Source: Pseudovibrio exalbescens DSM 16456 (GTDB lineage Bacteria > Pseudomonadota > Alphaproteobacteria > Rhizobiales > Stappiaceae). Taken from it: a stretch of 64,000 bases of DNA. The stretch lies in NCBI RefSeq assembly GCF_000422785.1, contig NZ_AUGS01000014.1, positions 1-64,000 on the forward strand. The letters are read 5' to 3'. Made by a program: the position numbers and the translations under genes. Below, piece after piece: positions 1 through 64,000 of the stretch (the stretch's first letter is position 1; each line of letters starts with the position of its first letter). Under the pieces are notes generated by a model. It had not been told where the DNA came from, ran no database searches, and was given only the letters and a program-made list of their open reading frames with translations.

Positions 1-249
1 CACCAGCGTTTCCAGCAGACCATCCCAGACGCCTTGCTCTGCCCACCGGCGAAAGCGCACATAGACCGAATTCCATTTCCCGTAGCGCTCGTGCATGTCG
101 CGCCAGGGGCAGCCAACGCGCAGCACATGTAGCATACCATTCAGATAACGGCGGTTATCCTGAGCTGGACGGGACTTTCGGCCCCGCTCTGACGGAAGCA
201 ACGCTTCGATCAATTCCCATTCCGCGTCTGTCAAATCGCCACGTGCCAA
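1..249 (-). CDS. IS5-family transposase, N-terminal part (truncated by window edge)
   Basis: The reverse strand from 249 down to the edge encodes about 83 residues of a DUF4096-type transposase N-terminus. It begins MARGDLTDAEWELIEALLP and contains a stretch reading RYLNGMLHVLRVGCPWRDMHE. Proteins of this kind are the N-terminal half of two-frame IS5/IS1031 transposases, with the DDE catalytic part encoded further on. No ATG is available, so the start is taken as TTG at 249, with GGAGG directly upstream. The rest lies beyond position 1, so the catalytic residues cannot be checked. Confidence 0.8.
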   Translation of the reverse strand, partial: MARGDLTDAEWELIEALLPSERGRKSRPAQDNRRYLNGMLHVLRVGCPWRDMHERYGKWNSVYVRFRRWAEQGVWDGLLETLV

Positions 250-319
250 GGCTGCCTCCTAAAAGACAGTCTTGAATCACAGTTCAGCTGATTTGGGAAC
301 CCACTTTGTCAACAGGCCC
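1..319 (-). mobile_element. IS5-family insertion sequence, right portion only
   Basis: The left edge of the window cuts an insertion sequence. One terminus is visible: the outermost bases at 311-319 read GGGCCTGTT on the minus strand, immediately outside the transposase start. TAA at 320-322 could be one copy of the 3-bp (TNA) target duplication known for the IS1031/IS5 branch. The other end lies outside the window, so the element's length and intactness cannot be judged. Calling the boundary at 319 is inference from the match to family-style termini. Confidence 0.7.
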
Positions 320-326
320 TAATCTG

Positions 327-821
327 TCAGGGAAGAGGCTCTTCAAAAATCTTTTTAACTTCAGGCATTTTAGAGACGATGTAGAGAATAAGATTTTTAG
401 CCTCAGTCACAAGAGTTTTTTGTCGTTCCCATTCGTCATGATTAGAGTATGTCGTCTTTCCTCCATGAAAAAGGTTGTTTCTTACAGCTTTTGCTGCTTT
501 AAAAATGTCTTTTTGGCTAGATATTTCCTCAAACTTCATCTTCCACACAAGTTTGTCTTCTTCTTTTTGAAGCACCTTGGGCGGGTATTCAACAATTGTA
601 GGGCATTTTTCGCGCATTTCCACTAAGTCCAATTGGTCAATATGTCGATAAAATGCGTCCCAGTTTACTTCGGCACCTCTACGTGTTTGGTGGACGTAAT
701 CCGCAAAAATAAGGGCATGTTCGAATCTTGAGAAAACAACAAACAAATCAACAAACACCGGATCAATGTTTGATAGATGCTCCGTATTTACGTCTTGCCG
801 ATTATTCATTTCTCTTAACAT
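327..821 (-). CDS. HEPN-like hypothetical protein
   Basis: A 164-residue protein of unknown role that is clearly more AT-rich than the genes to its right. Its C-terminal half carries R114-NNLF-H119, an R-x4-H motif of the kind found in HEPN/Apea-type domains. Those are helical domains common in RNA-cleaving toxins and defence proteins. The rest is mostly charged helix with no signal peptide or membrane segment. I chose the ATG at 821 because GAGG lies 4 bases upstream; an upstream ATG at 881 and a downstream one at 809 are also in frame. It sits 5 bp from an insertion sequence end, with no partner gene such as a nucleotidyltransferase antitoxin in view. The HEPN assignment rests on one short motif and helical character, so function is uncertain. 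Confidence 0.6.
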   Translation of the reverse strand: MLREMNNRQDVNTEHLSNIDPVFVDLFVVFSRFEHALIFADYVHQTRRGAEVNWDAFYRHIDQLDLVEMREKCPTIVEYPPKVLQKEEDKLVWKMKFEEISSQKDIFKAAKAVRNNLFHGGKTTYSNHDEWERQKTLVTEAKNLILYIVSKMPEVKKIFEEPLP

Positions 822-950
822 AATACCTCTACGATGCGGTTCAGGAACTGTGAAGTAATCCGTACAATAATAACAGACCAAAATTCAAAAGTGTTTTGTT
901 GCTTGAGCTTCCAAGTCAACCTTATTTCCAAACACTTAAACTAACATGCA

Positions 951-1790
951 TTACTTGTTAAGATGCGCGGCGTGGAAGCGCAGGTGATCCTCAATGAACG
1001 AGGCGATGAAGTAGTAACTGTGGTCGTAGCCTTCACGCATGTTGAGTGTGAGCGGGTAGTTCTTCTCCCGCGCAGCAGCGAGGAGTGCTTCCGGCATGAG
1101 CTGCTCTGCGAGGAACTGGTCGGCATCCCCCTGATCCACCAGCGCTGGGATCTGAACATCTGCATTGCGCATCAATCTGCTGGCGTCATACTGTTCCCAA
1201 GTGGCGCGATCGGGTCCCAGATAGGTCTCCAGCGCCTTAGCGCCCCAAGGGCAATTCATGGGGTTGCTGATTGGCGCAAAGGCGGAAATGGAGGTGTAAA
1301 CCTCCGGGTTTCGCAAGCCCAGAACGAGCGCGCCATGACCGCCCATGGAGTGCCCGGAAATGGCGCGTTTGCGGGAAACGGGGAACATCTCCTCGATCAG
1401 CTTTGGCAGTTCCAGACACACATAGTCGTACATCTGGTAGTGGCGGTTCCACGGTGCTTGGGTGGCATTCACATAAAACCCGGCACCGGTGCCGAGGTCA
1501 TACCCCGGATCGTCGGCAACTGCTTCGCCTCGCGGGCTGGTGTCTGGTGCCACAATGGCAATGCCAAGCTCCGCAGCTGCGCGGTGTGCACCCGCCTTTT
1601 GCATGAAGTTTTCATCGGTACACGTGAGGCCGGACAGCCAGTAGAGCACAGGCACCTTTTCGCCAGCAAAGGCTTGTGGGGGCAGATAGATTGCAAACCG
1701 CATTTCACAGTTGAGCGCACCGGACTGGTGCGTAAACTGCTTGTGCCAGCCGCCAAAAGATTTAGAGCTGGAGATGTTTTCGAACGACAT
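951..1790 (-). CDS. fghA: S-formylglutathione hydrolase
   Basis: This 279-residue serine hydrolase splits S-formylglutathione into formate and glutathione, the second step of glutathione-dependent formaldehyde removal in the cytoplasm. It is esterase-D-like over its full length. Visible features are the nucleophile S148 in GHSMGG, the acid near D224 (DQGDADQF), H257 in GYDHSYY, and the early family signature [12 protein letters not shown]. The length is normal for the family. It lies just downstream of the class III alcohol dehydrogenase on the same strand, so the two consecutive enzymes of the pathway are probably cotranscribed. A strong hairpin between them may tune their relative expression. 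Confidence 0.95.
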
Positions 1791-1825
1791 GGAGCACCTG
1801 AAAATTGGGTGTGGGACTGAGAATG

Positions 1826-1862
1826 GCGGGCACTGTATCGGAGGTTCCCCGTCAGTGCCCGC
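1826..1862 (-). promoter_or_regulatory. Intercistronic hairpin between adhC and fghA
   Basis: Perfect 10-bp arms GCGGGCACTG (1826-1835) and CAGTGCCCGC (1853-1862) enclose a 17-base loop. No T-run follows on the minus strand, so it looks more like an mRNA stabiliser or partial terminator than a classical Rho-independent terminator. It lies in the 82-bp gap between two genes expected to be cotranscribed. Confidence 0.6.
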
Positions 1863-1872
1863 TGTTGCGTGA

Positions 1873-3069
<1,197 letters not shown>

Positions 3070-3183
3070 TTACGTGAGGTGCAGTATAACTGATGCTCGT
3101 CTTGTGATAATCGGCCTGGTATGCAAATTACTTTTACAACACGGTAATAATAGGTTGCCTTTGGCGCAGAGCAGGGATGGAGC

Positions 3184-4056
3184 ATGCAGGTTTTGGAAGG
3201 GGTGAGTGAGTTTGCTGCAGTTGCGGAAACAAGCAGCTTTACCGTGGCGGGAAAACGGCTGGGCATTTCCACAGCGCAAGTGAGCCGACAGGTGAGCGCA
3301 CTTGAACATCGCTTGGGTACCAAACTGTTTTACCGGACGACGCGCAAGGTCTCGATGACCGAGGCCGGTCAGCTTTATTATCAGCAATGCCGTCGCGCGC
3401 TGGATGAGTTGGAAGAGGCAGAGCGGGCAGTCACCAACCTGCAACTCACGCCGCGTGGATTGCTGCGGCTGACCGCCCCGGTCACTTATGGCGAGGGTAC
3501 CATCGCGCCGATCCTGAATGACTATCTGAGCCGCTATCCGGATGTTGAGGCCCAGTTGCACCTGACCAACCAGATGGTTGATCTTGTGGCGGATGGCTAT
3601 GACCTTGCCATTCGGCTGGGCAAGCTTGAGGATTCAACGCTGATGGCGCGGCGTTTGACCTCACGCACGTTCTATGTGTGCGCCTCCCCGGACTATCTGG
3701 CCCGACACGGCGAGCCTCATGCGCTTTCCGAGTTGGATCAGCATCGCTGCCTGCTGGGCACACAGGACACGTGGCGGTTTCAAGAGCAAGGTCGCGCCCG
3801 GTCTGTACGGGTGAAGGGCAGGTTGCGCTGCAACAGCGGGTGGGCTCTGGTGGACGCCGCGCTGAAGGGCATGGGGCTGATCCAACTGCCAGACTATTAC
3901 GTGAAGGACTACATCGAGGCAGGGGAGCTGGTCTCCCTGTTGGAACCCTATCAGGAGCGGGAGGATGGCATTTGGGGTGTCTACCCCCACAACCGGCACT
4001 TGTCGCCGAAGGTGAGTTTCTTTCTGGACCACCTGACAGCCGCGCTCAAAGGCTGA
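3184..4056 (+). CDS. LysR-family transcriptional regulator
   Basis: A 290-residue LysR-type regulator. The N-terminal winged helix-turn-helix covers roughly residues 5-63 (SFTVAGKRLGIS, QVSRQVSALEHRLG, LFYRTTRKV). The C-terminal inducer-binding domain is of the form found in the large LysR group with DLAIRLGKL. The ATG at 3184 is preceded by GGATGGAGC. It is divergent from adhC-fghA across a 183-bp gap, the usual arrangement for a LysR gene controlling its neighbour, so a role in formaldehyde response is plausible but inferred. The effector is unknown. Confidence 0.85.
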   Translation: MQVLEGVSEFAAVAETSSFTVAGKRLGISTAQVSRQVSALEHRLGTKLFYRTTRKVSMTEAGQLYYQQCRRALDELEEAERAVTNLQLTPRGLLRLTAPVTYGEGTIAPILNDYLSRYPDVEAQLHLTNQMVDLVADGYDLAIRLGKLEDSTLMARRLTSRTFYVCASPDYLARHGEPHALSELDQHRCLLGTQDTWRFQEQGRARSVRVKGRLRCNSGWALVDAALKGMGLIQLPDYYVKDYIEAGELVSLLEPYQEREDGIWGVYPHNRHLSPKVSFFLDHLTAALKG

Positions 4057-4068
4057 AGTGGCTTCCAA

Positions 4069-4097
4069 CTGGATCCCGGCTCGGAGGCCGGGATGAC
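4069..4097 (+). repeat. Palindromic repeat unit, copy 1
   Basis: The unit runs CTGGATCCCGG - short loop - CCGGGATGAC, with CCCGG/CCGGG as stem. It lies 12 bases after the LysR stop codon. Copy 3 (4308-4336) differs from it only in the loop region. Confidence 0.8.
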
Positions 4098-4225
4098 GGT
4101 GGAGGGGAGGCGAGCGTGCAGGATGACGGCGGAGAGCCAAGTCTTTACAGGAGCGGCAGCTTCGCTCTGCGATCTGTGACCACCCCTGCACTCGTGGGCC
4201 GACAGCACCACCACACACGACCACT

Positions 4226-4273
4226 GTCATGCCGGACAAGACGAGCAACGCGAGGCGCACATCCGGTATCCAG
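4226..4273 (-). repeat. Palindromic repeat unit, copy 2, inverted with a longer loop
   Basis: On the minus strand this unit begins CTGGATACCGG and ends CCGGCATGAC, the same outer boxes as copies 1 and 3. A loop of about 27 bases replaces the short one. In plus orientation (GTCATGCCGGACAAG...) it resembles the interspersed palindromes I recall from Rhizobiales genomes. Confidence 0.75.
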
Positions 4274-4307
4274 AGCCGCTTGCACTAGCGTGTGGGGAAA
4301 GGCCGGG

Positions 4308-4336
4308 CTGGATCCCGGCTCGAGGGCCGGGATGAC
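4308..4336 (+). repeat. Palindromic repeat unit, copy 3
   Basis: CTGGATCCCGG and CCGGGATGAC boxes in the same orientation as copy 1, with the loop and inner stem bases slightly changed. The stretch 4057-4485 holds no gene; these three units are its main recognisable content. Confidence 0.8.
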
Positions 4337-4485
4337 CAAGGAGTGGTGGAGAAGCAAAGTGGCCTCGCAAGCTCTTACCGCCGAAGCGCTTGTGAGATCT
4401 CCGGCACTCAACCCAGACCATTCCCTTTTTCCAGGTGAACCGCAGTGCCGCTTTGCCTCTATAACTTCACGAAAGGCAAAGGATT

Positions 4486-4869
4486 ATGATCACGGTTTTT
4501 TACGATGGCAAATGCGGTCTGTGTGCCCGCGAAATCAATCACTATCGAAAGATTGCGCAACCAGACCGTTTCAACTGGGCGGATGTGGCGAGCCACCCTC
4601 AGATGCTTGAGGGGTATGCCGTGTCGCAGGCCGATGCGCTGCGCTACCTGCACGCAGTCGACGCTGATGGTCGCGTTCATAAAGGTGTGGCCGCGTTTGC
4701 CTTGATTTGGAATGAGATCGATGGCTGGCGCCGTTTTGCGCCGATGCTGGCCTGGCCCGGCGTGCGCCACGTTGCAGAGGCGATCTACGCCCTGTTTGCC
4801 CATGTCCGTTTCCGGTCCTACCGCCATTGCAGATTGGCGGGAACTGCTCCCAAAATGCGTGAAGACTAG
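4486..4869 (+). CDS. DCC-family thiol-disulfide oxidoreductase (DUF393)
   Basis: A 127-residue protein of the DUF393/DCC family. The N-terminal motif FYDGKCGLC puts a thioredoxin-like CxxC at C10 and C13, followed by the family's conserved helix and an RYLHAVDADG segment. The C-terminus holds the YxLFAHVRF-like region. The family is predicted to act on thiols or disulfides in the cytoplasm, but its substrate is not established. It stands alone, convergent with the chitobiase gene, and a shared hairpin separates them. Confidence 0.85.
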   Translation: MITVFYDGKCGLCAREINHYRKIAQPDRFNWADVASHPQMLEGYAVSQADALRYLHAVDADGRVHKGVAAFALIWNEIDGWRRFAPMLAWPGVRHVAEAIYALFAHVRFRSYRHCRLAGTAPKMRED

Positions 4870-4888
4870 TAGCCTCATTTAGAGAGAC

Positions 4889-4917
4889 AGGCCGCTGAGA
4901 AAACCCAGCGGCCTTTG
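4889..4917. terminator. Hairpin terminator between convergent genes
   Basis: Arms AGGCCGCTG (4889-4897) and CAGCGGCCT (4906-4914) surround an 8-base loop and are followed by TTT on the plus strand. It sits between the DCC gene end and the chitobiase end and could serve both directions, chiefly the plus strand. Confidence 0.65.
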
Positions 4918-4921
4918 GGTG

Positions 4922-7591
4922 TTATTGGAGGATCTCAACCCGGCTGGTGCGCGTGCCATCTGGAGACTTGGTGCGCAGGTGTACGGGTGTTGCCACTGCA
5001 GGCGGGGTGGCCGCATCATAGGTCTGCCATGAGCTGCCACCATCAGTGGAATACTCGATCGCTAGGCCCGGAAGCGCTGTATTGGCCTTCAGTTTGCCAT
5101 CGGCCAGTGTTGCTCCCGGTACAGGCAGGCGATAGGAAACGCCGCCTCGGTCAAGGCGCGCCAGCTCGCGCTTGCCTACCAGGTTGGCGAAATGGTTCCA
5201 GTCTGCCCTGAGGGCATCGTGATCCACATGGGTGGTTTCCCCGCCAATATATTCGCGGCCCGGTTCATAGTCTTGCTCCCAGGCGGCGCGGTGCCAAGCC
5301 CGTTCGGCAACCGACAGAAGGCGCGGGAAAATCATGGCGTCCATCTGCGCGTCGGTACGCACTGTTTCGCTCCAAAGCTGAGCGGAAATGCCGGTTGCGC
5401 CCGGCCACGGCTTGTCACTCTTTGCCGTGAAGAAATTGCCATCCCGGTCCACAGAGGTTTCCGCGTTTTGCGGCAGGTTATTGGGTGCAAAGCTGAAGAC
5501 CTTGGCTTCATCACTGTAACGAGTGGCCCAGTAGTAGCCGCGTTCTGCCGGGTTCACCTCATACGGCATATCCAGATACAGGTAGTCTGGATTGGAGAGA
5601 ATGACCTCAAAACCCTTCGCCGCCCAGTCTTGGGCGCTGTCAAAGCCACCCCAGTACTGAGTATCCCAGAAGTTGACCCGCACGGTGTCTGTGGCAAAGT
5701 CAGCGGCAGAGGCGGCGTGTTTCAGGCCGTCCTGCCACGCTTGCATGATGGGAATACCCTTGTCCTTCAAGATCTTGCTGACCTCAGTGGCGAAGTAGCT
5801 TGATAGCTCGTCCACATCCCCAACTGTGCCCGCATCCACCATGGCCTGACAGGCCTGCGACTTTTCCCAGGGCTTGTCCTGAACACTCTTGTCGACGGTA
5901 CCTTTCCACGGCACCAAATCGTCGTTGAGGTCTTGATAGCCTCCACCGAGATAAATGTTCTTGGCCTCATCGCCGCCAAAATGCCACGTTGTAAGCGGCG
6001 TGCCAGCTTCCGCATGCATGGCGGCGATTTCGCCGACAACCTTGGTGACGAACCGCTTGGAGGAATCCAGACAAGGGTTCAGATAACTGCGGGGACCGTA
6101 AAACTGCACTGAGGTGGTGTTGGAGGTATCCGTCGGGTCGAGCAGACGGAACTCGTTGGCCGCTTCCTCATTGCCTTCCGACATGAAACGTTGATAACGC
6201 GCTTCCATGGAGACGACCGCCGCACGCGCGTGGGCTGGCATATCGATTTCCGGGATGACTTCAATGTGTCGCGCCTTGGCGTATTTCAGGATCTCGATGT
6301 AGTCCGGGCGGGCGAAGTGGCCTGAACCAAAGTTGTCGCTAAACGGGCCAGAGCCGAGCTGTGGCAACAGACACGTGGTCTCTGAAAGATCGTGACAGCG
6401 CTTGCTGCCCACTTCGGTTAGTTCAGGAAGCCCCGGAACCTCAATGCGCCAACCTTCATCATCGCTGAGGTGAAAGTGGAACTTGTTGAGCTTGTAGGCG
6501 GCCATCTGATCAAGGAGGCGCAGCACAGCCTGCTTGGAGTGGAAGTTGCGAGCCACGTCAAGAAACGCGCCGCGATAGGCGAGGCGCGGGGCATCTTCCA
6601 CACTGAGGTGTGGCAGGGTCAGGCTACCGTCAGCTGGCAGCACGGAGAGCATGGATTGAAGGCCGTAGAACAGGCCGGCTTCGTCATAGCCGACCACATC
6701 AACCCCTTCGGATGTGATGTTGAGGTGGTAGGCGCCGCTTTTAGCAAGGTCGCCTTCAAAACCATCAACGTCAACACGGCCCATGATCGGGGCCCCTTCG
6801 CCGCTGAAATTCAGCCCTGCCGCGGCCATTTGCTCGCGTACAACGGAACGTGTCGCGTCGGAAAGATCGGAAATGGACAATGCCAAACCATTGGAGATGT
6901 CCAGATCTTCCGCACTCACATCCAGTTTCAAAGGACTTGGAATGATCTGGCCACGCAAGGTGGAGGCATCAAGGGCTGAAACGCGCTTGTTCTTTTCAAA
7001 GCGGGTTTCTGCTTTCATCAAGGCATTGTTGTCGTTGTTGTTGCGCTTCCAGTTGTCACCGTCGATTGGCGCCAGAAATGCGCTTAAATCTTCGGTGTCC
7101 GTGGCCGCCAGCACCTTGGGCTCTGCGCCCTCAGCCACAGCGTACCAGCGGGGCATGAAGTCTGTGTCAAACAACTGCCAGTATTCGCCTGTGTAGGGCA
7201 GGGAGATGGAGGCCCCGGCGGGGAGACCGCCAAACTTTTCAGTGGGTTCCAGCCTATGCAGATCTCCCGTGAGATGGGTGATCTTGAACTGGTCGCTGTC
7301 CAGCTTCAGGATCTGCCGAATGCTGTGAAAATACAGTGCCCAACCACCACTGGAAATCTCTGTGTCGCCATTGGTCAGCGTCAGGTTGACCGTGTTGCAC
7401 GCCCCCCAATCGGCGCCGAGCGATGAGCAGTCAACGCCGCCCTCTGCCGCCTGATTATCAAGCACTTGGAACTTGACGGATATCGCGCTGAGCGCGTCCA
7501 CCAATTGCTGCGGTGTCTGTTCTGCGTGCGCAGAAGACAAGCCCAGCAGCAAGGGCACTACAGAGGCTATAGATCCTGAGAGAATTCGCAT
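4922..7591 (-). CDS. Secreted beta-N-acetylhexosaminidase (chitobiase, GH20)
   Basis: An 889-residue exported glycoside hydrolase that releases N-acetylglucosamine from chitobiose and chito-oligosaccharides, probably in the periplasm or outside the cell. Order: signal peptide (about residues 1-24, ending SSAHA), N-terminal carbohydrate-binding-like domain, GH20b domain, catalytic barrel, and a C-terminal Ig-like domain ending in a CHB_HEX_C-type region. The catalytic pair D541-E542 lies in WHFGGDEAKN; the motif FHLSDDEGWR is also present. Size and plan match Serratia-type chitobiase. The ATG at 7591 was chosen over one 32 codons upstream because it begins the signal peptide and follows GGGGTGG. 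No chitinase or GlcNAc uptake gene lies beside it. Confidence 0.93.
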   Translation of the reverse strand: MRILSGSIASVVPLLLGLSSAHAEQTPQQLVDALSAISVKFQVLDNQAAEGGVDCSSLGADWGACNTVNLTLTNGDTEISSGGWALYFHSIRQILKLDSDQFKITHLTGDLHRLEPTEKFGGLPAGASISLPYTGEYWQLFDTDFMPRWYAVAEGAEPKVLAATDTEDLSAFLAPIDGDNWKRNNNDNNALMKAETRFEKNKRVSALDASTLRGQIIPSPLKLDVSAEDLDISNGLALSISDLSDATRSVVREQMAAAGLNFSGEGAPIMGRVDVDGFEGDLAKSGAYHLNITSEGVDVVGYDEAGLFYGLQSMLSVLPADGSLTLPHLSVEDAPRLAYRGAFLDVARNFHSKQAVLRLLDQMAAYKLNKFHFHLSDDEGWRIEVPGLPELTEVGSKRCHDLSETTCLLPQLGSGPFSDNFGSGHFARPDYIEILKYAKARHIEVIPEIDMPAHARAAVVSMEARYQRFMSEGNEEAANEFRLLDPTDTSNTTSVQFYGPRSYLNPCLDSSKRFVTKVVGEIAAMHAEAGTPLTTWHFGGDEAKNIYLGGGYQDLNDDLVPWKGTVDKSVQDKPWEKSQACQAMVDAGTVGDVDELSSYFATEVSKILKDKGIPIMQAWQDGLKHAASAADFATDTVRVNFWDTQYWGGFDSAQDWAAKGFEVILSNPDYLYLDMPYEVNPAERGYYWATRYSDEAKVFSFAPNNLPQNAETSVDRDGNFFTAKSDKPWPGATGISAQLWSETVRTDAQMDAMIFPRLLSVAERAWHRAAWEQDYEPGREYIGGETTHVDHDALRADWNHFANLVGKRELARLDRGGVSYRLPVPGATLADGKLKANTALPGLAIEYSTDGGSSWQTYDAATPPAVATPVHLRTKSPDGTRTSRVEILQ

Positions 7592-8011
7592 TCGCCACCC
7601 CACGAGTTGCAGTGAGCCCTGCCGATACCGTTCACCCGAAAGGGTTTCGGCGGAAGGTTCACCAAAGCATTCAGTTCTAAGGAACACCGCAGATTGGGTT
7701 GACGACGCATCCTCCCGTTTAGGCGTTGCCGTCTCCTCCCTTATGTGCGGATGTCAGGAATCTAGCATATCTATTTGAAATATATCGCTGTTTCTGGTGG
7801 GTGCGTGGTGGTCTGTGGATGGCTCAGCCAGTTGGTTCCCCTAGGTTATTAGGGAGGTGGCTCGTTTATGCTTGCTGGGTCAGTCTGTTAGACCCATCCT
7901 GAACAACCGTGGGTTTACGGGTTACCCATCAGACGGGTTTATCAAAACGGGCGGCCAGGGGAGGCGTGTACTCAAAAATTCGCCAATCATATTTAACGGG
8001 CGGGCGTGATC
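7592..8011. other. Non-coding stretch upstream of chitobiase and hydrolase genes
   Basis: A divergent intergenic region of about 420 bp. It contains two small inverted repeats, CCCTA/TAGGG (7839-7843 and 7850-7854) and TGGGTC/GACCCA (7876-7881 and 7891-7896). No gene is convincing. It should hold the promoters for both neighbours, but I cannot place them with confidence. Confidence 0.4.
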
Positions 8012-8866
8012 ATGGATAGGTTGGTTGTCTCGCATGGTGGTGGATGCCATCTGCGTTTGCTTGCCGGCAATGCAGACGGCCTGCGGAATGTGCTGGTGGT
8101 TGGCCGAAGCAATCGATCTTTTCGGTCCATTCAAATCGACCGGCTGGCCGCGCAGATGCGGGATTGGGGCTTTGCGGTTTGGCGACTGGAGCCGCAACCA
8201 ACGCCGCCCAAAGAGGGCGCTGCTATACCTCCCGGTTCTCATGGAAGTGCCTGCAGCTCGATGATGACGGCCATGTCGAGCGCGGTGAGCCGCTGTATAC
8301 CCAAGGTTTTTGGCTATTATCCGAGTTGGGCGGACTATCTGTCACCCAGCTATGCACAGGTGATCGAGAGAAGGGATGAGGTGCAGTCCATGCTGGATCA
8401 ATTCCCGGTCTCGGCGCGGTTTTTGTTATTGGGGCATTCTATGGGCGCGCGGGTTGGTACCTATCTGGATCGACAGTCCCGGGTGTCGGGCCATGTGGGG
8501 TTCGGCTACCCCTTCCAGCATCCGGAGGAAGGTCCAGCCCTGTCACGGGTTTATCATCTGCGCAAGCTGAAGGTGCCAACCTTGATCATTCAAGGGCGCA
8601 ACGATGCCTACGGCGGTGAAGAGGTCGCCAGGACGTACCGTTTCAACCCGTCGATCTCGTTTCTGTTTGTCGAGGACGACCATAGTTACAATTCAGCGTG
8701 TTCGAACCTGACATGGCAAATTACGACCCGTGTCGGGGCCTTCATTGCCGAAACGCAAGGCGGCCTGCCATGCGAACATTCATGCGGCCGCCCGGATGAT
8801 CAACCGGATCAACTGGTTGGAAAGGAGGGAAAGTCGAAATCCTGCCGCACCTTGGCTGTGTCATAG
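8012..8866 (+). CDS. Alpha/beta hydrolase of the KANL3/TEX30 type
   Basis: A 284-residue alpha/beta hydrolase. The nucleophile elbow is GHSMGARVG (serine near residue 143), followed by GFGYPFQHP. Next come an acid-site segment LIIQGRNDAYGG and a histidine in EDDHSYN. The GYPF and RNDxYG elements are what I associate with the KANL3/TEX30-like hydrolase family; its substrate is unknown. GTG at 8006 is an alternative start, but ATG at 8012 is preferred. The C-terminal 58 bp overlaps the 3' end of the convergent NTF2-like gene. The tail after residue 250 (polar, Cys- and Gly-rich) is unusual and may be unstructured. Confidence 0.7.
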   Translation: MDRLVVSHGGGCHLRLLAGNADGLRNVLVVGRSNRSFRSIQIDRLAAQMRDWGFAVWRLEPQPTPPKEGAAIPPGSHGSACSSMMTAMSSAVSRCIPKVFGYYPSWADYLSPSYAQVIERRDEVQSMLDQFPVSARFLLLGHSMGARVGTYLDRQSRVSGHVGFGYPFQHPEEGPALSRVYHLRKLKVPTLIIQGRNDAYGGEEVARTYRFNPSISFLFVEDDHSYNSACSNLTWQITTRVGAFIAETQGGLPCEHSCGRPDDQPDQLVGKEGKSKSCRTLAVS

Positions 8867-9234
8867 ATGATGGTGACTTCTTCGATCCTGTCGAGCGTGG
8901 GGTTGAGCCGGAAAACATTTACCAGATCGATGGTTTGCGGCAAGGACCCGGTGACCTGACGGTTATAGCGGGCATGGATTGAGGCGCGGGTTGGATTCGA
9001 CGGGCTTACCATGATGCTTTTGATGCGAATGGAGCGGCCGGTGATCTGCGTCAGGACGTAGGTGTAGAAGTCCTTTGCACGCTGCTCGTCAAAGATGGGA
9101 GATTGGACGACCGCCTCTTTGGTAAACAATTCCATGAGCCGGTCCAGATCGTTCCGTTCCAAGCGGTGAGTGTACTCTTCGCACAAGGCTTGTGCTTTCA
9201 TCAGGTCTTCAAGCTGCTGATCCGAGGACGTCAT
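8809..9234 (-). CDS. NTF2-like / SnoaL-like protein
   Basis: A 141-residue protein with the compact cone-shaped NTF2/SnoaL pattern: an N-terminal helix pair (LMKAQALCEEYTHRLERNDL), then FTKEAVVQSP, then a curved sheet ending VTIIYDTAKVRQDF. Members range from isomerases to ligand carriers, and nothing in the sequence identifies the ligand. The start at 9234 is chosen because AAGGAGG lies 6 bases upstream; an in-frame ATG 10 codons earlier lacks such a site. It converges on and overlaps the hydrolase gene. Confidence 0.7.
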   Translation of the reverse strand: MTSSDQQLEDLMKAQALCEEYTHRLERNDLDRLMELFTKEAVVQSPIFDEQRAKDFYTYVLTQITGRSIRIKSIMVSPSNPTRASIHARYNRQVTGSLPQTIDLVNVFRLNPTLDRIEEVTIIYDTAKVRQDFDFPSFPTS

Positions 9235-9451
9235 CCATGGCCTCCTTTTGAGTGACGGGCGCACCGCGCGCCGGGATTGAGACTATAAAGCGAGCATTGA
9301 CACCTTGGAACAACCTATTTTCAGGTGAGAAGGGCAAACGGCCTATCCGCGCCGGTGTTAAGCGTCCCTCAACGCCTTGTGTGATAAGCCTCTTTGGGTT
9401 TTCAAAAGACCTCTTCATTTATAGCTTGCATCAGATTTGCCGAGACCTGCC

Positions 9452-9760
9452 ATGTTGCCCAAGCCGCGTTTAATCGAAATGGAAAACCGAAGTCATCCGC
9501 GCCGAGCATGCCGTTGGCCTGCCGTCTTGTTGGCGCAACCCTTTAACAGGGCTTGCATTGTCGAGGATGTTGGCAAAGGTGGATGCCGGATTTCCGTAAA
9601 CCCGCGTGGGCTGGAACAAGGAACCCACGTTGTGGTGAATGTGGCGTCGCGCGGCAAACGTTTCGAAGGCGTGATCCGCTGGCTGGGCGGGGATGAGGTC
9701 GGAATCGCCTTTGAAGGAGCAGGGGCCGGTCTGGCGTCTGCGCTGACACCCAGCGAATAG
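9452..9760 (+). CDS. PilZ-domain protein
   Basis: A 102-residue single-domain protein. It shows the c-di-GMP-binding PilZ signature: an arginine-rich box (HPRRACR, near residues 14-20) followed by a VEDVGKGGCRISV strand, the counterpart of D/N-x-S-x-x-G, although glycine replaces the usual serine. It ends IRWLGGDEVGIAFEGA, typical of the PilZ barrel. It probably reads out cyclic di-GMP in the cytoplasm. A second ATG at 9479 would still retain the domain. There is no partner cyclase or phosphodiesterase nearby. Confidence 0.8.
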   Translation: MLPKPRLIEMENRSHPRRACRWPAVLLAQPFNRACIVEDVGKGGCRISVNPRGLEQGTHVVVNVASRGKRFEGVIRWLGGDEVGIAFEGAGAGLASALTPSE

Positions 9761-9796
9761 CTAAAACTGGCATATACCCTTATTGCACAAAAGAAA

Positions 9797-9826
9797 TCCG
9801 CCGCAATGAAAGCTCATCGCGGCGGA
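9797..9826. terminator. Hairpin between PilZ gene and permease gene
   Basis: Arms TCCGCCGC (9797-9804) and GCGGCGGA (9819-9826) lie between two convergent genes. The flanks are A-rich on the left and weakly AT-rich on the right, so it may act in either direction. Confidence 0.55.
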
Positions 9827-9908
9827 CAAATCGTTTAATCACTACGGGGCAGCGCGCTTTGGATTTCAATGGATTAGACCATTTGCCTCTTTGGCGCGCC
9901 TGCCAGAC

Positions 9909-11177
9909 TTATTTCCCGAAGATCGGCAGCATTCCAGCAATTTCGAGGAATGCAACGATGAAGATCAGGATACCAAAGCCGAATACCAGTGCCTGACGGA
10001 GATCGCCGCCCTTAACCTGGTACATATCTGGGTTCCGCTTACGAACGATGCGAACCATGATGATCGGGGACAGAAGGCTGAAGATCACCAGAACCACACC
10101 AGCAAAGCCGATAGCGGTGATGAAGCCGTCTGGGTATACGATCGCCAGGATCACGGTCGGAAGGAATGCGATTGCGCCCGTCTTGAGCTTACCGATCCAG
10201 CAATGTTTGTTGAAGTTGCAAAGGTCTGCAATGTAGTCAAACAAGCTGAGGGATACACCCAGGAAGGACGTTGCAACGGCCATGTTACCAAACACCTGCA
10301 GGGCAGTGGAGATGTTGGAGCTCACACCACTGTCAGCCAGAGCTGCAAGGATGTTGCCGATGTTGCCGCCTTCAGCAATGATCTGCGGGAACTGTTCGCG
10401 TGGTACGTTTCCGAATACAGCCAGCATCCAGCAGAAGTAGAAGAAGCCTGCGATCAACATGGCGTAGATCAGTGCGCGGCCGGTCTTCTTCGGGTCAAGA
10501 CCCAGGTAGTTGGTGATCGTCGGAACCGTGATTTGGAAACCGAAGCTCGCTACCATGAAGCTGATTGTGTAGAAAACGTATGGGACCTGTTCGCTCATCG
10601 GCACCTGTGGGAACAGGATGTCAGCAGATGAGTTGGTGATCAGGCCGCCCAGGCTCATGACAAAGGTGATGACCATACCGCCGATGAGGATCGTGTTGAC
10701 CCGGTCAACGGCTGTGGCACCGACCATAACGATTGAAATCAGAACTGCAGCAAAGATGAAACTTGCCACCCCTGAGGACATCGTGATGCCATCGCCTACA
10801 AGCGACAAGGAGTAGGTAATAACGGAGCTACCGCCGGAAATGTACGCATATGTGAGAACGTAACACAAAAATGCGACTGACAAGCCGTTGATCAGTCGCC
10901 CGAAATTACCGATTGTGCCCTTGGCAATGCTGTCGTAGTTGGAATCCTTGGGGAAGTGGAGTGTTGCTTCCATGATGTACATAGACGCGCTATGCATGAT
11001 GTAAGCGACAACAACCATTACCACCAAGGCAATGGAGAACCAGACGCCAGCATTGGCGACCGGTAGTGAAAAGATGCCAGCCCCGACACCTGTACCTGCC
11101 GCAATAACGGCTGCTCCTAAAACAGTGCCCTCTTTTTTAGGAGCGGTACTCGTGGCTTTCGCAGTTGCATCGGTCAT
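9909..11177 (-). CDS. Aromatic amino acid permease (HAAAP family, tyrosine/tryptophan transporter)
   Basis: A 422-residue inner-membrane transporter of the hydroxy/aromatic amino acid permease family (TyrP/TnaB/Mtr). Its first helix carries AAGTGVGAGIFSLPVANAG, the unwound-helix motif of the family. About eleven membrane segments follow. The final one ends FILIFIVAFLEIAGMLPIF. It lies directly downstream of tyrosine phenol-lyase on the same strand, which argues for tyrosine (or possibly tryptophan) as substrate, imported with protons. A terminator-like hairpin lies in the 227-bp gap, so it may have its own promoter or be reached by read-through. Confidence 0.88.
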   Translation of the reverse strand: MTDATAKATSTAPKKEGTVLGAAVIAAGTGVGAGIFSLPVANAGVWFSIALVVMVVVAYIMHSASMYIMEATLHFPKDSNYDSIAKGTIGNFGRLINGLSVAFLCYVLTYAYISGGSSVITYSLSLVGDGITMSSGVASFIFAAVLISIVMVGATAVDRVNTILIGGMVITFVMSLGGLITNSSADILFPQVPMSEQVPYVFYTISFMVASFGFQITVPTITNYLGLDPKKTGRALIYAMLIAGFFYFCWMLAVFGNVPREQFPQIIAEGGNIGNILAALADSGVSSNISTALQVFGNMAVATSFLGVSLSLFDYIADLCNFNKHCWIGKLKTGAIAFLPTVILAIVYPDGFITAIGFAGVVLVIFSLLSPIIMVRIVRKRNPDMYQVKGGDLRQALVFGFGILIFIVAFLEIAGMLPIFGK

Positions 11178-11324
11178 CTAGAGCCTCCCAACTCTGCGTA
11201 GTGCAAAAAATGTTCCTATGAACAAATCGAGTTTCCGGTTTGAATAAGCACGAAACGCGTGAACGTCTTCATTTGGTTGGCCCCGGCTGCTCATGCCGCA
11301 GAAGGTCTCCCACCTTCTAATCAG

Positions 11325-11360
11325 AAAAGGAGAGAGGCTTTTCGGCCCCTCTCCCTTTTT
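11325..11360 (-). terminator. Rho-independent terminator after tyrosine phenol-lyase
   Basis: An A/G-rich arm at 11325-11337 pairs with a T/C-rich arm at 11346-11360 across a short loop (CTTTTCGG). On the minus strand the hairpin is followed by CTTTTC and lies about 45 bases beyond the tpl stop codon. It would end or attenuate transcription before the permease gene. Confidence 0.7.
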
Positions 11361-11404
11361 CAGGCCTTAGAAGTCGCCAGTTGTATCGGCTTGACTTGCA
11401 AGAC

Positions 11405-12808
<1,404 letters not shown>

Positions 12809-12865
12809 TTATTAGAATGGGCCTTACGTACCCACTAGTGATCGACTTAAATGTGTTTGGCTTTC

Positions 12866-12894
12866 CACAAAGTAATTCCTCATATTACTTTGTG
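12866..12894. promoter_or_regulatory. Inverted repeat in the tpl leader (candidate operator or attenuator)
   Basis: Perfect 11-bp arms CACAAAGTAAT (12866-12876) and ATTACTTTGTG (12884-12894) flank a 7-base spacer, 82 bases upstream of the tpl start codon. The 18-bp centre-to-centre spacing suits a dimeric DNA-binding protein. A transcript hairpin is also possible. It does not match the TyrR box (TGTAAA-N6-TTTACA) exactly. Confidence 0.6.
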
Positions 12895-13110
12895 TCGAAC
12901 CTCCCGCATCTGATGTAATGCAGTCGAAATCAGAAGTTTTTCTATTTCGTCTGCAAGTGAATTACATGAGACTATGTGAACAAAAATTGCGAAATACTCA
13001 AGTAGGATCTACTGCGTATGTTTTCAATTTTTGTGGATTAGCGAAAGTGTATTTAGCCTCACATAATATATAGTTACAGTTACTTTGCTTCAGGCAATAG
13101 TATACTGTTT

Positions 13111-13130
13111 GTAGAAACGGCTGTTTCTAC
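13111..13130. promoter_or_regulatory. Inverted repeat, candidate operator
   Basis: Perfect 8-bp arms GTAGAAAC (13111-13118) and GTTTCTAC (13123-13130) are separated by GGCT, about 330 bp upstream of tpl. It looks like a site for an activator or repressor. No gene for such a regulator lies next to it, so the target promoter is inferred. Confidence 0.5.
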
Positions 13131-13368
13131 ATGAAGGTTGTTCTTAGCGAATTTACAAGAGGCGTTTTTATGTCAGTTCTATTTGGATCAGTTTGTACTG
13201 AGCTTGCATCAGGTTGAGTTTCAGCGTTCACCGCGTCAGATTTAGTCGCCGTGTTTATACTGATACCGTTTGATCAAATACAGAGAATGTATGCTTGAAT
13301 ACATTACGCCTGTCGTGACCAGCAAGGTTCCAAATTTTTTGAGGTAGTCGGCCCCACCGGCCTGGCTA

Positions 13369-13446
13369 AGCTTCTCCCAGAAGCTGGCTCGGTTTGCAGG
13401 GCTAAGCCTCATGTCCTGACAAGGGTGCCACGCCCACCCCGGACAT
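13369..13446. repeat. Pair of adjacent palindromes
   Basis: The first hairpin has arms AGCTTCT (13369-13375) and AGAAGCT (13379-13385). The second is compound: ATGTCC (13411-13416) pairs with GGACAT (13441-13446), and inside it GGGTG (13423-13427) pairs with CACCC (13435-13439). The local GC content is far above the surrounding AT-rich DNA, suggesting an inserted repetitive extragenic element. Confidence 0.55.
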
Positions 13447-14245
13447 GACGGGTTAAAGAGCAGGGAAATCGTATGCAACAGTGCGATCGTCCACGTGCCA
13501 AGGCACTTCGGAGTTCTTTATCCTGTTGTAATACTGCTGTGTGCAGAGCATCTCACAACCCACGAAGTTAGTATGAATTGGCTTCACGAAGTCATCCTTG
13601 CGGTGAAGTATATCAAAGTCAAGGGAATTAAAATTTGTACGAAATGATACATAGCAAGCAAATTCTCACCGATGATATGTCTATTCATAATAGTGATAGA
13701 ATTATTCTAAAAAACATCGAGGTTCCACGAAACTTTTGTACAAAAATGTACTTTGGCCCGTTGGGAGGTTTGTCCCCTATTTCTAGGGAACCTCAAGTTA
13801 AAATTCGGCAGGAATAGGTTATTATGGCAACGAGACGCGACGTCATGCCCTAAATATTCCGTTGAGATAATCTAAGGTGTCACGCACTTTTTTGCCGCTA
13901 CGGCAGATCTCCCGATATGCGCGTTTTTTTGAAGAGTGCGCTGACTGATTGTATAAAATGACCTTGGATAACTTGTTCAATTTCTTTTCACCAATGCGGA
14001 AACAAACGGACCTTTGGGTTGGTGCACAGCGAGTTTGAGAGCGGCAGGTGGAATCAGCTGTCCACGCGTAATCGGTTAGTCGTTTATGCTTGAATCAAAT
14101 TCAAAGATAGTTATACCTGCCGCAGCGTTGTCGCCGGGCTATGAAATGCGACAAAGCTTCATTTTCGAGAAGACGAGCAAATGACGCGTTATGGATGAGG
14201 TTATCTAATCCATGCGCGGTTTTCGCCTGGGCGTTGGGCACTTTA

Positions 14246-15124
14246 ATGACCGCATTGCAGATTTCGCCATTGCACGTGGAGCCGTCAGCGGCACGCGGCA
14301 TGGCTTTGATGACCCTCAGCATGATGCTGTTCGTCAGCGTTGACAGTATGGCGCGCTCCATGACGCAGGACTATCCTGTACTGATGATCGTCTGGGCGCG
14401 GTTCTTTATTCATCTGATGCTGATGGGCGTGTTCGTCGTGCCCAGACACCAGCACATTCTGCGGCCAAAGAACCGCCGGGTGATTTATCTGCGGGCTTTG
14501 ATAGTGTTTGCGACGACTGCTTTGGCGGTGGCTGCATTTCAACTCATGCCCGTGGCGGACTTCCATGCCATGGGGCTGATTGCACCAATGGTCGTGACCG
14601 CGCTTTGTGCGCCGCTCCTTGGTGAACGGGTTGGCAGGCGCGCTTGGGGGTGTATTGCGGTTGCATGTGCGGGGGCGGCTCTTGTCGTCAAGCCGGGCGT
14701 GACATCACTGGGTTTGGGTACGTTGTTTGCAGTTGGCTCGATCATCACGTTTGCATTCAGTGCAATATTGACGCGTGTTGCGCACCGCCATGATGAGGCG
14801 CTGACAGTCCTTTTTCATAGCGGGCTGGTTTGCGGCACTCTGTCGTGTTTGGTGCTGCCGTTTGTTTGGGTCTCACCAGACCTCGGGGGCTGGCTAATGA
14901 TTCTGGCGATTGGTGGGGTGTCCAGTTTAGCGCAGTATTGCTCTGTGACCGCATTTTCCTATGGACCGGCCTCCATGATCATGCCGTTTAATTATACCGG
15001 CTTGCTTTGGGCAACGCTGGCGGGAGTGCTTTTCTTTGGGGAGTATCCGGATTCCCTGACTGTGCTTGGTGCCATGATCATCGCTGGCAGCGCGCTTTAC
15101 CTGTATCTGCGCGAGGGGCGCTGA
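14246..15124 (+). CDS. EamA/DMT-family transporter
   Basis: A 292-residue inner-membrane protein with ten predicted helices in two EamA repeats. Typical signatures are MLFVSVDSMARSM in the first helix, ALCAPLLGERVGRRAWGCI at the end of the first half, and LWATLAGVLFFGEYPDSLTVLGAMII near the end. The family exports amino acids and other metabolites, and the substrate cannot be read from sequence. I chose ATG 14246; an in-frame start at 14141 would add 35 residues that no DMT protein needs. It follows the tpl regulatory region in divergent orientation. Confidence 0.82.
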   Translation: MTALQISPLHVEPSAARGMALMTLSMMLFVSVDSMARSMTQDYPVLMIVWARFFIHLMLMGVFVVPRHQHILRPKNRRVIYLRALIVFATTALAVAAFQLMPVADFHAMGLIAPMVVTALCAPLLGERVGRRAWGCIAVACAGAALVVKPGVTSLGLGTLFAVGSIITFAFSAILTRVAHRHDEALTVLFHSGLVCGTLSCLVLPFVWVSPDLGGWLMILAIGGVSSLAQYCSVTAFSYGPASMIMPFNYTGLLWATLAGVLFFGEYPDSLTVLGAMIIAGSALYLYLREGR

Positions 15125-15258
15125 AGGGCACCAGCAATCAGTTATCAGCGCATGGGTCCACCAAATATCAGTGCATGAAACACAAAAGGCGTGAAAACGT
15201 GAAAAAGCTGATCCTCCAGAAGGATAGGGTGATGCATCGCACAAGTCGGGGTTTTTAA

Positions 15259-15828
15259 ATGGCACGGATTGCAATTGTTCTCACCAACGGATTTGCTGAT
15301 TGGGAGTATTCGCTCATCGCAGGAACCGGTGCGCCTTTTTATGGGCTGGAAGTCCGGTTTTTTACCGTAACACCGGGGTTGGTTACGTCGCAGGGTGGGC
15401 TGGCCGCAGAGGTCAAGGATGGGCTTGAGGTGCTCACCGAATGGCAGCCGAACGTCGTCGTGGTAGTCGGCGGTATGATCTGGGCGACACCAGAGGCGCC
15501 AGATATTTCGCAGGTTCTAGCCGCGGCTAAGGAGCAGGGTGCAGCCGTGGCGGGCATTTGCGGAGGCACACTGGCCTTGGCACGTTCAGGTTTGCTCGAT
15601 CGAGTCGCGCATACCTCCAATGATCCCGCTTTCTTGAAAGACAACGCGCCCACATATAAAGGTGGCCCGTTGTTTGAGAGCGGCCCCGGTGCTGTGAGTG
15701 TTGACGGCGTGATAACGGCACCAGGTACAGCGCCTGTAAGTTTTACGGCGGCTGTTTTTGAAGCGGCTGGACTGGCAACTGATGCTATTGCGCAGTTCCG
15801 GCAGATGATGGCAGCTGAACATTCATAA
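15259..15828 (+). CDS. DJ-1/PfpI-family protein
   Basis: A 189-residue class I glutamine-amidotransferase-like protein. The nucleophile elbow AGICGGTLALA places C101 after a beta strand. A conserved glutamate is at E16 (ADWEY), and a histidine-bearing segment VAHTSNDPAF follows. This is the plan of the DJ-1/PfpI/YajL group, whose members act as chaperones, glyoxalases or amidase-like enzymes. Activity here is not assignable. The ATG at 15259 lacks a good ribosome-binding site and follows by one base a tiny open frame (15174-15257), so translation might be coupled. Confidence 0.8.
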   Translation: MARIAIVLTNGFADWEYSLIAGTGAPFYGLEVRFFTVTPGLVTSQGGLAAEVKDGLEVLTEWQPNVVVVVGGMIWATPEAPDISQVLAAAKEQGAAVAGICGGTLALARSGLLDRVAHTSNDPAFLKDNAPTYKGGPLFESGPGAVSVDGVITAPGTAPVSFTAAVFEAAGLATDAIAQFRQMMAAEHS

Positions 15829-15860
15829 GCGCGTCTGGCGCCGCGGTTTCAAGAGAGGGC

Positions 15861-15891
15861 AACCGGCTGGTTTGGATGATACCAGCCGGCT
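15861..15891. terminator. Hairpin between convergent genes
   Basis: Arms AACCGGCTGGT (15861-15871) and ACCAGCCGGCT (15881-15891) pair almost fully across a 9-base loop. It lies between the DJ-1/PfpI gene and the convergent exported-protein gene. No strong T-run is present. Confidence 0.55.
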
Positions 15892-15899
15892 GAGGCTCC

Positions 15900-16433
15900 T
15901 TAACGGGCTTGATAAGAAAGAATGACGCCAGCGCGGCCCCCGGTCTGCATGAAACCGGACTTTGCGTATTGAACGAATACGGAGGTCAACTCTGTGCCGT
16001 TGATCTGCATGTCTTCGATTGGGCCAGACATGGCTTCCTTGTCAGCCCAGATCTCGCCACGGTAGCCGGTGGAGCTCGACGGGTTGTCGTAGTTCACGCC
16101 GCGCACGCCGAAATTGTCGACCAGATCAGCATGAATGGCTTCATAGTCCTGAACGCTTGCCTCAGGAGCGTTGACGTCGCACATGGGCGCGCCAAAACGT
16201 TCGCCAAGGTCAATGCGCACATCAACCCCGGTCAATTTGCCTTCATAAGCCTCGGTCATGAATGGCACTTCGGTTGCTTCAGCCGAGGGGGTGAAGCCCA
16301 TTTCTTCGATGGAAGCACCTTCAATGATGCTGAGGCACAGCTCGTTGGCGTCCGTCAGGAATGCGCTTTGTGCCGATGCTGCACTTGAAATCATGGCAGC
16401 GCCCACAAACGCTACGGTCAGGGTCTTTTTCAT
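15900..16433 (-). CDS. Exported protein of unknown function
   Basis: A 177-residue protein with a clear Sec signal peptide (residues 1-21, MKKTLTVAFVGAAMISSAASA, cleavage before QSAF). The mature part is small and acidic with two cysteines (C33 in NELCLS and C79 in APMCDVN) that could pair in the periplasm. I recognise no domain. The gene stands alone; the next gene upstream (rightward) is an alcohol dehydrogenase on the same strand, 170 bp away. The role is unknown. Confidence 0.7.
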   Translation of the reverse strand: MKKTLTVAFVGAAMISSAASAQSAFLTDANELCLSIIEGASIEEMGFTPSAEATEVPFMTEAYEGKLTGVDVRIDLGERFGAPMCDVNAPEASVQDYEAIHADLVDNFGVRGVNYDNPSSSTGYRGEIWADKEAMSGPIEDMQINGTELTSVFVQYAKSGFMQTGGRAGVILSYQAR

Positions 16434-16599
16434 GTGTTTGAGTCCACTTTCAATCTTGGTTTAAACCGCCGGAACGTATGCGCTCTACATCATTTTTGTC
16501 GGCAATCTCAAGCTGTAATTGACAGTGACTTGCAAGTAATGTGAGGAACTTTGCGTTTTAAGTGCAGTTGGGTCGTTGCAAGAGTTCATCGGCGAACTA

Positions 16600-16621
16600 G
16601 GGGCCTACTGGGGGCCTACTG
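16600..16621. repeat. 11-bp tandem duplication at the end of an alcohol dehydrogenase gene
   Basis: GGGGCCTACTG occurs twice in direct succession (16600-16610 and 16611-16621). The stop codon lies in the copy nearer the 3' end of the gene. Because 11 is not a multiple of 3, the duplication changes only the last residue or so (…VGPQ instead of …VGP). Confidence 0.8.
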
Positions 16622-17603
16622 GGGGCACAAGAACCGCTGCACCGGACAGGCGCCCATGTCGTAGATCCTCAAGCGCTTGATTGGCGGCTTGGAGCGGATA
16701 GGTGACCGTGTGAGTTTGAACGCCTGCTTTCCTCGCAATGGGGAAAAACTCCTCCCCGTCTGCACGCGTGAGATTTGCGACGGACATCACCTGACGCTCC
16801 TCCCATAACAATGCGTAGGGCATGGCTGGAATGTCGCTCATGTGGATGCCGCCACACACCACGTGGCCGCCTTTGCGTACGGCTTTGAGAGCTAACGGAA
16901 CGAGATCGCCAACCGGGGCAAACAGCAGCGCCGCATCCAATGGGACCGGAGGCATTTCAGTGGATGCGCCTGCCCAGGTCGCGCCAAGCTGGCGCGCAAA
17001 GGCCTGCGCCTGTGTGTCTCCGGGGCGAGTAAAGGCGTAAACTTGTTTGCCTTGCCAATGGCATACCTGCGCGATGATGTGGGCCGCGGCCCCAAAACCA
17101 TAAATCCCTACAGTTTGAGCGGGCCCCGCTTTCTTGAGCGTTCGCCAGCCGATCAATCCGGCACACAAGAGCGGGGCAAGTGCGACCGGGTCAGCTTGCG
17201 GATCCAGAGGAAAGGCGTAGGCCGGATCCGCCAGGGTGTGCGTGGCGAAGCCGCCGTCTCGCGTATAGCCGGTGAACTGTGGGGCGTCACACAGGTTTTC
17301 TTCATGGCGCTGGCAGTATGGGCAAGCACCGCAAGTATGACCCAGCCAGGGAATGCCGACGCGGGTACCTTCGGCAAGCGTGGTGACGTTGGACCCCAGC
17401 CGATCCACAACGCCGACAATTTCATGTCCGGGCACCAACGGCAGTTTGGGCGAGGTCAGTTCGCCATCGATAACATGCAGGTCGGTGCGGCAGACGGCGC
17501 AGGCCTCGATGCGAACCCGAATCTCGTTGGGGCCGGGCTCTGGATCGGGCCATGTTTCCAATTTCAGCGGCTGCCCTTCGCGATGAAAAACCATGGCCTT
17601 CAT
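16605..17603 (-). CDS. Zinc-dependent alcohol dehydrogenase
   Basis: A 332-residue medium-chain alcohol dehydrogenase. Catalytic zinc ligands are C38 (CAVCRTDLHV) and H60-E61 (PGHEIVGV). The structural zinc cysteines lie in HTCGACPYCQRHEENLC. A Rossmann motif GIYGFGAAAH is near residue 168. It resembles the AdhA/AdhP-type enzymes acting on primary alcohols and aldehydes, and the substrate is not identifiable. It appears to be a single-gene unit. Its 3' end carries the 11-bp duplication noted separately. Confidence 0.88.
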   Translation of the reverse strand: MKAMVFHREGQPLKLETWPDPEPGPNEIRVRIEACAVCRTDLHVIDGELTSPKLPLVPGHEIVGVVDRLGSNVTTLAEGTRVGIPWLGHTCGACPYCQRHEENLCDAPQFTGYTRDGGFATHTLADPAYAFPLDPQADPVALAPLLCAGLIGWRTLKKAGPAQTVGIYGFGAAAHIIAQVCHWQGKQVYAFTRPGDTQAQAFARQLGATWAGASTEMPPVPLDAALLFAPVGDLVPLALKAVRKGGHVVCGGIHMSDIPAMPYALLWEERQVMSVANLTRADGEEFFPIARKAGVQTHTVTYPLQAANQALEDLRHGRLSGAAVLVPPVGPQ

Positions 17604-17833
17604 GGCTTTGCCTCCTGCGGCCTTTCAGATCATGGCCGGATGATCGTTAAGATTGATCTTCGTCCAGGATGATGGCCCAATTGGCAAAGGTCTGCCAAGT
17701 CACCATAGGGAGGGGTATTGGTCGTTGGGATAGGTGCAGCGCCGCCTCAAAACGGTGCTAAGCTTGAAGGTGGAGCGGCTGGGGACATCACTTGCCGACC
17801 AGACAACCAGCGCATCATGCGGGAGAAACCTTG

Positions 17834-19432
17834 ATGGGACAGAAGCCGAAACTTCACTTTTTTGGCGCAGCACAAACGGTCACGGGATCCTGCATGATGG
17901 TTGAGACCGACCGAGCCCGCGTTCTGGTGGATTGTGGCATGTTTCAGGGCTCCAAGACGGAGCGCGAATTGAACTATCGGGCATTTCCCTTCACCCCGTC
18001 AAAGCTGGATGCCGTGGTTCTGACCCACGCGCATATCGATCATTCAGGGCTGTTGCCAAAGTTGATGCGTGCCGGATTTGAAGGCCCGATTCACGCAACG
18101 ACCGCGACGCGGGATTTGTGCGCCGTGATGTTGCCGGACTCCGGGCATATTCAGGAGATGGAAGTTCAGCATCTCAATCGCCGCAATCGTCGGCGCGGCC
18201 GCCACAAGGTGGAACCGATTTACACGGCCCACGATGCCATGCGCACCATCACCCAGTTTGAGGCGCAGCCCTATGAGACGTGGGTGGGCGTGGCTGAAGG
18301 AATCCGTGTTCGCTTCTGGAACGCGGGACATCTGCTTGGCTCTGCCTCTGTCGAGATGGAGGTGATTTGCGATGGCAGCCGGACACGTTTGCTGTTCTCG
18401 GGTGACCTGGGGCCAAACCACAAGCTGTTGCAATATGATCCGGAAGCGCCCGCGGGCTGGGACTATGTAATTTGTGAAAGCACCTATGGAGATGAGGACC
18501 GGTTTGGCGTAACGGAAAGCCAGCGCCGCGGCATGTTGCGCGCGATTGTCAAGGAAGCCTGCAAGCCTGACGGCGCACTCATCATTCCGTCCTTTGCCGT
18601 GGAACGTACACAGGAACTTCTCGCTGATCTTGTATGGTTGATGGAGAACAACAAGGTGCCGCAGGCGCCTATCATCATCGACTCGCCGCTTGCCACGCGC
18701 GCGAGTGCGATCTTTCACGATCACGCCCGTGAACTTGAGCATGGCGACATCCTTCGCCGGGCCATGAATGCGCATCATGTGCGCTTTACCGAAACGGTGG
18801 AGCAATCCAAGGCGCTGGATCACATGCATGGCTTTCACATCGTGATTTCTGCAAGTGGCATGTGTGAAGCAGGCCGGATACGCCATCGGTTGAAGAACTG
18901 GTTGTGGCGTGACGAGGGTACCGTGCTTCTCGTCGGCTATCAGGCATCCGGGACACTGGGCCGGATTCTGGAGGATGGTGCCAACACCGTGCGCATTCAG
19001 GGGCAGGAAATTGCGGTGCGGGCGCACATTCAAAAGCTGGACCTATATTCCGGCCACGCGGATGCGCCTGAGTTGGAGGCGTGGGTTAAAGACCGTCTAC
19101 CCATTCGCAGCGGGCTGTTTCTGGTTCATGGCGAGGCGCAAGCCATCTCTGGTCTCAAACAGCGCGTTGAGCGGTTTCTGCCCACCGGCCGTGTTATGGT
19201 GCCGTCTCTGGATGCCGTGTTCCGCCTGACCGACGAGGGGCCCGAACTGGTGCTGGAGGACCTGCCGCCACCGCGCATCGATCCGATTTATCTTGGACAT
19301 GGCGATTGGAACAACGAGTTTCAGGAACTGCTTCTGGACTTTCAGGAGACTTTGCATGAGGCTCCGGATGACAAGGCGCGCCGTGTGATCCTCAGGCGGT
19401 TGCGGCGAGCATTGGACGCCGACGCGACTTAA
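17834..19432 (+). CDS. Metallo-beta-lactamase / beta-CASP ribonuclease-like protein
   Basis: A 532-residue protein with a metallo-beta-lactamase core, beta-CASP insert and RMMBL-type C-terminal motif, the arrangement of CPSF73-like RNases and exonucleases. The metal site THAHIDHSG gives H65, H67, D69 and H70. Later ligands are in NAGHLLGSA and LFSGDLG. The RMMBL region includes KLDLYSGHADAPEL. The N-terminal HFFGAAQTVTGSC is typical. Such proteins cut RNA in the cytoplasm; a specific target is not known for this branch. The ATG at 17834 is chosen because GGGAGAAACC precedes it and because upstream residues do not resemble the family. Confidence 0.9.
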   Translation: MGQKPKLHFFGAAQTVTGSCMMVETDRARVLVDCGMFQGSKTERELNYRAFPFTPSKLDAVVLTHAHIDHSGLLPKLMRAGFEGPIHATTATRDLCAVMLPDSGHIQEMEVQHLNRRNRRRGRHKVEPIYTAHDAMRTITQFEAQPYETWVGVAEGIRVRFWNAGHLLGSASVEMEVICDGSRTRLLFSGDLGPNHKLLQYDPEAPAGWDYVICESTYGDEDRFGVTESQRRGMLRAIVKEACKPDGALIIPSFAVERTQELLADLVWLMENNKVPQAPIIIDSPLATRASAIFHDHARELEHGDILRRAMNAHHVRFTETVEQSKALDHMHGFHIVISASGMCEAGRIRHRLKNWLWRDEGTVLLVGYQASGTLGRILEDGANTVRIQGQEIAVRAHIQKLDLYSGHADAPELEAWVKDRLPIRSGLFLVHGEAQAISGLKQRVERFLPTGRVMVPSLDAVFRLTDEGPELVLEDLPPPRIDPIYLGHGDWNNEFQELLLDFQETLHEAPDDKARRVILRRLRRALDADAT

Positions 19433-19655
19433 CTCGCTGCCTTGCGGATCTCCTTAGCTTTGCCGTGAAGCAATGGTCGCACTGTCGCGAGCGGTAATTT
19501 GTTCTCTATTTGTTCACAGTTTTTCGGCGCTGCAATCTTTCAAGAAGCACTACTTCTGATAGAGTGAGTGGCAGGGAGAATGCGGCTCCCATTTCCTGCT
19601 ACCGGCGCCTCAAGCGCCGACTTCTCAATTTAAAACAGAGTATTGGAGGCCGGAC

Positions 19656-20027
19656 GTGGCTACAACAGTCAAGGCAAACCTACAGCTGATCTATGTGTCC
19701 GACATTGAGCGCTCCACTGCGTTCTACAAGGACCTCCTCAACGATGAGCCTGTGATGGAAGTTCCCCGGTATGTCGCGTTTGGTGTGGAAGGCAAGGCGC
19801 TCTTTGCGCTTTGGTCCGGTGCTGAAGCACCTCAGCCCGGCGCGCCGGCCTATAGCGAGATCGGAATTATGGTGCCAACAGGAGAGGACGTGGACCGCCT
19901 TTATGCCGAATGGCAGGAGCGGCTTGATCTGGACGTCGTATTGGAGCCGGTAACAGAAGTTTTCGGGCGCACATTCATGATCCGAGATCCGGACGGCCAC
20001 CTGATCCGCGTCAGTCCTTTGGACTAG
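19656..20027 (+). CDS. VOC-family (glyoxalase/bleomycin resistance-like) protein
   Basis: A 123-residue single VOC unit with paired beta-alpha-beta-beta-beta modules: LQLIYVSDIERSTAFYKDLL at the start and FMIRDPDGHLIRVSPLD at the end. The latter ends with the usual metal-site region, though the metal residues are not fully conserved by eye. These small proteins dimerise and may be lyases, dioxygenases or drug-binding proteins. The start is GTG at 19656, with TTGGAGG 7 bases upstream. The 222-bp leader includes a small hairpin CGGCGC/GCGCCG (19603-19619). Confidence 0.82.
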   Translation: MATTVKANLQLIYVSDIERSTAFYKDLLNDEPVMEVPRYVAFGVEGKALFALWSGAEAPQPGAPAYSEIGIMVPTGEDVDRLYAEWQERLDLDVVLEPVTEVFGRTFMIRDPDGHLIRVSPLD

Positions 20028-20220
20028 AACCGCAAGCCCATCGCTTCTTTAGCCTGCTAATACCATCAGGCAATATTCTGGCAACAGAATGAGCATAGAC
20101 TGTATGCCATGTGTAGAGGCCTTCGGATGGAAGGCCTCAAGGATCGTTGTGCGTTGGATACTCGCCATACCGTTCCGGCAACGTGTCTTGGCGACGCCGA
20201 CGTGAAGGCGGTGATCAGTC

Positions 20221-21837
20221 ATGATGTTCAGTTTATTGTCTGCGCTTGGCGGCGTTGGACTTTTCCTGATGGGAATGCATCTGCTCACCAGTGGAACCAA
20301 AGCGCTGGCTGGGTCCAGCCTGCGTTCCGCCTTGGGCCGGTTTACCGCCACCCCGTTGTCTGGCGCGGCGACAGGTGCGGTGACCACTGCGATCATCCAG
20401 TCCTCCAGTGCGACCACTGTTGCGGCGGTCGGGTTTGTGGCATCTGGTCTTCTGACCTTTCCGCAGGCGCTCGGCATCATTTTCGGCGCCAATATCGGCA
20501 CCACGATCACAGGTTGGTTTGTCGCCATTTTGGGGTTCAAACTGGATCTGGGCGAAATGGTGTTGCCATTGGTGTTTGTTGGCGCGCTGTTGACCTTGAT
20601 GGGACGTGGCCGGGTAGCGATGACGGGGCAGGCACTGGCCGGCTTCAGCTTGCTTTTTATCGGGATCGATCACCTAAAGGACGGACTGGATGCCTTTCAG
20701 GGAACGGTGACGCCAACAGACTTCCCCTCTGATGACATCTTGGGACGGTTGCAACTGGTGGGCTTGGGTGTGCTCATTACCCTCGTCACGCAATCGTCCA
20801 GCGCGGGGGTGGCAACGGCCCTTGCGGCGTTGGGAGCCGGTGCTATCAATTACCCGCAGGCCGCAGCGCTCGTGATCGGCATGGATGTGGGTACGACCTT
20901 TACCGCCGCACTGGCAACTCTGGGCGGGGGCACAATGGCCCGGCGTACCGGATTCGCTCATGTCATATATAATGTGTTGACTGGCACCATGGCGTTTTTC
21001 ATCGTTGTGCCCTTCAGTGTAATGGTGGAGCCCTTGGTGGCGGGCGGCAACGCGCAAATCGCCCTGGTCGCGTTTCACAGTTCCTTCAACCTTCTCGGAG
21101 TGCTGTTGATTTTGCCGTTCGCGCAGCCCTTTGCCCGGCTTGTTGAATGGTTGGTACCCGAAAGGGGAGCCAGTTTGACGCGTTCTCTCGATCCGATGGT
21201 GCTGAGTGATCCCAAGACGGCGGTTGGATTGGCATCCGCAGCAGTCGAACGGGTAAATGCCGCAGTGATTGCGCACCTGAGCGAGACGCTGGGAGAAGAG
21301 ACGGAGGACGAAGAGCCCCATGATCGCTCAAGTCTCGAAACTGCCCTGTCAGAAACGCGGGATTATCTGAACCGCATCGACGTGCCTAAGGATCAGCCGG
21401 ACTTAAAGCAGGCAACAGGATCGTTGTTCCATGTTCTCGACCATCTGACCCGATTGCTCTATCGCTGTGATCAGGAGAAGCGCATCGACGCACTTTCAAA
21501 CGATGCGCGATTGAGCCGATTACGCACTGTGCTCTTGAGCGCCGCTTTGCATTTCAACTCGGGTGAAGATCCACAGCGTTGCGAAGACCAGTTGGATCGG
21601 GTCCGTCAATTGATGCGCACGCAGCGCAAAAGCCACCGTGACCGTATCATTTCGGCGGCGATTGCCGATGAAATCGACGATGAAGAGGCGGCCCTTCGAT
21701 TGGATGGGCTGCGGTGGCTGCACCGCGTCGCCTATCATATGTGGCGTATCAAGGTGCACCTCAACAGCTTCCAGCAGAAGCCTGTGGCTCCGGTGACCCA
21801 AACACAGGAAGCGCGGCTGGAAGTTGGTGATGATTAG
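20221..21837 (+). CDS. Na/Pi cotransporter family protein
   Basis: A 538-residue membrane protein of the sodium-phosphate symporter (PNaS/NptA-like) family. Two inverted Na_Pi repeats carry the diagnostic QSSSATT (near residue 60) and QSSSAG (near residue 187) motifs. A cytoplasmic helical tail after residue 345 resembles PhoU-like domains. It should import phosphate with sodium at the inner membrane. The start is the first of two ATGs at 20221. Its last 4 bases overlap the convergent metR stop. No pho regulatory gene is adjacent. Confidence 0.9.
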   Translation: MMFSLLSALGGVGLFLMGMHLLTSGTKALAGSSLRSALGRFTATPLSGAATGAVTTAIIQSSSATTVAAVGFVASGLLTFPQALGIIFGANIGTTITGWFVAILGFKLDLGEMVLPLVFVGALLTLMGRGRVAMTGQALAGFSLLFIGIDHLKDGLDAFQGTVTPTDFPSDDILGRLQLVGLGVLITLVTQSSSAGVATALAALGAGAINYPQAAALVIGMDVGTTFTAALATLGGGTMARRTGFAHVIYNVLTGTMAFFIVVPFSVMVEPLVAGGNAQIALVAFHSSFNLLGVLLILPFAQPFARLVEWLVPERGASLTRSLDPMVLSDPKTAVGLASAAVERVNAAVIAHLSETLGEETEDEEPHDRSSLETALSETRDYLNRIDVPKDQPDLKQATGSLFHVLDHLTRLLYRCDQEKRIDALSNDARLSRLRTVLLSAALHFNSGEDPQRCEDQLDRVRQLMRTQRKSHRDRIISAAIADEIDDEEAALRLDGLRWLHRVAYHMWRIKVHLNSFQQKPVAPVTQTQEARLEVGDD

Positions 21838-22760
21838 AAAACCTGACCGGCAGGGTCCGTGTTGGCCGGCACCGTGAAGGGCTGCGCTGCCGCAATAGCC
21901 AGGAAACCTTCAATAAAGTCTGTCGGGCGGTCTTCCTCGCGCACGCCGATATAAATGCTCTTTTCGATGCCAGGCTCACCTATCTTGAGACTGTGCAAGC
22001 CTTTTGCATCTGCCATTTCGTGCAGGAGCCAATTTGGGATCGCACTGACACCACGTCCGGCGCGCACAAGCCGCAGCATCATTTCGGAGGTTTCGGTTGT
22101 TCGATGGCGTCGTGGCAGGCAGCCGGCTGGCCCCAGAAACTGTGTGAAGATGTCCAGCCGCTCTCGTTCAACGGGATAGGTGATCAGCGTTTCACCTGTA
22201 AGGTCTTGCGGAGCGAGGATCGTTTTCTGTTCCAACTCGTGGCCGGGCGGCACGACCAGCACCAACTCATAATCAAACACTGCTTCATAGGTCAGCTTGG
22301 GCCGGGCAACCGGATCCGGCGTGATCAGCATGTCGATCTCATGCCCAAGCAAGGCCGCCAAGCCGCCGAAGCTGAACGCTGTTGTCACATCCAGATCCAC
22401 GTCTGGCCACTGCCGCAAGAAGGGATCCACCACCTGCATGAGCCACTGCTGGCAGGGGTGGCATTCCATGCCCACCCGCAGAGCACCGCGCCGACCTCCG
22501 GAGAAGTCTTCGATTACCCGTTCGGCGTGATCAAGCTGCGGCAAGATGCGTTCCGCGAGCGTGAGCAGATAGCTTCCGGCCTGCGTCAGCCGAATGCCAC
22601 GCCCTTCCTTTTCCCAGAGCCTCACACCATGCCGCGATTCAAAACGGCGCACGGCATGGCTGACTGCGGATTGGGTCAGGCAAAGGTTTTCCGCAGCGGG
22701 GGTAACGCCGCCGCCCCGGTAAACTTCACGTAGGATCAAGAGGATTTGGGTGTCGATCAT
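21834..22760 (-). CDS. metR: LysR-family regulator MetR
   Basis: A 308-residue LysR-type regulator with an N-terminal HTH (residues 18-37, GVTPAAENLCLTQSAVSHAV). The inducer domain contains FGGLAALLGHEIDMLITPDPV, as in MetR, which senses homocysteine and activates metE. It is divergent from metE across a 96-bp gap, the classical metR-metE layout. That layout supports the name more strongly than the sequence alone. An imperfect palindrome lies in the gap. Confidence 0.9.
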   Translation of the reverse strand: MIDTQILLILREVYRGGGVTPAAENLCLTQSAVSHAVRRFESRHGVRLWEKEGRGIRLTQAGSYLLTLAERILPQLDHAERVIEDFSGGRRGALRVGMECHPCQQWLMQVVDPFLRQWPDVDLDVTTAFSFGGLAALLGHEIDMLITPDPVARPKLTYEAVFDYELVLVVPPGHELEQKTILAPQDLTGETLITYPVERERLDIFTQFLGPAGCLPRRHRTTETSEMMLRLVRAGRGVSAIPNWLLHEMADAKGLHSLKIGEPGIEKSIYIGVREEDRPTDFIEGFLAIAAAQPFTVPANTDPAGQVF

Positions 22761-22779
22761 GACGTATGACTAGCATTCA

Positions 22780-22800
22780 TGGTTCTTTGAAAAAAGACCA
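22780..22800. promoter_or_regulatory. Imperfect palindrome between metR and metE
   Basis: TGGTTCTTT (22780-22788) and AAAAGACCA (22792-22800) pair at 7 of 9 positions and sit in the 96-bp divergent promoter region. It may be the MetR site, but it is not the TGAA-N5-TTCA form known from enterobacteria, so this is a guess from position. Confidence 0.35.
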
Positions 22801-22856
22801 TTTTTTATCATGTTAGTTTTCGCCTAGGAGAGTCGTCCAGTGACAAGGAGACCTAT

Positions 22857-25136
22857 ATGACACAAGCTGTGAACCTGGGCTTTCCCCGTATCGGGGCCCG
22901 ACGAGACCTCAAGAAGGCTGTAGAAGGTTATTGGAAAGGCACATTGGATGCAGGCCAACTGCTTCAGACGGCCGCCAACTTGAGAGCTGACCATTGGCGT
23001 CTTCAGGCCGACGCCGGGTTGGACTGCGTGCCTACTGGCGATTTCAGTTTCTATGATCAGGTGCTGGATACCACCGTGATGCTGGGTGCCGTGCCGGAGC
23101 GGTTTGAGGCCAACGAAGAAATCGTGTCACTGGATACCTATTTTGCCATGGCGCGGGGCACCAAGGATGCGCCTGCCATGGAGATGACCAAGTGGTTCGA
23201 CACCAACTACCACTACATCGTGCCGGAGTTCACGCGGAACCAGGAGTTCCATCTTGCAAGCAACAAGCCGCTGGATGAGTTCCGCGAAGCCAAGGCGCAG
23301 GGCCATACGGCTCGCCCGGTCCTGCTCGGTCCTGTGACCTGGCTGTCCCTTGGGAAGACCAAGGAGGCGGGGTTTGATCCGCTGGACCATCTGGATGCCA
23401 TCCTGCCCATTTATGCGCAGGTGCTCAAGGCACTGGCGAGTGCAGGGGCAGAGTGGGTTCAGATTGACGAGCCCATTTTGGCGCTGGATTTGAGCTCGGC
23501 ACAAAAAGACGCCTTGCAGCGTGCGTATGCCCGCTTGTCGCAAGCTGAGGTCAATCTCATGCTCACGCCTTATTTCGATCGGCTGGGCGACAATCTGGAC
23601 TTGGCGTTGTCCTTGCCTGTGGCGGGGCTGCATCTGGATCTGGTTCGTGGACCGTCCGATCTGGACGCTGTTGTCGCGGCCGCGCCGAACAAGGTGATCT
23701 CGCTTGGTGTGATCAATGGGCGCAATGTATGGCGCGCTGATCTGTCATCCGTGCTGGACTGGATCGAAGGGCCCGTGACCAAACTTGGCCGGGATCGCGT
23801 GGTGATCGCGCCGTCCTGTTCGCTGTTGCACACGCCTATTGATCTTGTCTATGAAACCAAACTTGATGATGAGCTGAAGTCCTGGTTGGCGTTCGCCAAG
23901 CAGAAGATCGAGGAAGTTGCGGTGCTTTCCACGGCCCTGACAAAGGGACGGGACGCGGTTTCAGAAGCGTTGGCAGCATCCGATGCGGCCTGCAAAGCGC
24001 GAAAGGCTTCTCCGCGCATTCATAATGCGGCGGTTCACGAGCGTTTGACCAACGTCACTGCAAAGGACGAGGCTCGAGCAACGCCCTTCAAAGATCGCCG
24101 CAAGCTGCAACAGAAGAAGTTGAAATTGCCGGTGTTGCCGACCACGACAATCGGGTCGTTTCCGCAAACCGCCGACGTACGCAAGGCGCGCGCTTCTTTC
24201 CGCCGGGGAGACATCTCCGAGGCTGATTACAATCAGTTCCTGCGAGATCAGACCCGGGATGCGATCCGGTTTCAGGAGGAGATCGGGGTTGATGTTCTGG
24301 TACACGGCGAGTTTGAACGCAACGACATGGTGGAGTATTTCGGCGAGCAGCTTGATGGCTTTGCCTTTACCCGCAATGGGTGGGTGCAGTCCTACGGGTC
24401 GCGGTGTGTCAAGCCACCGTTGATTTATGGTGATGTTTCTCGTCCCGAACCCATGACGGTTGCCTGGTCCCAATACGCGCAATCTCTGACGGAGCGCCCG
24501 GTGAAGGGCATGTTGACGGGACCGGTTACCATCTTGCAGTGGTCCTTCGTTCGAGATGATCAGCCACGCCGGGATACCTGCCGACAGATTGCACTTGCAA
24601 TCCGCGACGAGGTCGTGGATCTGGAAGCCGCCGGTATTGGCGTTATTCAAATTGACGAACCGGCGCTGCGTGAGGGCCTTCCTCTGCGCACCAGCGACCA
24701 TGCCGCTTATCTGGATTGGGCCGTTACGGCGTTCCGTCTGTCCGCCTCGGGAATTGCGGATGAAACGCAGATCCATACACACATGTGCTATTCCGAGTTC
24801 AACGACATCATGCCGTCCATTGCGGCGATGGATGCAGATGTGATTTCCATCGAGACATCGCGCTCTGACATGGAACTGCTCTCTGTTTTCGCGGATTTCG
24901 AGTATCCAAACGAAATCGGACCGGGCATTTGGGACATTCACTCTCCCCGCGTGCCGGGTCAACCTGAGATGGAAGCCTTGCTGCGGAAGGCCGTGGATGC
25001 GGTTGGTCCGGAGAAGCTCTGGGTCAATCCGGACTGTGGTTTGAAAACGCGGGGCTGGGAAGAAGTACGGGCGTCGCTCACCCACCTTGTGAACGCGGCA
25101 CGAACGTTGCGCGCTGACATCAAGGTTGATGCATAG
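22857..25136 (+). CDS. metE: Cobalamin-independent methionine synthase
   Basis: A 759-residue enzyme that moves the methyl group of 5-methyltetrahydropteroyltriglutamate to homocysteine, forming methionine without vitamin B12. Two barrel halves are visible. The N-terminal half starts NLGFPRIGARRDLKKAVEGYW. The C-terminal half starts at about residue 430 (LPTTTIGSFPQT) and carries the zinc ligands in HMCYSEFND and NPDCGLKTRGW, with GEFERNDMVEYFGE between. Full length and intact. A ribosome-binding site AAGGAGA precedes the ATG. MetR-dependent activation is likely from context. Confidence 0.97.
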   Translation: MTQAVNLGFPRIGARRDLKKAVEGYWKGTLDAGQLLQTAANLRADHWRLQADAGLDCVPTGDFSFYDQVLDTTVMLGAVPERFEANEEIVSLDTYFAMARGTKDAPAMEMTKWFDTNYHYIVPEFTRNQEFHLASNKPLDEFREAKAQGHTARPVLLGPVTWLSLGKTKEAGFDPLDHLDAILPIYAQVLKALASAGAEWVQIDEPILALDLSSAQKDALQRAYARLSQAEVNLMLTPYFDRLGDNLDLALSLPVAGLHLDLVRGPSDLDAVVAAAPNKVISLGVINGRNVWRADLSSVLDWIEGPVTKLGRDRVVIAPSCSLLHTPIDLVYETKLDDELKSWLAFAKQKIEEVAVLSTALTKGRDAVSEALAASDAACKARKASPRIHNAAVHERLTNVTAKDEARATPFKDRRKLQQKKLKLPVLPTTTIGSFPQTADVRKARASFRRGDISEADYNQFLRDQTRDAIRFQEEIGVDVLVHGEFERNDMVEYFGEQLDGFAFTRNGWVQSYGSRCVKPPLIYGDVSRPEPMTVAWSQYAQSLTERPVKGMLTGPVTILQWSFVRDDQPRRDTCRQIALAIRDEVVDLEAAGIGVIQIDEPALREGLPLRTSDHAAYLDWAVTAFRLSASGIADETQIHTHMCYSEFNDIMPSIAAMDADVISIETSRSDMELLSVFADFEYPNEIGPGIWDIHSPRVPGQPEMEALLRKAVDAVGPEKLWVNPDCGLKTRGWEEVRASLTHLVNAARTLRADIKVDA

Positions 25137-25175
25137 CGCCTGCAAATTCCACGGTGATTAACATCGCGAGATGAG

Positions 25176-25208
25176 AAAGGCCCGACACCGAGACAGTGTC
25201 GGGCCTTT
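25176..25208. terminator. Bidirectional terminator between metE and the HlyD gene
   Basis: Perfect 13-bp arms AAAGGCCCGACAC (25176-25188) and GTGTCGGGCCTTT (25196-25208) with a 7-base loop. The A- and T-ended arms allow termination in both directions between convergent genes. Confidence 0.85.
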
Positions 25209-25225
25209 CCGTTTCGTTGCTGACC

Positions 25226-26455
25226 TTACTCTCCGATGTGGCGCGGCGTGACCCGAAGGCCATCCTCAATACCCGAGGCCGGATATTGGATGATGGTGGT
25301 GCCTTCTTCGAGCCCTTTGAGGATTTCCGCATTTATTCCGTTGTTTCGTCCCACCTCAACGGGCGTTAGCCGCGCACGACCGTCTGTCACGGTAAACACC
25401 GCCCAGTCGGAGCCTTCGCGAAACAGAGCGTTTGAGGGAATTTTCAGGGCATTCTCATTTTCCCATGTGATTATCTGTGCCTCGACGCGGTAGCCATGAC
25501 CCAGGCTTTCCCGTGTGGCGGGTGGATCGGTGAAATGGACGACGGCATTGACTCTCTGCTCTTCAACTCCCAACGCGGAAAACTTGGTAAAGCCCCACGG
25601 ATCAACCCGGTCCACGACCCCGTTGAGGGACCGTACGCCGCCCCAAGCTTCAATGATGACCGGGTCACCCTTTGAAACCTGAACGGCATCGGTTGACAGG
25701 AGTTCCACCACGACTTCGAGGTCGCTCTCCACGTCGCCGATTTCCATGATGGGCGTGCCGACGGGCAAAGTGGTTTCGCTTTTCTGCATTACCTGCAAGA
25801 TGCGCCCTGTTGCTGGTGCATATAGCGGAATACCTTCCGAGGCATCGATTTTTGCTGCGTAGGCGGGGTCATTGAAATTGATCAGGCGTGCGCGGGCGTT
25901 GGCAAGTTCTGCTTCGCGCATGGATATGGCTGCTTCCGCCCGATCTCTGGTGGCGTGGGCAAGCCGGGCTTCCCTGAGGGTGCGCTCGTAGGCAACGCGG
26001 CTAACGGTTTCGCTATCACTCAGTTTTTTGAAACGCTCCAGATCGCTCTCGCGCAACTCCAGATCAGCGATGGCCTTGTTCAGATCAGCGCGTGCGACGC
26101 GCAATGCAGCTTCTGCGGCGGTGACTGCCGCTCGGGCTTGCTCTCGGGTGCGCACATCCAGCGCGGAAGGGTTGGTGGGAAGCATTTGCGCCACTACGGT
26201 CTCACCGCGCACCACCGGATCACCGGGCAACACCCCGACACGCAGTAACCGGCCTGCAACCGGTGTTGAGACCACATAGGCATCATGGACGCGGGTTCTG
26301 CCCTCCTCAATAACAGCGACCCGCATCGGACCGCGTTCCGCCGTTCCCATGTCGACCGGGGTTGGCTGCGGCCAAAATGAATAGGTGAGTGCTGCGCCCA
26401 ACACCACCAGCGCGCCCGTTGTCAAAATGAGCCGCGACCGTTTCTTTTTCGCCAC
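25226..26455 (-). CDS. HlyD-family periplasmic adaptor
   Basis: A 409-residue membrane-fusion protein. It has one N-terminal membrane anchor (residues 7-27) and a biotinyl-lipoyl half-motif near RVHDAYVVSTPVAGRLLRVGVLPGDPV. A long coiled-coil hairpin rich in Ala, Arg and Glu spans about residues 80-185. The second lipoyl half follows (IPLYAPATGRILQV), then beta-barrel domains. It links an inner-membrane transporter to the outer envelope. It is downstream of the FtsX-like permease and ABC ATPase genes with 4 bp between it and the permease gene. This makes it part of an ABC exporter operon. No outer-membrane channel gene is present in the operon. Confidence 0.88.
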   Translation of the reverse strand: MAKKKRSRLILTTGALVVLGAALTYSFWPQPTPVDMGTAERGPMRVAVIEEGRTRVHDAYVVSTPVAGRLLRVGVLPGDPVVRGETVVAQMLPTNPSALDVRTREQARAAVTAAEAALRVARADLNKAIADLELRESDLERFKKLSDSETVSRVAYERTLREARLAHATRDRAEAAISMREAELANARARLINFNDPAYAAKIDASEGIPLYAPATGRILQVMQKSETTLPVGTPIMEIGDVESDLEVVVELLSTDAVQVSKGDPVIIEAWGGVRSLNGVVDRVDPWGFTKFSALGVEEQRVNAVVHFTDPPATRESLGHGYRVEAQIITWENENALKIPSNALFREGSDWAVFTVTDGRARLTPVEVGRNNGINAEILKGLEEGTTIIQYPASGIEDGLRVTPRHIGE

Positions 26456-26459
26456 GCCT

Positions 26460-28823
26460 TTACTCCCTTGTCTTCAGGGCAGTGATGATTTCTGCCCGAT
26501 CCACGTCGCGTTTCACCAGCCAGCCCGATAGAAAGGCCGCGCTCAATACGGCCAGTGCTGCGCCACCATAACTCCCCGGCGCAAACACAACGGGTATTTG
26601 ATAGATATCGGTGCTGAACCCTGCCGCAACACCATAGGTTAGATAATAGCCCAGCACCGAGCCCAGTGGCAGGGCCAGCAAAGTGACCACTGCAAGTTCG
26701 CCCAGCAAAACAAAGCTGGCTTCGCTCCGGGTGAATCCGATGACACGCAGGCTGGCGAGATCCCGGCCGCGTTCCGCCTGAGCAATGCGGGCCGCATTGT
26801 AAACAATGCCAAAGGTAATGACGCCGGCAATGGCTGCCATGATAAAGCGCATGGAGCCGGCTCCCGTATTCATCATGCGCACAAAAGCAGCGCGAGCATC
26901 CTGTTTGAGACTGACACCTGCCACGGAGGGCATGTCCTTGAGTGCTCGATAAATCGGGCCGCTGTGCGCTGCATCGATGCGCAAGTACGCCCCGGACACA
27001 CGCCTCGGTTCGCGCATCGCCCGGTTCAGAGCGGAAATCTCCATGTAGGCTGGGGCGCCCAGCAGGCTCTCCGTGACGCCCACAACTGGCAGGGATAGGG
27101 TAGGGCGACGTCCCTCGTGAACATCGACCTGTATGGTATCGCCAACTTGAGCCTTCAGTTCGGTTGCCAGAGACTGGGACAGAACAATACCATCCCGCGG
27201 CATGGTGATGGCTTCCTCACTCTTGTCGACAGCACGGTTGAGGCGCGGCGCCGGGACCAGACCGTTCACACCGCCGCGATAGCTTTCCACGCCATGTCGC
27301 AGTGTTGCAGATACACTCCGAGTGGGTTCGACCTCAATGACATGAGGCATGCGTTGCAGGTCATAGATCACTCTATCTGAGAGCGGGTCGGTAAAGGTCA
27401 CGGTAACGTCGCTGCGATCGATCACGTTGAAGGTGAGGTTCAGCGTCTTTTCGAAACTGGCGAACAGGGAGATCATGGCGACCGCCAGAGCCATGCCGCA
27501 GGCAATGCCGACAATGGATCCCAGCATGCGGCCCGGCTGTCGGGTGAGGCGGCGCAAAACCATCCGGCTTGGTTGGTCAAGCATACGGCTGAGGGAGGCC
27601 CCAATGCGACCAGTACGGCTATAGTCCGCAGGGGCTGGCGGGCGCATGGCTACGGCCGGTGTGAGAGTGAAGATGCCGCGCAACACGATGAAGCCTCCAG
27701 CAGAGGCTGCCAGAATGCTGGAGACGACGCCAATCAGAAACGAAGCGGGTTCGACGCGAAAGACGAGAATGGGGAACTTGTAGAACTCCAGATAGATGTT
27801 GACCATGCCGCGTCCCGCCATGGTTCCCAACACGCAGCCCATGGCGGCCCCGCCCGCCGAAATGATGAGGATCAGCTTGAAGTAATGCAGGGCTACTTCA
27901 AAGCTGGAATAGCCAAAGGCTTTGAGCAGGCCAATTTGCTCGCGCTCTGCTTGGACCATGCGCGAGATGACGATGTAGAGCAGGAAGGCGGCCACGGCCA
28001 TGAACAGGGGCGGGACGGTCGCGCTTGTAGAGCGCATGCCGTTGATCTCTTCCATCACGAACCGGTTGGAGGTGTGATCCGACACGTGATAGGCGCCGCG
28101 GCTACCATAGGGCTCTAAAATGCGGTCGACCGCGTTGAGGACTGCCGTCTCATTGGCGGATCGCGAGAGCATCAACAATCCTTCGTTGAAAGCGCCCTTC
28201 ATGTCATAGGCCGCCGCAAGGGCCGTCTCGTTCATCCAAAGAGCCCCGAAGCGGCTGTCGTCGGAGATCAGTTCGCCTGGTGCGACGGTGTAGAGGAATT
28301 CTGGCGAGTGAACGAGGCCAACAATGTGAAAGGTTCGCCGGGCGCCATTCATTGTGGCGGACAGGGTGTCGCCCGGTTCCAGCTCATGGGCCTTGGCGAA
28401 GCTGTTGAGCAGGAGAATTTCATCGGCCCGATTGCGAGCCAGCCAACGCCCGGCCGTCAGGTCCGGCAGGTTCAACCGCGGAGGGCCGGTATCAGGCAGG
28501 GAGAGTGCTTGCGCCCGAATGGGCAAGTCCAGCCCCTTGATATCGACCAACGCAGAGCCGTTGACACGCCCTTCAACGGCGGACACGCCCGGAACTGCTC
28601 GAAGATCACGCAGGCTGTGCAATGGAGCGCGGACAACGGGGGCGAACACATCGGCCAACCGATTGCGCTCGTAGTAGGCCTGCCGGGTCTGATCAAGCGA
28701 GGTGACAATGCCAGACATCATCACCAGCAACATGACGCCGGTGGCGATGACAGCGCTGATTGCGAAGGCTTGGCCTTTCATGCGCCACAGGTCTCGTCCC
28801 AGCTTTTTGTTCAGCGGCGTCAT
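26460..28823 (-). CDS. ABC transporter permease with two FtsX domains
   Basis: A 787-residue inner-membrane permease. It has an N-terminal helix (GQAFAISAVIATGVMLLVMM), a periplasmic domain, an FtsX block of three helices near residues 250-385, a second helix and periplasmic domain, and a final FtsX block ending with GSYGGAALAVLSAAFLSGWLVKR. This is the DevC/MacB-related long form that works with an HlyD-type adaptor and a LolD-like ATPase to expel substrates or move lipids. The substrate is unknown. The start at 28823 gives the usual N-terminus; an upstream in-frame ATG at 28940 would overlap the ATPase gene by 113 bp. Confidence 0.88.
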   Translation of the reverse strand: MTPLNKKLGRDLWRMKGQAFAISAVIATGVMLLVMMSGIVTSLDQTRQAYYERNRLADVFAPVVRAPLHSLRDLRAVPGVSAVEGRVNGSALVDIKGLDLPIRAQALSLPDTGPPRLNLPDLTAGRWLARNRADEILLLNSFAKAHELEPGDTLSATMNGARRTFHIVGLVHSPEFLYTVAPGELISDDSRFGALWMNETALAAAYDMKGAFNEGLLMLSRSANETAVLNAVDRILEPYGSRGAYHVSDHTSNRFVMEEINGMRSTSATVPPLFMAVAAFLLYIVISRMVQAEREQIGLLKAFGYSSFEVALHYFKLILIISAGGAAMGCVLGTMAGRGMVNIYLEFYKFPILVFRVEPASFLIGVVSSILAASAGGFIVLRGIFTLTPAVAMRPPAPADYSRTGRIGASLSRMLDQPSRMVLRRLTRQPGRMLGSIVGIACGMALAVAMISLFASFEKTLNLTFNVIDRSDVTVTFTDPLSDRVIYDLQRMPHVIEVEPTRSVSATLRHGVESYRGGVNGLVPAPRLNRAVDKSEEAITMPRDGIVLSQSLATELKAQVGDTIQVDVHEGRRPTLSLPVVGVTESLLGAPAYMEISALNRAMREPRRVSGAYLRIDAAHSGPIYRALKDMPSVAGVSLKQDARAAFVRMMNTGAGSMRFIMAAIAGVITFGIVYNAARIAQAERGRDLASLRVIGFTRSEASFVLLGELAVVTLLALPLGSVLGYYLTYGVAAGFSTDIYQIPVVFAPGSYGGAALAVLSAAFLSGWLVKRDVDRAEIITALKTRE

Positions 28824-28827
28824 CGCA

Positions 28828-29547
28828 TTACCACTCAATCTCTGCGGGGGTGAGCTTGTGGGTGTTCTCAACCACCTCACGAATGGCACCGTCGGCAAAA
28901 TGGATGACCCGGTCCGCCATGGCGGCGGTATTGGCTGCATGGGTGACGATCATCACTGTTGCACCAAGCTTCTCGTTCACGTCCTTCAACACACCAAGAA
29001 CGGTGCGCCCGGTGGTGCTGTCCAGCGCACCGGTCGGTTCGTCGCAGAACAGAACCCGTGGGTTTTTCGCGATGGCTCTGGCAATGGCGACGCGCTGCTG
29101 CTCACCACCGGAAAGCTGCGCGGGAAAGTGGTCCACACGCTCCCTCAAACCCACGAGTGCGAGCGCCTCCTCCGGTTCCATGGGCGCTTCGGCAATTTCC
29201 GTCACCAACTCCACATTCTCATAGGCGGTCAGACTGGGCATCAGGTTGTAGAACTGGAATACGAAACCGACATGCTCACGCCGGTACCGTGTGAGCTCGG
29301 CATTACTCATTTCGGTGAGGTTGTCCGCTTCAAAGAACGCTGACCCACTCGTAGCGCGGTCAAGGCCGCCAATAATGTTCAAGAGGGTGGATTTGCCGCT
29401 TCCAGATGCGCCAAGCAACACGACAATCTCGCCGCTGGGGATTTCCAGATCAACCCCGCGCAGCGCGTGGACGGCAGCCTCTCCCTCACCATAGACCTTG
29501 GTGAGGCCTTTTGTGCGAAACGCGAGGGGGCGGGTGCGGTCAGGCAT
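28828..29547 (-). CDS. ABC transporter ATP-binding protein (MacB/LolD type)
   Basis: A 239-residue ATPase of the DevA/LolD/MacB group. Visible motifs are Walker [11 protein letters not shown]-loop [18 protein letters not shown], signature LSGGEQQR, Walker [13 protein letters not shown] and the switch histidine in IVTHA. It is the first gene of a three-gene exporter operon with the FtsX permease and HlyD adaptor. Only 4 bases separate its stop codon from the permease start. The start at 29547 gives the usual length. Confidence 0.92.
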
Positions 29548-29736
29548 GGGGCGGATCCACGGTGGTTGGTGGCGATGTGATCTAGATAAAACCACAGGCT
29601 GTGGAACAGGTGAAGGTCACGTTGGGCTGTTTTCGCGGATAATGGCAGATTTTGGCCGGGAACGCGGACTTTATTCAGCTGCCGGTGCGATCCATAACGA
29701 GATCAGCGATGGCGCTGCCGGCGAACGTCGGTGCGG

Positions 29737-30627
29737 CTACTCGAAATCCTGATAGGACAGCTGGGAGGCATCACGGGGAGAGACGCCGAAGAACCGCTTG
29801 AACTCTCTACTGAACTGAGCGGCGCTATCATATCCAACCTTGAGACCAGCCTGACCGGCGCTCTCACCATGACGGACGATCAGAGCCTTGGCCTTGGTGA
29901 GACGTACCTTTTTGATGTACTGCAGCGGCGCATCTGACACTGTTTTCTTGAAGGCGCGATGGAAGGCAGAAACGCTCATGCCGGACAAATGTGCCAAATC
30001 CTCGATCTGAATGCGCTCTGCGTAGTGATGATTGATGTGCTCCACGGCCTTCATCAGTCGGTTGCTTGTCGTATCGCGGGTGGCAAAGGCGCGCAAATTG
30101 CTGCCGGCCTGCGTGTGCAGGATCCAGTAGAAGATCTCGCGCAACAGACTTGCACCGAGCATGTGGCAGTGGGAAGGTTCTCCAAGGATTGCGGCCAAGC
30201 GATCCAGCGCACTACGGATTTGAGGTGTCATCGGAAACGTGGAGACGCCGAGATCGTCAGCCTTGGCGGTGGCTTGAGCTGGCAGGGCATCCATCTCATC
30301 CAGCAATGTGCGCAATTGCGCCAGATCGAGCCTTATATGAATGCCCCGCAAAGGGGCTTGCGGGCTGCAAAACGCCTCACACGCTATGGGATAGGGGGTG
30401 GCTACCAACAAGCCTTGATCGGGTCCGTACTCAAACCGGGCATTATTGAACACGCCTGCTTTTCGTCCGGACAAAACAAAGGTTACACCCACTTCGTAAA
30501 GCATGGGGGACTTTTGCTGTGCCTCGGAAATGCGAAACACCGATACGCCCTCCAGCGGTGTGCGATGGGCGCCATCGCGTTGGACCTGCTCGAAGATGGA
30601 ATATGGCTCTTGGGCTCTTGTGATCAC
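29737..30627 (-). CDS. AraC-family regulator (YqhC-like)
   Basis: A 296-residue regulator. The N-terminal AraC_N cupin-like domain begins TPLEGVSVFRIS, and the C-terminal pair of HTH motifs lies at about residues 200-290 (IQIEDLAHLSGMSVSAFHRAFKK and SAAQFSREFKRFFGVSP). E. coli YqhC belongs to the same group and activates yqhD in response to aldehydes. Here too the gene is divergent from a YqhD-type dehydrogenase. The start is uncertain: GTG at 30627 fits the family length, while ATG at 30756 would add 43 residues. Confidence 0.8.
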   Translation of the reverse strand: MITRAQEPYSIFEQVQRDGAHRTPLEGVSVFRISEAQQKSPMLYEVGVTFVLSGRKAGVFNNARFEYGPDQGLLVATPYPIACEAFCSPQAPLRGIHIRLDLAQLRTLLDEMDALPAQATAKADDLGVSTFPMTPQIRSALDRLAAILGEPSHCHMLGASLLREIFYWILHTQAGSNLRAFATRDTTSNRLMKAVEHINHHYAERIQIEDLAHLSGMSVSAFHRAFKKTVSDAPLQYIKKVRLTKAKALIVRHGESAGQAGLKVGYDSAAQFSREFKRFFGVSPRDASQLSYQDFE

Positions 30628-30969
30628 GGGGACAAATCTCCAACTCAGATACAGAGATGACACAGGCGTAACAAGAATTGCAATAAAAATGGCCGCGTTG
30701 GCAGGATCGTGCAAATCTACGGCAGGATTCTCTATCGCGATTCCGGAGGGGATCATTTAGGTTTTCCATGGAGATTGTGAGAAAAGGACGCTTTGTAACA
30801 GGGGTGTCACAAGTATCCTCCTGGAACATTCAATCAGTATGGATGAAAAAAAGATTTTGTGCCTGGCAGAAATGATACAGTTCATCACGCCAGTTCTCTA
30901 CACACATGGATTTGTCGACTTTCTGCTCTGGGCAAATCGAGACACACTTCAGAACTAAGGATATCGAAA

Positions 30970-32118
30970 ATGGAGTTTTCCTACTCAAATCCCACAGTGA
31001 TTCATTTTGGGAAGGGCAAGATTGCCAGTGTTTCCAAAGCTGTACCCAAGGATCTGAAAGTTCTCGTCATCTACGGCGGCGGCTCGATCAAACGCAATGG
31101 CGTTTATGATCAGGTCACTGCTGCACTGGCAGACCACGACTGGATCGAGTTTGCCGGTGTGGAGCCAAACCCTCGGGCGGAGACCCTGGATAAGGCTGTG
31201 GCGCTATGCAAGGATCAGAATGTCGGATTTGTTCTGGCCGTCGGTGGTGGATCCGTGATTGATGGCGCCAAGTACGTGGTCGCTGCGGCCAAATATGACG
31301 GAAATGGATGGGATATTCTGGAGGGCAAGCACAAGGTGCGTGATGCCCTGCCTTTGGGTGCCGTTCTGACCATCCCGGCCACTGGATCGGAGTCCAACAT
31401 TGGCGCGGTCATTACCCGCGGTGAAACCCATGACAAGCTGCCGTTCATGTCGCCGGCAGTACGGCCGCTATTTGCCGTCATGGATCCGGATGTGATGAAA
31501 ACGTTGCCGGAGCGCCAACTGGTGAACGGACTGGTGGATGCGTGGGTGCACACCTGCGAACAATACTTGACCCGATCTCACGGCGCGATGGTTCAAGATG
31601 GCTATGCCGAAGCGCTGTTGCGCACATTGAAGCACCTTGGTGACAACTTCGATGCGCGTGACTGTGATGAATGGCGTGAGAACCTGATGTGGGCGGCCAA
31701 CCAGGCGCTGAACGGACTGATTGGCGCGGGTGTGCCTCAGGACTGGGCAACGCACATGATTGGTCATGAGTTGACCGCGCTTTACGGCGTGGATCATGCG
31801 CGCTCACTTGCCATTGTGCAGCCCTCTCTCTTGCGTCACCAGATGGAGCATAAACGCGCCAAGCTGGAACAAATGGGCCAGCGTGTGTTTGAACTTGCTG
31901 GAGGCGATGACCTGGCCGAGCGCACAGTGGATGCCATTGAGGCGTTCTATGAAGCCCTCGGTGTGAAGACCCAACTGGTGGAACATGAGGGCGACAAGGC
32001 GGCTGCAATTGACAGGATTGTCGGACAGCTGGAACGCCACGGCATGGTGACATTGGGCGAGAACAAGGAAATCACGCTGGACCGCTCCCGGGAAATCTTG
32101 GAAAAAGCCGTCGCTTGA
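30970..32118 (+). CDS. yqhD: Iron-type NADPH-dependent alcohol/aldehyde dehydrogenase (YqhD-like)
   Basis: A 382-residue group III (iron-containing family) dehydrogenase. It has a nucleotide-binding YGGGSIKRNGVYDQV segment as in YqhD, the GGGSVIDGAKYV signature, and metal-binding residues in DAWVHTCEQY and HMIGHELTALYGVDHARS. YqhD reduces short-chain and reactive aldehydes to alcohols with NADPH. The ATG at 30970 follows ATATCGAAA, and the residues upstream are not family-like. It pairs with a divergent AraC regulator, as in E. coli, suggesting aldehyde detoxification. Confidence 0.9.
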   Translation: MEFSYSNPTVIHFGKGKIASVSKAVPKDLKVLVIYGGGSIKRNGVYDQVTAALADHDWIEFAGVEPNPRAETLDKAVALCKDQNVGFVLAVGGGSVIDGAKYVVAAAKYDGNGWDILEGKHKVRDALPLGAVLTIPATGSESNIGAVITRGETHDKLPFMSPAVRPLFAVMDPDVMKTLPERQLVNGLVDAWVHTCEQYLTRSHGAMVQDGYAEALLRTLKHLGDNFDARDCDEWRENLMWAANQALNGLIGAGVPQDWATHMIGHELTALYGVDHARSLAIVQPSLLRHQMEHKRAKLEQMGQRVFELAGGDDLAERTVDAIEAFYEALGVKTQLVEHEGDKAAAIDRIVGQLERHGMVTLGENKEITLDRSREILEKAVA

Positions 32119-32144
32119 GCGTTTGGCACGGGTGAAAACGGATG

Positions 32145-32174
32145 GGGCACTAGCGCATGCTGGTGCCCTTTTTT
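32145..32174 (+). terminator. Rho-independent terminator after yqhD
   Basis: GGGCAC (32145-32150) pairs with GTGCCC (32163-32168), extended by AGC/GCT within the loop, and six T residues follow (32169-32174). A clear intrinsic terminator 27 bases past the stop codon. Confidence 0.88.
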
Positions 32175-32274
32175 ATGGGCGGAAGCGCTTGGCTTGACCT
32201 GTGACCATTCACAGTGACTGGGAGCCGGCGTCTTGCCAACTGGAACCCAACCGTCAATCGCCAATCAGGACAGG

Positions 32275-32757
32275 ATGCTCGCCGCCATGCCATGGACCTT
32301 TGAAAGCAGTGAACACAAGTTTGTCGTAACCCAAGAAGTTGACGGCCTCAACGGCGCGTTTGATGGCGCTGAACCTGCGTCGAAGGTAAGTTATTCAGCG
32401 ACAATTTTCGTGCCCGAGAAAGTGACATTGCCGCCGGAAATGTGGGCACAGGATGGATACATGGTCACCAGTCCGACACAACAGGGCTTGGGATACATGC
32501 TGAGCTATGTCGCGGCCCGCCGCGCGTTGGCACAAGACCCGAAGGTGACAACGATTTTCGTGTCCTCCGGTAGTATTGAGGGCGGTGGGCAGGCCTTGAT
32601 TGGCAAGTTGGGTGGTGTCTTCAATCTGGATCAGGTTTTCGAACTGGATGAAGGCGGCACGGTCAAAGTCCCCGGCTATCTGATCTCTACAGAAACCATG
32701 GAAATCAAGGCCAAGGAGGGCTTCACTGGCAAAGGCTGGGTGCTCATCAGCGAATAG
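32275..32757 (+). CDS. Hypothetical protein, 160 aa
   Basis: I do not recognise this protein. It is a soluble, acidic protein without signal peptide or membrane segment. The first half has beta-strand character (KFVVTQEVDGL, KVSYSATIFVPEKVTL). A central helix AARRALAQDP is followed by a possible strand-loop VTTIFVSSGSIEGGGQ. It sits between the yqhD terminator and a convergent YbaK gene, so it is transcribed alone. Codon use is like that of its neighbours, which supports a real gene. A start at 32287 (MPWTFESS) is also possible. Confidence 0.6.
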   Translation: MLAAMPWTFESSEHKFVVTQEVDGLNGAFDGAEPASKVSYSATIFVPEKVTLPPEMWAQDGYMVTSPTQQGLGYMLSYVAARRALAQDPKVTTIFVSSGSIEGGGQALIGKLGGVFNLDQVFELDEGGTVKVPGYLISTETMEIKAKEGFTGKGWVLISE

Positions 32758-32765
32758 GGGACCTG

Positions 32766-33233
32766 TTAGCCCATTACATGGGCGCTGATTGCCTCCTTCA
32801 GCGCTTGCGGGTTGACCGCAAACACCGCATTGGGGGCTCCGGCCGCAGCCCAAACCAGATCATGTGTGAGAAGAGACGCGTCCATGTACACAGGGATCGG
32901 CGAGAGGTGCCCTAGGGGAGCAACGCCACCGATTGCGAACCCGGTCACCTTGCGAACATGTCGAGCATCGGCGCGTGTGAGCGGTCCGCCGACGATTTGC
33001 GCGGCAGCCTCCAGATCAGCCTGACGATCTCCGGCAATGAGGAGCAGGACCAGTTCCTCGGTGTCTTCCCTCTGAAAAATGAGTGATTTGACGATCTGCC
33101 CGACGGTGCACTTGCAAGCTTTGGCAGCTTCTTCGGCTGTGCGTGTGCTCTCGGGCATGAGCGTGATGGTAATGTTGAGCCCAACTGCTGCGGCGGCCTC
33201 TGCGACGCGGTCTTTACTGCTTTGCTTCGCCAT
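32766..33233 (-). CDS. YbaK/EbsC-family aminoacyl-tRNA deacylase
   Basis: A 155-residue single-domain YbaK/ProX-like protein that probably hydrolyses mischarged aminoacyl-tRNAs in trans. Family elements are CKCTVGQIVKSLIFQ, LVLLLIAGDRQ, RKVTGFAIGGVAPLGH and the C-terminal VWAAAGAPNAVFAVNP. The invariant lysine is in IVKSL. Whether the substrate is Cys-tRNAPro or another cannot be read here. The ATG at 33233 follows GGGGGAAGAG and was preferred over one 5 codons upstream. Its 3' end meets the convergent gene with only 8 bp between. Confidence 0.88.
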   Translation of the reverse strand: MAKQSSKDRVAEAAAAVGLNITITLMPESTRTAEEAAKACKCTVGQIVKSLIFQREDTEELVLLLIAGDRQADLEAAAQIVGGPLTRADARHVRKVTGFAIGGVAPLGHLSPIPVYMDASLLTHDLVWAAAGAPNAVFAVNPQALKEAISAHVMG

Positions 33234-33325
33234 GCACTCTTCCCCCACTCCGGTTTGACCATGACTACTGAATAATCAGCGGCAGATGCGACCACAAGCC
33301 CGATTGGTTGAGATTATCGCAAGTT

Positions 33326-34600
33326 TTAAAAGGCCTCAGAGCGCCCCTCAGCGCTGCACCAGACAAGGAGTGCATAAAGAAGGGCCGTTCCAAGAGCGCT
33401 CCAGAAAGTGTAACCCACGGCAATACCCATCATGCCCCAGTGATTAACGGCAACTGGGGCCGTGGCTGCAGATCCGATGAGGCAAGCGACCATAACCAGA
33501 GATGGGGCACGGTGCTGTCCGTGCATGGCAAGCAGCGCTGAGGCTGGCCCGAACACACCTCGAAAGAAAATTACCGAGCACACCACGAGGAGCACCGAAA
33601 GAGCCTCTTCAAACGCAGGTCCAAACAGACCCAGCACCCATTCACCCAGAAGGGCGCAGCCGAAAAGAATCCCAAGGCCATAAAGCGCACCAAGGCCTTG
33701 CATCTGCAAAATGCCCTTTTTGGTGCTCAAGCCTTTGGTGTGGTCTTCATAGATCCGAGGCAATAGAAGCATGTAGAGGGCGCGCATCCCAAACCCGGCT
33801 AGGGAGCGCAGACGAAAGCAGATGTGCAGCATCGCAACTTGTCTTGCCGGCAACAGCAACAGCCCTGCAAGAAGGATCTGCACTTCGATAAAAAAGTCCC
33901 AAACCAGCGTGGTCACGACCCACGGTGGGGCGGAACGGCGCCACTCTTTCTTCTCCGAAAGATCGGGCACAGTGTTGCCTATCGGAATAAAACGGCGGAA
34001 GAACCATAGGCTTGTGAACAGTGCGACGCCATTGGCAACTGCATATACAACGAACAAGCCTGTCGCTCCGTTCGGCCAGCCGAAGGTTGCTGCCAATAGT
34101 AGCCCTGCAGTAAGGAGCAGAGGACGCAGGGCCACTTCGGGAAGTGCAGCCCGGATTTGCTGATCAAATGCCACCAACACCGCACCAAAGAACGTGACAG
34201 ATGCAATGCAATAGGCTGAGATCGCCAAGAGCGATGCAGTGACCCACAAACTGTCCCCCGAAAGAGGTGTGGCCCAGAAGAGATATGCAACGCCAAGCGG
34301 AAGTACCAGCACCGTCATCAGAGCCCTGAGCTGGCTTGTCTCCCGGTACAGGCCGTACAGCTTGGCGATGTGATCGGTTGTCTTGAACCGGGAGGACAGT
34401 ACCGTGGCAATGGACGCAAACCCAAGGCCAATGAGTTGGGCCATGACCGCGTTGGCCGCAAGCAGTACGGAGAAGAGGCCCAGCACCTCGCCAGACCACA
34501 CTCTGGCTATTACCAGATTGGCAGCGAACATCAACACCGAGCCCATAAGGCGCAGAGTGAAAAGCGAACCGAAACGCTGCAACAAAGTGATGAGGCTCAT
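33326..34600 (-). CDS. Polysaccharide biosynthesis flippase (Wzx-like)
   Basis: A 424-residue multispanning protein of the MOP superfamily with about twelve hydrophobic helices. It opens with SLFTLRLMGSVLMFAANLVIARVWSG, typical of Polysacc_synt flippases that move lipid-linked glycans across the inner membrane. It is the last gene of a five-gene operon; its ATG lies 3 bases after the stop of the FemAB-like gene. The partners suggest that it exports an amino-acid- or acyl-modified glycan, but no glycosyltransferase is encoded beside it. The substrate is unknown. Confidence 0.85.
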   Translation of the reverse strand: MSLITLLQRFGSLFTLRLMGSVLMFAANLVIARVWSGEVLGLFSVLLAANAVMAQLIGLGFASIATVLSSRFKTTDHIAKLYGLYRETSQLRALMTVLVLPLGVAYLFWATPLSGDSLWVTASLLAISAYCIASVTFFGAVLVAFDQQIRAALPEVALRPLLLTAGLLLAATFGWPNGATGLFVVYAVANGVALFTSLWFFRRFIPIGNTVPDLSEKKEWRRSAPPWVVTTLVWDFFIEVQILLAGLLLLPARQVAMLHICFRLRSLAGFGMRALYMLLLPRIYEDHTKGLSTKKGILQMQGLGALYGLGILFGCALLGEWVLGLFGPAFEEALSVLLVVCSVIFFRGVFGPASALLAMHGQHRAPSLVMVACLIGSAATAPVAVNHWGMMGIAVGYTFWSALGTALLYALLVWCSAEGRSEAF

Positions 34601-34603
34601 TAT

Positions 34604-35719
34604 CTAGCGCCCAATTCGCGATCTGATGACAGACAGAGCTCGATCTGACCGCTGCTTGGCCCGTCGCAAACCAAAAATGCCCTTTGCTATAAGGGCGGCC
34701 TTAATGCCAGCACTGAAGTGATGGTCCTCCGGGCACTCAAGCAACGCGCCCGTTTTGCCAATGAAACCGCTTTTGAACTGATGAAGGCCTGCATCAAGGT
34801 CGTTGCCGCCAAGGTCATACCATTTGACCTTGGGGTCGGCGCAAAGCTGTGCCACCACCGCCCAGTGGAGCGCATAACCAGCGCGCAATGACAATGCATC
34901 GTCGCTTGTTGCACCGTAAAGATAAGCAGCGGTGTCGCCGCAGTGGTGGATGATACCTGCAGCGCAGAGCTTTCCCTTGTGGGCCACCTGCACAAACATG
35001 GGTTGTAGTGTTGCCGGTGCGGCCTTGCAGAACGCGGGCAATGTGGCAATGGCCGAGTGGTCTGCGAAGCCTTTGCGAGACAGCATTTCTTTATAAAGCG
35101 TCATGAAGGGTGCAAGGCCCTCTTCTGCCCTGGTTACATGAATGCTAAAGGGGTTCTTTTCGGCCTTCTTTAGATTGTAGCGCCATTTCTGCGAAAGCGA
35201 TTGGCGCAGGTCGTAAAGACTCTGATCGACGTTCACAAAGTAGCGCGCCGGTGCAGGGAGCTTTTCCCCTCGCTCGAAGCCAAGCCGCACCAACGTCTCA
35301 ACAGTACGATCCGTCAAAAAGGGCTCTGCCCGTGGCATCACGGTGAGATGCAGACCACGCTGGTCACACAGCTCTTCCCGAAGCGCGGTGAGGATGGCGG
35401 CAAGCCGCGCTGGGTCTGCGGTTTCACCCGGTTTGCGCCAAACCGGCCCCCATTTCATGATCGCTAGGCCACTGCCAATTACCGGCATTTTCAAGAGGAC
35501 CACGCCCGCGCCGCCGAGGGTTGTTTCGCCCTCTACGACCTTAAAAAAGGTGCAACGTTCTGCGCCCCAACGGGCCTTGAGAAACGCAGAGGACTGCTCA
35601 TGCAAGGCATCTTCGAAGGTGCCAAGAAGGGCATCCCATTCGGATGGACAGACCTCTGACAGTTCTATGGCACTGTCCTGAGGAAGCGCCTGCACGGTTT
35701 GCAAGGCAACGGAACTCAT
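34604..35719 (-). CDS. FemAB-like GNAT-fold acyl/aminoacyl transferase
   Basis: A 371-residue protein with two GNAT-like lobes as in FemX/FemA, the tRNA-dependent enzymes that add amino acids to peptidoglycan precursors. Features include LYDLRQSLSQKWRYNLKKAEKNPFSI, which resembles the substrate-proximal region, and the late segment YLYGATSDDALSLRAGYALHWAVVAQLCADPKVKWYDLGGND, the family hallmark in the second lobe. Its ATG overlaps the stop codon of the ATP-grasp gene (ATGA), so translation is coupled. It may attach an amino acid or acyl group to a glycan or lipid carrier, but the acceptor is unknown. Confidence 0.82.
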   Translation of the reverse strand: MSSVALQTVQALPQDSAIELSEVCPSEWDALLGTFEDALHEQSSAFLKARWGAERCTFFKVVEGETTLGGAGVVLLKMPVIGSGLAIMKWGPVWRKPGETADPARLAAILTALREELCDQRGLHLTVMPRAEPFLTDRTVETLVRLGFERGEKLPAPARYFVNVDQSLYDLRQSLSQKWRYNLKKAEKNPFSIHVTRAEEGLAPFMTLYKEMLSRKGFADHSAIATLPAFCKAAPATLQPMFVQVAHKGKLCAAGIIHHCGDTAAYLYGATSDDALSLRAGYALHWAVVAQLCADPKVKWYDLGGNDLDAGLHQFKSGFIGKTGALLECPEDHHFSAGIKAALIAKGIFGLRRAKQRSDRALSVIRSRIGR

Positions 35720-36963
35720 GAACGTGCCTCCCGATCAGTTTCGGTTGTCTGTCTCTGTCGTCGAAGCGCATGCTTTAATCGTCGTTTGATGCCGGATAGC
35801 GAAGGCAACATGCGCCAACATGTGACTAAAGCCGGCAGGGGGTCTTTCCAGCTCCAGATCATGTGAAGATTTCCGCGAAATACACTGGCCAGGGCGGTGC
35901 CAAAGCGCTTCAGCATGGTGCCAATGCCGATCTCACCCCGCATCTGTGCCACAATGGCTGCCAGCACCTCCCCCGACACCCAGAGGTAGCGGATGCCTCT
36001 GCGCCCCTCAACGGGCTGCGTATCCACCGGCACTCCCAGTGCTTTTTCCATGAGCAAGGGGCCGAGTGCCAGGCCCGCTCTCTCTGGCACATTCAGGTTG
36101 CCAGCAATACGGGCGTTGATTTCCAGAAAACTGATTGCTCCCGTGGTCTCATCGACCAGATACTGGGCGCACCCGATGCCGTCATAGGCCAAATCAGCCA
36201 CAAGGCGCTCGGTGTAGCTGCGCAAAGGCATTAACGGTGTAATGGTCTCGCCCTCAACAGCGAGCCCCGTGCCATCCGGGCTGTCCGTGCGCAGGACCAC
36301 CGCCTGTACATGACGGGTCAGCTTGCCGTTTTCAGCAGCAAAGTAAAGGTTGTAGCGCCGCCCACTAAAGTGCTGTTGCAGTACCAATGCGCTGGTTCTG
36401 TTCTGCCAGAGCGTGAGCACATCGTCCAGCGCCTCGGGGCTGGTCAAGGTAACGGCTTTCTTGCCGCCAAGTCGCTTCGTGGAGTGTTCAGGCCGTACAA
36501 CCAGCGGGAAACCAAGCTGAGCTGCGGCGTCTCGCAAGTCTTGCTCGCAATGGGCAAGGGCAAAGGGCGCACACGGCACATCGAGGCGCAGGCACTGCTG
36601 CATCATGCCAACCTTGTCCAGACAGGCAGAGACAATTTCCGGGTCCATCATGGCAATAGGGGCAAGTGCTTCCACTCGTCTGCGGTGGCGCACGAAGCAG
36701 GTAACGAACTCCTCAGAGACTGGATAGAGCAGCGTCACCTGATTTTGATCTACATACCTTCCAAGCGCGGCTAGAAATGCATCTTCGTCTTTTTCAAGTG
36801 GCGGGTGGTCCCAGCTTTCGCGGCAAAACCGGCTGAACTCGGCACCGCCATCACTACCTTCCAACCCCACAATCATGTGGTGCCCGGCAGCGCCCAGTGT
36901 GCGCACCAGCGTTAACGTTGGCCGGTAATTGCCAAGTAGCAGAATCCGTTGTTTCTCAATCAT
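35716..36963 (-). CDS. ATP-grasp carboxylate-amine ligase
   Basis: A 415-residue ATP-grasp enzyme that should join a carboxylate and an amine via an acyl phosphate. The N-terminal Rossmann-like lobe begins RILLLGNYRPTLTLVRTLGAAG. The ATP-binding region includes GFPLVVRPEHS and GGKKAVTLTS. The metal and phosphate ligands are in CAQYLVDETTGAISFLEINARI, with glutamate and N-x-R as in carbamoyl phosphate synthase-like and PylC-like ligases. The start at 36963 overlaps the stop of the membrane-protein gene by 8 bp. With the FemAB-like gene next to it, amide bond formation on a cell-surface molecule is a reasonable inference. The substrate is unknown. Confidence 0.86.
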   Translation of the reverse strand: MIEKQRILLLGNYRPTLTLVRTLGAAGHHMIVGLEGSDGGAEFSRFCRESWDHPPLEKDEDAFLAALGRYVDQNQVTLLYPVSEEFVTCFVRHRRRVEALAPIAMMDPEIVSACLDKVGMMQQCLRLDVPCAPFALAHCEQDLRDAAAQLGFPLVVRPEHSTKRLGGKKAVTLTSPEALDDVLTLWQNRTSALVLQQHFSGRRYNLYFAAENGKLTRHVQAVVLRTDSPDGTGLAVEGETITPLMPLRSYTERLVADLAYDGIGCAQYLVDETTGAISFLEINARIAGNLNVPERAGLALGPLLMEKALGVPVDTQPVEGRRGIRYLWVSGEVLAAIVAQMRGEIGIGTMLKRFGTALASVFRGNLHMIWSWKDPLPALVTCWRMLPSLSGIKRRLKHALRRQRQTTETDREARS

Positions 36964-37642
36964 CTGCGTCCTCTGCTTTGGTTTGGAAAAGATCCACAAG
37001 CAACAGATAAACCGTCATCAGGTGAAAGCCCGCCCAACACACAATGCCGAAGAACTTGGCGCTGTCCTCGAGATAAACCAGTCCCGGTGAGAGGCTGTGA
37101 AACACCTGGTCCACGCCAAGAGACAGTGCAAGACCGAACGCGCCCAGACCGAGCACCCACCACTCCTGCGAGAAGATCAATCGCCAGTTCATTGCCCCAT
37201 AAAGCAGCGCCAGCGCAGCGGTTGCAGCAAGGACCACGGGTTGCGGCAGGCCAAGAGAAGGTAATACCAACTCGTGCAACAGGAATGCGTCGTCGAGCGC
37301 CAACCATCCGGTCAGAACGCAGGCGGATGCAGTAAAGCGCAGGGCCTGACGCGGCGCTTTTCCCTTGAAAAGACAGAGGGCGGCGATGAGGCACACCGCT
37401 GCCGTGCCCGACCACAGCATGATGCCCAGATTGGAGATGAAGCCATAGTAGACATGGCAGCAATCACCGGAGAGTTCCGCTGCTGTGAGTGCATCAAGGA
37501 ACATCCATTTGGGCTCCGCCCACGGCTGCAGGAAGACTGCGCCAAGCAATGAGCCGGGAAAACCAATAAGCAGTCCTGCAAAAAGCAGTTTTGCCCTGCT
37601 TGGAAGAGGCCCCCAAAAGCCCGAGGAAAGCGGCAGGTTCAT
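36956..37642 (-). CDS. Uncharacterised polytopic membrane protein
   Basis: A 228-residue inner-membrane protein with about six helices. A notable charged motif lies inside the hydrophobic stretch near residue 115: LALDDAFLLHELVLP, with D-D and H-E spaced as in membrane-embedded metal sites. Further polar residues include DQVFH near residue 180. I recall such DD-x4-HE proteins beside polysaccharide genes but know no function. It is embedded in the operon: its ATG overlaps the upstream stop (ATGA) and its own stop overlaps the ATP-grasp start. Confidence 0.75.
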   Translation of the reverse strand: MNLPLSSGFWGPLPSRAKLLFAGLLIGFPGSLLGAVFLQPWAEPKWMFLDALTAAELSGDCCHVYYGFISNLGIMLWSGTAAVCLIAALCLFKGKAPRQALRFTASACVLTGWLALDDAFLLHELVLPSLGLPQPVVLAATAALALLYGAMNWRLIFSQEWWVLGLGAFGLALSLGVDQVFHSLSPGLVYLEDSAKFFGIVCWAGFHLMTVYLLLVDLFQTKAEDADD

Positions 37643-38895
37643 GAGCACCTCTTATTGTCTGAAAAGAAGCGAATTAACCGGCCACGCCTTCTGTTTGCCG
37701 CGTGCAAGAACGCCATAATGCGCGGTCGTTGCAGAGCCGCACGCTTGCCGCCTTGGATCAGGTGGTGGAGCTTCTTCAGCGCTTTGCCACGGAAGGTTAG
37801 AGGAACCATGCTGTCTTTCAAAATGGTGTGATCTCGGGCCCATTCGCGCTTGTAGGGTTCATCTCCGCGCATCAGGTCATAACTTGTCATGCCAGCGCGC
37901 GTGGCTAGTTCCATGGTTTGAACAAGAAGAAGCTGCCCGGGGGAGTGTTCGGAATGAGCCTCTTTATCATAGGCATTTATAAGCACGGAAAAGTCTCTGT
38001 TCTGGGTGAGGCACAGAAATCCCGCTATCATCTGGTCCGCAACGAACAGACCATAGAGGCGTACGGATGAGCAGCTTTCTGGCTTGCCGACCACCGTCTC
38101 CAACTGGCGTGTCAAAATGGTTTTCTCACCCCTTGTCGTGCGAAAGGGATTTCTGCTGCCGCGCTCATCAAGTTGAGTGGTCTTCCATGTCAACATGAGG
38201 TCGAGGGCCTTCAGCCGATCGTCAGTTCGCCGAAGCCCTTTGAAGCGAACAGTCCCATGGGTTTTCAGTTTCCGCAGCTTTTGGCTAAGGCGCCTCCGGG
38301 TATTCTTGCCTCGCAGTGACGCGTAGAAGTGCTGCCATGGCCCTGCTAGTGAAACATGGTGGGCAATGCCCGTATCCTGATAACAGCCAGTTTGTGCAAA
38401 TGGATTCTGACTACCCCGGACAAGGGCTGGCTGGCTGCGTAGTAATAAGGCATGAACGCCCCCTACATGCTGAGAAGTCCGGCGCAAGATTTCCGAGCAA
38501 GCCTCTGGTGACAACTTTTTCTGAAGATGCGCCGCTAGGAGAGGGACGCAGTAGTCATTCACATCATCGCCCTGCCAGGCCAGCACACTGTGCCCAGCAA
38601 ACTTCCGTTTGTAGAGCGGTAGTAGCCCCACCAGGTCGGGGCCCTCATGGAGAAAAACAAACAAGCTGCATGCGTTTCGGGATGTACCGCCCGTGTGAAA
38701 CCAAGCATCCTTCCAGCGTGTATCTTGAAACGGGCAAGTTTGGGACCGTGCCTGCATGGCTTGCCAGTCGCTGCGCACATCTGCCCAGTTTTGACGGATA
38801 GACACATTGAGGTTTTCTACGGTTCCCAGGGAAACCGCAATCTGGTGTGTTCCAGTCTGTGGTGAGGCAATACAGCCTTCATCCAGCGTCATCAT
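37639..38895 (-). CDS. GNAT-family acyltransferase (CelD/BioF2-like)
   Basis: A 418-residue protein of the Acetyltransf_6 (CelD/BcsL, PF13480-like) type, found in polysaccharide clusters. The recognisable region is WQHFYASLRGKNTRRRLSQ-KLRKL in the middle, then a long acceptor lobe ending SPGQLLLVQTMELATRAGMTSYDLMRGDEPYKREWA, the classic C-terminal signature. The first about 40 residues are poorly defined. ATG 38895 is my choice, with 38892 and TTG 38934 possible. It is the first gene of the five-gene operon and probably transfers an acyl group to a sugar or carrier-linked intermediate. Confidence 0.8.
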   Translation of the reverse strand: MMTLDEGCIASPQTGTHQIAVSLGTVENLNVSIRQNWADVRSDWQAMQARSQTCPFQDTRWKDAWFHTGGTSRNACSLFVFLHEGPDLVGLLPLYKRKFAGHSVLAWQGDDVNDYCVPLLAAHLQKKLSPEACSEILRRTSQHVGGVHALLLRSQPALVRGSQNPFAQTGCYQDTGIAHHVSLAGPWQHFYASLRGKNTRRRLSQKLRKLKTHGTVRFKGLRRTDDRLKALDLMLTWKTTQLDERGSRNPFRTTRGEKTILTRQLETVVGKPESCSSVRLYGLFVADQMIAGFLCLTQNRDFSVLINAYDKEAHSEHSPGQLLLVQTMELATRAGMTSYDLMRGDEPYKREWARDHTILKDSMVPLTFRGKALKKLHHLIQGGKRAALQRPRIMAFLHAANRRRGRLIRFFSDNKRCS

Positions 38896-39124
38896 TCGCA
38901 CGGACAATCCCGATACCAGTGTGTTTCTATTCAACTCGATAGTTATGCGGCTGATAAAATTACTGATGAATTTATTAGGTGGCTGTATCCCTAGGTTTTT
39001 TCGTCAGTTCGATAGCCTGGTTAACAAAGGCTTTCCATGTGCAGACAGCACCGGCTATTTGGGCGGGCCCGTGCCGGGAACGTGCGCATGGTTGAGATGA
39101 GGGCAAGTCTCATCAACAGGGGAA

Positions 39125-39958
39125 TTAAAGCATTTCAAGCGATTGGGGCTGCGTGGGCGCGGGAAACAGTTCATTCAGTCGGGCGAGCACGTCGTCGCCA
39201 AGAGGATACTCCAGCGCGGCGATGTTTTCGCGCAAGCGGCTTACGTGACTGGTCTTTGGGATCGCAAGCCTGTTGGACTGGCGCAGCACCCAAGCCAAAC
39301 CAAGTTGGGCCGGGGTCATGCCAACCGCGTTTGCAACATCGCAGAAACGACTGTCACGGAGGAGGCGCCCCTGTTCTATCGGTGAGTAGGCCATGACCGG
39401 CGTTTTCTTTTCTTCCATTAGAGGAAGCAAGTCGAACTCCGGTCCGCGGCGCGTCAAATTATACAGTATCTGGTTGGTGGCGCAGGCACTGCCGCCATCG
39501 CAAGCCCAGACCTCTTCCATATCCATGGGATCAAAATTGCTTACCCCCCAGTCGCGAATAAACTCTCGCTCTTGCAACCACTGGAAGGCATCGATGGTTT
39601 CCTGCAGCGGCACGCTTCCGGGCCAGTGCAGCAGATAAAGGTCCATGTGGTCAGTGCCGAGGCGGCGCAAGGATCGCTCGCACGCAGCAAGTACGCCATC
39701 GAAGGAGGCATTGAATGGATAAACCTTGGAAACAAGAAAGGCTCTGTCGCGCTGTCCTTTGATGGCTTCGCCCACCAGTTCTTCAGAGCGGCCGTCGCCG
39801 TACATTTCGGCTGTGTCGATCACCTCAAGACCATGCTCAAGCCCTTCCTGGAGGACTGCAATCTCGTCGCTGCGATCAGCCCGTCCTTCTCCGATCATCC
39901 ATGTACCCATCCCCAAGACAGGAACGGAGCGTTGGGAGCCAAACTTGATCGTGCGCAT
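39125..39958 (-). CDS. Aldo/keto reductase
   Basis: A 277-residue NADPH-dependent oxidoreductase with the (beta/alpha)8 plan. The catalytic tetrad is visible: D and Y in VIDTAEMYGDG, K in FLVSKVYPFNA and H in YLLHWPGS. The cofactor segment near the end is RLAIPKTSHVSRLREN. It reduces aldehydes or ketones, and the substrate is unclear. The start at 39958 was chosen because GGA lies 6 bases upstream; earlier in-frame ATGs would add non-family sequence. It is divergent from the Crp/Fnr gene across about 200 bp. Confidence 0.9.
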   Translation of the reverse strand: MRTIKFGSQRSVPVLGMGTWMIGEGRADRSDEIAVLQEGLEHGLEVIDTAEMYGDGRSEELVGEAIKGQRDRAFLVSKVYPFNASFDGVLAACERSLRRLGTDHMDLYLLHWPGSVPLQETIDAFQWLQEREFIRDWGVSNFDPMDMEEVWACDGGSACATNQILYNLTRRGPEFDLLPLMEEKKTPVMAYSPIEQGRLLRDSRFCDVANAVGMTPAQLGLAWVLRQSNRLAIPKTSHVSRLRENIAALEYPLGDDVLARLNELFPAPTQPQSLEML

Positions 39959-40159
39959 GTCTTGTCCTTTCATGAGGGCTTGCGACCTTTGTGGGGTAAC
40001 GTGTTGCAGAACTGGCAGCCAATCCGGAAAAAAACGCAGATTTGTTTTTCCGAACTGGTTTGACAAAAGGGTGAGAGCGGGTTTGCGGTGTTCTTGCTTT
40101 TTCCTTTTCAAGATCTCCAGTTGGGGCTAGCCTTGCCACCCTTGGGAGGGATCATCGAA

Positions 40160-40834
40160 ATGACAGCTGAAACAATGAACTGGATTGACCGCTTCGAAGG
40201 GCTTTCAAAACTGGAGGCCCCGATAAGGGATATTCTTACCAATCGCAGCACCGTTGTTTCGGTGCCCAAGGATACGATCATTTTTGGGCCGGGCAAGGCA
40301 CCTGATCATCTTCTTCTTCTGCTGCAGGGTGTTGTCAGAGTGCAGCAACTTTCTGAGAACGGCCGGGAAATTGTATTGTACCGGGTACATGCGGGCGAAA
40401 GCTGCGTGCTGACAACGGCCTGTTTGCTTGCCTATGAAGACTACTCTGCGGAAGGAATTGCGGAAACGGATGTTCAGGCGGCAGCCATACCTCGTGCCGT
40501 GTTTGATGATCTGATTGCCCAATCCGAAACCTTCAGGCGCTTTGTGTTTTCGGCCTACTCGCGTCGGATCACCGATCTGTTCATGGTGATTGAAGAAATC
40601 GCTTTTCAGCGGGTCGACATTCGCCTTGCTCACAAGCTGCTGCAACTGGCCGGAACTGGTGGCGCGATCAGCGCGACCCATCAACAAATGGCGGCCGAAC
40701 TCGGTACTGCAAGGGAAGTCGTTTCACGCCAGCTCCGTGAGTTTCAACGCCGAGACTGGATAACCCAATCTCGCGGAGCAATAGAGATCATCGATCGCGC
40801 GGCACTTGAGAAGTTGGCCGCGACCGAGTCATGA
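40160..40834 (+). CDS. Crp/Fnr-family regulator with two cysteines in the sensor domain
   Basis: A 224-residue regulator with an N-terminal cyclic-nucleotide-like beta-roll and a C-terminal winged HTH (ATHQQMAAELGTAREVVSRQLREFQRRDW). The N-terminal cysteine cluster of FNR (4Fe-4S) is absent. Instead the beta-roll contains C82 and C88 in GESCVLTTACLL. It precedes a sulfide-oxidation gene set on the same strand. Control of those genes, possibly through thiol chemistry at C82/C88, is inferred from position. Start 40160 is supported by GGGAGGG upstream. Confidence 0.86.
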   Translation: MTAETMNWIDRFEGLSKLEAPIRDILTNRSTVVSVPKDTIIFGPGKAPDHLLLLLQGVVRVQQLSENGREIVLYRVHAGESCVLTTACLLAYEDYSAEGIAETDVQAAAIPRAVFDDLIAQSETFRRFVFSAYSRRITDLFMVIEEIAFQRVDIRLAHKLLQLAGTGGAISATHQQMAAELGTAREVVSRQLREFQRRDWITQSRGAIEIIDRAALEKLAATES

Positions 40835-40972
40835 GGCGATAGGTCAAGTTCAAAGACCTGTTCTCGTTAATTCCTGCCAAAATCCATCATAATTCGATGT
40901 TTGGTGACTTCGTCACTGAAGCGATCTTCCCAAAGGGCTATCGGTATCAAACCGTATTTGGAGGATTGCCAG

Positions 40973-41185
40973 ATGACTACGAATGTTGGAACCATTGATC
41001 GACTCGTTCGCGCCCTGATTGGTATTGTGCTGATCGTGGCGCCGTTCACCAGTGCACTCGCCCTGTTTGCCGAGCCTTTGTATCGCTACGGTTCGGTTGC
41101 GCTTGGCTGCATCATGCTTGTGGTGGCAGCAACGCGCTTCTGTCCGCTTTATGCCCTGTTCGGGTTCAAAACCTGCCGGACCTGA
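40973..41185 (+). CDS. DUF2892 small membrane protein
   Basis: A 70-residue protein with two hydrophobic helices (GTIDRLVRALIGIVLIVAPF and YGSVALGCIMLVVAATRFCPLY), ending LFGFKTCRT. This is the YgaP transmembrane-domain family, often fused to or next to rhodanese and sulfur-handling genes. The cysteines in RFCPLY and KTCRT are conserved in the family as I remember it and may carry sulfane sulfur. It sits 42 bp before the persulfide dioxygenase gene. A ribosome-binding site TTGGAGG precedes the ATG. Confidence 0.85.
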   Translation: MTTNVGTIDRLVRALIGIVLIVAPFTSALALFAEPLYRYGSVALGCIMLVVAATRFCPLYALFGFKTCRT

Positions 41186-41227
41186 TCAAGCTTACCCGCT
41201 AGCCCACGAGAACCACGGGAGGGACTC

Positions 41228-42112
41228 ATGACTACCTATCCTGTCGACATGACTGTAAAGCCGCAGGTGAAGGCGTTTTTCGACTCTGCAACCAACACCA
41301 TCAGCTATGTGGTCAAGGACCCAGAGTCCCGCGCCTGTGCTGTGGTGGACTCGGTGATGGACATTGACTATGCCGCTGGTCGCATTTCCTACGAAAGCGC
41401 GGATGCGATCATCGCCCATATTCAGGAAAATGATCTGAAGCTGGAGTGGCTGATCGAAACCCACGTCCACGCCGATCACTTGTCGGGTGCGCCGTATATT
41501 CAAGAGAAACTGGGTGGCAAGATCGGCATTGGTGAGAAGATCAAGGTCGTTCAGGACACCTTTGGCAAGGTGTTCAATGAAGGCACCGAGTTTCAGCGCG
41601 ACGGCAGCCAGTTCGATCAGCTGTTTACCGATGGAGACACCTACACCATTGGCGGCATGACTGCGTTCGCCATGCACACCCCGGGCCACACCCCTGCATG
41701 TATGGTTCATGTCATTGGTGATGCAGCGTTTGTTGGCGATACCCTGTTCATGCCGGATGGTGGATCGGCCCGCGCCGACTTCCCCGGTGGGGATGCGGGT
41801 GAGCTTTACGACTCCATTCAGAAAGTCTTGGCGCTGCCCGATGCCATGCGCCTGTTCATGTGCCACGACTACGGGCCCAACGGCCGTGAGATCCAATGGG
41901 AAACCACCGTTGGCGATGAAAAGGAACATAACATCCACGTCGGTGGAGGGCGTTCTCGTGAAGATTTCATCAAGTTCCGAACCGAGCGTGATGCGCAGCT
42001 GAGCATGCCAAAGCTGATCATTCCTTCCCTTCAGGTGAACATGCGAGCCGGAGACGTTCCCAAGGACAAAGACGGCAACCCGATGTTGAAGGTGCCGATC
42101 AACAAACTGTAG
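41228..42112 (+). CDS. Persulfide dioxygenase-type metallo-beta-lactamase protein
   Basis: A 294-residue metallo-beta-lactamase fold protein of the ETHE1/Blh group. The metal site is H79-x-H81-x-D83-H84 (THVHADHLSG). Further ligands are in HTPGHTPACMVHVIGDAAFVGDTLF and FMCHDYGP, as in non-haem iron persulfide dioxygenases. It should oxidise glutathione persulfide to sulfite. It lies between DUF2892 and the DUF442-SQR fusion, so product and substrate flow from SQR to this enzyme is expected. The ATG follows GGGAGGGACTC. Confidence 0.9.
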   Translation: MTTYPVDMTVKPQVKAFFDSATNTISYVVKDPESRACAVVDSVMDIDYAAGRISYESADAIIAHIQENDLKLEWLIETHVHADHLSGAPYIQEKLGGKIGIGEKIKVVQDTFGKVFNEGTEFQRDGSQFDQLFTDGDTYTIGGMTAFAMHTPGHTPACMVHVIGDAAFVGDTLFMPDGGSARADFPGGDAGELYDSIQKVLALPDAMRLFMCHDYGPNGREIQWETTVGDEKEHNIHVGGGRSREDFIKFRTERDAQLSMPKLIIPSLQVNMRAGDVPKDKDGNPMLKVPINKL

Positions 42113-42152
42113 GCCACACGCCAAAACAGAAAAATGAGGGGGAGGAGACCAC

Positions 42153-43841
42153 ATGGAAATCAAGAGCATCTCGGCCAAGCTGTCTGTCAGCGGCCAGATT
42201 TCACCCGATGATGTGCAACAGATTGCCGACATGGGCTTCCGCAGCCTGATTTGCAATCGGCCGGATGGGGAAGGTTCTGATCAGCCTGGGTTTGACGAAA
42301 TTGCAGCGGCGGCAAAGCAGTTTGGGCTTGAAGTGCGATACCAGCCGGTGGTTTCCGGAAAGGTACGGGACGAAGATGCGAGCGAGTTCGGCAAGATCAT
42401 GCAGGAGGTGCCAAAACCGGCCTTTGCATACTGCCGAACCGGCACGCGCTGCGCCACCTTGTGGTCTCTTAGCCAAGCTGAAAAGCTGAGTGTTGCCGAT
42501 ATTTTGGCGGCAACAAAAGCGGCTGGTTATGACATGGCGGGTGTTGTCCGGCGCATTGCCAATGGCGGTAAAACGCCAACGGATCGGCCGGATGCCTCTT
42601 ATGATGTTGTGATCATCGGCGGTGGTGCGGCCGGCATCGCCGTTGCGGCCAGCCTGAAATCCCGTCAGTCTGATCTTGAGATTGCCGTGATTGATCCGGC
42701 AGACATTCACTATTACCAACCGGGTTGGACAATGGTGGGTGGCGGCATCTTCAAGCCGGCGCAAACCGCAAAGACCATGGGATCGTTGATCCCCAAGGGA
42801 GTTCATTGGCTCAAATCAGCTGTCGCGGCGTTCGAGCCGCAAGATAATGCCGTTATTCTGGACGGCTGCCGCGTTGTCAAATACGACCGTCTGGTTGTGT
42901 GTCCGGGACTGAAGCTGGACTGGCACAAGGTGGAAGGGCTGGTTGAAACGCTTGGCAAGTACGGCGTCACCTCCAACTATCGCTATGACCTTGCGCCCTA
43001 CACATGGCAGTTGGTGCAAGGCCTGAAGAAGGGAAGGGCGATCTTCACACAGCCCCCCATGCCCATCAAATGCGCCGGGGCTCCTCAAAAAGCCATGTAC
43101 CTATCTGCGGACCATTGGCGGCGTGAAGGCGTATTGCAGGACATCGACATTCATTTCTGCAATGCGGGAGGTGTTCTGTTCGGTGTCAAGGACTACGTTC
43201 CTGCTCTCGAAAAGTACATCGACCTGTACGGTGCCAATCTGGATTTCTTCCATAATCTGGTTGCCATCGACGGGCCTGCCAAAAAGGCGTGGTTTGACGT
43301 CAAGAAGCCGGACCAACCGGAAGAACGCGTCGAGATGTCATTTGACATGATTCACGTTTGTCCTCCGCAAACTGCGCCTGATTTCATTCGCGTTTCTCCT
43401 CTGGCAGATGCCGCCGGATGGGTCGATGTGGATCAGGCTACCCTGCGCCACAAGACCTACGAGAATATCTGGTCACTGGGAGATGTCATGAATGCTCCCA
43501 ATGCCAAGACAGCGGCTGCTGCCCGCAAACAGGCACCGGTCGTTGCCGAGAACATCATCGCCGATATCAAAGGCCAATCGCCCGTTGCTCAATATGATGG
43601 CTATGGCTCATGCCCTCTCACGGTTGAGCGAGGAAAGATTGTTCTGGCCGAATTCGGTTATGGCGGTACGCTGCTCCCCAGCTTTCCCTCATGGCTGGTG
43701 AACGGCAAGAAACCCACCCGCCTTGCGTGGCTTTTGAAAGAGCAGATCCTGCCGCCGATCTACTGGAAAGCCATGCTGCGCGGCAAGGAATGGCTGGCGA
43801 AACCGGAGAAGGTGAGCGCTTCTCCTGCGTCCAACCAATAA
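42153..43841 (+). CDS. Fusion of DUF442 phosphatase-like/sulfurtransferase domain and type II sulfide:quinone oxidoreductase
   Basis: A 562-residue two-part protein. Residues 1-110 are DUF442 (TIGR01244-like), with C94 in the CRTGTR loop, likely a persulfide carrier. Residues 150-562 are a flavin disulfide reductase-type SQR: FAD motif IIGGGAAGIAVA near 155, HYYQPGWTMVGGG, C307 in MPIKCAGAPQKAM, and a later Cys in GSCPLTVERGKIVLAEF, both hallmarks of human SQOR-like (type II) enzymes. It should oxidise sulfide at the membrane and pass electrons to quinone. The upstream dioxygenase gene is 40 bp away, so they are cotranscribed. Confidence 0.92.
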   Translation: MEIKSISAKLSVSGQISPDDVQQIADMGFRSLICNRPDGEGSDQPGFDEIAAAAKQFGLEVRYQPVVSGKVRDEDASEFGKIMQEVPKPAFAYCRTGTRCATLWSLSQAEKLSVADILAATKAAGYDMAGVVRRIANGGKTPTDRPDASYDVVIIGGGAAGIAVAASLKSRQSDLEIAVIDPADIHYYQPGWTMVGGGIFKPAQTAKTMGSLIPKGVHWLKSAVAAFEPQDNAVILDGCRVVKYDRLVVCPGLKLDWHKVEGLVETLGKYGVTSNYRYDLAPYTWQLVQGLKKGRAIFTQPPMPIKCAGAPQKAMYLSADHWRREGVLQDIDIHFCNAGGVLFGVKDYVPALEKYIDLYGANLDFFHNLVAIDGPAKKAWFDVKKPDQPEERVEMSFDMIHVCPPQTAPDFIRVSPLADAAGWVDVDQATLRHKTYENIWSLGDVMNAPNAKTAAAARKQAPVVAENIIADIKGQSPVAQYDGYGSCPLTVERGKIVLAEFGYGGTLLPSFPSWLVNGKKPTRLAWLLKEQILPPIYWKAMLRGKEWLAKPEKVSASPASNQ

Positions 43842-43930
43842 CCCATGCCTTGGGTTCTACCTGATGGGAGACTGGCAGGCACGACAGCGCCTGCCAGCCT
43901 TCTTCGCTTCATGCACATAAAGGCTCCGCA

Positions 43931-45682
43931 ATGATTTCCTCCATGCTGCGTCGCTACATTCCTGTTTTCGATTGGGGCAGGACCTACAACAAGCACCAGT
44001 TTTCCAATGACATGATCGCCGCGATCATCGTCACCATCATGCTGATACCCCAGTCCCTGGCCTATGCCCTGTTGGCCGGGTTGCCGCCAGAGATGGGGCT
44101 ATACGCTTCTATTCTGCCCATCGTGCTTTACGCGATCTTTGGCACCAGTCGTGCGCTTGCAGTTGGACCGGTGGCGGTGGTCTCGTTGATGACCGCAGCC
44201 GCCATTGGACAAGTCGCGGAGGCAGGCAGCATGGGCTATGCCATGGCCGCGTTGACATTGGCCATGCTGTCCGGTGCCATGTTGTTGATGATGGGCGTTT
44301 TTAAACTCGGTTTTCTGGCTAACTTCCTGTCCCATCCTGTCATCGCCGGATTTATTACTGCCTCGGGGGTGCTGATTGCAGCCAGCCAGCTCAAGCACAT
44401 TCTCGGCGTGGACGCGCATGGCCACACCCTTTGGGAGATAGTTGTTTCGTTGGTCCGGCATTTGCCGGAAACCAATCCTGTCACGCTTGTTATTGGTGTC
44501 GCCGCGACCCTCTTTTTGTTCTGGGTTCGCAAGGGTTTGAAACCATTGCTGAAGCGCCTTGGGCTTGGCCCGCGTCCGGCAGACGTCATAACCAAGGCGG
44601 GTCCTGTTGCTGCCGTTGTTGCAACAACGGTCGTGGTTTGGGCACTGGGTTTGGATCAGCAACAGGTGGCAATTGTGGGCGAAGTGCCCCAGAGCTTGCC
44701 GCCGCTGACATTACCGTCGTTTTCGCTTGATCTGATGACGACATTGGCTGTTCCTGCCCTTCTGGTCTCCATTATTGGTTTTGTGGAGTCGGTGTCCGTG
44801 GCGCAAACCTTGGCAGCGAAAAAACGGCAACGCATCGATCCGGACCAGGAGCTGATCGGTTTGGGGGCTGCAAACCTTGGTGCCGCGTTTACAGGCGGAT
44901 ATCCTGTTACCGGCGGGTTTGCGCGTTCTGTGGTGAATTTTGATGCTGGCGCAGAAACACCTGCTGCAGGGGCATTCACGGCCGTGGGTCTGGCGATTGC
45001 GGCTGTTGCCTTGACGCCATTGATTTTCTACCTGCCCAAGGCAACGCTGGCTGCAACGATCATCGTTGCGGTGCTTTCACTGGTAGACTTCAGCATTCTC
45101 ACCCGTACATGGGGGTATTCCCGCAAGGACTTCACGGCAGTTGCAGCGACCATCATCCTGACACTAGGGTTCGGTGTCGAAGTCGGGGTTTCCGCTGGGG
45201 TTGCTCTGTCTGTGCTGCTGTTTTTGTTCAAGACCTCCAGGCCGCATATCGCCGAGGTGGGGCTTGTGCCGGGAACCGAGCACTTCCGCAATATCAATCG
45301 GCACAAGGTGCTCACAAATCCTGCGTTGTTGACCATTCGCATTGATGAAAGCCTGTATTTTGCCAATGCGCGGTTCCTCGAAGACTATGTATACGATCGG
45401 GTTGTGGGGGACGATGCGCTTAAACACGTCGTGTTCATGTGTTCTGCTGTGAACGAGGTGGACATGAGCGCTCTTGAATCCTTGGAGGCAATCAACCATC
45501 GCCTCTCGGACATGGGTTTGAAATTGCATCTTTCTGAGGTCAAGGGGCCGGTGATGGATCGTTTGAAACGCTCACATTTTCTGGAGGAGTTGAGCGGAGA
45601 GGTGTTTCTGAGCCAATATCACGCGCAGGCCAAACTGGCTCCGGTTGAGGACGCGCCGCAACCCATAAGCTCAGCAATATGA
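43931..45682 (+). CDS. SulP-family inorganic anion transporter with STAS domain
   Basis: A 583-residue transporter. The membrane domain begins at about residue 25 and contains the SulP signature PQSLAYALLAGLPPEMGLYASILP. Another family stretch is GAANLGAAFTGGYPVTGGFARSVVNFDAGAETP. The C-terminal STAS domain covers about residues 445-555 (LLTIRIDESLYFANARFLEDYV). Members carry sulfate or other anions such as bicarbonate. As the last gene of the sulfide module it may export sulfite or sulfate, but bicarbonate or uptake cannot be excluded. It starts 89 bp after the SQR fusion. Confidence 0.88.
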   Translation: MISSMLRRYIPVFDWGRTYNKHQFSNDMIAAIIVTIMLIPQSLAYALLAGLPPEMGLYASILPIVLYAIFGTSRALAVGPVAVVSLMTAAAIGQVAEAGSMGYAMAALTLAMLSGAMLLMMGVFKLGFLANFLSHPVIAGFITASGVLIAASQLKHILGVDAHGHTLWEIVVSLVRHLPETNPVTLVIGVAATLFLFWVRKGLKPLLKRLGLGPRPADVITKAGPVAAVVATTVVVWALGLDQQQVAIVGEVPQSLPPLTLPSFSLDLMTTLAVPALLVSIIGFVESVSVAQTLAAKKRQRIDPDQELIGLGAANLGAAFTGGYPVTGGFARSVVNFDAGAETPAAGAFTAVGLAIAAVALTPLIFYLPKATLAATIIVAVLSLVDFSILTRTWGYSRKDFTAVAATIILTLGFGVEVGVSAGVALSVLLFLFKTSRPHIAEVGLVPGTEHFRNINRHKVLTNPALLTIRIDESLYFANARFLEDYVYDRVVGDDALKHVVFMCSAVNEVDMSALESLEAINHRLSDMGLKLHLSEVKGPVMDRLKRSHFLEELSGEVFLSQYHAQAKLAPVEDAPQPISSAI

Positions 45683-45691
45683 GGAAAAAAC

Positions 45692-45734
45692 TTCAGTGCA
45701 TGGGTGTAGGTGGGGGATGCGTCCATGCACTGAA
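45692..45734. terminator. Hairpin after the sulfide gene set
   Basis: Perfect 12-bp arms TTCAGTGCATGG (45692-45703) and CCATGCACTGAA (45723-45734) with a 19-base loop, starting 10 bases past the SulP stop. No T-run follows, so it may be a factor-assisted terminator or an mRNA 3' stabiliser. Confidence 0.55.
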
Positions 45735-45838
45735 TGACCTAGCCTGAGGTCAATCACGTCTTATCCGCCGATTTGTCAGGTTGGGGTGCGTCCCATGCGC
45801 TTGGCTGAGCGGAAATTCCTCGAAACTGTGAGAGACCT

Positions 45839-46660
45839 ATGCGTATTTTTATCTCCGCCGATATCGAAGGCGTTGCGGGTGTAACAGAAGCGTTGCAGGG
45901 TCAACGCGGGAATCCCGAATATGAGGTGGCGCGACGCCTGATGACACAGGAAACGAACGCAGCCATTCGCGGCGCGTTTGCCGGTGGGGCGACCGAGGTG
46001 ATCGTGGCGGACTCACACGGCCCGTTGCGCAACATGATCGCAGAGGATTTGGATCCGCGCGCCCGTATCGTCTCGGGTCGGCCTAGACCTCATTCCATGG
46101 GGCAGGGGCTAACTGCCGAGTGCGATGGGGCTGTTTTCATTGGTTACCATGCTTCCGCTGATCACCAGGGCGTTCTGGCTCATACAATCAATGGCATGGC
46201 GTTTCGGCGCATCGAGATTGGCGGTGTTCAGGTAGGCGAACCGACGTTGTTTGGCGGGTTTGCAGCCGAACTTGGGGTGCCCCTACTGGCCGTGAGTGGT
46301 GACGATCAACTGGCCAGCGAAATCGCGGTACAATTTCCCTCAACACGGCGGATTGTCGTCAAGCAGGCTCTGGGTGTGCACACGGCAAACAGCCTGTCGC
46401 CTCAATCAGCCCGTGAGTTGATCGAAGCGGAAGTGACAGAGGCAGTTGCTGCGGCCAAATCAGCCCCAGTGGAATTTCCATGCAAGGCGCCGCTGGAGGT
46501 GGTCGTTGATTTCAACAAGCAGGCCTTCTCGGATGCTGCTGTCATGGTGCCCACGGTAGAAAGATCCAGTGCGCATACCGTTCGGTTCCTGGCTGCCAGT
46601 CATGAAGAACTCATTGGCACCTTGACGATCTTGTCGATGATTTCTTCTTCACTCGCGTGA
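45839..46660 (+). CDS. M55-family D-aminopeptidase (DppA-like)
   Basis: A 273-residue zinc peptidase of the DppA type, which releases D-amino acids (for example from peptidoglycan fragments). Metal ligands match the Bacillus enzyme by position: D8 and E10 (ADIEG), H60 (ADSHG), H104 (GYHAS), and a glutamate near 134 (QVGEP); H115 fits the proposed nucleophile. The enzyme forms decamers in the known family. It stands alone, between the SulP hairpin and a terminator, with no dipeptide transporter beside it. Confidence 0.9.
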   Translation: MRIFISADIEGVAGVTEALQGQRGNPEYEVARRLMTQETNAAIRGAFAGGATEVIVADSHGPLRNMIAEDLDPRARIVSGRPRPHSMGQGLTAECDGAVFIGYHASADHQGVLAHTINGMAFRRIEIGGVQVGEPTLFGGFAAELGVPLLAVSGDDQLASEIAVQFPSTRRIVVKQALGVHTANSLSPQSARELIEAEVTEAVAAAKSAPVEFPCKAPLEVVVDFNKQAFSDAAVMVPTVERSSAHTVRFLAASHEELIGTLTILSMISSSLA

Positions 46661-46673
46661 GGTGAACCAAAAA

Positions 46674-46699
46674 GGAAGGCCCCGGGTCTGGGGCCTTCC
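46674..46699. terminator. Bidirectional hairpin terminator
   Basis: Perfect 10-bp arms GGAAGGCCCC (46674-46683) and GGGGCCTTCC (46690-46699) with a 6-base loop. It is flanked by A-rich sequence on the left and ATTTGAG on the right, between the convergent peptidase and YghU-like genes. Confidence 0.8.
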
Positions 46700-46715
46700 A
46701 TTTGAGAAGTCGATT

Positions 46716-47588
46716 TTAGTTGTCAGCGCCGATCTTGTCTTGCGTGCGCAACTCGAAATCCGAGGCGTCATGACGCTCGTGCAATTGCTGGCTGGGCTCG
46801 CCGGAGGTCTTGTTCACAATGCGCCCGCGCTGAACCGCAGGGCGTTCTTTGATTTCTTCGGCCCAACGCAAGAGGTTCTTGTAAGAGCCCACATCAAGAA
46901 ACTCACCGGCGCTATAGAGTTTGCCGAGAACCAGATTGCCATACCATGGCCAGGTGACGATATCGGCGATGGTATAATCATCGCCGCCCAGGAACCGGCT
47001 TTCACCGAGCCGGCGGTCCAGCACATCCATCTGCCGTTTGGCTTCCATGGCAAAACGGTTGATGGGGTACTCAAGTTTTTCCGGGGCGTAGGCATAGAAA
47101 TGGCCGAAACCACCACCCAGATATGGCGCGGACCCTTGTAGCCAGAACAGCCAGTTCAACGTTTCAGTACGCTCTGCTGGTGTTGTCGGCAGAAACAGGC
47201 CGAACTTCTCTGCAAGATAAAGCAGGATGTTGCCGGACTCGAACACCCGGATCGGCTTGTCTCCGGAATAATCCCACATGGCGGGGATCTTGGAGTTTGG
47301 ATTGGCCTCAACAAAACCGGAACTAAACTGATCGCCATCGCCAATCTTGATCAACCATGCGTCATATTCTGCACCGGTTTCGCCCAGTTCCAACAGCTCT
47401 TCGAGCATGATGGTGACCTTCTGGCCATTGGGTGTGCCGAGGGAATAAAGCTGAAAAGGATGCTTGCCGCGCGGCAATTCCTTTTCGTGGGTTGCCCCGG
47501 AAATCGGCCGGTTGATGCTACCCCAAGTGCCTTCGCCTTGTTCCCAAACCCAGACTTTCGGCGGCTGGTACTCGCTTTTTTCGCTCAT
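46716..47588 (-). CDS. yghU: Glutathione-dependent disulfide-bond oxidoreductase (YghU-like GST)
   Basis: A 290-residue glutathione transferase fold protein. The thioredoxin-like N-terminal domain includes YSLGTPNGQKVTIMLEELLELG and SPNSKIPAMWDY-like residues (ANPNSKIPAMWD). The C-terminal helical domain carries QGSAPYLGGGFGHFYAYAPEK and DVLDRRLGESRFLGGDDYTIADIVTWPW. Length and order match E. coli YghU/YfcG-type nu-class GSTs, which reduce disulfides and organic peroxides using glutathione. A separate single-gene unit. Confidence 0.9.
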   Translation of the reverse strand: MSEKSEYQPPKVWVWEQGEGTWGSINRPISGATHEKELPRGKHPFQLYSLGTPNGQKVTIMLEELLELGETGAEYDAWLIKIGDGDQFSSGFVEANPNSKIPAMWDYSGDKPIRVFESGNILLYLAEKFGLFLPTTPAERTETLNWLFWLQGSAPYLGGGFGHFYAYAPEKLEYPINRFAMEAKRQMDVLDRRLGESRFLGGDDYTIADIVTWPWYGNLVLGKLYSAGEFLDVGSYKNLLRWAEEIKERPAVQRGRIVNKTSGEPSQQLHERHDASDFELRTQDKIGADN

Positions 47589-47971
47589 GGTCGCCCGATC
47601 TCCTTTTACAAACGCGGTGTGTCTGTCGCACGAACTGGCGTCTTTTCGTAGACGCCAATCCCAAATTCAGGGGTGAAACCATACCCGTAAAACGCGCAGA
47701 AGCCAGCGTTTAAACCAGAAAAATTCATTTATGTTGCGTGTCATGCGCCATGGCCCGTAAACAGCGCAAGTGCATGCCCACGACTTGGCTAGAGATGGGC
47801 CGGCTTGTGGATGTCGTCAACCGTTCCACAAACACATCAACCATGGTGCGATCACGTCTGCGTGACGTTGTCGACTGGGGCATTCAATCTGTTGAACGAG
47901 TAGATGGCATGCCAAAGGGCCCCGGACGTTTAATCCGGGGCCCTGTTTGGAGGTTATGGGTCTGGCGCTGT
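47589..47971. other. Non-coding gap with the fru operon terminator
   Basis: A 383-bp gap between the YghU-like gene and fruA. The only clear element is the hairpin at 47917-47943. An 81-codon open frame on the plus strand (47738-47983) runs through that hairpin and overlaps fruA, and has no recognisable domain. Confidence 0.4.
47917..47943 (-). terminator. Terminator of the fru operon
   Basis: Perfect 10-bp arms GGGCCCCGGA (47917-47926) and TCCGGGGCCC (47934-47943) enclose a 7-base loop. On the minus strand TTT follows. It lies about 30 bases past the fruA stop. Confidence 0.75.
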
Positions 47972-49738
47972 TCAGGCTGGTAGCGCTTCGACTTCAACCG
48001 GCTTTTTCAAGGCAACCAGCATGGCAGTGGTCACTGCGGTACCGATGGCGATAGCAACTGCATACATGCCCACGTGTACGACGGCATTAGGGATGGCCAG
48101 CACGAAGATCCCGCCATGAGGTGCCAACAACTGACAACCGAAGAACATGGAGAGACCACCAGCTACCGCAGAGCCCACAATGATGGACGGGATGACCCGC
48201 AGTGGGTCCTTAGCCGCGAAGGGGATGGCTCCTTCCGTGATGAAGGACAGGCCAAGTACTGCGGCTGCCTTGCCTGCCTGACGCTCATCTGCGGTGAACC
48301 GGTTTTTTGCAATGAAGGTTGCGATGGCCAATCCGAGCGGCGGCGTCATGCCGGCAGCCATTACGGCGGCCATTGGCGCATATGTTTCGGAGGTCAAAAG
48401 GCCAACGGCGAAAGTGTATGCGGCCTTGTTCACTGGCCCGCCCATGTCCACGGCCATCATCCCGCCAAGCAGGATGCCGAGCAGAACCGCGTTCTGGGTG
48501 CCCATGCCTTGCAGGAACTCAGTCAATGCGCTCATGATTGCAGCGACCGGAGCGCCAATCACGTAGATCATCAGAAGACCAACCACCAGCGATGACAAGA
48601 GCGGGATGACAAGAACCGGCTTCAACCCATCCAGATGGCCAGGCAGGTGGATGTAGTCGCGTACCCATTTGGCAGCGTAGCCACCAAGGAAACCGGCAAC
48701 GATACCGCCAAGAAAGCCGGCACCCAGGTTGACCGCCAACATGCCGCCAATGAGACCGGGCGCCAAGCCGGGACGGTCTGCGATTGAGAAGGCGATGAAG
48801 CCGGCGAGGATCGGTACCATCAGCGCGAAGGCCGCGCCACCGCCGATCGACATCAGTGCTGCGGCCAACGTGCCTTCCTGTTCAAAAGCCTCGATTCCGA
48901 ACACGAAGGACAGGGCAATCATAAGGCCACCGGCCACTACCAGCGGCAGCATGTAGGACACCCCGGTGAGCAGGTGCTTGTAAGCGCCGGAAAGCTGAGA
49001 CTTCTTCGCGGCTTTGGCAGCCGCGATGTTTTCTTCATAGCTGGAACCACCAGCCGCGCCGCCACCGAGAACCTCGCCGTGTGCTTGGGCTTCTTCAATG
49101 ACTGCCTGAGCTCGTTTCACGGCATCTCCCACGCCGGTCTTGTAAACCTTCTTACCCTTGAAGCGGCTGTCGTCCACATAAGTGTCCGCTGCAATGATAA
49201 CCAGATCCGCTGCCGCGATGTCCTCATCACTGAGTGGGGTCTTGGATCCGACGGACCCTTGGGTTTCGACGCTGATTTCATGCCCCAGTGACGTAGCGGT
49301 CTTCTTCAGCGCTTCTGCTGCCATGAAGGTGTGAGCAATGCCCGTAGGGCAGGCAGTTATGGCCACAATCCTCAGGTTTTGTGTGGCGTTAGTGTCTTTG
49401 ACGACTTGGTCAGACATGGATGGTACTTCCTCCGCAATTAGGCCCAGCGTGTCATCCAGCACCTGCGACGTGTTGAGAATTGCTTCTCGTGTCGTCGTGG
49501 TGAGGATGTGCTTTCCCCCAAACCGGGCCGGGTCGACGTGAATGTCTGCCGCTATCAGAACCACATCAGCATCAGCGATCTGCTCAGGCGTCACGGTGTT
49601 CATGACCCCTTGCGAGGTCTGCCGTTCGACTGCGATCTGGATGCCTTTGCGGGCGGCGACTTCCTGCAGAGCTTCAGCTGCAAGATGGGTGTGCGCGATG
49701 CCTGTCGGGCAGGCGACAACAGCAACGATTTTTGTCAT
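47972..49738 (-). CDS. fruA: Fructose PTS enzyme IIBC
   Basis: A 588-residue fructose-specific PTS permease. It has two IIB-type domains, each with the phosphocysteine motif ACPTGIAHT (about residues 9 and 133), followed by a ten-helix IIC domain from about residue 250. The latter includes the GGMMAVDMGGPVNKAAY signature. The first IIB copy is usually a regulatory IIB'. It brings fructose in as fructose 1-phosphate at the inner membrane. Third gene of the fruB-fruK-fruA operon, 31 bp after fruK. Confidence 0.95.
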   Translation of the reverse strand: MTKIVAVVACPTGIAHTHLAAEALQEVAARKGIQIAVERQTSQGVMNTVTPEQIADADVVLIAADIHVDPARFGGKHILTTTTREAILNTSQVLDDTLGLIAEEVPSMSDQVVKDTNATQNLRIVAITACPTGIAHTFMAAEALKKTATSLGHEISVETQGSVGSKTPLSDEDIAAADLVIIAADTYVDDSRFKGKKVYKTGVGDAVKRAQAVIEEAQAHGEVLGGGAAGGSSYEENIAAAKAAKKSQLSGAYKHLLTGVSYMLPLVVAGGLMIALSFVFGIEAFEQEGTLAAALMSIGGGAAFALMVPILAGFIAFSIADRPGLAPGLIGGMLAVNLGAGFLGGIVAGFLGGYAAKWVRDYIHLPGHLDGLKPVLVIPLLSSLVVGLLMIYVIGAPVAAIMSALTEFLQGMGTQNAVLLGILLGGMMAVDMGGPVNKAAYTFAVGLLTSETYAPMAAVMAAGMTPPLGLAIATFIAKNRFTADERQAGKAAAVLGLSFITEGAIPFAAKDPLRVIPSIIVGSAVAGGLSMFFGCQLLAPHGGIFVLAIPNAVVHVGMYAVAIAIGTAVTTAMLVALKKPVEVEALPA

Positions 49739-49769
49739 GGCTTTTCTCTCCGAGAAGGCATGCGTGTTC

Positions 49770-50720
49770 TTAAAGGGCTGTCACGGTGACGGTGGTTGCC
49801 AGCTCCCAAATACGTTCAGGTGCAGGCAGGCGCGGTCCAGTTTCGCCCAGTGCTCCCAGTGACATGGCGGTGGCCAGACGGGCGGTTTCTTCCAGCGAAA
49901 GCTCCTCCAGTTGACTGATCACCAGTCCACTGACCATGGCATCGCCGGCCCCTACGGTGCTGATCACATTGGGGGCTTGGGCCTGCGCATGAACCGTTGC
50001 GTTTCGGGTGCTCAGAACGGCCCCGTCGGCTCCCATGGAAACGGCGACCAAACGGATGCCGTCAGACGCGAGGTCTCGGGCTGCCCGTGCCACTTCATCA
50101 CGGGTGGTCAAAGGCGTGCCCAGTATTTCGCCCAGTTCGTGGTTGTTGGGCTTGATGATGTCCGGGCGCACATTGAGAGCGACTTCGAGACTGCGGCCAC
50201 TGGCATCGAGTACCGTCCGAAGGCCATGATCATGCGCCCAACGGATCAGATCGCGGTAGGTGGTATCTGGCAGCCCCTTTGGCAGGCTGCCGCACAACCC
50301 CAGCCATTGGAGGCCTTGAGGCTTCATTGTTTCGACCGCCAGCTTAACCCGCTCCAGCTCAGCCGGTGCGACTGTGATGCCGGGCAGATTGAGGTCCGTT
50401 ACCTGATTGGTGTCCGGGCTCAGTATCTTGATGTTCGTGCGCGTTTCACCGGGTACCCGTGTACATATGTCAGCAATGCCAGTTGCCTCAAAATGCCGTC
50501 TGAACAAGCCGTCATTATCGGCGCCCAACAAACCGGCTGCGGCGACCTCATGCCCCATGATGTTCAGGAATGAGGCGACGTTGATGCCTTTTCCTCCCAC
50601 ATCCTTTTGCGAGCTCTGCGCACGATTAACCGCGTCTATGGTAAAGCCTGGTGCAATGACACTTTGGTCGATCGCGGGGTTCAAGGTGATGGTGGCAACG
50701 CGAGGATTTTTGGGACTCAT
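49770..50720 (-). CDS. fruK: 1-phosphofructokinase
   Basis: A 316-residue PfkB-family sugar kinase that phosphorylates fructose 1-phosphate to fructose 1,6-bisphosphate. Visible are the N-terminal TLNPAIDQSV, the PfkB box 1 GGKGINVASFLNIMGHEV, and the ATP/anion-hole segment VISTVGAGDAMVSGL with the catalytic aspartate in GAGD. Its ATG overlaps the fruB stop (ATGA), so translation is coupled. Middle gene of the fru operon. Confidence 0.95.
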   Translation of the reverse strand: MSPKNPRVATITLNPAIDQSVIAPGFTIDAVNRAQSSQKDVGGKGINVASFLNIMGHEVAAAGLLGADNDGLFRRHFEATGIADICTRVPGETRTNIKILSPDTNQVTDLNLPGITVAPAELERVKLAVETMKPQGLQWLGLCGSLPKGLPDTTYRDLIRWAHDHGLRTVLDASGRSLEVALNVRPDIIKPNNHELGEILGTPLTTRDEVARAARDLASDGIRLVAVSMGADGAVLSTRNATVHAQAQAPNVISTVGAGDAMVSGLVISQLEELSLEETARLATAMSLGALGETGPRLPAPERIWELATTVTVTAL

Positions 50721-53227
50721 GGGGCACCTCCCATCAAAGCACGCACATCAGCAGCGCTGGATTGCTCGAGGGCCTTTTGCGCAAGACGCTTGTTGTCGGC
50801 GAGACTTTGTGAACGCAAGAGCGCCTTGATCTCGGGAATGGTTGGGATCGACATGCTGAGTTCTTTAAGGCCAAGACCGGTCAACAGTGTTGCCCCCAGT
50901 GGATCACCAGCTATCCCGCCACAGGCCCCGACCCAGATGCCTGCGGCATCTGCGGCCCGCACGGTTTGGTCAATAAAGCGCAACACCGCTGGATCCAGCC
51001 CGTCGGCCTGCTTGGCAAGCAGCGGATGCAGGCGGTCCATCGCCAGTGTGTACTGTGTCAGGTCATTTGTGCCGATCGAGAAAAAGTCGACGTGTTGGGC
51101 AAAGACCGAGGCCATGGCGACAGCTGAGGGAACCTCGATCATGATGCCGATTTCGACCGGATCCGCACCGACTTCAAGGCGCACTTCTTCGGCTATTTTC
51201 TTGGCTTCCAGAAGCTCTGACAACTGAGAGACCATGGGGAACATGATGCGCACACAGCCGTGGGCGGAAGCGCGATAAATGGCCCGCAGTTGGCTGCGGA
51301 ACAATTCGGGACGTGCCAGACAAAAGCGGATGCCGCGTTCACCGAGAAACGGGTTATCCTCTTGCGGCATGGTTAGGTAAGGGATCTCCTTGTCACCGCC
51401 GACGTCCAACGTGCGAATGATGATCGGCAGGCCATTCAGCGCTCTGGCCATCTGAGTGTAGGTGGCCGCCTGTTCATCTTCTGTAGGTTCGCTTTCCCTG
51501 TTCACGAACAGAATTTCCGTGCGCAGCAGACCTACACCTTCTCCCCCTGCGTCAACAGCCTTGGCGGCTTCGGATGCCTCGCCGATATTGGCAACAACCT
51601 CAATGCGCGATCCATCGCGCATCAACGCGGGTTTGAAACGATCCCTCTTCTGGGCATCGCGTTCATCTTCGCGAGCAGATATTGCAGCCTGCCCGGCTTT
51701 CAGATCCGCCTCACTTGGGCTTGTCACCACTTGCCCCTGCGTGCCGTCCAGCAGGATGGTTTTGCCCTCGGGCAGATCAAAGATGCTTTTGCCAACGCCC
51801 ACAACCGCAGGAATGTCCAATGACCGCGCGATGATGGAAGTGTGGGAGGTTGGGCCGCCTGCTGCCATGGCAAGGCCGCGAATGAGGCTTGGATCAAGCT
51901 CTGCAGTTTCCGAAGGGGTGAGGTCTTCGGCAACAATGATGCAGGGTTCGGTTGGCAGGTTGGATGAGGCTTCTACCCGCTCGGCGAGGAGTTTGAGTAC
52001 TCGGCGCCCCACGTCACGCATGTCTGTCGCGCGTGCAGCCAGAAGTGCGTCGTCCATGGCTGCCAACTGATCTGCTTGTGCGTTTATTTCGGCGTCCCAG
52101 GCAGCCGGGGCGCTTTTGCCTGACGAGATGAGAGCGTCGACAGCAGACAGAAGGTCACTATCTTCTAGAAATTCCTGGTGGGCTTTGAAGATTTCAGCAT
52201 GCTTGACGCCGGAAGATTTCGATACGTCGGCATAAAGTTCTTCCAGTTGTTCGCGCGCTGTTTCAATTGCCTTGGTCAAGCTTGCACGTTCATACTCGCT
52301 GTTTTCTGCGGTGTCAGAATAAACGAGCTTCTCCCGTCCAAACTGAAGCACGGGCGCGACAGCAAGCCCCGGAGAGGCGGCAACGCCTTCCAGTGCGGCC
52401 CCCTCCCAAGTGCGCATTGTCATGCTACCCGTGGACACGGTGTCCTCGGCAGCTTTTGGAGCTTCTCCTTCTTCTTCATCGCCAAGACCAGTTGCGATGG
52501 CTTGCTGCAAGGCCGCAAGGGCGGCTAGCGCATCTTCACCCTTCGCAGAAACCCTGATGTCAGCGCCATGACCCGCCCCCAGCTTGAGCAAAGAAATCAG
52601 GCTCTTTGCATCGGCCACCTTGTCGCCGAAAGAGACGCGGATTTGGGAGGAGTACCCTTTGGCGAGGTTCACGAGATTTGTTGCAGGCCGGGCGTGCAGG
52701 CCGTGAGCGCCTGTGATGACGGCCTCAAAGCTCTCGGGAAATCCTTCAAGGGGTGCTGGGGGCGTGGTGCTTGTTATCGGTGCCTCGGTGCCTTGGGCTT
52801 CTGCACCGGTAAGAGCTGCAAGGATTTCCTGCTTGTCTTTGGTTGCGATGAGCTTTTCAGCAAGGACTTCATCACCCACAACGCCTGTGAGGTTTGCCAG
52901 GATCTCGAGGTGTTCATCGGATTTCGCGGCAATGGCCACGATCAGACGGGCCTGATCACCGTTACCCCAATCCACGCCAGCAGGAACTTGAACAACGCTA
53001 ATGGCTGTATCGTGGATGAGATCACGCGCGCTTGGGACCCCGTGAGGTATGGCAATGCCATTGCCCAGAAATGTATTGGCAACGGTCTCGCGCTCTCGCA
53101 TGGCAGCGCCATAACGCTGATCAATCTTTCCCTCATTGACCAGCAAGCCCACGGCTTCATCGATTGCCTCATCCTTTGTGGACGCACGTGACTGTAATTT
53201 GATTAGGTTAGCGTTTAAGATCGCCAC
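50717..53227 (-). CDS. fruB: Multiphosphoryl transfer protein, EIIA-HPr-EI fusion
   Basis: An 836-residue fusion that carries phosphate from PEP to FruA. Domains in order: EIIA-Fru (residues about 5-145, phospho-His in GIAIPHGVP), HPr (about 165-250, phospho-His in AHGLHARPATN) and enzyme I (about 270-830, active His in GGPTSHTSIIARSLD, PEP site near SIGTNDLTQYTLAMDR and GACGGIAGDP). This makes the uptake route self-contained. The upstream gap to the divergent binding-protein gene is 84 bp. No FruR/Cra-like repressor gene is adjacent. Confidence 0.95.
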   Translation of the reverse strand: MAILNANLIKLQSRASTKDEAIDEAVGLLVNEGKIDQRYGAAMRERETVANTFLGNGIAIPHGVPSARDLIHDTAISVVQVPAGVDWGNGDQARLIVAIAAKSDEHLEILANLTGVVGDEVLAEKLIATKDKQEILAALTGAEAQGTEAPITSTTPPAPLEGFPESFEAVITGAHGLHARPATNLVNLAKGYSSQIRVSFGDKVADAKSLISLLKLGAGHGADIRVSAKGEDALAALAALQQAIATGLGDEEEGEAPKAAEDTVSTGSMTMRTWEGAALEGVAASPGLAVAPVLQFGREKLVYSDTAENSEYERASLTKAIETAREQLEELYADVSKSSGVKHAEIFKAHQEFLEDSDLLSAVDALISSGKSAPAAWDAEINAQADQLAAMDDALLAARATDMRDVGRRVLKLLAERVEASSNLPTEPCIIVAEDLTPSETAELDPSLIRGLAMAAGGPTSHTSIIARSLDIPAVVGVGKSIFDLPEGKTILLDGTQGQVVTSPSEADLKAGQAAISAREDERDAQKRDRFKPALMRDGSRIEVVANIGEASEAAKAVDAGGEGVGLLRTEILFVNRESEPTEDEQAATYTQMARALNGLPIIIRTLDVGGDKEIPYLTMPQEDNPFLGERGIRFCLARPELFRSQLRAIYRASAHGCVRIMFPMVSQLSELLEAKKIAEEVRLEVGADPVEIGIMIEVPSAVAMASVFAQHVDFFSIGTNDLTQYTLAMDRLHPLLAKQADGLDPAVLRFIDQTVRAADAAGIWVGACGGIAGDPLGATLLTGLGLKELSMSIPTIPEIKALLRSQSLADNKRLAQKALEQSSAADVRALMGGAP

Positions 53228-53311
53228 TCTTTCCTCCCGTCGTAACGACGTATTTCGCTTGGAACTCTGCGATTTCTGAAGGAAAGGATAGGGCTGAGAG
53301 ATTGTTGGTTG

Positions 53312-54766
53312 ATGTCAAACTACGCTCGGATTTTTGTAATTTTTGTAATATTCGCTCTGGGCCTCGCGCGCGCGGTTGCGGCTGACGAACCCCTTGTGGT
53401 GGTGACCCGTGACGGAGCGCCGATCGCGGGCCCTGCATTTCGTCACGCCGGCACCTTCTCGGAGTTGACGGGAAGTCCGGTTGAACTACGCCGACTTCAA
53501 TTCAAGAATCTTTACGATGAAATCATGATCAGTTTTGTCACCGGTACTCACCCCGGTGACGTGCTGATCATTCCGCCCGCATGGGTTCCCGACTTTGCGC
53601 CGTTTCTTTCTGAAGTCCCAGATGCCCAACTGAAATCCTTGGCGACCGCACTCATCCAGCCCGTCTACAAGGAGCCGTTGATGAAGTGGGATGGGCGTTG
53701 GCTGGCAATGACAGTCGATGGCGACGTTCACATTGGAGCCTATCGGAAAGATCTATTTGAAAGCCAGAGATTTAAGCAGGCCTTCGCAAGGGAGTATGGC
53801 CGTCCTTTGGAGCCACCGCGAACCTGGGCTGAGTATATCGAAATTGCCGGCTTTTTTGATGGGCAGACCGATGAAAGCGGCCGAAGGATTTTCGGAACCC
53901 TGGAGGCTTACGCGGAAGGGGGGCAGCGGATGTGGTACTTGATCAGTCACGCTGTACCTTATGCCAGTCATCCACAGTTTCCCGGATATCTGTTTTTTGA
54001 TCCGACAACAATGGCGCCAACGATCAACTCACCGGCTTGGAAACGGGCCGTGGAAGAATATGTACGCTTGAAAAGCTACGGACCGCCCGATGCGGATGCG
54101 TTGGACAGTCACAGTGTGCGCCAACGGTTTGCAAGTGGGGAGGCCGCGATGGCGATCGACTGGAGCGATCTTGGCGTCTTAACCACAGATCCGGAAACAT
54201 CTGCCGTTGCCGGCAATGTGGGATTTTTCGAGCTGCCGGGTAGTCGCCGTGTATGGAACCCGGACCAGCAGAATTGGGATATGTTGGGCCACGCTCGCGC
54301 AGTGCCTTTTCTGGCACTCGGGGGCTGGGTGGCTGTGGTGCCAGCGTCTACAACCGATCAAGAGCGCGCTTGGGCTTTTGTCGATTGGTACGGATCACCT
54401 GCGAACAGTCTTGAAGACCTGCGCGATGGCTCCACCGGCATCAATCCTTATCGCAGTACTCATTTGACCAATGCTGTCGGGTGGGGAGAAATGATGGGTA
54501 AGGCGGCTGCCGAGCAATATTTGAATGTGCTCAAGGATAGCTTGAGTGCTCCGCAGGTCGCCCATGAACTGCGCGTACCCGGCTATCGGGCGTATATGGG
54601 TGCCTTGGATACGCAATTGCGTGCGGTGTTGGCGGGAACTGCGAGCATCGATGAAGCCCTGAATACAGCGGCAGTTCAATGGGACGAGATCACCGATCGA
54701 CTGGGGCGTGAGAGCCAGTTGCGGCACTATCGCGCCCTGATGGGGCTGGCGGAGGTGGGACCATGA
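53312..54766 (+). CDS. Periplasmic solute-binding protein coupled to a sensor kinase
   Basis: A 484-residue extracellular solute-binding protein of the sugar-binding (family 1) type. A signal peptide ends near residue 24 (GLARAVAADE). The body has the bilobed pattern: KFEL-like DEIMISFVTGTHPGDVLIIPP early, WAEYIEIAGFF and AFVDWYGSPANSLEDLR later. Its stop codon overlaps the ATG of the hybrid kinase gene (ATGA). No permease or ATPase gene is adjacent, so it probably delivers ligand information to the kinase rather than feeding a transporter. ATG at 53312 was chosen over TTG at 53309. Confidence 0.85.
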   Translation: MSNYARIFVIFVIFALGLARAVAADEPLVVVTRDGAPIAGPAFRHAGTFSELTGSPVELRRLQFKNLYDEIMISFVTGTHPGDVLIIPPAWVPDFAPFLSEVPDAQLKSLATALIQPVYKEPLMKWDGRWLAMTVDGDVHIGAYRKDLFESQRFKQAFAREYGRPLEPPRTWAEYIEIAGFFDGQTDESGRRIFGTLEAYAEGGQRMWYLISHAVPYASHPQFPGYLFFDPTTMAPTINSPAWKRAVEEYVRLKSYGPPDADALDSHSVRQRFASGEAAMAIDWSDLGVLTTDPETSAVAGNVGFFELPGSRRVWNPDQQNWDMLGHARAVPFLALGGWVAVVPASTTDQERAWAFVDWYGSPANSLEDLRDGSTGINPYRSTHLTNAVGWGEMMGKAAAEQYLNVLKDSLSAPQVAHELRVPGYRAYMGALDTQLRAVLAGTASIDEALNTAAVQWDEITDRLGRESQLRHYRALMGLAEVGP

Positions 54767-57453
54767 AGCCGCGCCGGATCAGATCCAAGCTGTTGATGAT
54801 CCTTGGTCTGGCAGTCAGTGCCGTGCTGGCTGCCAGTGTTGCTGCGATTTGGTCCATGCGTGAGATCCGGCAGGAAGTCAGCAATATCACCGAACAGGAA
54901 TTGCCGAAGACCGCGTCCGCGTTGACGATTGCGCGCATAGGCGAGCGGTTGCAACGACGTGGCGAGAGCTTCGTTGCCGCAACGACCAGGCGGGATCGGG
55001 AGGCGATCCAAGCTCAGATTGACGCAGATCTCGCCGTATTGCGGCAGGAAACGGCGTATCTAAGCAGCCGGTTCCCTGTGGAGGGTAGGCTGGAGACCCA
55101 GATCACCGCTTTATCGGAGCAGTTGGTTGGTGAGTTATCCCGGTTGCGCGGTTTGCTTGATGCGGAAACGACGTTGGTTCGAGCGATACAAAATCAGCGA
55201 ACCCAGCTTCTGGATGTTCAGGATCAACTACGCCAAACGCTTGGGCCGTCTATTCTGGCCGTTAATGCCATGCTTCAGCGCCAGAGTGACGCGCCTGACC
55301 CTTTGTTTGAGGCCGCGCTTTCAAGCCAGAAGTCTCTGATAGCAACGGAACGGCTGCTCAGTGTCGCCATGACCCAAGCACTTTTGGTGGAACGGGCCAG
55401 TATTGCCAGCGAAGTAACACTTCAGGCGGGGCACTACGAACGAGCCTTAAGGCAGCTCCAAAGCGCTGTTGGGTCACTGCCTTTGGGTTTGAAAGATGCG
55501 GTTACGGTACATCTGCCCGTGCTGGCCAACCAGACCACATCCATGGGCATGTTCGAGTTACAAGCACAAAAGCAACGCGTTATTGACGATATTCAGGGAG
55601 CAACATCTACGACGCGTGATATTTCCGCTGCGCTCAAAAGGGCCGTGGATGCAATGATTTCTGCTGATCGTGCTTCTCTCAGCGCTGTAACCGATAACCT
55701 GAGTGATCTCTTCTTGTGGCAAACATGGCAGTTCATTATCGGAAGTTTGCTGATCTTGGCCTTCATGACGGCCTTGTCTTATCTGTTTATCGTGCGGCCC
55801 ATCGATGTGAACTTGACTGCCGTCACCGATGCCATGACGAAACTGGCACGCGGAGAACGGGATACCGAAGTGCCGGGTGTGGAGCGTGAAGATGAGATTG
55901 GCGCCTTGGCCCGCGCTTTTACCGTGTTCAAGGACATGGTGTTCCGTATGGAGTTTCTGGATCGGGAGTTGGCGCAGAAGTCTCGGTTGCTTGTCGCAAC
56001 TTTCGACAACATGAACGATGGTTTTACCGTTCATGATGCGAGCGGGCGCATGGTGGCGTGGAATCCAAGGTTTCTCTCCCTTTATGGTTTGAATGAGGAT
56101 TTGGTCTCACTTGGGACTCCTATCGATGATGTACACGAGGAACTTGCCAAGAAAGGGCTGCGGGTATTCTCGGCAACGCACGAAGAAACAACCTTGGGTG
56201 AAATGGCCATGGGGCGCGGAGAACTTGCGAAGCGTTTCGAGATCCTGTTTCCAAATGGCAAGGTCATTGAGCTGCGTAGCAACCCTATTCCCGGGGGCGG
56301 CTTTGTTTCGATCCATATGGATGTGACCGAACAACGGGCAACACAAGAGCAACTCTGGCACGCCCAGAAAATGGAAACTGTCGGTCAGTTGAGCGGCGGG
56401 ATCGCCCATGACTTCAATAATATCCTCGCGGTGATTCTGGGCAATCTCAATATTGCCAAGCGCGAGTCCGTTGACCTGCCCATTGTGCATGATCGAGTCG
56501 GCAAGGCGCTGAGTGCGGCTGGCAGGGCGACCGCACAGGTGGAACGCTTGCTCTCGTTTTCCCGTCAACAGGAGTTGAAACCCGAGCGGGTTGACTTGAA
56601 CCAGTTGATACAAGGGGTAATGGATCTACTCGATACCAGTCTTGGTGGGCGTATTATCCTGGAGACCCGGTTGGAAGAAGGGCTTCCGGAGGTCGTTGTG
56701 GATCCGGGGCAATTGGAAAACGCGCTGATGAACTTGGCGATCAATTCCCGCGATGCCATAGCAGACAGTGGTCGGATTATCATTTCTACGCGCAAAACAC
56801 GTGGGGGAGAGATCGAGGTGGAGGTAACCGACAACGGCGAGGGTATCCCGCAGGCCGCTCTGGCTCAGGTGTTCGAGCCTTTCTTTACCACCAAGCCGAA
56901 GGGAAAAGGGAGCGGCTTGGGTCTGAGCATGATCTATGGCTTTGTCACCCAATCCGGTGGATCCATCGATGTGCGCAGCAGGCCGGGCTTCGGCACCAGT
57001 GTTTTCATGCGGTTCCCGGCAGGTGAGGGCAATGTTGATCGGGCTGACAGCGGCTTGGCGACAACGAACGGGCATGGAGAACGCATTTTAGTGGTTGATG
57101 ATGATGTGGAGCTTCTGGATCTGACGGCCGAGCAACTGCGCGGCTTGGGCTACAAGGTGGTTTGTGCGGTCAACGGCGAGCAGGCGCTCTCATTGTTGGA
57201 GCGGGACTCGGATTTCAAACTGCTCTACTCCGATGTGGCGATGCCAGGGCGGTGGGATGGTGTGAGTCTTGCTCAACGTGTGATTGAGCTTCATCCGCAT
57301 ATAGCGGTGGTTTTGACCACGGCAGAGCGAGGAGCAGTGCGCGATACGCCCTTTATCTGCCTACAGAAACCTGTAGCCGAATACGAGCTTGCGGAGGTTG
57401 TTCAGCAGGTACTTGCCGGTCAAAGCGTTTCGACATCTGCATTGAAGATGTAA
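54763..57453 (+). CDS. Hybrid sensor histidine kinase
   Basis: An 896-residue membrane sensor. Order: helix at residues 10-30; large periplasmic helical sensor (TorS-like) to about 320; second helix (about 328-348); HAMP; PAS-like segment from about 405 (LVATFDNMNDGFTVHDASGR); dimerisation and H-box GQLSGGIAHDFNNILAVI with phospho-His near 547; ATPase N, G1 and G2 boxes (NLAINSRDAI, GEGIPQ, GKGSGLGLSM). A C-terminal receiver follows (ILVVDDDVELLD, phospho-Asp in LYSDVAMPG, Lys in LQKPV). Translationally coupled to the binding protein. Its end overlaps the convergent response regulator by 34 bp. Confidence 0.92.
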   Translation: MKPRRIRSKLLMILGLAVSAVLAASVAAIWSMREIRQEVSNITEQELPKTASALTIARIGERLQRRGESFVAATTRRDREAIQAQIDADLAVLRQETAYLSSRFPVEGRLETQITALSEQLVGELSRLRGLLDAETTLVRAIQNQRTQLLDVQDQLRQTLGPSILAVNAMLQRQSDAPDPLFEAALSSQKSLIATERLLSVAMTQALLVERASIASEVTLQAGHYERALRQLQSAVGSLPLGLKDAVTVHLPVLANQTTSMGMFELQAQKQRVIDDIQGATSTTRDISAALKRAVDAMISADRASLSAVTDNLSDLFLWQTWQFIIGSLLILAFMTALSYLFIVRPIDVNLTAVTDAMTKLARGERDTEVPGVEREDEIGALARAFTVFKDMVFRMEFLDRELAQKSRLLVATFDNMNDGFTVHDASGRMVAWNPRFLSLYGLNEDLVSLGTPIDDVHEELAKKGLRVFSATHEETTLGEMAMGRGELAKRFEILFPNGKVIELRSNPIPGGGFVSIHMDVTEQRATQEQLWHAQKMETVGQLSGGIAHDFNNILAVILGNLNIAKRESVDLPIVHDRVGKALSAAGRATAQVERLLSFSRQQELKPERVDLNQLIQGVMDLLDTSLGGRIILETRLEEGLPEVVVDPGQLENALMNLAINSRDAIADSGRIIISTRKTRGGEIEVEVTDNGEGIPQAALAQVFEPFFTTKPKGKGSGLGLSMIYGFVTQSGGSIDVRSRPGFGTSVFMRFPAGEGNVDRADSGLATTNGHGERILVVDDDVELLDLTAEQLRGLGYKVVCAVNGEQALSLLERDSDFKLLYSDVAMPGRWDGVSLAQRVIELHPHIAVVLTTAERGAVRDTPFICLQKPVAEYELAEVVQQVLAGQSVSTSALKM

Positions 57454-58142
57454 CCTGCACCTCGTTTGGTGCAGATAAACCGTGGTGCATGAGGGTTGGG
57501 CTCGATTTTGCGGCGCAAGCGCAGGATCAGGACGTCAATGGATCTGTCGAAGACTTGATCATCATGTCCGCGGGTGATCTCGAGAAGTTGGTCGCGGGTC
57601 AAGACACGCCTTGGAGCGGAGAGGAATGCTGCCAACAGCGAAAACTCGGCGCTGGTGAGGGGGATCTCTCTGCCACTAGGGCTTTTGAGAATGTGCGCCG
57701 ACAAGTCAACAAAGAAACCCTCAAAACGACGGCAGTCATGGGTCAGCGACGTGGAAAGCTCTTGGCTTTCGCCGGCATCCGGCTTCGTTCGCCGCAATAC
57801 TGCTTTGATGCGTGCAGCCAACTCTCGTGTGCAAACGGGTTTGACGACGTAATCGTCGGCACCCAGTTCCAGACCAATGATCCTGTCTACATTGGATCCC
57901 AGACCGGTCATCATGATGATGGGAATGTTCGACGTAGCCCGCAGCCTTTGGGTGATCTCCAGTCCGCTAAGACCGGGCATCTTGATGTCCAGCAGGATGA
58001 TGTCCGGCAGCTCTTTATCGAGAGCAGAGAACATCTCTTCTGCATTGCTGGCTTCAAACGCCTGCCATCCCATTTGTTGTAGTTCAAAAATGACGAGTTC
58101 CCGAATGTCGGCATCGTCGTCAACGATCAAGACTTTGGTCAT
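57420..58142 (-). CDS. OmpR-family response regulator
   Basis: A 240-residue regulator. The receiver has the acidic pocket DDDAD, phospho-Asp in LLDIKMPG and Lys in VKPV. The C-terminal winged helix carries LTSAEFSLLAAFLSAPRRVLTRDQLLEITRGH and RSIDVLILRLRRKIEPNP. It is the likely output partner of the hybrid kinase, with which it is convergent and shares 34 bp at the 3' end. That kinase has only an internal receiver and no phosphotransfer (HPt) domain, so whether it passes phosphate to this protein directly is open. Confidence 0.93.
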   Translation of the reverse strand: MTKVLIVDDDADIRELVIFELQQMGWQAFEASNAEEMFSALDKELPDIILLDIKMPGLSGLEITQRLRATSNIPIIMMTGLGSNVDRIIGLELGADDYVVKPVCTRELAARIKAVLRRTKPDAGESQELSTSLTHDCRRFEGFFVDLSAHILKSPSGREIPLTSAEFSLLAAFLSAPRRVLTRDQLLEITRGHDDQVFDRSIDVLILRLRRKIEPNPHAPRFICTKRGAGYIFNADVETL

Positions 58143-58319
58143 TCCGATTGTCAGCTGCCATTTGAAGCTACACGCTCAGGACGCTTCACATACTCATGCA
58201 TGTTCAGCGGTTTATTTGGTTGTAGCACACATGGGCAGAGCGGCAAGCTGCATCGGCTTCGGGCATGGTCGGAAAGGACCTCAATGGGGCGTGTTAATGG
58301 TCAGTCGGCCTTTCACGAA

Positions 58320-58346
58320 GAGGCGGCAGGGCCATCCTGCCGCCTC
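58320..58346. terminator. Hairpin terminator after the DUF4198 gene
   Basis: Perfect 11-bp arms GAGGCGGCAGG (58320-58330) and CCTGCCGCCTC (58336-58346) with a 5-base loop, 9 bp past the DUF4198 stop on the minus strand. Short T-richness (TTCG) follows; a stable intrinsic or pausing hairpin. Confidence 0.7.
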
Positions 58347-58354
58347 CCAAAAAC

Positions 58355-59143
58355 CTATTTGAATTCGGTTGCGTTGATCCACAAGACAGCGTCCTGAGAC
58401 AGCTCCTTACCTTCATGTTCGGTGTCCGGTCCCGAACCCAAACATGCAAAGCCCCATGTTCCGGCGCGTGGGATGCCGAAGGTGAACATGCCATTATCGT
58501 CTGTAATGGCGACCATGGCGCTGCCAGGTGTTGGGCCACTTGCATCCTTCGAGAATGCATTTGCTTCCAAGTCGATGGCGGGATTGATGTACTCGATCTC
58601 ACACTCGATCCCGGCTGCTGGTTTGCCTTCGGACAATACCTGGCCTGTAAATGTGCCACCAACGTAAGCCTGATAAGGTTTGGTCAACGGAACGATTTCG
58701 GTTGGCAAGCCTACTGGTTCATTCCACCCGGTTGGGAGGCCTGCCTTGTTAACAAAGCTCTTGGTGATTTGCTGAATGTAGATATCCTCACCCTTCTCAT
58801 AGTAGGGGGCTGGTGTAAGAGTGAAGATGTAGTCGCCGTTGCGGCGCACCTTGTAGGCAGCCTCATAAGCTTTTGCTTCGTTGTGAGCGCCCTGCCAGGT
58901 GACCGGCTTGAGCGTTGGAAGAAGATCTTCGGTTTTGCCTTTGAAGTGAACGTTGAATGCTTCCGGCTCGCCCATGTCCATGACATGACCATTTTCCATG
59001 GGGTGGCCGAAGACCAGTTTGAGATCAAGCTCCTCAGGGGCATCGAGGGTCACATTGGGAGTGTAGAGCAACTGGAAATGTGCCTGCGCGGTACCAGCAA
59101 AGGCAAGAGTGGCGACAGCAACGCCCATCAGCAGTGTTTTCAT
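58355..59143 (-). CDS. DUF4198 exported protein
   Basis: A 262-residue exported protein with a signal peptide (residues 1-21, TAQA then HFQLLY). The mature protein has the DUF4198 pattern: an N-terminal HFQ-type start of the mature chain with histidine as residue 1, a HPMENGHVMDMGEPEAF segment with two histidines, and a carboxypeptidase-regulatory-like beta domain (TGQVLSEGKPAAGIECEIEYI). DUF4198 proteins accompany nickel, cobalt and, here, ferrous transporters and may bind metal in the periplasm. It is convergent with the response regulator and divergent from feoAB with one small gene between. Confidence 0.85.
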   Translation of the reverse strand: MKTLLMGVAVATLAFAGTAQAHFQLLYTPNVTLDAPEELDLKLVFGHPMENGHVMDMGEPEAFNVHFKGKTEDLLPTLKPVTWQGAHNEAKAYEAAYKVRRNGDYIFTLTPAPYYEKGEDIYIQQITKSFVNKAGLPTGWNEPVGLPTEIVPLTKPYQAYVGGTFTGQVLSEGKPAAGIECEIEYINPAIDLEANAFSKDASGPTPGSAMVAITDDNGMFTFGIPRAGTWGFACLGSGPDTEHEGKELSQDAVLWINATEFK

Positions 59144-59299
59144 GGATCTAGACTTTTCCTAGGGTTTTAGGGTTAGGGTGGCTTTGGATACAGCTTCCCC
59201 TTGATCAGAACCGGTTGCCGGTCTGACGATGAAAGTTCGCAATGTCTTGAAGGATGCAAACGGTCTCGGGCCTATGCCCGTACCCAAGGCCGGTTTTGC

Positions 59300-59614
59300 T
59301 TATTCGACGATATCGCTACCTTTGATTTCGACTTCATGGCCGGGGCCAGCATCAAATACGACTGTATAATCGACTTCTGGCTTTTCGAATTCGAACTCAC
59401 TGAAGTCGCCCATTTCTCCTTCAAGAATGACATTTCCGTCGGAATCGAGAACTTTCATGCCGACGCCTGCCGCGGAAGAGCCGTCTGAAAACCCGCCTTC
59501 GCACAGCACGGTGCCATCACCATTGTCATAGCAAGAGCAAAGAGGTGTATGAGCAAGCGCTGCACTGGATAGCGCCATCAGACCCAAAGTTGAGAGAGCG
59601 ATCAGTTTTCTCAT
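59300..59614 (-). CDS. Small exported protein beside feoAB
   Basis: A 104-residue exported protein. The signal peptide covers residues 1-21 (MRKLIALSTLGLMALSSAALA), leaving a mature N-terminus HTPLCSCYDNGDGTVLCEGGF with a histidine and three cysteines. The rest is a small beta-rich acidic domain. I recall similar CSCYDNGDG proteins near DUF4198 and metal uptake genes, with no assigned function. ATG 59614 is chosen because the signal peptide starts there. It is cotranscribed with DUF4198 (156 bp apart) and divergent from feoA. Confidence 0.78.
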   Translation of the reverse strand: MRKLIALSTLGLMALSSAALAHTPLCSCYDNGDGTVLCEGGFSDGSSAAGVGMKVLDSDGNVILEGEMGDFSEFEFEKPEVDYTVVFDAGPGHEVEIKGSDIVE

Positions 59615-59657
59615 TTCTACTATCCTATTTCCATCGTGAGTAAGCATTTGCACCAAT

Positions 59658-59696
59658 TAGTTTAGAATCATCCAAAAATAGAACGAGTCTAAACTA
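59658..59696. promoter_or_regulatory. Inverted repeat between divergent iron genes (candidate Irr/Fur-type site)
   Basis: Perfect 9-bp arms TAGTTTAGA (59658-59666) and TCTAAACTA (59688-59696) with a 21-bp spacer, centre to centre 30 bp, about three helical turns. The half-sites contain TTTAGA/TCTAAA, like the ICE half-sites I recall for Irr in alphaproteobacteria. It lies 43 bases upstream of the small exported gene's start. Binding is inferred. Confidence 0.55.
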
Positions 59697-59785
59697 TCTG
59701 CGTTCTTGCTGTTTGTATGAATTCCAAAGTACTTTGGCTAAAAATTACTTTATTGATAGATTTTGTTGTTGTAAATAGTAGTCAG

Positions 59786-59797
59786 TTGCAATTGCAA
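59786..59797. promoter_or_regulatory. 12-bp palindrome upstream of feoA
   Basis: TTGCAATTGCAA is a perfect palindrome 72 bases upstream of the feoA start. Its TGCAA half-sites resemble Fur/Mur boxes of alphaproteobacteria (TGCAA-type), as far as I recall them. The candidate operator is unproven. Confidence 0.45.
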
Positions 59798-59869
59798 GTG
59801 ACGGCGCTGGCGGCGGTTCCCGCGCCACCTTGTTTTCAAAAAATGTAAAACCAGAAAACGGAGCCGAGC

Positions 59870-60133
59870 ATGATCATGAGAAATTCTGAAGTGATTTCAA
59901 TTAGTTTGCGTTCCTTAAATGATGTTTCGCCTGGCACCCCCGTCTCCATCCGAAAGCTTCACGCAACTGGCGCCGTTCGCCAACGACTACTGGATTTGGG
60001 GCTGATGCCAAACGTGCCTGTGACTGTGGTCCGAGCAGCCCCGCTGAACGATCCGATCGAGCTTCGTGTCGATGCTTCTGCGATCACCTTGCGACGGCAA
60101 GAAGCAGCCACCGTAGAAGTGGATGAGGCATAA
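59870..60133 (+). CDS. feoA: FeoA ferrous iron transport protein
   Basis: An 87-residue SH3-like cytoplasmic protein required for FeoB function. Family elements are SLNDVSPGTPVSIRKLHATGAVRQRLLDLGLMPNVPVTVV and the final IELRVDASAITLRRQEA. The first ATG (59870) has GGAG 6 bases upstream; ATG 59876 is an alternative. Its stop codon precedes the feoB ATG by no spacer at all, so translation is coupled. Confidence 0.93.
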   Translation: MIMRNSEVISISLRSLNDVSPGTPVSIRKLHATGAVRQRLLDLGLMPNVPVTVVRAAPLNDPIELRVDASAITLRRQEAATVEVDEA

Positions 60134-62650
60134 ATGGCTGGTTCAATTCAGGTGGCATTGGCAGGCCAGCAAAATGCAGGGAAGTCAACGCTTTTCAATG
60201 CTCTGACCGGTGCGCGCCAGCACGTTGCCAACTATCCGGGCGTCACCGTCGACAAGAAGTACGGTCACTACAGTTTCAATGGCACCGCGGTGGTCGCGGT
60301 GGACCTGCCGGGGACGTATTCGCTCACTTCGTTTTCACTGGAAGAAAGAGTGGCGCGTGACTTTCTTGTGCGGGAGCGTCCAGATGTCGCAGTCAATGTT
60401 GTGGATGCCGCTAATCTACGTCGTTCCTTGCATTTGACCCTTCAATTGCTGGAGATGGGGCTTAAAACGGTCGTCGCGCTGAACATGATGGATGTGGCGA
60501 AGGGGCGTGGCCTCGACATCGACATTGCCACATTGTCGGCCCGCCTGTCTGTCCCGGTAATTGCTACTGTGGGCAGTCGGGGTGTCGGGCGCGAGGAACT
60601 GAAGCAACTCATTCACGATCGGTCCCGCCGGCCTCAACAGGCCTTGAAGCCGGTAAACTATGGTGAGTTGGAGCCGATTGTTGCCGACGTTGCTCTGTCT
60701 TTGGGTGAGGTGGCGCTCGCCACGTCTCTGCCATCTCGTTGGCTGGCGCTCAAGATACTGGAGGGTGACCAACAAGCTGAGTTGCTCGTGCGTGAGCATA
60801 TGTCTGCAGACAAGGCGCAAACTGTACTCGAAGCTGCACGCGAGATGGCCGCAACCTTCGAGGCGGCTAATGAATGCGATGTCTGTGATCATATTATCAC
60901 GGCGCGAGATGCCCAAATCAGGGCCATTGTCGATGGGTGTGTTAAAGCGTCAGCGACGAAAGGGGAAACTCTCACAAGCAGGGTTGATCGTGTTCTTCTG
61001 AACCGGTTGGCCGCCCCCTTTTTTCTCGTGCTTACCGTCTATCTGATCTATCAGGTTTCAATCGTTTGGGGCTATGAACTAACCAATTACACGTGGCCGT
61101 ATCTGGCCAAAACGCGTGAGTTGATTGCCGGGCTGTTGCCGAATGCAGGCTTTCTGGAGGATCCGTACACACGCTCCATGGGGCTGTGGCTAGTGGATTC
61201 CGCGAACACGCTTTTGAACTATGTCCCGATTTTCCTGATCCTGTTTGCGTTGATCGCCATACTTGAAGATTCGGGATACATGGCGCGGATCGCGTTCATT
61301 CTAGACAAGATACTGCATCGGTTTGGTTTGCATGGGCAAAGCACCCTGCCGCTCATTCTTGGCGGCGTGTTTGCAGGTGGTTGTGCAGTGCCCGGCATCA
61401 TGGCAACCAAGGGTATTCCAGACAACCGGGCTCGGATGGCAACAATTTTCGCCGTGCCTTTCATGAATTGCCTAGCAAAGGTACCCCTCTACACCTTGCT
61501 GTTGGGTATATTCTTCGTCGAGGACAAGTCGTTGATGATGTTCTACATTTCAACGATGACCATCATTTTTGCGTTGCTGGTCTCCAAGCTGTTGACCAAG
61601 ACGGTGCTGCGCGGTCAGGAAACCTCCCCCTTTGTCATGGAAATGCCGACCTATCATTTGCCGACCGTGTCTGGTGTATTGCGTCGGTCCTTTGAGCGCA
61701 CATGGATTTATATCAAGAAGGTTGGCACCATAGTGATTGCTGTGGCGGTCGTGGTCTTTACGTTGTTGCAATTCCCCGGCTTGCCAGAGGAACGGATGGC
61801 TTACTACGAAAGCCAAGCGATAACTGCGGTCGAGAAATTCCAAAAGGCCATGAACGGCACGTCTTATGCGGCTGTTGCCGAGGATGAAAACATCGTGCCG
61901 CTGGTCAATTTTTATAGCAACTACAAGCGAGCGAAATTGAATGCAGGTGGCGCAGCCGGCTCCAAGCGCGTGGCCGAAACGTTCCAAGCTGAAAATCCGG
62001 CGTTCTACGCGTTGGTAAAGCCGCCGCGCGGTGACAAGGATGCCAAAAAGGGACGGCGCGCGCTGCGAAGTCTGATCCGCACACGCATGACGTTACGACG
62101 GGACATGAAGGAAGAACGGATCACGAACTCCTTCCTCGGTGTGGTCGGCCGCTCCATGGAGCCAGTAACACAATTTGCTGGTTTCGATTGGAAGATCAAT
62201 GTGGCCTTGCTGTCGTCTTTTGCGGCTCGGGAAAGCAGCGTAGCCACTTTAGGGGTGCTGTTTCAGCAGGACGATGATCAGAACAGTTCACTTGAGGATC
62301 GCATGGGTTCAGAAACCCGTAGCGGCGGCGCCACTGCCTTGCTTGCGGTATCAATGATCCTGTTTTTCGCGTTGTATCCCCCATGTCTGGCGACGACGGT
62401 CATGGTGAAGGTGCAAACAGGCTCTTACATGTGGATGCTGTTTTCCATCCTGTTCCCGACCGTGTTGGGGCTGACAGTGTCCAGCCTGGTCTATTCCATA
62501 GGAGTTGCGACCGGTGTCTCCGGCATACAGATGATGACGATCGTCTATTTCTCGGCACTTGCCCTGTTGATCATCGTTGGCTTGATGAGTGACAGGCGTT
62601 CAGCGTTGCGACTGCGACGGATGACTACCGAAGTATCAGGAGGTTCGTGA
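60134..62650 (+). CDS. feoB: FeoB ferrous iron transporter
   Basis: An 838-residue inner-membrane Fe2+ transporter. The N-terminal G-domain has G1 GQQNAGKST (residues 11-19), G3 DLPGTY, and G4 NMMD. A helical guanine-dissociation inhibitor-like region follows, then two Gate domains beginning near residues 345 and 690. Between the Gate blocks, after about residue 555, lies a soluble insert of about 100 residues rich in Lys/Arg, which makes the protein longer than E. coli FeoB (773). Full length. The next gene starts at its last base. Confidence 0.96.
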   Translation: MAGSIQVALAGQQNAGKSTLFNALTGARQHVANYPGVTVDKKYGHYSFNGTAVVAVDLPGTYSLTSFSLEERVARDFLVRERPDVAVNVVDAANLRRSLHLTLQLLEMGLKTVVALNMMDVAKGRGLDIDIATLSARLSVPVIATVGSRGVGREELKQLIHDRSRRPQQALKPVNYGELEPIVADVALSLGEVALATSLPSRWLALKILEGDQQAELLVREHMSADKAQTVLEAAREMAATFEAANECDVCDHIITARDAQIRAIVDGCVKASATKGETLTSRVDRVLLNRLAAPFFLVLTVYLIYQVSIVWGYELTNYTWPYLAKTRELIAGLLPNAGFLEDPYTRSMGLWLVDSANTLLNYVPIFLILFALIAILEDSGYMARIAFILDKILHRFGLHGQSTLPLILGGVFAGGCAVPGIMATKGIPDNRARMATIFAVPFMNCLAKVPLYTLLLGIFFVEDKSLMMFYISTMTIIFALLVSKLLTKTVLRGQETSPFVMEMPTYHLPTVSGVLRRSFERTWIYIKKVGTIVIAVAVVVFTLLQFPGLPEERMAYYESQAITAVEKFQKAMNGTSYAAVAEDENIVPLVNFYSNYKRAKLNAGGAAGSKRVAETFQAENPAFYALVKPPRGDKDAKKGRRALRSLIRTRMTLRRDMKEERITNSFLGVVGRSMEPVTQFAGFDWKINVALLSSFAARESSVATLGVLFQQDDDQNSSLEDRMGSETRSGGATALLAVSMILFFALYPPCLATTVMVKVQTGSYMWMLFSILFPTVLGLTVSSLVYSIGVATGVSGIQMMTIVYFSALALLIIVGLMSDRRSALRLRRMTTEVSGGS

Positions 62651-62862
62651 TGGAGGACAAGGCTATCCTCGATGCAGCATCGTCCGGCCTGGCGGACTAT
62701 GCCATCGTTGTGCTCGTAATCCTTGGGGCGCTTTACTACCTCTATCGCAAGTTATGGGTGCGAAAGGGGGCCTGTGATTCCTGTCCGCAGAGCAAGACCG
62801 GGTGTGCTGGTTGCGCACCTAAGTTCACGGGGTCTGACGGTGATGAAACGGGAAAAACATAG
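62650..62862 (+). CDS. FeoB-associated Cys-rich membrane protein
   Basis: A 70-residue protein with one membrane helix (ADYAIVVLVILGALYYLYRKL) and a cysteine cluster just after it, KGACDSCPQSKTGCAGC. This is the FeoB_associated family, which may take the place of FeoC. The ATG overlaps the feoB stop by one base (TGATG), so the three genes feoA-feoB-this form one translationally coupled unit. The cysteines might bind iron or an Fe-S cluster; not established. Confidence 0.85.
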   Translation: MEDKAILDAASSGLADYAIVVLVILGALYYLYRKLWVRKGACDSCPQSKTGCAGCAPKFTGSDGDETGKT

Positions 62863-62978
62863 TCTTTCGGCAGACCAGCGTTTCGGTGCTCTCACGCCGA
62901 GAGCCGGTTGGCGATTTCTGGCACAGGTAGTCGGCTGATCAAGCCATTCGATCATTGGTTGCCAAGCTCATAGAGAGA

Positions 62979-63008
62979 GGCGGCGCTGCTCAACAGAACA
63001 GTGCCGCC
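62979..63008 (-). terminator. Hairpin after the sugar-binding protein gene
   Basis: GGCGGC (62979-62984) pairs with GCCGCC (63003-63008), with CTG/CAG extending the stem inside the loop. It lies 25 bp past the stop codon on the minus strand; the tail is TCTCTCTAT rather than a pure T-run. Confidence 0.55.
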
Positions 63009-63032
63009 CTCAGAATTGTTGGCAAGCGGGGC

Positions 63033-64000
63033 TTACTTCATGCCAAGCTGCAGGCGCAGGGTCTCTGCGAGGTCTTCGATCGTTGCTTTGGCATCTTCTC
63101 CTTCGGTGATCTCAACCAGAGACGCCGCGATCAGGTCCGTGACGGCAACACCTTCTGCACCCGGATAGGCATACCAAGGACCTGCATAGGTTGCGACTTG
63201 CGTATGGGCAACGCGAGAGTTCGGGTTGGCCGCGTAAAATTCACCCAAATAGCTCTCGTCTTCAATCACCTTGGCATTGGCCGGCGCATATCCGGTGTTT
63301 TCAACGATGATCTTCTGCCCCTCAGGTCCGGTGACGTATTTGATGTATTCCCATGCGGCCGCCTGTTTGTCAGCGTCCTTTGTCAGCATGACGATGCCGG
63401 AGCCGCCTGTCGGAAAGTACACGCGGCTTGTGTCGTCAGTTGCGATCGGCAATGGCTTGACGACTGGGGCAAATGCCTCGCCAGCACCTGCCTCAAAGGC
63501 CTTCTGTAGTGAAGAGCTTTCGAACATGATGCCAAGTGTACCGGCTGGGAATGCCTGACGGGCTTCGTTCTGGCCGTAGGATTTCATGCCTGCTTCAGTT
63601 GCGAACCGCTGGTATAGACCCGCTGCTGTAAAACCTGCCTCATTATCGAAAGTGATATCACTTTCGTTTTCGTTCATTGGACGACCGCCATGTGAACCAA
63701 GCAATGACTGGAAACGCCAATCGTGACGGCCAATCCAGACGCCGTCTGTTTTATCATCCAATTGGTTGATCTTCGCAGCCAGTTCGATCACACCGTCGAA
63801 AGTGGTTGGGAAGGTGTCCATGGATCCCCCGGCCTTTTCGACCAGATCCGGGTTGACGTACATGACGAGTGTGGAGGCGGAGGTGCCGAGGGCATGTTGC
63901 TTGCCTTCATACTGGCCAAGCGACAAGAGTGCCGGGGTGTAGCCCAGAGCTTCTGCCTGATCGCCGAGATAATCATCGAGTGGCTGAGTAAGGCCGCGAT
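63033..64000 (-). CDS. Sugar ABC transporter substrate-binding protein (5' end beyond window)
   Basis: At least 322 residues of an extracellular solute-binding protein of family 1 (MalE/UgpB-like), open to the right edge, so the signal peptide and roughly 90-100 N-terminal residues are missing. Visible elements are GKQHALGTSASTLVMYVNPDLVEKAGG, FPTTFDGVIELAAKI, the late KDADKQAAAWEYIKYVTGPEGQK and a C-terminal YAGPWYAYPGAEGV. It would capture a sugar or polyol in the periplasm for an ABC importer encoded outside the window. Confidence 0.88.
   Translation of the reverse strand, partial: RGLTQPLDDYLGDQAEALGYTPALLSLGQYEGKQHALGTSASTLVMYVNPDLVEKAGGSMDTFPTTFDGVIELAAKINQLDDKTDGVWIGRHDWRFQSLLGSHGGRPMNENESDITFDNEAGFTAAGLYQRFATEAGMKSYGQNEARQAFPAGTLGIMFESSSLQKAFEAGAGEAFAPVVKPLPIATDDTSRVYFPTGGSGIVMLTKDADKQAAAWEYIKYVTGPEGQKIIVENTGYAPANAKVIEDESYLGEFYAANPNSRVAHTQVATYAGPWYAYPGAEGVAVTDLIAASLVEITEGEDAKATIEDLAETLRLQLGMK

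Follow-up and report, generated by a model that had tools for sequence, protein, structure and literature searches.

A portable five-gene cassette in Pseudovibrio exalbescens and its tentative link to an exported, amino-acid-decorated membrane molecule

The window, a stretch of 64,000 nucleotides from Pseudovibrio exalbescens DSM 16456, includes a compact set of five minus-strand genes, g1 to g5, which we tentatively predict from their sequences to be a self-contained cassette for making and exporting a single small molecule that is attached to the membrane and decorated with amino acids, a reading whose probability we place just short of one half. The reading is based on the conservation and co-occurrence of the cassette, on two fusions of g1 with g3, on the retention of catalytic residues in g3 and g4, and on the flippase that accompanies g3 in most loci examined and in a reduced form of the cassette. 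It is also based on the lack of a recurrent non-cassette cluster, of an exosortase in this genome and of a glycosyltransferase among the window ORFs scanned. If it is true, many Alphaproteobacteria would hold in common a portable pathway for an exported amino-acid conjugate, and a FemABX-type transferase would be employed outside peptidoglycan synthesis, together with a dedicated flippase and membrane enzymes of an orphan family. The five genes are a compact target in which the uncharacterised membrane family of g2 is tied to defined partners.

All five ORFs lie on the minus strand, and re-reading the window gave the same coordinates and start-stop overlaps as the first-pass annotation. The g1 gene (37639..38895) encodes a CelD-like GNAT (Acetyltransf_6) of 418 residues, g2 (36956..37642) a multi-helix membrane protein of 228 residues with a DDxxxxHE motif, and g3 (35716..36963) a carbamoyl-phosphate-synthase-like ATP-grasp ligase of 415 residues. 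They are followed by g4 (34604..35719), for a FemABX-type double-GNAT transferase of 371 residues, and g5 (33326..34600), for a probable Wzx-like flippase of the MOP superfamily with 424 residues. The g1/g2 and g3/g4 junctions are ATGA overlaps at 37642/37639 and 35719/35716, respectively, g2 and g3 overlap by 8 bp at 36963/36956 (ATGATTGA), and a 3-bp gap separates the g4 stop at 34604 from the g5 start at 34600. The GC content of the cassette, 0.53-0.58, is similar to that of the surrounding DNA, so recent acquisition is not visible in its composition. A promoter and terminator scan gave nothing exceeding shuffled sequences, and tRNA and Rfam scans of the whole window gave no matches. An aminoacyl-tRNA editing gene located immediately downstream (32766-33248) was rejected as a sixth member, none of the ORFs in the other 55 loci being related to it.

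The cassette is portable, patchily distributed and has its components reshuffled among many related bacteria. Of 397 genomes sampled from this order, 34 carry g2, 40 carry g3 and 30 carry both (Fisher p ~3e-32, a statistic that ignores relatedness), and these 30 genomes span 14 family groups. Matches to g2 were kept at E ≤ 0.001 and those to g3 at E ≤ 1e-30 within the order or 1e-20 within the class; all g3 matches listed in the order have E values of 2.3e-109 or better. The genes g2, g3, g4 and g5 are found together, in varying order, in 21 loci, a count that excludes loci cut by contig ends (including L058, L061, L070, L073, L074, L076, L128 and L129) and that depends on self-set bit thresholds (g1, 80; g2, 90; g3, 280; g4, 100; g5, 150) for profiles derived from members of some of the same loci later scored with them. 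As the first-pass annotation implied, the genes are conserved together, but its exact five-gene order is just one of several and occurs in 9 of the 21 complete loci. Two genomes outside the window's order (G771 and G889) carry a reduced g2-g3-g5 form (L134 and L135) without g4 and g1, and some other loci lack g1 or g2. The chemistry is therefore not strictly uniform, and this variation in gene content counts against the exported conjugate, while the flippase retained in the reduced form argues for g5 having its own substrate. Neighbouring proteins were clustered for 37 loci, 19 loci added later being left out, and every non-cassette cluster is confined to 8 or fewer of the 37. Scans of viral contigs gave no relatives of g2 or g3. 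ATP-grasp matches were present in 36 plasmid records, the 20 listed all being below 27% identity, and none of the plasmid regions inspected from Halorussus, Haloferax and Miltoncostaea contains the cassette.

The g3 protein is an ATP-grasp ligase that is predicted to form amide bonds. It passes the PF02786 family cut-off (32 bits versus 19.8), CarB is the best match of its profile against the PDB, and it also shows weak similarity to D-Ala-D-Ala ligase. Residues Q267, E281, N283 and R285 form a Q-E-N-R site, which we take to be the metal/ATP site as in CarB, and are kept in 43 of 43 g3 relatives. A structure model of g3, built from two sequences, had a pLDDT of 37.5 and was left out of interpretation. 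The g1 protein passes the PF13480 cut-off (82.9 bits versus 22). A g1-type GNAT is fused to a g3-type ligase in two loci with opposite domain orders, the ligase (20-414) preceding the GNAT (423-793) in L070 and the GNAT (26-417) preceding the ligase (445-840) in L127, with domains near full length in both.

The double-GNAT layout of g4 is what we would expect of the FemABX family, and the protein passes the PF02388 cut-off (51.4 bits versus 24) but scores far under that of TIGR03019 (20.8 bits versus 260.35). A profile built from four g4 proteins finds FemX (1NE9) at 4.7e-7. In FemX, Arg211 and Tyr215 presumably contact the UDP-MurNAc-pentapeptide, a feature of FemX and not of the whole family; the corresponding residues of g4 are S222 and T226, and relatives vary at both positions (S/D/E/T and T/L/A/H). 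The profile alignment places F315-K316 of g4 on F304-K305 of FemX, and this Phe-Lys pair occurs in 31 of the 31 relatives with letters at the site, 33 being aligned. Lys305 of FemX and Lys329/Phe328 of DhpH-C are described as important to tRNA-dependent aminoacyl transfer in the available text of PMC12945691. The conservation of the Lys is no proof of tRNA use, which weighs against the exported conjugate.

The g2 protein belongs to an orphan family, apparently polytopic, and at E ≤ 1 neither Pfam nor NCBIfam gives a match to it. Its DDxxxxHE motif corresponds to D117-D118-x4-H123-E124; in an alignment of 22 members D117, D118 and H123 are invariant and E124 nearly so. The other invariant residues are D50, G67, S70, G73, W77, S174, D178, E192, K196, G199, I200 and W203. 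The structure model (pLDDT 72.9, pTM 0.69) gave no Foldseek match at E ≤ 0.001. Its best resemblance, to the microbial rhodopsin-like 7TM fold (Z 11.4, rmsd 3.4, 158 aligned residues), is within the tool's range for helical models, and the ranking sits inside the helical-bundle background. The 50 matches listed in that ranking include no ceramidase or adiponectin-receptor chain, a result that rules neither out. An identity as alkaline ceramidase (PF05875), with a hydrolase role, was rejected after hhalign gave 2.2% over 35 columns against five class members. A Lipocone identity gained no support from a profile comparison with Wok/DUF2238, the one family compared out of 30, which gave 0.2%. Pfam matches of the 22 members include none of the Lipocone Pfam names known from the accessible part of PMC12419801. 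The cpCone clade is defined by an Asp six residues before the H2 His, an H3 Glu with a second Glu three residues on, and an H4 Asp. In g2, D117 and H123 have the spacing of six and are both invariant, and inspection by eye shows no clear Glu-x2-Glu pair.

The g5 protein itself scores below the PF01943 cut-off (17.1 bits versus 28.2), as does its relative from L054 (21.2), whereas those from L012 (35.0) and L013 (34.2) are above it and that from L079 gives no match. In this set of five g5 proteins, PF01943 is the sole family matched by four and the fifth has no match, and no MurJ or drug-exporter family was detected in any of them. A g5 relative is present in 34 of the 45 g3-holding loci examined. 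The 11 others include four loci truncated at contig ends (L058, L070, L073 and L129) and five stand-alone g3 genes of a single family group, f5 (L014, L116, L118, L119 and L120).

In the proposed pathway, g3 would spend ATP on the cytoplasmic side to couple a carboxylate with an amine, and g4 would transfer an aminoacyl group, most likely from an aminoacyl-tRNA, onto an acceptor other than the usual peptidoglycan precursor. The g1/g3 fusions suggest that the g1 protein may add an acyl or aminoacyl cap to the g3 product. The g2 protein, with its conserved Asp, His, Glu and Lys, might act on the lipid part by head-group transfer or cleavage, a role that we infer from these polar residues only, and g5 would be the dedicated Wzx-like flippase that carries the product to the periplasmic side. 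A phospholipid, a polyprenyl-linked sugar or another lipid are candidate acceptors. Conservation, the two fusions and the kept catalytic residues give good support to the first-pass view that the five proteins work as one set, with amide and aminoacyl chemistry followed by flipping. Its fuller claim, that an envelope glycan or lipid is decorated with amino acids and exported, is supported for the set, the chemistry and the flipping; a glycan or lipid as the decorated molecule, and a scaffold supplied from elsewhere, are putative. A more specific version, in which a new self-contained alphaproteobacterial pathway makes an aminoacylated (peptidyl) non-glycan lipid, its head group built by the g3/g4 and g2 enzymes before g5 flips it across the inner membrane, seems rather unlikely to us.

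The main alternative, which is possible but falls clearly below an even chance, is glycan decoration: a polyprenyl-linked repeat, built by glycosyltransferases encoded elsewhere, would receive amino acids at a uronic or amino sugar, and g5 would flip the decorated surface-polysaccharide repeat. The g5 relatives are Wzx-like, and the established substrates of such flippases are polyprenyl-linked glycans; this resemblance, together with the lack of a cassette enzyme making such a glycan, also counts against the exported conjugate. The 17 non-cassette ORFs at 22857-49738 were scanned, and no glycosyltransferase, polymerase or initiating transferase was found. Among the matches listed for 24 genomes that carry the cassette in whole or in part, PF00534/PF00535 (GT4/GT2) lie within 10 kb of it in only two, G111 and G366, when co-occurring glycosyltransferases are sought as the first-pass annotation advised, a result that disfavours glycan decoration. 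From these two results, the locus is not a capsule or holdfast locus here; neither membership in a described one nor a lack of conservation, either of which would have told against the annotation, was seen. In G111 (L083) the cassette directly adjoins genes for a nucleotide-sugar dehydrogenase, an aminotransferase and glycosyltransferases, in G366 one listed match, to GT2, lies ~7 kb away, and in G274 (L063) a sugar-nucleotide dehydratase/epimerase-type gene adjoins the GNAT. These neighbours count against the exported conjugate, and those in G111 favour decoration of a glycan. However, the polysaccharide cluster of G111 seems to have its own second flippase, a 423-residue protein that resembles one by eye in its N-terminal sequence and has no NCBIfam match, and the lack of a recurrent neighbouring cluster also speaks against glycan decoration.

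Distant g3 relatives inside an exosortase-A exopolysaccharide cluster (L137, 103 bits) and near a Halorussus oligosaccharide flippase fit glycan decoration, and such ATP-grasp relatives near flippases (L137, the Halorussus plasmid and L015) count against the exported conjugate. Exosortase PF09721 was compared in 49 hand-chosen genomes. It has no match in the window's genome (G000), and is present in 2 of the 24 same-order genomes with a whole or partial cassette versus 1 of 22 without, which disfavours glycan decoration, in neither of the two reduced-form genomes, and in G763, a genome with no more than a distant g3 relative. A link to XrtA/PEP-CTERM exopolysaccharide was rejected given the result for G000, the low TIGR03019 score of g4 and the little difference between sampled genomes with and without the cassette. 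Three described systems also agree with glycan decoration. In the capsule of Campylobacter jejuni, glucuronic acid is amidated by the C-terminal domain of Cj1438 (PMC11800379). It is, like g3 by prediction, an ATP-grasp amide ligase for an exported envelope molecule, but it is TupA-like and fused to a capsule glycosyltransferase, whereas g3 is carbamoyl-phosphate-synthase-like and, in the window, not accompanied by glycosyltransferases. HfsK of Caulobacter, likened to g4 by description and not by sequence, is a FemX-like GNAT proposed to modify the holdfast polysaccharide, an exported alphaproteobacterial envelope polymer; it differs in serving holdfast synthesis, with no ATP-grasp or g2-type partner mentioned in the available text (PMC5362036). 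Pseudomonas fluorescens is described as having a FemX-like GNAT and a flippase in its Pap polysaccharide cluster (PMC7716237).

A soluble secreted natural product containing an amino acid, with g5 as its exporter and not a lipid flippase, is improbable. The FemX-like proteins VlmA, DhpH, PacB and Orf11 are described in PMC12945691 as making small natural products that carry aminoacyl groups, and no lipid-carrier enzyme is encoded in the cassette. However, g2 belongs to a conserved family of polytopic membrane proteins, and PF01943 is matched by four of the five g5 proteins and a drug-exporter family by none. Peptidoglycan precursor modification, in which g3 and the FemAB enzyme extend lipid II stem peptides and g5 flips the modified lipid II, is very improbable: FemABX enzymes work on such precursors and g3 weakly resembles D-Ala-D-Ala ligase, but the presumed pentapeptide contacts are replaced by S222/T226 and variable in relatives, no MurJ-family match was found in five g5 proteins, and no cell-wall gene family was seen recurring by the cassette in 37 loci, where most neighbours are unidentified.

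The exported conjugate can also be compared with systems of other design. MprF-type lipid aminoacylation combines aminoacyl transfer to a membrane molecule with flipping, as proposed here, but in one fused protein, with no known ATP-grasp ligase and with other transferase and flippase families. The FemABX proteins (FemX of Weissella viridescens, DhpH-C, PacB and VlmA) share the family profile and the catalytic Phe-Lys pair with g4, which differs from FemX in lacking the presumed Arg211/Tyr215 contacts and is accompanied by an ATP-grasp ligase, a GNAT and a flippase. A five-gene YfiM-1 Lipocone operon includes an acyl-CoA ligase/GNAT/ATP-grasp protein and, like the cassette, combines a membrane head-group enzyme with GNAT/ATP-grasp functions predicted to aminoacylate a lipid head group; tRNA-dependent lipid aminoacylation is mentioned in the same source (PMC12419801). 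The operon differs in its thioredoxin, DTW and PssA genes, no FemAB or flippase being named in the available part of that text, and Lipocone membership of g2 would be putative. A literature search turned up no description of the five-gene set and, as the first-pass annotation had supposed, no named pathway with it; an ATP-grasp/GNAT amidoligase survey by Iyer and colleagues (2009), outside the search, might cover part of the set, and priority is therefore not proven.

Two distant g3 relatives have settings of their own. On a Halorussus plasmid one with 25.6% identity lies ~3 kb from the oligosaccharide flippase and close to a polysaccharide deacetylase, and in L015 a distant ATP-grasp relative is located near a flippase in a different setting.

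The minus strand carries five consecutive open reading frames, g1 to g5, from 38895 to 33326, and the window sequence bears out the coordinates and overlaps given to them in the first-pass annotation. They encode, in order, a CelD-like GNAT (g1, PF13480), a small polytopic membrane protein (g2) for which neither Pfam nor NCBIfam gave a match, an ATP-grasp enzyme (g3, PF02786), a FemAB protein (g4, PF02388) and a flippase with a weak match to PF01943 (g5), whose cut-off was passed by two of the four g5 relatives scanned. The upstream aldo/keto reductase gene lies 229 bases away from g1. No description of the five-gene set was found in the open-access literature, a 2009 survey of ATP-grasp amidoligases lying outside that search. 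The closest system met in that search is the predicted YfiM-1 Lipocone operon, which contains a GNAT/ATP-grasp protein according to excerpts of its description (PMC12419801). We rate the cassette as an undescribed combination of known kinds of enzyme with one orphan membrane family, g2.

The four genes g2 to g5 occur together at 21 loci, nine of which have the window order g1-g2-g3-g4-g5. The other orders are g3-g4-g5-g2 (five loci), g2-g3-g4-g5 (four) and g2-g4-g5-g3 (two), and g2 lies on the opposite strand at one of the 21. A more distant GNAT adjoins the cassette in divergent orientation at L056 and L063. Present in 45 of the 56 fetched loci, g3 is accompanied there by g5 (34), g4 (32), g2 (27) and g1 (16). 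At two loci g1 and g3 form a single protein in which each domain is nearly complete: 811 residues with the ligase followed by the GNAT at L070, and 854 residues with the GNAT followed by the ligase at L127, where the sequence has some undetermined bases. The opposite domain orders point to two separate fusions, and such independent events are the strongest sign that g1 and g3 work in sequence. Distances of the four shared genes over the 21 loci are correlated (Mantel r 0.59 to 0.91, with 0 of 2000 permutations as high), part of which could stem from shared descent of the hosts. At L083 (G111:C122), two short g2 fragments are left between g1 and g3 at about 7863-8057, as though a deletion had removed most of g2 and spared the other cassette genes.

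The distribution of the cassette is patchy. Among 397 genomes of the order, a three-row g2 profile matched in 34 and a five-row g3 profile in 40 at E <= 1e-30; all 40 g3 matches stand at 2.3e-109 or better and form a discrete family. Both genes occur in 30 of these genomes, spread over 14 family groups (Fisher p ~3e-32, relatedness ignored). Family-level g3 is absent from four g2-positive genomes, namely G050, a 67% complete genome whose g2 sits where a contig ends, and G229, G248 and G352, which hold distant g2 relatives and no cassette. Ten genomes have g3 without g2: five show a g3-g4-g5 arrangement, G234 has g3-g5 plus another GNAT, and the remaining four, all in family group f5, also lack g4 and g5, with a PrpF gene identified by Pfam adjoining once. 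These f5 loci put the ligase family to a separate use; their ATP-grasp gene, exemplified by L116:10198-11343 and with a similar beginning of the protein in L014 and L118, lies next to a PrpF-type isomerase gene (recognised by Pfam at L116 and by eye at the other loci) and sometimes occurs as a tandem pair. The phylum sample gave g2 matches in 4 of 398 genomes, of which three, the window's own among them, belong to the order. In the class sample, g3 matched in 5 of 337 genomes at E <= 1e-20, own genome counted, and two of these five, G771 and G889, have only a reduced g2-g3-g5 set. A search of 16 genomes from the window's genus, its own counted, gave a close g3 in two (at 100 and 76% identity), while G012 has a 46% g3 relative within a g3-g4-g5 set.

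The first-pass annotation saw no glycosyltransferase, polymerase or initiating transferase at hand, and none is present among the 17 flanking open reading frames scanned (22857-49738), 16 of which were assigned to a family. Among the matches listed for 24 genomes with a whole or partial cassette, PF00534 or PF00535 lies within 10 kb only in G111 and G366, in both cases about 7 kb off. Across 37 loci, no recurring non-cassette cluster was found in more than eight, and most neighbours had no family identification. Because the cassette carries its own flippase and, among the matches listed, lies mostly apart from glycosyltransferases, we tentatively favour, with confidence just short of even, a product specific to the cassette over the decoration of a resident polysaccharide.

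That the cassette decorates a glycan is possible, with a lower probability. Partial texts of the sources provide precedents in Cj1438C (PMC11800379), the Caulobacter holdfast GNAT HfsK (PMC5362036) and the Pap cluster (PMC7716237). In G111, which fits a glycan, the cassette, with g2 reduced to fragments, faces a cluster of nucleotide-sugar dehydrogenase, acetyltransferase, aminotransferase and glycosyltransferase genes; in G274, a sugar-nucleotide dehydratase/epimerase-type gene adjoins the cassette-side GNAT. Distant ATP-grasp/flippase pairs also speak slightly for a glycan. Such neighbours occur in L015 (22-23% identity) and on a Halorussus plasmid, so that flippases and ligases of this kind may be paired more generally. 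Roughly 1 kb separates the two members of the L015 pair (G030:C65, 8105-9346 and 10407-11771), whose genome carries a full cassette as well. No association with exosortase was seen (2 of 24 same-order genomes with a whole or partial cassette versus 1 of 22 without). A distant g3 relative does lie inside an exosortase-A cluster in G763, as a 659-residue frame (L137) that joins the ATP-grasp to a low-molecular-weight tyrosine phosphatase domain.

For a product of the cassette's own, g3 would form an amide bond, g4 would transfer an aminoacyl group, g1 would perform capping, g2 may carry out a lipid-level step and g5 would flip the product; linkage, fusion and conserved active sites are the directly observed parts of this mechanism. 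A soluble product is unlikely. In g3, Q267, E281, N283 and R285 are unvarying in an alignment of 43 relatives, a layout that we take to be the metal/ATP site of carbamoyl-phosphate synthase (CarB), and CarB is the best solved relative of the g3 profile. In a profile alignment, F315-K316 of g4 align with F304-K305 of FemX, the FemABX transferase of Weissella viridescens, and all 31 relatives that have letters at these positions keep the pair (2 of the 33 aligned are gapped). In tRNA-dependent aminoacyl transfer, Lys305 of FemX and Phe328/Lys329 of DhpH-C are important (PMC12945691). At the positions of FemX Arg211 and Tyr215, presumably contacts to the peptidoglycan precursor, g4 has S222 and T226, which vary in relatives. 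With the pair conserved and these contacts replaced or variable, the transfer chemistry of g4 looks kept but the peptidoglycan acceptor does not; a role in peptidoglycan is highly improbable.

In a 22-member alignment of g2, fifteen residues are invariant, including D50, D117, D118, H123, D178, E192 and K196. The g2 model, made from two input sequences, is wholly helical (pLDDT 72.9, pTM 0.69) and can be only a guide, because the other four models scored below 48. It gave zero Foldseek matches at E <= 0.001, and a second structural comparison placed rhodopsin-like bundles at the top with Z ~11, within the tool's stated background for helical models. Profile comparison led us to reject a ceramidase. 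Excerpts of PMC12419801 suggest a Lipocone link, as cpCone members have an Asp six residues before the His, and D117 of g2 likewise stands six residues before H123; profile comparison with Wok, the sole Lipocone family compared and of another clade than cpCone, gave 0.2%. g2 remains an orphan family. Distant g2 relatives occur at L077, L080, L081 and L082 apart from other cassette genes, beside unrelated ones such as those for an aldehyde dehydrogenase (L077), a GT9-like protein (L081) and a dCTP deaminase (L082); g2 therefore belongs to a family that extends beyond the cassette.

The gene at 32766-33248, which starts 77 bases past g5 on the same minus strand, encodes a protein with an aminoacyl-tRNA editing domain (PF04073, 91.8 bits). 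It is a tempting cassette member beside a FemAB enzyme and was rejected, as no relative was found among the open reading frames of the other 55 loci. On the plus strand, genes for a Crp-type regulator, a YgaP-like membrane protein, a metallo-beta-lactamase-fold protein, a BLH_phosphatase/pyridine nucleotide-disulphide oxidoreductase fusion and a sulfate permease are grouped at 40136-45679, perhaps as a sulfide-oxidation module.
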